Source: a virus
Strand: one strand, 5' to 3'
DNA length: 24,908 nucleotides
IMG/VR virus record: IMGVR_UViG_3300022861_000009
Span: 1 to 24,908 of that record
Shown here: positions 1-24,908 of the stretch, piece by piece
Layout of the letters: each line of letters begins with the position of its first letter
Position numbering within the stretch: position 1 is the first letter of the stretch
Notes under the pieces: generated by a model
Database searches by the model: none
The model's input: the letters and a program-made list of their open reading frames with translations, nothing else
Told to the model about the DNA's origin: nothing
Made by a program: the position numbers and the translations under genes

Positions 1-162
1 CGTCTGATTCATCCCCGCCTACTCTGAAACCTGAACGCACCGTCGGTTGTCTCCGCGAGGAGCCCGAACAGGTGGCGCACACGCAGAGTGTCCGTGGGGT
101 TGCAGGCAGCGCAGTACGCACGCTGCAATCCCCGGCCTCACTTTTGAGCGAGGGAGCGGGCG
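1..162 (+). other. Leader upstream of the late gene block, no supported gene
   Basis: No convincing gene lies here. One frame is open from base 3 into the lysozyme gene but has no ATG and no recognisable protein. Bases 96-133 can form an imperfect stem: GGGG plus TTGCA on the left pair with TGCAA plus CCCC on the right, and an inner GCG/CGC closes a loop near 111-120. A short T-rich patch follows at 141-144. In Mu-like phages the late promoter sits just before the lysozyme gene, so a promoter could lie here, but I cannot identify -35/-10 boxes. A lysozyme ribosome binding site, GGGAG, is at 152-156. Confidence 0.35.
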
Positions 163-636
163 ATGGAATTCAGCGCGGCGGGTTTCAAATTACTGAAGCA
201 GTCAGAGGGGTTTCGCAGCCATGTCTATAAGGATGTGGAGGGATTCCCTACCATCGGCTATGGCCACAGGCTGCTGCATCCCGATTCCTTTGCGGATGGC
301 GTGAACACCGACGTTGCCGCACAAATACTCGCCTGCGACGTGGACGATGCGGAGTCGGCCGTCCTGCGCCTGGTCAAAGTTCCGCTGACGCAAGGCCAGT
401 TCGACGCCCTGGTGGACTTCGTCTTCAACCTGGGCTGGGCGCGCCTCTCGGCTTCGACTCTGCTGAAAGAGCTGAACGCCGGTCATTACGAGGCCGCGGC
501 GCAGGAACTGCTGCGCTGGGATCGCGCCGGCACGGAAGAGAACGCCGGCCTCAAAGCCAGGCGTGAGGCGGAGCTTGTGCTCTGGAACACAACCGAAACC
601 AAGTCCGGCACCGCCGGCGGAAAGACAAACCAATGA
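163..636 (+). CDS. Phage lysozyme, glycoside hydrolase family 24 (endolysin)
   Basis: A muramidase of 157 residues that cuts the beta-1,4 bond between N-acetylmuramic acid and N-acetylglucosamine in peptidoglycan, releasing progeny at the end of infection. The T4-lysozyme catalytic triad is visible with exact family spacing: Glu15 (in SEGFR), Asp24 (in YKDVEG) and Thr30 (in PTIGYGH). The later motif QFDALVDFVFNLG also fits the family, as does the length. There is no signal peptide or signal-anchor, so release to the wall would need a holin. The start is chosen because GGGAG lies six bases upstream. The stop overlaps the next start as ATGA, so the two are probably translationally coupled. The last 15 residues are a loose Thr/Gly/Lys tail. 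Confidence 0.93.
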   Translation: MEFSAAGFKLLKQSEGFRSHVYKDVEGFPTIGYGHRLLHPDSFADGVNTDVAAQILACDVDDAESAVLRLVKVPLTQGQFDALVDFVFNLGWARLSASTLLKELNAGHYEAAAQELLRWDRAGTEENAGLKARREAELVLWNTTETKSGTAGGKTNQ

Positions 637-1367
637 GAACGCATGTCAACAGCCGCCCTCTGTGGCGGGTGAGTTTGGTATTGGCGCTGGCGCTTGTGAC
701 GATGACGGGGCTGTGCGCCTGGACATCGAGCTGTGGCACGGCGCTGCACAAGTCGGCGGTGGCCGCGGACTCGATCGCCAACAGTTTGAAGACGGCGGCC
801 GACCTGAACCACAGCTTGTATGCAACCGGCCAGATCAGCCTGCCGGAGCGGCAGCAGGTGGCCACGCTGATTGACCAGGCCACGCAAGCCAACGACGTGC
901 TGGTGCAGCAACTGACCGCAGCCAAGGCAAGCGGCGGAACTGTGAACACCGCCACAATCGTGCAGACCTTCAATACGTTCCTTACCCAGCTCAACGGCCT
1001 CGAAGCGAATGGCGTGCTGCATTTGAAGTCGACAACGGCCCAGACACAGTTCGAGACCATCATCTCGGCGATCCGGACCGAGGTGACCGTGTTGCAGACG
1101 ATTATTGGATCGAGCACCAGCCGAAACCAGAGTCCGCCTCGAAGTCCGCAGAATGGCGGGTTCCTGATCTTCGCAGCCCTGGCGCTGACCCCGGAGGAGA
1201 TTGCTGCGCTGATTGCCTTGGCGACCGAGGTATTTGGCGAGGGAGCGGCCCTGGTGCAGAAGCTGCTGGCCATGCAGGGCGAGACCGACGCGGCGCTTCT
1301 GGCCGACGCCACAACCGAAGATGCCGCTGCGCGAACGCAGGCCCAGGCCGACGAAGCCGCGCAGTAA
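633..1367 (+). CDS. Exported or membrane-anchored helical protein of the lysis region, function unknown
   Basis: A 244-residue protein I do not recognise. The N-terminus has basic residues followed by a hydrophobic stretch (about residues 11-29), so it looks exported or anchored. Cys28 and Cys34 follow, but neither sits in a good lipobox, so lipoprotein status is doubtful. Residues 35-160 are mostly amphipathic helix rich in Ala, Thr and Gln, as in a periplasmic coiled coil. A second hydrophobic, Ala/Leu-rich stretch covers about residues 174-210 and the C-terminus is acidic. It starts inside the lysozyme stop codon (ATGA), so it belongs to the lysis transcript. A spanin-like or periplasmic accessory role is possible from position, but no spanin hallmark is visible. 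Longer reading frames exist on the opposite strand here and look like shadows. Confidence 0.6.
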   Translation: MRTHVNSRPLWRVSLVLALALVTMTGLCAWTSSCGTALHKSAVAADSIANSLKTAADLNHSLYATGQISLPERQQVATLIDQATQANDVLVQQLTAAKASGGTVNTATIVQTFNTFLTQLNGLEANGVLHLKSTTAQTQFETIISAIRTEVTVLQTIIGSSTSRNQSPPRSPQNGGFLIFAALALTPEEIAALIALATEVFGEGAALVQKLLAMQGETDAALLADATTEDAAARTQAQADEAAQ

Positions 1368-1467
1368 CGAGATACCCCCTAATAGAGAGCACCAAACTCG
1401 GGATTGCGGCGAAGTGCCAGTACCTATGCGGAGAGTGCCGCGTGTACCCCGAGAACTCAACCAACCC

Positions 1468-1501
1468 GGCGGCATCCGGTCGAACCTGGCCGGATGCCGC
1501 C
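1468..1501 (+). other. Perfect 12-bp stem-loop in the intergenic region
   Basis: GGCGGCATCCGG (1468-1479) is exactly complementary to CCGGATGCCGCC (1490-1501), leaving a 10-base loop. No run of T follows, so it does not look like an intrinsic terminator on this strand. It lies in the 154-base gap after the exported helical protein and ends 9 bases before the GGGAGGA ribosome binding site of the next gene. It may stabilise or separate segments of the mRNA. The rest of the gap (1368-1467) shows nothing I can name. Confidence 0.55.
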
Positions 1502-1521
1502 AAACAAAGCGGGAGGAACCG

Positions 1522-1776
1522 ATGGCAGCCTGCAAGCCGGTCACATTTCAAAACATCTCGCGGGATCGCTTTCAGGCGGTCCGTGCTCGGATCAGGGCGC
1601 AGGCCGACGTGGCCGTCATGGGCGACATGGGCACGGCCAGCGGCAACGGCTTCACAGCTACCTGGAACTATGACGAGCCGAGCCAGGTGCTCACGATTCA
1701 ATGCACAGTAAAACCGTGGTTCATTTCAGAAGGGCTGGTCGCGGACAAGATTCGCGCCCTGGTGACGACGCTATGA
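1522..1776 (+). CDS. Small protein of unknown function (84 residues)
   Basis: The reading frame stays open further upstream, but the ATG at 1522 is preferred because GGGAGGA (1511-1517) lies just upstream at good spacing and the upstream extension has the Arg/Pro-rich look of an untranslated frame. The product has no signal peptide or membrane segment. About residues 10-30 form an amphipathic helix, then a Gly-rich turn leads into alternating hydrophobic residues (FTATWNY, LTIQCTV) that look like beta strands, ending in a short helix. The stop overlaps the next start as ATGA, which ties it to the exported PLD-family protein. A partner or immunity-type role for that protein is only a guess. 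I do not recognise a family. Confidence 0.6.
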   Translation: MAACKPVTFQNISRDRFQAVRARIRAQADVAVMGDMGTASGNGFTATWNYDEPSQVLTIQCTVKPWFISEGLVADKIRALVTTL

Positions 1777-2363
1777 CGATGGGGATGCGGGGACGGATGG
1801 GGTTGGGCTTGATCTTTGGCCTGGCTGTGGGAATGGCAAGCTGCGGGCAACTGGCGTACGCACAAGTTGCGGCGCTGAGTACCGAGTACTCGCCGGACTT
1901 GAACCTTGAGCAGATGGACGTGGCGGAGATAGCCCTGGCACACAAGACCCTGGATCTGGCCGCCTTCAGCCTGACTGATCAGGCGATCGTGAACGCGCTG
2001 GTGGATCGGGCGGCCCACGGCGTGGCGATCCGGATTTATCTGGATAGGGGCGAGTTGCAGGCTGAGTGCCGAGGCGATGCCACTTGCGCGCGAATTCCGT
2101 TGCGCGCGCTGATCGGGCTAAAGGGTGTCGAGATCCTTGTGAAGCACTCCAAGGTGCTGATGCACCTGAAGAGCTATTGCGTGGATTCGAGCGTGGTGCG
2201 GGACGGCTCGGCCAACTTCAGCGAGCAGGGCGAACGAAACCAGGACAATTCCGCGACGTTCGCCGTCGGCGCCGAGACGGTGAGTGGGTTCGAAGCGAAG
2301 TTTAAGGCGATGTGGTTCCGGCCGGACAATCTGACGGTCGCCCAGGCCGTGGAGACCCCCTGA
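1773..2363 (+). CDS. Exported phospholipase D superfamily protein with one HKD motif (Nuc-like)
   Basis: A 196-residue protein with a likely cleavable signal peptide (hydrophobic residues about 8-30, possible cut after AYAQ). It carries a complete HxK(x)4D(x)6GSxN motif: His131, Lys133, Asp138, then GSAN at 145-148, followed by an acidic/Asn-rich segment as in the family. Single-HKD proteins of this size, such as the Nuc endonuclease, work as dimers with one motif from each subunit and cleave phosphodiester bonds in nucleic acid or phospholipid. The start at 1773 is chosen over an in-frame ATG at 1701 because it overlaps the previous stop (ATGA) and puts the signal sequence at the N-terminus. 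It is unusual in a phage lysis region: envelope attack, DNA degradation in the periplasm, exclusion of other phages, or a cargo gene are all possible. Confidence 0.8.
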   Translation: MTMGMRGRMGLGLIFGLAVGMASCGQLAYAQVAALSTEYSPDLNLEQMDVAEIALAHKTLDLAAFSLTDQAIVNALVDRAAHGVAIRIYLDRGELQAECRGDATCARIPLRALIGLKGVEILVKHSKVLMHLKSYCVDSSVVRDGSANFSEQGERNQDNSATFAVGAETVSGFEAKFKAMWFRPDNLTVAQAVETP

Positions 2364-2542
2364 GAGGCGAAAAAGCCGAAACGCGCCGGAGGGCATCCTG
2401 AGCGCGCCGGGCTAGCCGCCGTGGTGGGGTTGGACCTTTTTTTAAGGTGAACGGGTACGACGCGGCCTTAGCGGGCCGCGAATGAGGGAAAAACTGTTCC
2501 GGTTTGACCGGCGAGGCGGGTTTCGGGGTTTGAGGGGGTTTC
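2364..2542 (+). other. Intergenic segment with a T-run and a 7-bp GC hairpin
   Basis: This 179-base gap holds a run of seven T at 2437-2443 and, after it, the inverted repeat CGCGGCC (2461-2467) / GGCCGCG (2474-2480) with a 6-base loop. The order is wrong for a classical terminator on the + strand (the T-run comes before the hairpin), and on the - strand the hairpin would be followed by A. The ribosome binding site GAGGGG (2532-2537) of the next gene closes the gap. I see no gene in it. Confidence 0.4.
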
Positions 2543-2986
2543 ATGGGGAAGGTTTGGGCGGCAGTCCTGGTTTGGTGGCAAGGGAAGAAAACCATCCTGG
2601 GTGGAGGGTTGGTGATGGCGGCGGCGGTGGCCGGCGTCTGGTACGGAAAACTTGATCCGGTGACCGGTCTCACTGTGCTGGGCATTGGTCTCTCGATCGC
2701 CGGCATGAGCGCCAAGGCGAACCGCCACCAGGCGGAGCTGCTGACCGCGCTCCAAGGTGTGGCCGCGGTTGGGGCGGCCGCAAGAACTTCCGGACCTGGC
2801 CAAGCTGTCCAGTTGGCAGAGAACCAGGTATTGGCGACAGCACCGGCGGCCATGGAACTGGTTCAGGGGTTGGCGCCAGTTGAGCCGGCCGCGGTGCATC
2901 TCTCCGCTGATGGTTTACGCGATCTCGTGGTGGCGAGCATTAAGACGTTCCAGGAGCGCGGATACGTCGGCGGTGAACCCAAGTGA
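2543..2986 (+). CDS. Small membrane protein, holin candidate
   Basis: A 147-residue protein with two hydrophobic segments near the N-terminus: about residues 17-34 (ILGGGLVMAAAVAGVW) and 40-55 (LTVLGIGLSIAGM), separated by a short loop and followed by basic residues (KANRH). The remaining 90 residues are soluble, Ala-rich and helical. Small proteins with one to three membrane segments near a lysozyme gene are often holins, which open the inner membrane to let endolysin out. The assignment rests on topology and place only. GAGGGG lies six bases before the start. It overlaps the next membrane protein as GTGA, so the two are probably made together. Confidence 0.55.
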   Translation: MGKVWAAVLVWWQGKKTILGGGLVMAAAVAGVWYGKLDPVTGLTVLGIGLSIAGMSAKANRHQAELLTALQGVAAVGAAARTSGPGQAVQLAENQVLATAPAAMELVQGLAPVEPAAVHLSADGLRDLVVASIKTFQERGYVGGEPK

Positions 2987-3522
2987 CGGCGCTCGGGCTG
3001 AGTGAGACAGGAATTCCGCGTACTGAAGTGGCCTTCGGTTTCCGGGGCGGCTGGTTAAAGCATGCGGGCGTGGCGATCGGCGGCGCGAGTGGGGCCGCTG
3101 TGGTATTGGGCGCCTACGAGGTGTTGCGGGCTCAGCCGGATCGGGCGTTTGCATTGCTGCAAGGCTGGGGGCCGGCGTTTCTGGTGGCGATCGTGGCGCT
3201 ATTTATCGTGGGCAAGTTTTTGGAGGGGCTGAACGCAACGGTTCGCGAGAGCTTCAGCGTGGTGGCGAGCGGCGTACATTGCTCCGCCGAGGCCCAGGGG
3301 CGAACGGCCGAGGCGTTGACCAGGCTAGCCGAGCAAGGCGGGGAACAGGCGCGCGAGACACAAAGGCTGGCGACGTTTGCCGCCCAGGAGTCGCAGAGCG
3401 TTTATGAGCGACTCGATCAGCAGGATGAAGTGTTGAGCCAATTAATGGAGTCGGTGAAGGCAATTCAGGGGCACTTGACCAATAGGGGAGGCGAGAAAGA
3501 TGGCATTGGAAGCGGAACGTAA
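2983..3522 (+). CDS. Membrane protein with a C-terminal coiled coil
   Basis: A 179-residue protein starting at a GTG that overlaps the previous stop. Two hydrophobic segments are seen at about residues 28-47 (VAIGGASGAAVVLGAYEVL) and 62-79 (GPAFLVAIVALFIVGKFL). The rest, residues 85-170, is rich in Glu, Gln and Ala with heptad-like spacing and looks like a coiled coil. In Mu-like phages a small protein with membrane segments and a coiled coil (the Mu gp25 position) lies between the lysis genes and the small terminase; this gene has the same place and shape, though I cannot show homology. It may be a second holin/antiholin component. The end overlaps the next gene by 23 bases. Confidence 0.55.
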   Translation: MTALGLSETGIPRTEVAFGFRGGWLKHAGVAIGGASGAAVVLGAYEVLRAQPDRAFALLQGWGPAFLVAIVALFIVGKFLEGLNATVRESFSVVASGVHCSAEAQGRTAEALTRLAEQGGEQARETQRLATFAAQESQSVYERLDQQDEVLSQLMESVKAIQGHLTNRGGEKDGIGSGT

Positions 3523-3826
3523 GGAGATTCTGGCGCGGCGCCGGAGAGGCATCATCCTCAAGTTGATTCGTGAAAATCACGAGGGTCAGGAACAGCGGTA
3601 CACCGACGGCGAACTCTGGGCGATGCTGCTGCGAATCGGCCAGACCGTAGGGCGCCTCCAGGTGGTCACGCTGCTTCAGGATCTCCAGGTGCTCGATTAC
3701 ATCGACTTTAAGTCGCAACCAGACGAGGAAGACGGGAAAATCCGGCTCACCGAGATCATGCTCACTTCCGTGGGGCTGCGCTTTTACACGCGTCACAAGA
3801 GCAACGAGGACGTGTCTTTCAACTAG
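3500..3826 (+). CDS. Small winged-helix-like phage protein (Mu gp26 position)
   Basis: A 108-residue soluble protein. Its N-terminus is basic and helical (residues 1-24), then comes a helix-turn-helix-like middle (YTDGELWAMLL, VGRLQVVTLLQDLQVLDYI) and a predicted beta hairpin (FKS...IRLTEI) followed by LTSVGLRFYTR. This order of helices plus hairpin is what a winged helix looks like. In Mu-like prophages a protein of about 100 residues with such a fold (annotated as the VpaChn25_0724 family) lies directly before the DUF3486 small terminase, as here. Role unknown; DNA binding during packaging or regulation is an inference. GGGAG (3485-3489) precedes the ATG, which lies inside the upstream gene. 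Confidence 0.55.
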   Translation: MALEAERKEILARRRRGIILKLIRENHEGQEQRYTDGELWAMLLRIGQTVGRLQVVTLLQDLQVLDYIDFKSQPDEEDGKIRLTEIMLTSVGLRFYTRHKSNEDVSFN

Positions 3827-3828
3827 CC

Positions 3829-4575
3829 ATGACAAAACCCAGGCCAAAAACCGGAGAGAAGCGGGAAGTTCGCCAGCCGCTCAAGATCGACAAGCTGCCG
3901 CCGAGTGCGCGCGACGCGATCCAGGCGCTCTACGACCGCGGCCGCACCTGGATCGAAATCGCCGACCAGTCGGCTCTTCCTTACAGCGCCAAGTGGGACA
4001 AGGATGGCGGCGGGTTCATCGACTGGGAGTCGCTCGACCTGAAGGTGCTGGAGCTGTTCCCGGAGATGCGCCTGGCGAAGTCGTCGCTGCAGCGCTGGTT
4101 CGATCTGCGGATCTCGCAGGTTCGCCAGCAGGTGCTTGTCGAAGGGGAACAGGCGCGGCAGTGGGCAGCAGCCCTGGCCGCCAAGAGCCTGCCGGAAGGC
4201 AACGCCGCGGTGATCAACGCCATGCGCGACCAGGTGTTCAGCCTGATGCAGGGTGTGGGCGCCGCGGACCGGGGAAAGTTTATCGAGGGACTGAACGCCC
4301 TGGCTCTGACCATGTCGAGGTTGCAGCGGGTGGAGCTGCAGGCCAAGCGCGTCGAGGCTGACCTGGCCAAGATCAATGCCGAGCGGGCCAAGCTGGCGGC
4401 CGAGGCGGGCGATCCGCGGGAGATTTACCTGCTGGCCGCGCAGGATCTGCTGAAGAAGCTGCGCACTCGTAAACAGGTGCGGGAAGTTCTCGACCCGATT
4501 CAAGACGAACTGATTACGGAGCTATCTCATGCCGCTGAAGCATTCGCAAAGCAAATCGAAGCGACAGCGGCTTGA
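3829..4575 (+). CDS. Small terminase subunit, Mu Gp27 / DUF3486-like
   Basis: A 248-residue protein that probably recognises phage DNA and recruits the large terminase. The N-terminal phrase IDKLPPSARDAIQALYDRG (residues 20-38) is typical of DUF3486 proteins, followed by a WIEIADQ helix and a later recognition-like helix (AKSSLQRWFD, 83-92). Between these helices lies an inserted, Gly/Asp-rich segment (about 51-80). Residues 95-225 are long helices with coiled-coil character (QRVELQAKRVEADLAKINAERAKLAAEA), suited to making the ring of a small terminase. It starts two bases after the previous stop without a clear ribosome binding site, so coupling is likely, and it overlaps the large terminase gene by 47 bases. 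The role is assigned from similarity of pattern and gene order. Confidence 0.75.
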   Translation: MTKPRPKTGEKREVRQPLKIDKLPPSARDAIQALYDRGRTWIEIADQSALPYSAKWDKDGGGFIDWESLDLKVLELFPEMRLAKSSLQRWFDLRISQVRQQVLVEGEQARQWAAALAAKSLPEGNAAVINAMRDQVFSLMQGVGAADRGKFIEGLNALALTMSRLQRVELQAKRVEADLAKINAERAKLAAEAGDPREIYLLAAQDLLKKLRTRKQVREVLDPIQDELITELSHAAEAFAKQIEATAA

Positions 4576-6148
4576 GGAAGCCGGAGCTGGTCTCCGGTCT
4601 GTGTTCTCAAAAGTTCCGGTCAAGTCGCGGGTGGAAAAGGCGGACGCCTCCGTAATTCTCTCGCAGGCGTGGGACCTTGCCGACCAGATCACCGACTTCG
4701 CCGTCAAGTATCTCCGGCACTTCATGGTCGATCCCGAGACGGATCGGTTCATCGCGCCGGCAGTGTTCCACCGTGAGCTGTACACCATCCTGCTCACGGA
4801 ACGGTATGCGGCCATCGCCGCGCCTCGCGAGCATGCGAAGTCCACCGTCGTTTCGGTGATCTTCCCGCTTTATTGCATCTGCTACAAGCTGCGCCGGTTC
4901 ATCGTCCTCATCGGTGACAACCAGGCGAACGCAGCGCTCCAACTCGCCGCCATCAAAGAGGAGCTGGAAACCAACGCCAAGTTGCGCGAGGATTTCGGCG
5001 ACCTGGTCGGCGACAAGAAGTGGGATGTCAACGACTGCCGGACGAACACAGGGATCTCGATTGTCGCGCGCGGCGCAGGCCAGAGCATGCGCGGCCTGCG
5101 CTACCGGCAATACCGCCCCGACCTGATCATCCTGGATGATCTCGAAAACGAAGAGTCTGTAGATAATCCGGAGACGCGCGAGAAGCTCATCAAGTGGTTC
5201 AAGGGCACGGTGATGAGCCTGGGCAAGAATGCCCAGATCTTCGCCGTCGGCACCATTCTGCATTTCGACTCGTTCCTGTCGAACCTGCTGGACCCGGAGA
5301 AATTCAAGCGGTTCATCAAACGCACCTACGAGGCTGTAGATGACGAGTGGACCCCGGATTCGGTGCTGTGGCCCGAGAAGTGGGATCTGCAATCGCTGAA
5401 GGAAAAGGAAGGCGATGTCGGGTCGGTCTTCTTTAACCAGGAGTTCCGCAACCGGCCGATCAGCGCAGATACTCAGGTGTTTCAGGAAGGATGGATCATT
5501 CGCCACGCCTACCGGCGCGAGGAGCTGCAACAGAAACCGTGTGTCCGGGTCACTTACTACGATCCGGCGATCAGCCTGAAGAAGCGGGCGGATTTCTTTG
5601 CCAGCGTCACCCTGGCAATCGACACGAATGGCTTCCTGCATGTCGAGCGCGCGGAAGGCGTGAAGCTTCCGTACATCAAGCAAAAGGAATTCATCCTCAA
5701 CCGCTACGACGAAGAACAACCGGTCGTTGTGGGTATCGAGAACCAGGCGTACCAGGACGCTCTGAAGCAGGAGATGGAAGAGCAGAGCCGGGTGACGGGC
5801 CGCTATATCAACGTTGTCGGCGTGCCCAACCTGACGGACAAGTTTCTCCGGATCTCCAGCATCTCGTCGCTGGTTGAAAACGGAACCATACGTTTCTGTC
5901 TGGATGGGACGCAAAAGACGCTGATCCAGCAGCTCCTCTTTCTGGGAAAAATCAAGGACGATCAGGCCGACGCGCTGCAGGGCGCGGTGCAGCTCGCCCG
6001 CACTATCAACTTTCAGGTAGCAATCGCCAGCAGCAACGCTCAGGTGGGCGGCCGGGAATCCGGCGTCGGCCGCGGCGAAGTACTCGCCGGCCAGAGCCGG
6101 GGCGGCGACGACTTCGTGCGCCGCGACAGGAGATCCAGATGGGCTTGA
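4529..6148 (+). CDS. terL: Terminase large subunit (packaging ATPase and nuclease)
   Basis: A 539-residue motor protein that pumps DNA into the prohead and cuts it. The ATPase half shows an adapted Walker A (APREHAKST, 98-106), Walker B with catalytic acid (LIILDDLENE, 199-208) and a VGT coupling motif (240-242). The RNase-H-like nuclease half shows Asp345 (YYDPAIS), Glu404 (GIENQ) and Asp477/Asp478 with Asp481 (KDDQAD), the usual acidic metal-binding set. Length is normal for the family. The start overlaps the small terminase gene by 47 bases and is supported by GGAG (4518-4521) seven bases upstream. The last 40 residues are rich in Gly, Arg and Ser and probably flexible, as in terminases that dock on the portal. 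The 3' end overlaps the portal start by 10 bases. Confidence 0.95.
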   Translation: MPLKHSQSKSKRQRLEEAGAGLRSVFSKVPVKSRVEKADASVILSQAWDLADQITDFAVKYLRHFMVDPETDRFIAPAVFHRELYTILLTERYAAIAAPREHAKSTVVSVIFPLYCICYKLRRFIVLIGDNQANAALQLAAIKEELETNAKLREDFGDLVGDKKWDVNDCRTNTGISIVARGAGQSMRGLRYRQYRPDLIILDDLENEESVDNPETREKLIKWFKGTVMSLGKNAQIFAVGTILHFDSFLSNLLDPEKFKRFIKRTYEAVDDEWTPDSVLWPEKWDLQSLKEKEGDVGSVFFNQEFRNRPISADTQVFQEGWIIRHAYRREELQQKPCVRVTYYDPAISLKKRADFFASVTLAIDTNGFLHVERAEGVKLPYIKQKEFILNRYDEEQPVVVGIENQAYQDALKQEMEEQSRVTGRYINVVGVPNLTDKFLRISSISSLVENGTIRFCLDGTQKTLIQQLLFLGKIKDDQADALQGAVQLARTINFQVAIASSNAQVGGRESGVGRGEVLAGQSRGGDDFVRRDRRSRWA

Positions 6149-7875
6149 TTCCGGGACGTGTAAAGAATTGGCTGCAACGCCGCTCGATTGCCGAGCGCAA
6201 CAGCATGACGATGCTCAATCTGGGCGACGCGAAGCGCTGGAATGAGGCGCGCGAGGATGCGGACGAAGCGGCCGTGCGCGGTGCGCTGGTAAAGGCTGGC
6301 CTCTCGAACGTAGCCGAGAGCGACATCCCGATGCTCACCGCAGCCTACAAGATGCTGGGCACGGGCAAGATCACGCCCGAGCAACGCCTGGCGGCCGAGG
6401 CCGTCGCGCCGCAGCTCTTCACGCTGACCACGGGCGACGGTGAAGATCCTGGCTTCCGGCGCATCACAAGCCTGGCCACGCTCCGCGACCTGAACCCGCT
6501 GATGCATGACCGCATGCTGCAGGTCTGCTACTTCCTCGCCGTGACCACGCCCTTCGGTAAGCGGATCGTGGAGATCCTCACCGACTACACGCTGGGCAAA
6601 GGCGTGCGCGTGACCGCCAAGGACCCGCGCGTGCAGCAGGTGATCGACGACTTCTGGAACGACGAAGTCAACGATATGGACGCCAACATTGAGACCTGGT
6701 GCGACGAGAAGACCACCTTCGGCGAGTTGTGCGTGCCGGTGGCCGTCAATCCTGTGAACGGCAAAGTGCGCGTCGGTTACATCGATCCGATGAACATCGA
6801 CACCATTCAGTTCGCGGAGATGGCCACGGCGGACGGCACGGCCTCGATCAATGTGCCGTATGCTGTCCGGCTGCGCCGCGAGGTGGGTGAGGTCTTGCAG
6901 AAGCCGATGCTGATCGTTCGCCGCATCGAAGACCCCAACGATGAGAACTATGGGCAGCTCGATGGCGAGTGCTTCTATTTCGCGCTGAACAAGGCCAAGA
7001 GCGCCAGCCGCGGCTTCAGCGAATTATTCAGCCTGGCTGACTGGATCGATGTCTTTGATCAGATGATCTTCGACTTCGCGGACAAGTGCCGGTTCCTGAA
7101 TTCCTTTGTGTGGCATTACACGCTGGAGGGAGCTGACTCAAAGAAGGTCGATGAGTACAAGAACAAGCTGACCAAGGACCCGCCGCGCCAGGGCGGCGTG
7201 GTTGTCAGCAACGAGAAGCTGAAGATCGAAGCGCAGACGCCGGACTTCAAAGGCCAGGACATGGCGGCCGGCGCGGGCATGGTGAAAAAGTATGGCCTGG
7301 GCGGAGCCGGAATCCCTCCTGTACTGATGGGCGACGGCGATGACGCCAACCGCGCATCGGCGCTGGAGATGAATGCGCCGTTTACGAAGAAGATCCAGAA
7401 GCGGCAGAACCTGATGTCCCGCTGCATCAAGTCGGTGCTGAACTTCGTTCTGAGCTGCGCCCAGCGCGCCGGAGTACTGCCGCAAGGGATCGACCTTTCC
7501 TACTCGATCGAGTTCCCTGAAATCGCCGTGAAGGACCTGGAGAAGGGCGCGCAGACGCTGACCGGCGCAGCAACGGCATTGACGACTGGCCAGCAAGAGG
7601 GATGGATTACCGGACTGACGGCGGCGCGGGCCTTCCACACTTTGCTGTCTGAGATTGGCGTGGATATCGATGACAGCCAGGAAGAGTACGAGGCGGCGCA
7701 GCAAGAGCAGCAAGACCGCGCGGCCAAGCAGCAGGATCAATTCTTCCCGCAGTCGGCCCTGGCCCAGGCGCTGGGCTCGCTGAAGACCCCGCAGCCGAAC
7801 GCGGCCGACAAGACTGGCAAAGGCCCGGACAACGATCTGCTGGACGAAGACGAAGCCAAAGAGCAGGTGGCCTGA
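6139..7875 (+). CDS. Phage portal protein
   Basis: A 578-residue protein that should form the dodecameric ring at the capsid vertex through which DNA enters and leaves. The gene lies directly after the large terminase. Seen in the sequence: an N-terminal helical part, then a portal-type core that includes a conserved-looking segment IPPVLMGDGDDANRAS (about residues 392-407), which matches the common portal pattern of IP..L.G...N.AS followed by helices, and a C-terminal Gln/Glu/Asp-rich tail (from about 515). AGGAGA (6128-6133) precedes the ATG. In the Mu system this position is held by the DUF935 portal; I cannot tell whether this one belongs to that family or to another portal family. The stop overlaps the next start (TGATG). 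Confidence 0.88.
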   Translation: MGLIPGRVKNWLQRRSIAERNSMTMLNLGDAKRWNEAREDADEAAVRGALVKAGLSNVAESDIPMLTAAYKMLGTGKITPEQRLAAEAVAPQLFTLTTGDGEDPGFRRITSLATLRDLNPLMHDRMLQVCYFLAVTTPFGKRIVEILTDYTLGKGVRVTAKDPRVQQVIDDFWNDEVNDMDANIETWCDEKTTFGELCVPVAVNPVNGKVRVGYIDPMNIDTIQFAEMATADGTASINVPYAVRLRREVGEVLQKPMLIVRRIEDPNDENYGQLDGECFYFALNKAKSASRGFSELFSLADWIDVFDQMIFDFADKCRFLNSFVWHYTLEGADSKKVDEYKNKLTKDPPRQGGVVVSNEKLKIEAQTPDFKGQDMAAGAGMVKKYGLGGAGIPPVLMGDGDDANRASALEMNAPFTKKIQKRQNLMSRCIKSVLNFVLSCAQRAGVLPQGIDLSYSIEFPEIAVKDLEKGAQTLTGAATALTTGQQEGWITGLTAARAFHTLLSEIGVDIDDSQEEYEAAQQEQQDRAAKQQDQFFPQSALAQALGSLKTPQPNAADKTGKGPDNDLLDEDEAKEQVA

Positions 7876-8777
7876 TGGCTGACTCCCGCGCCCAGGCTTA
7901 CGCGCAGCAGCTTGCCCTCCTCACGGATCGGGCGCGGGCTCTGACGCCCGAGGCGCGGACCCGCATCGTCAAGCTGCTCGAAGAAGCCAACCGCGAGATC
8001 CTGGCCGACGTGGCCAAGAGCAATCCGGAGAGCTACAACGCAGCGAGGCTGCAGGCGTTGAAGGCGCAGATCGACCGCGTCCTCAGTGAGTTTGGCAAAC
8101 AGGCATCGGCCCAGGTGAACACGCTTGAACAGAAGAGCTATGAGCAGGCCGCGCTCAGCGTGGATGCGGCGGTGGCGGCCGGCACGGGATCTGTGCTGGT
8201 GCAGCCGGTAGTCGACCGTGCTGCGCTCCAGGTGGTCCAGGGCTACACGGCCGACCTGATCGGCGGCCTGACCCACGACATGAGCGCCAGGATCAACGCC
8301 GCCATTCAGCGGGCGTACCTTGGCGGCAGCAACCTGCAGCAGCTCGTCGAACAGATCGGCACCACGCTTGAGGGCGGCAAATTCTCCGGACTCTTCAGCC
8401 AGGTGGGCGAACGGGCCATGAGCATCGCGACCAACGAGATCATGCGGGTTCACTCGCTGGCCTCGGTGGCGCGGATCGGCGACCTGGCCACGCGGCATCC
8501 GGGGCTGAAGAAACGCTGGAAGCATATTCCGGTGGCTATGGTTCCCCGCATCGGTCATCTGCTCGCAGACGGCCAGGACCGCGATCCCGGCGAACCTTTC
8601 CTCGTGGAGGGCGAGGAGCTGATGTATCCGCGCGATCCCTCCGGATCTGCGGAGAACACAATCAACTGCCATTGCCTGGTGATACCACACCTGGACGATG
8701 ACCAACTGAAACCCACTGACCAGGAACGCCAGTTGCTCAAGAGCTACGGCCTCTCGGTCATAACCCAAGCTGCATAG
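7875..8777 (+). CDS. Head morphogenesis protein, SPP1 gp7 / Mu F-like
   Basis: A 300-residue minor head protein. Residues 1-125 are helical and Ala/Gln-rich. The C-terminal half has the SPP1 gp7 pattern: a helical INAAIQRAYLGG..LQQLV segment, TNEIMRVHS (187-194), a WKHIP strand (215-219), and a final block with RIGHLLADGQ, YPRDPSG and NCHC (264-267) followed by a hydrophobic strand. In SPP1 and Mu this protein sits inside the head near the portal and is needed for a good head or for proper DNA ejection. Position just after the portal is as expected. Start overlaps the portal stop (TGATG). Confidence 0.87.
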   Translation: MADSRAQAYAQQLALLTDRARALTPEARTRIVKLLEEANREILADVAKSNPESYNAARLQALKAQIDRVLSEFGKQASAQVNTLEQKSYEQAALSVDAAVAAGTGSVLVQPVVDRAALQVVQGYTADLIGGLTHDMSARINAAIQRAYLGGSNLQQLVEQIGTTLEGGKFSGLFSQVGERAMSIATNEIMRVHSLASVARIGDLATRHPGLKKRWKHIPVAMVPRIGHLLADGQDRDPGEPFLVEGEELMYPRDPSGSAENTINCHCLVIPHLDDDQLKPTDQERQLLKSYGLSVITQAA

Positions 8778-8788
8778 GAGATAGAACC

Positions 8789-9256
8789 ATGGCAACCGTC
8801 TCGGTAATTCCCAACGCTCCAGAGCACATGTCAGACAAAGCCGCAAAACAGTGGGCGGCAGCTTACACAAAAGCTTTCACCCAGGCGAAGCTCGATTACC
8901 CGGATAATGAGTCCGCCCAACGCACGGTGGCGCTCAAGAGTGCGAACGCGCTCCTCGCTGTGCCCGCGCCCACTTCCGCTGATGAAATAGCGAAACTACA
9001 GGAGTGGCAAGTTCTGCTCAGGGAAGATCGCACCATCAAGAACGTTCCGACGCGCGTGTGCGTGACAGTCGACGGGCGCAAGTACGCGTTCCCGATCGCC
9101 GATGCGGCTCCTCAGTCTGTCGATCTTTCGAAGATGACGAAGGAACAACTGATTGCGCATGCCGCCGAAGTGCACGGTCTGACTCTCGAACCGGCCGCGA
9201 TCAAAGCGGATTTGATCGCAGCAATTCAGACCCAGGCTGCCGTCACAGAGAAGTAA
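8789..9256 (+). CDS. Small protein with ChaB-like N-terminus and HeH/SAP-like C-terminus
   Basis: A 155-residue soluble protein between the minor head and protease-capsid genes. Residues about 5-57 resemble the small ChaB-like helical domain found in several phages: a short proline-containing lead-in, then an AYTKAFTQA helix, a Tyr/Asp/Asn-rich turn, and a helix with repeated Ala. Residues about 112-148 (LSKMTKEQLIAHAAE ... AAIKADLIAAI) resemble the two-helix HeH/SAP fold that binds DNA or protein. The middle has a beta hairpin (RVCVTVDGRKYAFPI). Family calls are from pattern only. A ribosome binding site AGGAG (8776-8780) precedes the ATG. It might be an internal head or scaffold-associated protein; function is not known. 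Confidence 0.5.
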   Translation: MATVSVIPNAPEHMSDKAAKQWAAAYTKAFTQAKLDYPDNESAQRTVALKSANALLAVPAPTSADEIAKLQEWQVLLREDRTIKNVPTRVCVTVDGRKYAFPIADAAPQSVDLSKMTKEQLIAHAAEVHGLTLEPAAIKADLIAAIQTQAAVTEK

Positions 9257-9269
9257 CAACGAGGTTCGA

Positions 9270-11807
9270 ATGAAGCAACCACTTCAATTCGCGCACCAGC
9301 TCCGCAGAGCAGCGACAGTTCTGCGGAGCGCCATCCTGCTTGCAGCCGAAGCAGATCTCTCGCTCGATGAGCAGCAGTCGCTGCTCTCTGGAGCATTGCG
9401 CGCGCAATTCGGCGTGAGCTGTTCGTGCTGCCAGGGATGCGCTGATCAGTGCTGCCAGGGCTGTGCGAACGGTACCGGATGCCAATGCTGCCAGGGATGC
9501 AGTGGTGGTCAGTGCTCCTCGCGCTTCTATCTCTACGAGACGTTCAGCGATTATCTGATTGCGCGCGGTCCCGATCAGGCTCTCTATCGCATCCCTTACA
9601 CGATCGACGGCGAAACTGTCACCTTTGGCGACGCGCAGGAAGTCACGACGGCCTACGTGCCCGTTGCCACCGAATGCGAGTTCGTTGCCAGCGAGGCGGA
9701 CGCCGACCAGCAACCTGGACGCTATCCCATCGTGGCGATTCGCGCGGGATGGGCGACGGGCGGCATCAGCGGCGCAAGGGTCCCCCACTACTACACTCCC
9801 GAGGTGGTCAAGCAAGTAGCTGAGGCCGTCCACGGAAAACCCTTTGGGCGCCGGCATCCGGAGATCGGCGGTCCGGACCCTACCGGCGCAGCCGATCCCG
9901 GCCGCATCGCCGGCTGGATGGAGGGCGGATCGTTTGATGGGACGCAAGCGATTACCACCGTCAACCTGTTTTCCGCGGAGTCCGATTTGCGTTCGAAGCT
10001 TGACGATGCGCGGAAGGCGAAGCGCCTCAACCTGTTCGGTACGTCGACACTGATGAATGTGAAGTTCAAGGCCGGCCGAATCGAGGGCAAGGACTGCCTG
10101 GTGTCTGAAAGCCTGGACACTCTTTTCTCTGTCGATCTCTGCGCCCGCGGAGGCGCGGGCGGAAAGTTCCTCGTTGCCAATAGCGACGTGGCGAGCACAC
10201 TGTCGGCCGCGCAGTTGAGCGCGGTCAAACCTGAATCCCCGGCGATTGTTCCCAATCGCCCGAACCGCGGCGGCGCTGCCAGCGCTACCGAAGGAGCACC
10301 AATGAAGAATTCCATTCTTCGCCTGCTCGAAGCGCTTCGGCAAAAGAACGCCGCGCGTTGCGCCGAGCTGAGTTTGAAGTTCGCCACCGTTGCCGAGGCC
10401 GATTACGCGACCTTTATGGAGACGGTCACAACCGCTCTCACTGAAACGCCTGCCGCGCCGGTTGTGACTGTGACCGCCGCCGAGGCCGCTACGCAGCTCG
10501 CCGAGGCGCATCGCATTCAGAGCCGCAACCGGATTGAGACCTCCCTGGTCAGCTCGAAGCTGCCCAAGCCGGCGCAGGACCTGGCGCGCACGCACCTGGA
10601 GTCCGCCCTGGTCAGCGAAGCCGACCTGCCGCAGACCACCATCGACGCGGAAATCACCAGCATCCGCACCGCTTTTGCCGCGTTCAATAACGTGGGCCGG
10701 GTGCGTCCCGGATCGGTGATTACGCTCGACTCCGCCGACAAGCTTCACCTGGCGATGGAAGCGGCCCTGGGCATCAAGGATTCGATGAGCAAGGGTGTGC
10801 CGGCATTCAAGGGCCTGCGCGAGGCCTACATCACCATCACGGGTGATTACGACTTGAGCAACCTGACCGGCGGCGGTGGCTTCAGCGGCACCCGCATGCT
10901 GGCTTCGGAAGCTGTGATGACGGGCGACTTCCCGAATATCCTGCTGAACTCCATGACCAAGCGTCTGCTGCAGGACTGGGCGGAGTTGGCGCTCGATGGC
11001 CTGTCGAACCTCTACACCAAGGCTTCCATCAGCGACTACAAGCTGCAGGACCGGGTGCGTGAGGGCTACTTCGGCGAACTGCCGATCGTGGCTGAAGGTA
11101 CGCCGGGCTATACGGAAATTGCCAAGCCCACGGATGAGCGCGTGAGCTACCAGATGCAGAAACGCGGCAACTTGCTCTCGATCTCCGAGGAGACGATCCG
11201 CAATGACGATCTGGGCGCAATCGCCCGCTTCCCCGGCCGCCTGGCGCGGGCTGGCCGCTGGACGTTGAAGAACTACATCACCAACTTCTTTGTGAGTAAC
11301 CCCAACTACGGTGCGGATGCCGTGGCCTGGTTCAACGCCGCGCACTTGAACGTCGGTTCAGCCGCCCTTTCGCAGGATGCCCTGATCACCGCTGAAATTA
11401 CGCTGATGACCCAGACCGAGAAGGATTCGGGCGAACCCCTCGGGTTGCCGCTTGATTGGATCATGGTGCCTCCGGCCCTGGCCGCCACCGCGCGCCAGAT
11501 CAACCAGACCAACACCGCCGGTTCCAACGCCTTCTACCAGCGGTTCGGCGCCAACAATGAGCGCATCTTCGTCAACGAGAAGCTCACTGACGTGACCGAT
11601 TGGTACTACGGCACCAATCAGAACAATGCTCCCTTCCTGGAAATCGGCTTCCTCGACGGCATCGAGAACCCGCAGATCTTCCTCGCCAACCAGCCCACTG
11701 TCGGTACTCAGTTCACGATGGACGAGCTGCAATACAAGGTGAAGATGGTCTTCAACGGCGCCATCATCGACTTCCGCGGCGTGGGCAAGAACGTCGTCGC
11801 CGGCTAA
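9270..11807 (+). CDS. Fused prohead protease, linker/scaffold and Mu gpT-like major capsid protein
   Basis: One 845-residue reading frame. Residues 51-82 hold 12 cysteines, including three CCQGC copies. Residues about 86-300 look like a prohead protease: GRRHP (193-197, with His196 as possible catalytic His), GRIAGWMEGG, FGTST (Ser259 as possible nucleophile), and an ending SLDTLFSVDLCARGGAGG like that of phage prohead proteases. Residues 300-345 are a linker. M345 begins a second unit: a helical, scaffold-like part (345-470), then the capsid with motifs FGELPIVAEG, ISEETIRNDDLGA and WYYGT, which resemble the Mu gpT family with HK97 fold. A strong internal ribosome binding site before M345 could make the 501-residue capsid part separately. 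In Mu, the protease, scaffold and capsid are genes I, Z and T; here they lie in one frame. The 9270 start has GAGG five bases upstream. Confidence 0.85.
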   Translation: MKQPLQFAHQLRRAATVLRSAILLAAEADLSLDEQQSLLSGALRAQFGVSCSCCQGCADQCCQGCANGTGCQCCQGCSGGQCSSRFYLYETFSDYLIARGPDQALYRIPYTIDGETVTFGDAQEVTTAYVPVATECEFVASEADADQQPGRYPIVAIRAGWATGGISGARVPHYYTPEVVKQVAEAVHGKPFGRRHPEIGGPDPTGAADPGRIAGWMEGGSFDGTQAITTVNLFSAESDLRSKLDDARKAKRLNLFGTSTLMNVKFKAGRIEGKDCLVSESLDTLFSVDLCARGGAGGKFLVANSDVASTLSAAQLSAVKPESPAIVPNRPNRGGAASATEGAPMKNSILRLLEALRQKNAARCAELSLKFATVAEADYATFMETVTTALTETPAAPVVTVTAAEAATQLAEAHRIQSRNRIETSLVSSKLPKPAQDLARTHLESALVSEADLPQTTIDAEITSIRTAFAAFNNVGRVRPGSVITLDSADKLHLAMEAALGIKDSMSKGVPAFKGLREAYITITGDYDLSNLTGGGGFSGTRMLASEAVMTGDFPNILLNSMTKRLLQDWAELALDGLSNLYTKASISDYKLQDRVREGYFGELPIVAEGTPGYTEIAKPTDERVSYQMQKRGNLLSISEETIRNDDLGAIARFPGRLARAGRWTLKNYITNFFVSNPNYGADAVAWFNAAHLNVGSAALSQDALITAEITLMTQTEKDSGEPLGLPLDWIMVPPALAATARQINQTNTAGSNAFYQRFGANNERIFVNEKLTDVTDWYYGTNQNNAPFLEIGFLDGIENPQIFLANQPTVGTQFTMDELQYKVKMVFNGAIIDFRGVGKNVVAG
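10291..10304 (+). promoter_or_regulatory. Internal ribosome binding site and start for the capsid part
   Basis: AAGGAG (10291-10296) lies five bases before an in-frame ATG (10302-10304). This is the best ribosome binding site in the region and sits exactly at the join between the protease-like and scaffold/capsid-like parts. Starting here would give a 501-residue product ending at 11807. Capsid protein is needed in hundreds of copies and protease in few, so a separate start makes sense. Confidence 0.7.
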
Positions 11808-11843
11808 GATTTTCACGCAACGAAGCAGTAGATGCATTGCTGG

Positions 11844-11872
11844 CGCGGCCCTGGAGTCGGTCCAGGGCCGCG
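11844..11872 (+). other. Perfect 12-bp hairpin after the major capsid gene
   Basis: CGCGGCCCTGGA (11844-11855) pairs exactly with TCCAGGGCCGCG (11861-11872) around a 5-base loop, 37 bases after the capsid stop. No T-run follows, so it is not a classical intrinsic terminator. It could protect the 3' end of the capsid message or mark a processing point, and it ends just before the ribosome binding site of the next gene. Confidence 0.65.
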
Positions 11873-11891
11873 AATGAAAAGCGAGGATTCC

Positions 11892-12284
11892 ATGCAGGAC
11901 AGTTTCCGTAGAAGCACACTCACTCTTCCGCTGCCGGCACCGCTGGCGGCAAGCGTTGGCCAGGTGACGTACAAGTCGCCCCGGCCACAGCGCATCGCGG
12001 GCGCGCAGCTCTGCCTGAGCGATACCGGCACGGGCGCCGGCGCGACAGCAGTCAATGTGAACGTCAACGGCAACGCCGTCAGCGCGGCCGCCAGCCTGTC
12101 GATCGCGGGCGCTGCGGCTACGAAGTCGATCGGCGCGCAGATCACAGGCGGATCCAACCAGTACCCAGGCGGCGCCCGGCTGAATGCGGGCGATGTGGTG
12201 ACCGTGGATCTGGCCAGCGTTCCGGCAACCACGGTGCCCAAGGCCGGGTTCGTGGTGTTGGACATGCTCGAAGTGGACGTTTAA
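11892..12284 (+). CDS. Beta-sandwich head accessory protein (decoration-type)
   Basis: A 130-residue protein directly after the major capsid gene. After a short lead it is nearly all alternating hydrophobic and Thr/Ala/Gly residues, with the common phage structural pattern of AVNVNVNGNAVS, then a Gly-rich turn, then LNAGDVVTVDL and a final strand (FVVLDMLEV). Proteins of this shape lie next to capsid genes in many phages and are often head decoration or fibre-like proteins, but the exact role varies. The frame stays open upstream to 11832 and also has an ATG at 11874; I chose 11892 because GCGAGGA (11881-11887) precedes it closely and because upstream starts would run through the hairpin stem. 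Confidence 0.6.
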   Translation: MQDSFRRSTLTLPLPAPLAASVGQVTYKSPRPQRIAGAQLCLSDTGTGAGATAVNVNVNGNAVSAAASLSIAGAAATKSIGAQITGGSNQYPGGARLNAGDVVTVDLASVPATTVPKAGFVVLDMLEVDV

Positions 12285-12292
12285 GAACACCC

Positions 12293-12351
12293 TTCAGCCT
12301 CTGGCCTCCGGCTTTCAGCCAGGGGCTAGGCGCTGGAAGCTGGGAGCTGAA
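12293..12351 (+). other. Possible folded leader before the connector gene
   Basis: AGCCTCTGGC (12296-12305) pairs with GCCAGGGGCT (12318-12327), with one G-U pair and a 12-base loop. Flanking TTCAGC (12293-12298) could instead pair with GCTGAA (12346-12351), which overlaps the GGGAG ribosome binding site (12342-12346). Two competing folds near a TTG start could tune translation, but this is inference. No T-run is present. Confidence 0.35.
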
Positions 12352-12353
12352 TT

Positions 12354-13088
12354 TTGCCCTTTCCTTATGCAATCCCGGACTTTGTAGCGGAGATCCCGAA
12401 TGTCCTTGCGGATGACGCAAAGCGAATCAGCGCGAACACCTGGACGGCGCTGGTGACTCGCGCGATTCTGGAGCGGTACTCGCAGGATGCGCCGCTCTAC
12501 CTGGTGAGTGACGTTGAAGGAAACGGCACCAACTATATTCCGTTGCCGGCGGCGCCAGGCGAAGGCGCGGATCTGCCGGTATGGGAATCGAACTTCTCTG
12601 TGATCCAGCAGATTGAGTTCCCCATCGGCCAGCAGCCGCCGCAGCTCATCCTGGATTCCGACTTCCGCGTGTACCGCACACCTGGGCAGCCGGATCAGAT
12701 CCTCATCAATTTCGATACGCCCCAAGAGGGCGATTCCCTCCGCGTGACTTGGACGGCACGGCATCTGCGCGACGGATCAACTGTCCCGGACAAGGACTTT
12801 TACGCCGTGACGGACTTTGCGGCGAGCCTGGGCGCTGAGAACCTGGCCAGTTTCTATGTGGGGACGGGCGACTCGACGATGCAGGCGGATGTGGTGCAGT
12901 ACCGCTCGAAGTCGGCCGAGATGCTCAAGTGCGCGGCCGCGCTGCGGAAACGGTACTACAACCACATGGGCGTGGAAGAGGGCACGACAGGCGAGGACGA
13001 GGTTGGACCCGCCTTTTCGCTGGGCAACCAGTACCTGGAACAGAACAGCGGCGTGGACCGGCTGGTCCACAACAAGTATTCGAGGTAA
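12354..13088 (+). CDS. Head-tail connector-region protein (neck), TTG start
   Basis: A 244-residue protein between the head genes and the tail completion gene, where phages of this type encode a head completion or head-tail adaptor. The start is a TTG (12354) with GGGAG (12342-12346) upstream; no in-frame ATG lies near. Visible features are a helical N-terminus (VLADDAKRISANTWTALVTRAIL), a beta-rich middle (PQLILDSDFRVYRTP, ILINFDTPQEGDSLRVTWTA) and a helical C-terminus with EMLKCAAALRKRYYNHMG and a disordered, acidic loop. This mixed layout suits an adaptor, but I do not recognise the family and the role is drawn from gene order. Confidence 0.6.
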   Translation: MPFPYAIPDFVAEIPNVLADDAKRISANTWTALVTRAILERYSQDAPLYLVSDVEGNGTNYIPLPAAPGEGADLPVWESNFSVIQQIEFPIGQQPPQLILDSDFRVYRTPGQPDQILINFDTPQEGDSLRVTWTARHLRDGSTVPDKDFYAVTDFAASLGAENLASFYVGTGDSTMQADVVQYRSKSAEMLKCAAALRKRYYNHMGVEEGTTGEDEVGPAFSLGNQYLEQNSGVDRLVHNKYSR

Positions 13089-13094
13089 CGAACG

Positions 13095-13634
13095 ATGGCC
13101 TGGGCGACGAAGATCAGCGGAGCGGAGACCCTGGAGCCGGAGATGCTTGCCGCCTTCGCGGAAGGCGTCCAGGCTGGTCTCGAAGCCCTCGGCATCAAGG
13201 GCGCGGAGATGGTGCAGGAGTACATCGTCACCCCTTATGGCGCACTGCCGCCGGCCGTGGCCTTCGGCAACCTGGCCGCATCAATCACGCCAACGTTTGT
13301 GCGCGAGGCTTCAATGTGCCGGGAGATTATCGGTGTGAGCCCCGCGGTGGGCGCCGATGTGTACGCGGCTCCTGTGGAGACGGGGTCGAAGCCGCACATG
13401 CCGCCAGCATCCGCCCTGGTGCCGTGGGTACAGAAGAAGTTTGGCATCGATGACGAAAAGAAGGCGCTCAGCCTGGCGTTCGCCATCTCGATGTCCATGA
13501 AGAAGAAGGGCACGCAAGGCCATGAGATGTTTTCCCGCGCCTTGGCCGATCTGGAGCCGCTGGCGCCGGCGGCGCTGGAACACGCAATCGGCGTAGCCTT
13601 CATCGCGCACGGATTCACAGGAGCTACGGCATGA
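13095..13634 (+). CDS. HK97 gp10-like neck/tail completion protein
   Basis: A 179-residue protein. It has the layout of HK97 gp10-like proteins: an N-terminal helix (LAAFAEGVQAGLEALGIKGAEMVQEY), a segment of strands, VETGSKPHMPP (the conserved turn seen before the second helix in this family), and then a helix with SLAFAISMSMKKKGTQG and a C-terminal helix. Proteins of this family sit at the head-tail interface and help join the finished tail. Position between the connector gene and the tail terminator-like gene fits. GAGG (13082-13085) precedes the ATG by nine bases. Its stop overlaps the next start (ATGA). Confidence 0.72.
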   Translation: MAWATKISGAETLEPEMLAAFAEGVQAGLEALGIKGAEMVQEYIVTPYGALPPAVAFGNLAASITPTFVREASMCREIIGVSPAVGADVYAAPVETGSKPHMPPASALVPWVQKKFGIDDEKKALSLAFAISMSMKKKGTQGHEMFSRALADLEPLAPAALEHAIGVAFIAHGFTGATA

Positions 13635-14098
13635 GCGCGCAAACAGCTATCGCCGCCGTGTACGCGCTTCTGAAGACCGTTCCCGGCGTGGGGCCGAATG
13701 TCTACGACCAGATCCGCTTTTCGAACGATGACGCCACATTCAATGCGCTGTTTGTCGATGCGGTGACCAACCCGGCCGCGCCGATCGTGCGCACCTGGAT
13801 GGTGAGCCGGGAGTCAACGCCTTCCAAAGATGAGGCCATGCAAGCCTATCGCGACACGCACAATATCGTGATGACGGGCTTCATGTCGTTTCAGGACGGC
13901 ATCTCGGAGCCTATCTGGCAAGCGCAGATCGACGCAATTCGCGCGATCTTCGGCGCGTTCGCAAATCGTCACTTGGGCGGCCTGTTTGACTGGTCGGGGC
14001 CACCGCAAGCCGAGGCTGTTCGGGTCGTCTTCTTCCGGAATGTCCTCTGCCACAGTGTTCGCATCATTCACCCGGTTCAGGAATTTCCGCTCAACTGA
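13631..14098 (+). CDS. Probable tail terminator / tail-joining protein
   Basis: A 155-residue protein placed just before the tail tube gene, the usual place of the tail terminator, which caps the tube at fixed length and binds the head. It starts with a helix (TAIAAVYALLKTVPGVG) and has strands with RTWMVSRES, NIVMTGFMSF, a long helix (PIWQAQIDAIRAIFGAFAN) and a final strand pair (VRVVFFRNVLCHSVRIIHPVQEF). This alpha/beta order is like lambda gpU-type terminators, though I cannot prove homology. It starts within the previous stop codon (ATGA), so it is probably coupled to the neck gene. Confidence 0.62.
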   Translation: MSAQTAIAAVYALLKTVPGVGPNVYDQIRFSNDDATFNALFVDAVTNPAAPIVRTWMVSRESTPSKDEAMQAYRDTHNIVMTGFMSFQDGISEPIWQAQIDAIRAIFGAFANRHLGGLFDWSGPPQAEAVRVVFFRNVLCHSVRIIHPVQEFPLN

Positions 14099-14113
14099 GC
14101 GAAAGGAGCATCA

Positions 14114-15127
14114 ATGGCTACCACGTTTTCAACCCAGAGGACCATCGCCCGCAAGATCGTGTTGAGCGCGAAATCGCAGGAAACGGTCGGCGAGGTCTTC
14201 GCCGATGCCGCCCTTACCTACCTGGCTCGCGCGGAGACATCGGGGTTTGCGCAGCAGGTTTACGAAAAAGAGACGGACTACCAATATTCCGGCAAGGGCA
14301 ACTCGATGGCGACCGAAAGCCGCCTGATTGCCGAGTCTTCGTCTTTCAATCTCAACACGCGGCTTGACGACTTCCTGGCCGGGTTCCTGTTCGCCTTCGT
14401 GATGGGGCAGGAAACGTTCGTTGCGGGCGCGGGAGCCGCGCCTAACACGCACACGTTCACCTGGAAAGATACGGGCGACCCGGCTCCGCTCACCAACGTC
14501 TACATCGAAGACGCGGCCGGTCTGAAGCGCAAGTGGAGTGACTTGGCCCTTTCCCAAGTCGTGATCTCGGGAGCGGACAAGGGGTCGGTGATGGTCAAGG
14601 CGTCTTTTCTGGGCCTCGACACAGTGACCGATGGCGCGATGGCCGCATTGCCCGCACTGCCCACGGCGCAGTACCTCTACGGTTCGGGTTCCACCGTCTC
14701 GATCGGGCCGGTCGGCGCGCCGGTTTCGCTCTCGCCCCGCGTTCTGAGCTGGGAAGCGACCTTCGATCATGCATGCGAGCTGTTCCGAGCCTGCGGTGGA
14801 GGCACCAAACCGTACTTTGTTCGCCAGGGCAGCCCGCTCAACAAGCTCAAGCTGGTGATCGCTGTCGACACAACCTCCGATGTGCGCGACTGGATGATCA
14901 ACCAGACGCCACTCGAAGTGAAGATCGCAGTCGCTTCGGGTGCAACCACATTCCTGGCAGACTATCCGCACATCATTTTGCCCAAGGCCGACCTTGGCGA
15001 ACAGGACAAGTACGTCGCCTATACCGTCGAGCTGGATCAGAACTCCATCCTTCAGCCTGTCGGCGGCGGCGATAGCGTCACCGTCACGGTCGGCAACACG
15101 GACCTGGCATATCTGATCGGGGTTTAA
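14114..15127 (+). CDS. Major tail tube protein
   Basis: A 337-residue protein that should stack in hexameric rings to make the long tail tube. It is mostly beta strands separated by Gly/Thr/Ser-rich turns, as in tail tube proteins, with segments such as TFTWKDTGDPAPLTNVYIED and VVISGADKGSVMVKASFLG. It lies after the tail terminator-like gene and before the tail chaperone pair and tape measure gene, which is the standard tail tube position. AAGGAG lies just before the ATG, fitting high expression. A likely transcription terminator follows its stop. No contractile sheath gene lies beside it, so a non-contractile tail is indicated. The length is greater than that of the simplest tubes, so it may carry an extra domain. 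Confidence 0.8.
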   Translation: MATTFSTQRTIARKIVLSAKSQETVGEVFADAALTYLARAETSGFAQQVYEKETDYQYSGKGNSMATESRLIAESSSFNLNTRLDDFLAGFLFAFVMGQETFVAGAGAAPNTHTFTWKDTGDPAPLTNVYIEDAAGLKRKWSDLALSQVVISGADKGSVMVKASFLGLDTVTDGAMAALPALPTAQYLYGSGSTVSIGPVGAPVSLSPRVLSWEATFDHACELFRACGGGTKPYFVRQGSPLNKLKLVIAVDTTSDVRDWMINQTPLEVKIAVASGATTFLADYPHIILPKADLGEQDKYVAYTVELDQNSILQPVGGGDSVTVTVGNTDLAYLIGV

Positions 15128-15143
15128 ACACGGGTTTTCTCCT

Positions 15144-15178
15144 GGGGGATGGCTGCGGTGGCTGTCCCCTTCTTTTTC
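15144..15178 (+). terminator. Likely intrinsic terminator after the tail tube gene
   Basis: GGGGATGGC (15145-15153) pairs with GCTGTCCCC (15161-15169) through nine pairs, two of them G-U, around a 7-base loop. It is followed at once by a T-rich tract, TTCTTTTTC (15170-15178). This has the form of a Rho-independent terminator. Because the tail genes continue, it is probably leaky and would keep tail tube expression above the genes downstream. Confidence 0.6.
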
Positions 15179-15203
15179 ACCGTTTACGAGGAGATTGAAG
15201 AAA

Positions 15204-15998
15204 ATGGCAAAGAACAAACGCACAGAGGGTACGGCGATCGCCGCGCCCGCCCTTCCGGCCGACAGTTCGCAGAACATCGCTCCTGTGACGGCCATGCTTC
15301 CCTTGGACGTTCCGCGCACCATCACGCTGAAGGGCGCCCAGAAGACGTTTAGCTATCACTTCCGCCGCATCACGGCCGCGGACTGGCAAGCGTTCTTCGC
15401 CGCTATCGTTCACCAGACGCTGCAGCGCGGCCCAGTGCGCGAGACGGTGTATGAGAGCGAGACCGCGCAGATCGAGCTGGTGGAGAAAGCGCTGAAGACC
15501 GTGGAGGGCTACGGCGACCTGAGCGGCTTGAAGAATTGGAAGACGGCGCTGCCTCTGACGCATCGCCTCTCCGTTGGCGTGGTGCTGCGCAACGTGGGCG
15601 AGTCGAGCCGGCCGCGGGAAACCGCGCAGCTCGCCGACCTGGTCACGATCGAGCTGGACGCGTTCTGGTCAGCCGGCGACAAGGGTAAGGCCACGCTCTA
15701 CTCCGGCCTGGTGCACCGCTTCCGGCAGCCGTCGATTGCGCAGCTTCGCCACTTCAATTTCGAATCGGCACGGGTGCGCGTCGAAGGCACGGCAGAGAGC
15801 GGCATCACGACGTACCCCGCGCGCCAGCTCGTGGCCATGCGGATCTATGACGAACTGATCGAAGAGGTCGACGGCTACTCGGTGGACGGCAAGCCGCTGG
15901 TGGGTATCGAGAATATTCAGCGAGAGATGGACGGCGCGCACAAGGCCGAGGCCGCGCTGGCGCTGTTCTCGCAGGGCGATGCCGTTCGCGTGCAGTGA
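15204..15998 (+). CDS. Tail assembly chaperone, first part (lambda G-like position)
   Basis: A 264-residue protein between the tail tube and tape measure genes, where tail assembly chaperones lie. These proteins bind the tape measure and bring tube subunits but are not in the finished tail. GAGGAG (15188-15193) lies ten bases before the ATG at 15204; an in-frame TTG at 15195 is one base from that site and is less likely. After a basic, Ala/Pro-rich lead, the protein has a strand pair (TITLKGAQKTFSYHFRRI) and many helices, with a LVHRFRQPSIAQLRHFNF stretch. Its TGA stop (15996-15998) is followed, in the same frame, by another open frame after one codon. I do not recognise the protein family; the role comes from position. 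Confidence 0.65.
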   Translation: MAKNKRTEGTAIAAPALPADSSQNIAPVTAMLPLDVPRTITLKGAQKTFSYHFRRITAADWQAFFAAIVHQTLQRGPVRETVYESETAQIELVEKALKTVEGYGDLSGLKNWKTALPLTHRLSVGVVLRNVGESSRPRETAQLADLVTIELDAFWSAGDKGKATLYSGLVHRFRQPSIAQLRHFNFESARVRVEGTAESGITTYPARQLVAMRIYDELIEEVDGYSVDGKPLVGIENIQREMDGAHKAEAALALFSQGDAVRVQ

Positions 15999-16001
15999 TC
16001 C

Positions 16002-16403
16002 GTGGACGCGATTCGGCACTTTAAGGGCAGCGCGGCGTGCGATCTGAAGGGGCTGCGCACGGCCGCGCAGGAGTTTTTCGAGGAGGGGTATGCGTCTTCG
16101 GAAGCAAATCGAACGATCGCCGCGACCCCTCCGGAACACCAGGCTGAGGCGCGCAAGGCGCTTCTACCGCAGCGCACTCTGCCGGACGGCTACTACATCT
16201 GGATTGCGCACCTTATCTGGGTCGAGCGCGTGCTGGAGATCGTTCGGCTCGACCTCGCGGCCGTCGAAGTGGAAGGGCTGCTCATGCTCAAACAGGAACG
16301 GAGCCGCTTCCAGTCTGCGCACCCGGCGTGCCCTCACTGCGGAATGCCCAACGAAATGCATGCGCTCGTTTGCCGGGAGTGCATGGGTGAAATCGGGAAG
16401 TAG
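16002..16403 (+). CDS. Zinc-ribbon protein of the tail chaperone pair (second part)
   Basis: A 133-residue open frame that begins with GTG at 16002, one codon after the previous gene's TGA and in the same frame. No ribosome binding site is visible, so it is made by reinitiation or by readthrough of the UGA. The first 100 residues are helical, with a hydrophobic DGYYIWIAHLIWVERVLEIV stretch (about 62-81) and an EVEGLLMLKQERSRF helix. The C-terminus has Cys110-x2-Cys113 and Cys124-x2-Cys127, the four-cysteine pattern of a zinc ribbon. In many long-tailed phages the chaperone has a short form and a longer form extended by a second frame, usually by frameshifting; this gene lies in that place. 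The zinc ribbon is unusual for it. Confidence 0.65.
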   Translation: MDAIRHFKGSAACDLKGLRTAAQEFFEEGYASSEANRTIAATPPEHQAEARKALLPQRTLPDGYYIWIAHLIWVERVLEIVRLDLAAVEVEGLLMLKQERSRFQSAHPACPHCGMPNEMHALVCRECMGEIGK

Positions 16404-16430
16404 CGAAAAGACAGGGAATAGGAAATAGCT

Positions 16431-19400
16431 ATGGCGACGGCCGTACAGATCGAACTGCAGGTAGATGAGAAGGGCGCCGTCAGCGGTGTGCGCAATGTAG
16501 ATACGGCCCTGAAGGGCGTGACGCCCACCGCCCAGGCGCTCAACTCCACGCTGGAGCGGTTGAACGTCACCCTTGACCAGATGGGAAAGAAGGGCAAAAA
16601 GGCCGCCAGTGACACCGAAAAGGCGTTGGCAAGCGCGCGACGTGAGGCCACAGAAGCGTTGCATGGCACCCACCTCCTGACGGAAGAATTCGACATCCAT
16701 CTTCCCCGCGCCATGCAGCGTATCGTTGCACAAAGCAAGATTGCGCAGGCCGCGTTGAGCGCGCTGGGACCGGCGATGATGGGCCTGGGTGCAATCCAGA
16801 TCGGCGCAATGGTCTTTACCCAGCTCTACGATGGGGCGAAGAAGCTCTACGAGAAGTGGCTGGATGTTGACGGCGCGATCAAAAAATACAATGACGAGGC
16901 GGCCGAGGCGGCCTCGAAGAAATTCTATGAGAATGCCGGCGTCGAGGACCTGACCGCCGATCTAAAGGAAGCGAATGAGCAGCTCGACCGGCTGAGCGAC
17001 AGGAGAAAATTAACAGCCAACTTATGGGAAGGGTTGCAGGCGCGAGAGGGCGGTCCTTTTGTAGTGGGCGGCATAGGAACTGGCCCCGGAGCCCCGGTCG
17101 GGCTGGGTTTAGGCGGCGACACGCTAAAAATCAACCCCAATCTCGGCATGACCATGGGGGAGGCGAAGACAAAAGGTGAGGCCCAAGCAACTGCGGACGC
17201 AACCCAACTACGCTTGATGGAGGAAACCCACAAGAAAAACCTCGGATTGATCGTAGATGAAAAGGTCAAAACCGAGGCAAAGCTGACAGGCATTGCAAAG
17301 GAACGCATTGCGCGTGACGCCGCCTACAAGACCGCTGACGAAAATCGGCGCTACAGAGCCCAGGAAGACACAAAGCTAGCGGAGATCGCTAACCGTGGAA
17401 AAGACCCTTCGGACCCAAAGTATCTCACTGTGCGTCCGGACGCGGGCGCGACTGAAAACACCCTCGCGAAACAGCATGCCGACGCGGAGTTTCAGGCCCA
17501 CCAGACTGAACAGCAGAGGACGGACGCTCAGGAGCTACGCCGCATTCACGAGGAAGCTTTGGAGTCTGGCCTGCACGGATCAAGGCTGTTTGCCGCTCAG
17601 GAAGCAGCGGCCATCCGAGAGCTGGAAGAAAAGCACATCGCATCGGCCCAAGCTGTCGCGGATATCCATGCCAAGTTCCATAACGAACAGATGCACCGGA
17701 TGGAAGAGGAAGAACACAAGATCCAGGAGATGCGCGCTCAGACCCAGTTGGTTGGGTTGACGGGCGTCTCCCGTGTCCAGCAGGAAGAAAAGAATAGAGT
17801 CAATGCCGTTTTCGATCCCAACAGCGGCCTCAATCCTGGCCAGCGTCTGGCGGAAGTGAATGAGATCCACAAACAGACAGTTCAGCAGATCGGCGAGCTG
17901 AACAAGTCCTTTGCCACTCGCGTGGACGAGATCACAGCGCAGGCTGCGAATCGCGAGCTGAGTGGCTTCAACAGAATTCGCGCAGACGCGGATAATCAGA
18001 TCGCGGCGCTGCGGAGGGATTTCAAGGATAAGGGCGGCAAGCAATCCGATCTCGATCGCGGCATTGCCGGAATCAAGCAGAGTGCGGGCGATCAATCCGT
18101 TGAGAAGATGCGGGAAATATCGGACGAGACGGGCGTGATCGAGGCTGAGGCGCGCGCCAAGTCGCTGGGCGGCGAGAAGCAGAAGACGGCTGCACTCGAC
18201 GCCGAATACCGCGTCCGCATAGGAAAATTCGAAGAGTGGCGTCGGAAGGAACTGGAGGGGGTCAAGCAGGGAAGCCAAGAAGAAGCTGCGATCAACGATG
18301 CCGCGAATCGCCGTGAAGTGGCCGCTGCCCAAGAGCGCGACGCCGACATGGTGGAAGCTTCGAAGGCAGCCCGCGAAAAGATGGCCGGCGAATTTGATCA
18401 CATGTTCAAGGGCCTGGACCATCCGCTGAAGTATCTGGAAGAGATGGGCGACAAGGTGGCGGGCGAAGCGGCGGCCGGCCTGGTGCAGAAGGTTCAGCAG
18501 CATGGTCATGGCACGCCTGCGCCCGATGGCGGAAGCCTATTTGGGAACGTCCTGGGCGACTTCGGATTCGGCGGCAAGAAGCATGGTGGCGCGCCAGGTG
18601 TGCCCGCGGCCGCACCTGGGAACCCTGGTGCAGCCGCTGCGACCAGCAGTGTGTTCTCGCTGAACAGTGCAATGATTCGCGTGGCGTCGGCGAGCATCTC
18701 TTTCGGCGGTGGAATGGGAATGGGTGGCAGCGCGGTTCCCGGAGCGGCCGGTGGCGGCACCAACTTGCTCGGTGGCGCATTGCCTTCGTCTGGATTTTCG
18801 TCCACGTCTGATTTAGCCGTTAACGGTGAGGGCGCGGGCGTATCGTCCGGTAGCTCCGCCCCTGCAACTCACGCGGGCGGCGGCGGCTTGGTCGGCGATG
18901 CATATCGTTCAGTTCGGCACGCGTTTGGCGGTAGCACCCGCGGCGTAGGATCGGCCCCTTCGGTAAGTGCAGCGACGCCTTCGACACCTTCCGCTGGCGC
19001 CGGCATGATCGGCGGCGCGGGCGACTCCAGTATGGCGGCCGCGGGAAACTTCACGACGGGCGGCGGCACTCCTCCACCACGCGGCGCGGGCCTTGTCGGT
19101 GCTGTAAACAATATGGGCAAGGGCATCAGCCTCTATAAGCAGGCCGAGAGTGATTTTTCGGGCGGTAGCGGCTCAGGGGGATCAGGATCGTCTGACGCCG
19201 GCGGTGATACGGCAGAGACGCAAGCCGATCCGCTCAGTGGCACACTTAATTCCGATGGCAGTTTCACCAGCGACAGTTCTGGCTCAGGCGATTCCAGCCA
19301 AGGCCCCAGCACAGCGGACAGGGTAATGAGCGGCGCCCAGGGCGCTGTAGGGTTGTACTCGGCGTATCAAGGCAACGGAGGCGTAGGCGGAGCACTCAGC

Positions 19401-20138
19401 GGCGCGATGAGCGGCATGGAACTCGGTATGGCAGTTGGCGGTCCGATTGGCGCAGCGATCGGCGCTGGCGTTGGCGCGCTTGTTGGTGCAATCGGATTTG
19501 GTGGCCGCGAGAAAGCGCGGGTCTATGATCTGAAAACCGTCCGGCCGCGGCTCAAGAATGACACGGACAGCTTCCAGCAGGGCTCGATGGATTACTTGAG
19601 CGCCTACAGCGACATGGAGAGTGCGCAGACCGATGCTAACCACACGATCAGCAAGCTCGGCCCTGCCGCCAACAGTTACTACCAGGACACCATCAAGCCG
19701 GAGATCTCGACGGCCGAGCAGAAGCTGAGCCGGGAGGCGAAGGCCGGACGTAGCGCGTCGACGTTCAGCGCGGCGCAGTATGACACTGGCGGCGCAATCG
19801 ACGATTTCGGCGACCTGGCCACGTCTCCGGACCATGGCCTGGTCCACGCGCAACTCGGCGAATTCGTTGTCAAGCCGAACGCCTATCAGAAAAACAAATC
19901 GACGCTCGATGCGCTGAACTCGGGCGCCTCGATGGAAGACGTGGCGAACAGTTACCGCTCGACCATGCAATCAAGGGACGCGCGGAGCGGCAGCCAGGGA
20001 GGCGACCGCACTGCTCACCTGCACTTCCATTCTCCCGACGCCAAGGGCATCCGGGATCTCTTTATGAATAACGCGCATCATGTCCGCGCTGCATTGAACT
20101 CCAGTTACGGAAGCTACGGGGGACAGGCCGATGCCTGA
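16431..20138 (+). CDS. Tail tape measure protein
   Basis: A 1235-residue protein, the longest in the window, that sets tail length and leaves with the DNA. Its N-terminus has the usual strand start (TAVQIELQVDEKGAVSGV). A hydrophobic patch (about residues 105-135, GPAMMGLGAIQIGAMVF) follows. Residues about 244-657 are Glu/Lys/Ala/Gln-rich coiled coil. Residues about 690-970 are Gly/Ser/Ala-rich and low complexity. Then a glycine-rich hydrophobic segment (about 983-1025, GPIGAAIGAGVGALVGAIG) that could enter the membrane, and a C-terminal block with YDTGGAIDDFG and LGEFVVKPNAY, a motif common at tape measure ends. A ribosome binding site AGGA (16420-16423) precedes the ATG. The stop overlaps the next gene by eight bases. 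Confidence 0.92.
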   Translation: MATAVQIELQVDEKGAVSGVRNVDTALKGVTPTAQALNSTLERLNVTLDQMGKKGKKAASDTEKALASARREATEALHGTHLLTEEFDIHLPRAMQRIVAQSKIAQAALSALGPAMMGLGAIQIGAMVFTQLYDGAKKLYEKWLDVDGAIKKYNDEAAEAASKKFYENAGVEDLTADLKEANEQLDRLSDRRKLTANLWEGLQAREGGPFVVGGIGTGPGAPVGLGLGGDTLKINPNLGMTMGEAKTKGEAQATADATQLRLMEETHKKNLGLIVDEKVKTEAKLTGIAKERIARDAAYKTADENRRYRAQEDTKLAEIANRGKDPSDPKYLTVRPDAGATENTLAKQHADAEFQAHQTEQQRTDAQELRRIHEEALESGLHGSRLFAAQEAAAIRELEEKHIASAQAVADIHAKFHNEQMHRMEEEEHKIQEMRAQTQLVGLTGVSRVQQEEKNRVNAVFDPNSGLNPGQRLAEVNEIHKQTVQQIGELNKSFATRVDEITAQAANRELSGFNRIRADADNQIAALRRDFKDKGGKQSDLDRGIAGIKQSAGDQSVEKMREISDETGVIEAEARAKSLGGEKQKTAALDAEYRVRIGKFEEWRRKELEGVKQGSQEEAAINDAANRREVAAAQERDADMVEASKAAREKMAGEFDHMFKGLDHPLKYLEEMGDKVAGEAAAGLVQKVQQHGHGTPAPDGGSLFGNVLGDFGFGGKKHGGAPGVPAAAPGNPGAAAATSSVFSLNSAMIRVASASISFGGGMGMGGSAVPGAAGGGTNLLGGALPSSGFSSTSDLAVNGEGAGVSSGSSAPATHAGGGGLVGDAYRSVRHAFGGSTRGVGSAPSVSAATPSTPSAGAGMIGGAGDSSMAAAGNFTTGGGTPPPRGAGLVGAVNNMGKGISLYKQAESDFSGGSGSGGSGSSDAGGDTAETQADPLSGTLNSDGSFTSDSSGSGDSSQGPSTADRVMSGAQGAVGLYSAYQGNGGVGGALSGAMSGMELGMAVGGPIGAAIGAGVGALVGAIGFGGREKARVYDLKTVRPRLKNDTDSFQQGSMDYLSAYSDMESAQTDANHTISKLGPAANSYYQDTIKPEISTAEQKLSREAKAGRSASTFSAAQYDTGGAIDDFGDLATSPDHGLVHAQLGEFVVKPNAYQKNKSTLDALNSGASMEDVANSYRSTMQSRDARSGSQGGDRTAHLHFHSPDAKGIRDLFMNNAHHVRAALNSSYGSYGGQADA

Positions 20139-20949
20139 GACTGACATCCTCAATCCTGTCCAGGGCTTCGATCCGGACCTCGGCGACAGCATGAATCCTA
20201 GCTTTGGATTCACGCGCAAGAGAGCCAATACGCGCAGCAACAAGAAGCCGGTGGGCGGCCAGCCTTATTCCCGGGAGTTGAGTAACGCTGGTCACGTCTA
20301 CACGCTCTCCTGGCTGGGGCGCACACTGGCGGTGGCTCAGCGGCTGAAGTGGTACGCCGAGCAATATGAGGACGGCTATTTCACGATCATCGACTGGGAC
20401 AGCAATGAGCGCCAGTACGTGGGCAAGTTCACCAGCGACGTAAACCCGGTGCTCACGGCTAACAATAAGTGGGACATGCAGATGGTGGAGTTCACCGAGA
20501 TTCCCATCTGTCCGATGGTTGAGTATCCCACCGACTGGGCTCACGAAGCCATCTGGCATTACCCGTTCAACGATTATGGGGATCAGAAGCTCGCAGTCAG
20601 CGGCGCATGGGCGAAGGCTACACATATCTTCGATAAGAAGACCGTGATCACGATGGACACGGCCGGCGCAAACGCTGGCGACTGGGCGCAGTTTGAGTAC
20701 CGCGGCTATGGCTTCCAGCTCTCAATGCTGAAAGGCCCTGCTTACGGGGAGGCGGATATCTACGTGGACGGCACCTTGCTACAAACGGTCGATTGCTACG
20801 CGGCTGAGAATCAAGGTCCCCAGATCGTCTTGCGGGCTCCTGGGATATCTCTCGACTTTCACCGCGTGAAGGCTGTGGTGGATGCAACGCAGAACGCGAG
20901 CGCCACAGCGCCGGCTCTTTCCTGGGCTGGCCTGCAGGTGATGCGATGA
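20131..20949 (+). CDS. Distal tail (Dit / lambda M-like) protein with carbohydrate-binding-like extension
   Basis: A 272-residue protein directly after the tape measure gene. Residues 1-135 have a distal tail pattern: YTLSWLGRTLA, a helix with LKWYAEQYEDGYFTIIDWDS, ERQYVGKF, then MQMVEFTEIPICPM and EYPTDW. This fits Dit/lambda M proteins, which cap the tube and join it to the tip. Residues about 148-272 form a second unit: FEYRGYGFQLSMLKGPAYGEADIYVDGTLLQTVDCY, then a strand, and FHRVKAVVDATQNASA, matching the common jelly-roll carbohydrate-binding pattern (G.A.VYVDG...TVD.Y...H.VKV.V...N). A Dit with such an extra domain is known as an evolved Dit and may help bind host glycans. It overlaps the previous and next genes, so all three are probably coupled. 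Confidence 0.72.
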   Translation: MPETDILNPVQGFDPDLGDSMNPSFGFTRKRANTRSNKKPVGGQPYSRELSNAGHVYTLSWLGRTLAVAQRLKWYAEQYEDGYFTIIDWDSNERQYVGKFTSDVNPVLTANNKWDMQMVEFTEIPICPMVEYPTDWAHEAIWHYPFNDYGDQKLAVSGAWAKATHIFDKKTVITMDTAGANAGDWAQFEYRGYGFQLSMLKGPAYGEADIYVDGTLLQTVDCYAAENQGPQIVLRAPGISLDFHRVKAVVDATQNASATAPALSWAGLQVMR

Positions 20950-21608
20950 TTCCGTACTCCTCAACCCTTCAACAGATTGTGGGCGCACATACCGGCATTG
21001 CGCCTGCTCACCTTCTGGACGTGGAGGACTGCAACGGCAATTTCTATTACTGGGCAAGCCGGAAGATGAATGCTCCTTGCGTGCTGGGGCTGGCTGGAGC
21101 AACGGTGCCTTATCTGCCTTGGATACTGAGTGTTCCGGAGTGGAAGTTTTACCGCTCGATGCAGACAGACATGGGCGTTATCGAGATGCAGAACATCTCC
21201 GGCGACACGCTGCAGCGGGACTTCGAGAAGATTATGCGGGCCAGTGCTCTGGAAGGCGCGATGTTTGTTTACCGGGAGTGGCACGCGGACGCTGAAGAAG
21301 CCTCAAAGGAAATCCACGGCACGCTCAGCGTGAACGATAGTGATCCGGAAGAGGTAAAGCTGCAATGCAAACAGCTTCTCAACCCATCGAGCGACACGGC
21401 CCCGCTCTATACCTACTCGGAGATTTGCCAGTGGCGCTGGGGAAGCGCGCAATGTGGTTCGACTCAACTCACTCCCTGCCAACAGAGCTATGCCACCTGC
21501 CAGGTGCTCGAACGCATCCTGGTGATCACCAATAGCTACGAGAAGAATTTCGGCGAGGCCACCGCAAACGTGGCCACAAACGTCATGAATAGGATCAGGC
21601 AATTCTGA
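20946..21608 (+). CDS. Tail tip protein, lambda gpL-like with four-cysteine cluster
   Basis: A 220-residue protein that starts inside the previous stop codon. The N-terminal 140 residues look beta-rich with HLLDVED, FYYWASRKMNAP and a set of strands. The C-terminus has Cys161, Cys170, Cys178 and Cys185, spaced as C-x8-C-x7-C-x6-C in a CQWRWGSAQCG context. This matches the conserved C-terminus of lambda minor tail protein L and relatives such as the DUF2163/BR0599 type, where the cysteines hold a [4Fe-4S] cluster. It lies between the Dit/M-like gene and the J-like gene, as gene L does in lambda (with K and I missing). The cluster itself is inferred, not seen. Confidence 0.78.
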   Translation: MIPYSSTLQQIVGAHTGIAPAHLLDVEDCNGNFYYWASRKMNAPCVLGLAGATVPYLPWILSVPEWKFYRSMQTDMGVIEMQNISGDTLQRDFEKIMRASALEGAMFVYREWHADAEEASKEIHGTLSVNDSDPEEVKLQCKQLLNPSSDTAPLYTYSEICQWRWGSAQCGSTQLTPCQQSYATCQVLERILVITNSYEKNFGEATANVATNVMNRIRQF

Positions 21609-21609
21609 G

Positions 21610-24600
21610 ATGCCCAATAGTTCAACCACGCCCGTCGTCGATTCGAGCACTACGACCAACGCTGCCATCGCGCTGGCCTATGGACCGGTGTGGGTAACGG
21701 GGAAACGCGCCGAATATTACGAGTTGCAGAACACGGGAAGCAGCGATCTGGATTTCACGCGCGTGGGTATCTGGCTGTTGGGTGAAGGCGAGTGGGATGG
21801 GTGCGATGAGCTGTGGATCAACGACACCTTGATCTGGCGCAGCGAGTGGGACGATACAACCCAGTTTCACTTTCATCGCGGCTGTGACGCGGTGATCGGC
21901 TCGGGACTCTCTCCTTATTCCTCTGGTCCAGACCAGGGCGTCGATTCCTTCTTCTCGGCTTTCCCCACCGCGGTGAACCCGCTGGCGTACAGCCGCATCG
22001 CCTATTACGCGATCAAGCGGAAACAGCCGATCCAGAACCAGACGAACACCCACCAAAACGATCCGACCCAGTGGGCCGACCTGAACCCGATCGGGCTGTG
22101 GCGTTCAACCAAGGTGCGTCTGTTCGACGACGAGGGCAACCAGACGGCTTATGCCTACTCGACAAACCCGGCCTGGCACTTTGTCGACGCTATTCTGCGC
22201 AGAAAGATTTTCCCGGAATACAATATCGATTTGAACGCGGGGATCGACGAGATCAGCGCGGCAGCTCAGAACAGGTTTGATTGGGGATCGATCTACTCGG
22301 CTGCGCAGTATTTCGACCAGGTACTGGCAAACGGACGCCGTCGATTCACCGCCGCTTATGCCTTTTCGCAGACCACGACGCTGGCTGCGATTCTGGAGCA
22401 GATTCTGAAGTGCTGCCGGAGCTACCAACGCGAGTACGCTGGCCAGATCGCTCTTATCCCTGATCAGACCCGGCCGAGCGTCTTCACCTTCTCGCGGAAA
22501 AACATCCTTCCGGGTTCGCTTTGCCCTAGCGACAAACTGGTGAGCCAGGCGCCGAACTGCTATGTGGCGAAGTTCCGCGACCTCCTGGTGCCGACCTCGG
22601 CCCTCGTCGCATCGATTACCTGTGAGGTTTCTCACAATCCGGTGGTTACTACCCAGGCCCCGCATCCTTATAACACGGCCGACATTCTGTCTTTTGGCGG
22701 AACGGAAACAATCTATGACGGGGTGTGGACCGTCTACTCTGTTCCGGATGCGGATGTTAATGGCAACTGTTACTCCCTGACCCTGACTTCGAAGGGTGCT
22801 AACTATCCAACGAGTGTGGGCGCCGGCGGCTCAATTGGCCTGCTGTATTCACGGCTCAAGGAACGTGCGCCCCAGTTCGATCATGAGAACAACCAGCTCG
22901 CGCGCGGAGCGGTTGGCGTTGGCCTGCCGCGCCAGAGGAATCGGGTCCGAGTCGAATACGACTACGCTATCTCGACTTTTGACCAGGCCAGCCGCATTTC
23001 GCGTTTCGAGCGCGATTTGGCGCTTGGCCCTGATCAATCGCCTTATGTGACGCCCAAGGCCGTCACTCTGAAGGCTGCGTTGTTTGCAGCCGATGCGGCT
23101 GGATCGGGAGCGGTAGTCGCGCAGATTCAGTGTGGCGATCATGTGACGCTCGATGACTCGGCTAACTATTCCTACGCTGGCGAGTACGCGGTGCTCGATG
23201 CCACGCACCGTCCCTATAACGCAACGGCGACGGGGAGCGGAGGCAGCCTCGCGCTGACCGCGGCTGGCGACGGTGGAGAGGCGGACTTGACTCTCGCACC
23301 GTATATGCCCTCGGATGACTACGATACGACGGACCCGAACTCAGCCGGCTGGTCGAACGTGCCCGGAAGCGATCCCGATAATGACTCGGACTATACGAGC
23401 ATCAGCCTGGACAACGGCGGGACCTTTGTTTTCTTCACCGGATCGCTTCCGAGCGGTTCCCAGTTCCAGTTGCCTTCGACGGGGTTTGCGGTGGGCAATA
23501 TGTTGGCCTGGGCGGGTCCTGGGGGAGCGAACATCAATTACCATTCGCTGCGCATTATTCAGATGTGCAGCGTGGACGCAAACCGCGTTCTCACGCTGAT
23601 CTACACCGACTGCGAAGGCACGTTTTGGGGCGGCGATGTGAACTTTGCGGCCCTGAGTTGGATGAGCAGTGATACGACCTTTGTGAGCGGCGGTCTCACC
23701 TGGCTTGAACTCACGCTTCTGGGTGGCGAGACGATCATCTTTGGACAAGGTGTGCTGGCAGATGGAGCCACTGTTGAACTGCCGGCAGGTTATACCACCG
23801 GGAACATGTTTGCCGTGGCCTATCCGCATGACAGCCCACAGAACTGGAAGAACGCCCAAAGTGTGGGCGCATTTGTAGATTCGAGTCAGATTGTCCACTT
23901 TAATTACATCGACAGTAACGCTGCCGCCTGGCACGGCAACGCGGACATCTTGGTATTTGCCTGGAAAAACAATATGGGCACCGTCACAACCGAGACCGTC
24001 GGTGGCGGGAATTGGATGCACTGCCCGCTGACGAACGGAAGCATATTTGGAGTGGGCTGCGCAAAGAATATGGCGAACGGGGCGACCTTTTCACTGCCCA
24101 CCAGTGCCGGCGACGGGTTAACGCTGCAGCCCATGGTGGGATCGAGCAATGGGAGCATTCAATCTGGGTACCACGCCCAGGGCGTTGGGTCGGCCTACCT
24201 GGATGCTTCCAATGTCGTTCACGTAACTTTCAATGATGGATCGGGGCATGTTTGGGGAGGCAACGCCGACGTGCTCGCGCTCTTCTGTGAGTCTGGCTCT
24301 GCATCGGCCGGAGGCATCTCGGTAAGTGTGACGCCAGCCTCTATGTCGGTTGCTCTCAATGGCGTTTTGCAGTTTACGGCTTACGTCGCGGGAACCTCCA
24401 CAGTAACCGTCACATGGAGCGTGGACGGGGTGGACGGAGGCAACGCGACGGTGGGCACGATCGACGCCACTGGAAGCTACACCGCGCCGGCAACTGCCGG
24501 CCTCCATATAGTCACCGCGACGAGCACGGCGAATGTGGCTGCATATGGCTCTCAGGGCGTGACGGTGGGTACCGGTTCAGGAACGGGCGGATCCGGAACA

Positions 24601-24900
24601 ACCAGTGTCGTGGTGACGCCATCCGCGGCGATAGTCGCGGCTAGCGGAGGCTGCCAATTCTCCGCGACAGTGAATGGTGCGTCAGGGGTCGCGGTTGTTT
24701 GGAGCGTGGACGGAGTGGTTGGCGGAAATGCGACGGTGGGCACGGTCGACGCCAGCGGAAATTACACTGGCGCGCCAGCCGCGGGAAGCCACATTATTAA
24801 GGCTGCTTTGGCATCCAATTCTGCGGTCTCCGGAAGCGCCACAGTGGGGGTCAACAGCACGGTCGCCGCGGCCCGGGCGATGCTGTTGCACAACTTGTAA
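21610..24900 (+). CDS. Tail tip / receptor-binding protein, lambda J-like, with C-terminal domain repeats and Ig domains
   Basis: A 1096-residue protein. The N-terminal 560 residues look like a J-like tail hub: AYGPVWVTGKRAEYYELQ, VGIWLLGEGEWDGCDELWIND (71-80 region), PAWHFVDAILRRKI, then a helical and strand region with VRVEYDYAISTFDQA and YSYAGEYAVLDATHRPYN (residues 445-540), as in hub domains. Residues about 595-893 hold three repeats of an unrecognised beta domain. Residues about 904-986 and 998-1080 are two bacterial Ig-like domains. The last 16 residues are an Ala-rich helix. It starts two bases after the previous stop. J-like proteins end the lambda-type tail and bind the host, so the repeats and Ig domains are the probable receptor-binding or glycan-binding part. 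The stop at 24898 lies eight bases from the end of the window, so later genes are not seen. Confidence 0.75.
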   Translation: MPNSSTTPVVDSSTTTNAAIALAYGPVWVTGKRAEYYELQNTGSSDLDFTRVGIWLLGEGEWDGCDELWINDTLIWRSEWDDTTQFHFHRGCDAVIGSGLSPYSSGPDQGVDSFFSAFPTAVNPLAYSRIAYYAIKRKQPIQNQTNTHQNDPTQWADLNPIGLWRSTKVRLFDDEGNQTAYAYSTNPAWHFVDAILRRKIFPEYNIDLNAGIDEISAAAQNRFDWGSIYSAAQYFDQVLANGRRRFTAAYAFSQTTTLAAILEQILKCCRSYQREYAGQIALIPDQTRPSVFTFSRKNILPGSLCPSDKLVSQAPNCYVAKFRDLLVPTSALVASITCEVSHNPVVTTQAPHPYNTADILSFGGTETIYDGVWTVYSVPDADVNGNCYSLTLTSKGANYPTSVGAGGSIGLLYSRLKERAPQFDHENNQLARGAVGVGLPRQRNRVRVEYDYAISTFDQASRISRFERDLALGPDQSPYVTPKAVTLKAALFAADAAGSGAVVAQIQCGDHVTLDDSANYSYAGEYAVLDATHRPYNATATGSGGSLALTAAGDGGEADLTLAPYMPSDDYDTTDPNSAGWSNVPGSDPDNDSDYTSISLDNGGTFVFFTGSLPSGSQFQLPSTGFAVGNMLAWAGPGGANINYHSLRIIQMCSVDANRVLTLIYTDCEGTFWGGDVNFAALSWMSSDTTFVSGGLTWLELTLLGGETIIFGQGVLADGATVELPAGYTTGNMFAVAYPHDSPQNWKNAQSVGAFVDSSQIVHFNYIDSNAAAWHGNADILVFAWKNNMGTVTTETVGGGNWMHCPLTNGSIFGVGCAKNMANGATFSLPTSAGDGLTLQPMVGSSNGSIQSGYHAQGVGSAYLDASNVVHVTFNDGSGHVWGGNADVLALFCESGSASAGGISVSVTPASMSVALNGVLQFTAYVAGTSTVTVTWSVDGVDGGNATVGTIDATGSYTAPATAGLHIVTATSTANVAAYGSQGVTVGTGSGTGGSGTTSVVVTPSAAIVAASGGCQFSATVNGASGVAVVWSVDGVVGGNATVGTVDASGNYTGAPAAGSHIIKAALASNSAVSGSATVGVNSTVAAARAMLLHNL
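23392..24288 (+). repeat. Three tandem copies of an unrecognised beta domain in the J-like protein
   Basis: Residues about 595-684, 690-785 and 792-893 align. Each has a Gly-rich start, a short strand with LP near the middle, GN[MG]-type turn, a strand pair, and an end with W.G[ND]-[AV]-[DN]-x-L/F. The ends read FWGGDVNFAALSW, AWHGNADILVFAW and VWGGNADVLALFC. Copies are diverged, so this is an old duplication. I do not recognise the family. Confidence 0.7.
24319..24849 (+). repeat. Two tandem bacterial Ig-like domains
   Basis: Residues about 904-986 and 998-1080 share VTPS/VTPA starts, TWSVDGVDGGNATVGTID versus VWSVDGVVGGNATVGTVD, then SYTAP / NYTGAP and a final strand. They are joined by a Gly/Ser/Thr linker. 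The DNA is also close in the core, so the duplication seems fairly recent. This type is very common in Acidobacteriota surface and phage proteins, and Ig-like domains on tail proteins are often thought to bind cell surfaces weakly. Confidence 0.75.
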
Positions 24901-24908
24901 ACATTTGG

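Follow-up and report, generated by a model that had tools for sequence, protein, structure and literature searches.

Background

In bacteriophage Mu, the protease gene I contains an in-frame internal start from which the scaffold Z is made (annotated as 'start site internal to gene I'), and the capsid protein is encoded downstream by a separate gene, T, that overlaps the end of Z by 4 nt. In phage lambda, an in-frame start inside the protease gene C, which encodes a ClpP/S49-type enzyme, makes a scaffold, Nu3, that shares sequence with the protease protein, and the capsid protein E is the product of a separate gene. The prohead protease of T4, gp21, is likewise encoded by a gene of its own. 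Delta domains or scaffolds of the HK97 type are helical, and we know of no tailed phage that needs one protease per shell subunit.

Fusion of the protease to the capsid protein is itself already known, from the names of NCBIfam families, from phage MD8, whose gene 5 is described as protease-scaffold-capsid (PMC8508860), and from Nocturne116 and PAJU2 (PMC8306868). For PAJU2, an autocatalytic polyprotein has been proposed, as reported in the Nocturne116 paper (PMC8306868). The word 'internal' does not occur in the MD8 paper (PMC8508860), and we found no report of an internal start in the literature on protease-capsid fusions, in which subscription journals and preprints were thinly covered, so that priority is not certain.

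Here we analyzed a window of 24,908 nucleotides (positions 1 to 24,908 of the IMG/VR virus record IMGVR_UViG_3300022861_000009), in which a protease, a scaffold-like part and a capsid protein of the PF25209 type lie in one frame, as they do in the fusions of NCBIfam NF045541 and NF045540 and PHROG 133 and 4523 (MD8, Fels-1 and RcKvothe).

Results and discussion

Organization of the fusion gene

The gene is a single open reading frame of 845 amino acids on the plus strand (9270..11807), beginning with ATG, and its extent is exactly that given by the earlier note, which had also correctly placed an AAGGAG (10291-10296) and an in-frame ATG (10302..10304, codon 345) at the join between the protease and capsid halves. 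The ribosome binding site (RBS) of the long product is a weaker GAGG at 9261..9264 (+). In seven relatives (L008, L022, L023, L025, L030, L036 and L044) the fusion frame extends upstream past the conserved start region, remaining open for a further ~100-147 codons, and an extra N-terminal part or another start is possible in these genes. A 700-codon open frame runs antisense to the fusion gene (9243-11345, -) and is most likely a by-product of high-GC codon usage.

A Cys-rich insertion of CCQGC repeats (9417..9515, +) is present in the window and two relatives (L002 and L003) and missing in near-identical ones (L004-L006, ~92-96% identical). Its DNA unit, TGCTGCCAGGGATGC, occurs there in three copies within two mismatches, and is also found in arrays of the unrelated phage contigs L356, L370 and L315, where it is read mostly as Ala-rich repeats. 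The insertion looks like a mobile simple repeat, to judge from these sequences, and is probably outside the two-product mechanism proposed below.

The internal start and its conservation

Using a simple duplex energy against the 16S rRNA tail as the measure of RBS strength, the site preceding M345 is the best among the 14 in-frame ATGs of the gene (-8.0 kcal/mol, compared with -5.2 for the next and -6.6 for the long-form start), and its AAGGAG stands 5 nt before the ATG. Searches of viral contigs yielded about 40 relatives, 26 of them distinct at <95% nucleotide identity, with pairwise identities of 53 to 91%; a scan of genome contigs returned no relatives. The internal ATG is kept in all 26 distinct relatives and the AAGGAG in 25, at a spacing of 5-8 nt, and in the single exception (L041) GGTGAGG precedes the same ATG. 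When starts were compared within 25 relatives, the internal RBS exceeded those of the candidate N-terminal starts by a clear margin in nearly all (-8.0 in most, against 0 to -7.5).

This conservation extends to the choice of codons. G342 is encoded by GGA in 25/25 relatives and A343 by GCA in 23/26, codons that account for 12.9% of Gly and 10.4% of Ala usage, respectively, and these two are the most constrained of the 470 conserved codon columns. Across the whole gene, synonymous conservation in 9-codon windows peaks at codons 331-345 (2.08; mean 1.22, sd 0.19). The protein around the start is variable, with zero, one or two extra residues, and the bases are constant: they are the same under K-G-A in L043 and L045 (about 43% identity) and Q-G-A in L023 as under E-G-A. 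On this sequence evidence the internal start is under selection, and the pattern at M345 looks like that of a start codon in use.

One might suppose that the RBS and ATG are left over from a once-separate scaffold or capsid gene and are now unused, and unfused relatives of the PAJU2 lineage (see below), whose capsid gene begins at the corresponding Met, make it plausible that the site is an older gene start. An unused signal should decay at synonymous positions, but no other spot of the gene is as constrained as this one among relatives down to 53% nucleotide identity, and its bases persist where the amino acid before G-A differs (E, Q or K). We thus consider a relic extremely unlikely.

The second-highest stretch of synonymous conservation (2.02) follows immediately, at codons 347-359. 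Within it, codons 353-357 (CTC GAA GCG CTT CGG; 10326..10340, +), which contain the palindrome CGAAGCGCTTCG at 10328-10339, are under a strong synonymous constraint that the RBS does not explain. The run of constraint into these codons, and an RNAalifold consensus that is unusually stable at the join (-12.8, compared with -2.1 +- 2.5 for other windows), would fit an RNA structure or other nucleic-acid signal that acts without any translation initiation. However, the mean z from synonymous shuffles of single sequences is only -0.68 at the join, initiation requires just such an ATG with an RBS whose distance may vary (5-8 nt), and in other fusion groups ATG and RBS are kept without this sequence. 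We give hardly any credence to such a signal as the sole cause of the constraint. A hairpin that masks the internal RBS, considered separately, was not supported, the shuffles showing no extra masking. No promoter-like signal was found near the internal start.

The protease half

Sequence searches of the N-terminal half against Pfam, PHROG and the PDB gave nothing decisive, and its assignment therefore rests on its fold; in its relatives this half shows weak PHROG matches to 'head maturation protease'. A model of residues 81-302, built from 12 relatives, reached a pTM of 0.71. Foldseek placed T4 gp21 in the top three PDB positions (E 4.6e-4 to 1.5e-3, probability 1.0; best match 5jbl, E 4.6e-4), the remainder being noise, and matched the model to 51 predicted viral structures at E<=1e-3, of which the named ones are mostly prohead proteases; TM-scores of these matches are only about 0.4-0.5. 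The half that the earlier note had called protease-like is thus borne out by structure: in the model, it has the prohead-protease fold of the gp21/S78/herpesvirus kind (residues 81-293; 9510..10148, +, as delimited by model, Foldseek and conservation), and the activity is a prediction.

Among the relatives, S259 (10044-10046, +) is invariant and H196 (9855-9857, +) invariant or nearly so, which makes them, on conservation, the natural candidates for catalytic residues. Sequence similarity to T4 gp21 was not detectable and a profile comparison was not significant; the same holds for Mu I. Neither Pfam nor PHROG matched the half to ClpP. Whereas gp21 is the product of a separate gene in T4, its structural counterpart here is fused to the capsid protein.

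The scaffold-like and capsid parts

Residues 548-838 (10911..11783, +) match the Pfam family Phage_capsid_4 (PF25209) at E 6.8e-32, with 112.2 bits against a gathering cut-off of 27. For the Mu-like gpT family (PF10124), the scores are 19.1 bits for the whole protein and 20.5 for the short form, at a gathering cut-off of 20.1. The protein is thus a tailed-phage capsid protein, as proposed from the sequence earlier, but the Mu gpT-like nature then ascribed to it is marginal, its nearest family being PF25209. PHROG and NCBIfam group this half with families named 'head maturation protease' and 'prohead protease/major capsid protein fusion'. The gene has the layout that defines NF045541 (scaf_prot_MCP2), a protease and a PF25209 capsid in one frame. 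Its scores, however, are far under the NCBIfam cut-offs (154.9 bits against a curated 525 for NF045541, over residues 409-841 only, and 133 against 475 for NF045540, the ClpP-like protease/MCP fusion), and its protease is of a different, divergent type without a Pfam match.

Between the two halves, helices are predicted at residues 339-473 in a full-length model whose capsid half is poor. By analogy with helical delta domains and scaffolds, residues 345 to about 473 would be a scaffold- or delta-like region; judged from these helices and from its position before the capsid domain, this putative region may be drawn, with an approximate boundary, to residue 539 (345-539; 10302..10886, +).

The comparison with Mu concerns the arrangement. 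Scored in the same way, the Z start ranks first of the 15 in-frame starts in Mu gene I, and the window has a matching start signal at the end of its protease part. In Mu T is a separate gene, whereas in the window and its relatives the Z-like and T-like parts form a single frame. The first 12 residues of the window's scaffold and of Mu Z (MNETLRKLLARL against MKNSILRLLEAL) are alike, although not significantly so: hhalign pairs both starts at a probability of 0.4%, and the best blastp E value is 0.09 in a small set. We suggest that the window's gene acts as Mu I/Z/T would if Z were joined to T, and claim no membership of the Mu family. The earlier note had taken the short form to be the capsid protein. 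Its internal start at the join stands, but since this start corresponds to the Z start inside gene I, the predicted short product (10302..11807, +; 501 aa) would comprise scaffold and capsid and so equal Mu Z plus T.

Lambda resembles the window in that its scaffold shares sequence with the protease protein through an in-frame start, and differs in its protease type and its separate capsid gene. It is an imperfect control for our RBS scoring, the annotated Nu3 start (codon 239) having a weak site (-2.7, rank 11 of 34). The strongest internal RBS in lambda C (L426 119-1438) lies at codon 309 (CAGGAGGGCGA ATG, -10.8), and the annotated Nu3 start may deserve a second look.

Internal starts in other protease-capsid fusions

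Fusions of the NF045541 and NF045540 type resemble the window in having an internal ATG with an RBS at the join. MinM1, Pd_22F, PBb001, Nostoc phage JY21, MD8 and Fels-1 each have an in-frame ATG and RBS just after the protease domain; in Fels-1 the Met corresponding to M345 is M220. We compared the relatives of PBb001 (S78-type protease), Fels-1 (ClpP-type) and MinM1 (S78-type), with frames fixed by tblastn. An ATG is present in the join window of 55/58 PBb001-like, 14/14 Fels-1-like and 49/50 MinM1-like distinct genes, and of the four genes without one, two (L236 and L119) have a GTG with an RBS-like stretch. The median energies of the join RBS are -6.6, -6.0 and -6.9, respectively, compared with about -2 for other in-frame ATGs (p 1e-23, 3e-9 and 1e-23). 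A join ATG with SD <= -5 is found in 100% of window-like, 83% of PBb001-like, 100% of Fels-1-like and 94% of MinM1-like genes; elsewhere in these genes, windows of the same width give a mean of 2-11% and a maximum of 29-46%. In the Fels-1 group the internal sites are intermediate in strength (about -6) and rarely rank as the best in their gene; a column at the join nevertheless comes first of 360 for synonymous constraint in these genes. Two members of the PBb001 group (L080 and L085) have a capsid frame without a recognizable protease and lack the RBS and ATG in the join window; they may be unfused forms.

In a FastTree tree of 142 capsid parts from the PBb001-, Fels-1-, MinM1- and window-like genes, in which long branches are present, well-supported branches imply at least 4-5 changes of protease type, and parsimony counts 10. 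Because the protease type changes on the capsid tree, yet both S78- and ClpP-type fusions keep a start at the join, these sequences indicate that the two kinds of protease have repeatedly replaced each other in front of a single capsid family, the exchange taking place at the join and the start staying where it is.

Pseudomonas phage PAJU2, annotated as encoding a 'prohead protease fused capsid protein', resembles the window in that an internal ATG with a strong RBS lies at its join (best internal start M197, -10.8), but its capsid is a different, HK97-like one and its protease also differs; the two fusions are independent. In its relatives SOVA965, Mcat1 and Mcat7 the protease and the capsid protein are encoded by separate genes, and the capsid gene begins at a Met aligned with PAJU2 M197 (the capsid frame of SOVA965 as read: MKTYAEQIADLEATREAKTKRMKE). 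Since the capsid genes of these unfused relatives begin at the aligned Met, the alignment identifies the internal Met of the PAJU2 fusion as the capsid start of the unfused form. An internal start thus appears to be common to every protease-capsid fusion group examined, at least four besides that of the window when PAJU2 is counted.

Two products from one gene

The gene very probably gives two products, a protease-scaffold-capsid protein of 845 aa and a scaffold-capsid protein of 501 aa, of which the short one would form the bulk of the shell and a minority of long ones would carry the protease in. Two products from one gene had been suggested before on the strength of the internal start; its conservation in relatives, named at that time as a check, and the prohead-protease fold now support this reading. 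Initiation at 9270 would yield the long protein, and initiation at the stronger, conserved ATG at 10302 the short one, which we infer to be the dominant subunit. Because both products share the scaffold and capsid parts, the long subunits would be expected to co-assemble into the prohead, placing the protease inside; after assembly, the protease would cut the scaffold parts, and itself, off the shell. The gene would then represent a Mu-like I/Z/T set in which the stop between Z and T was lost and the Z-type internal start was kept. Lambda C/Nu3 does the same job through a shared scaffold, and retroviral Gag-Pol does it by recoding.

Alternatively, only the 845-aa protein might be made and then cut itself into protease and capsid, with one protease for every subunit. 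The frame is open throughout in all relatives, a single coding sequence and no internal start are annotated in every fusion record that we fetched and examined, and the reports on MD8 and PAJU2 regard the fusion product as a single protein or a polyprotein, with autocatalysis being the idea reported for PAJU2 (PMC8306868). However, a polyprotein leaves unexplained the conservation of AAGGAG and ATG, the constraint at the codon level and the recurrence of the start across protease types, and it would imply hundreds of proteases per shell. We regard it as quite unlikely as the sole route, and self-cleavage of the long form may occur alongside internal initiation.

Conclusion

A gene that fuses protease and capsid seems to demand one protease per subunit; a conserved internal start resolves this difficulty and predicts two products at a set ratio. 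It would also offer a simple route by which genes can be fused without losing their separate expression. Many phage and prophage records probably give the wrong start for the capsid gene, the true main product beginning at the internal Met, and such mis-annotated starts would affect capsid phylogenies, structure prediction and proteomics searches. It seems to us rather probable that tailed phages with a maturation protease fused to their capsid protein follow a general rule, dosage control by internal initiation, and that such fusions arise again and again, with unrelated proteases exchanged, only because a start retained or regained at the join keeps most subunits protease-free. If this is true, DNA phages would have their own counterpart of Gag and Gag-Pol, one overlooked when the phages and prophages examined here were annotated.
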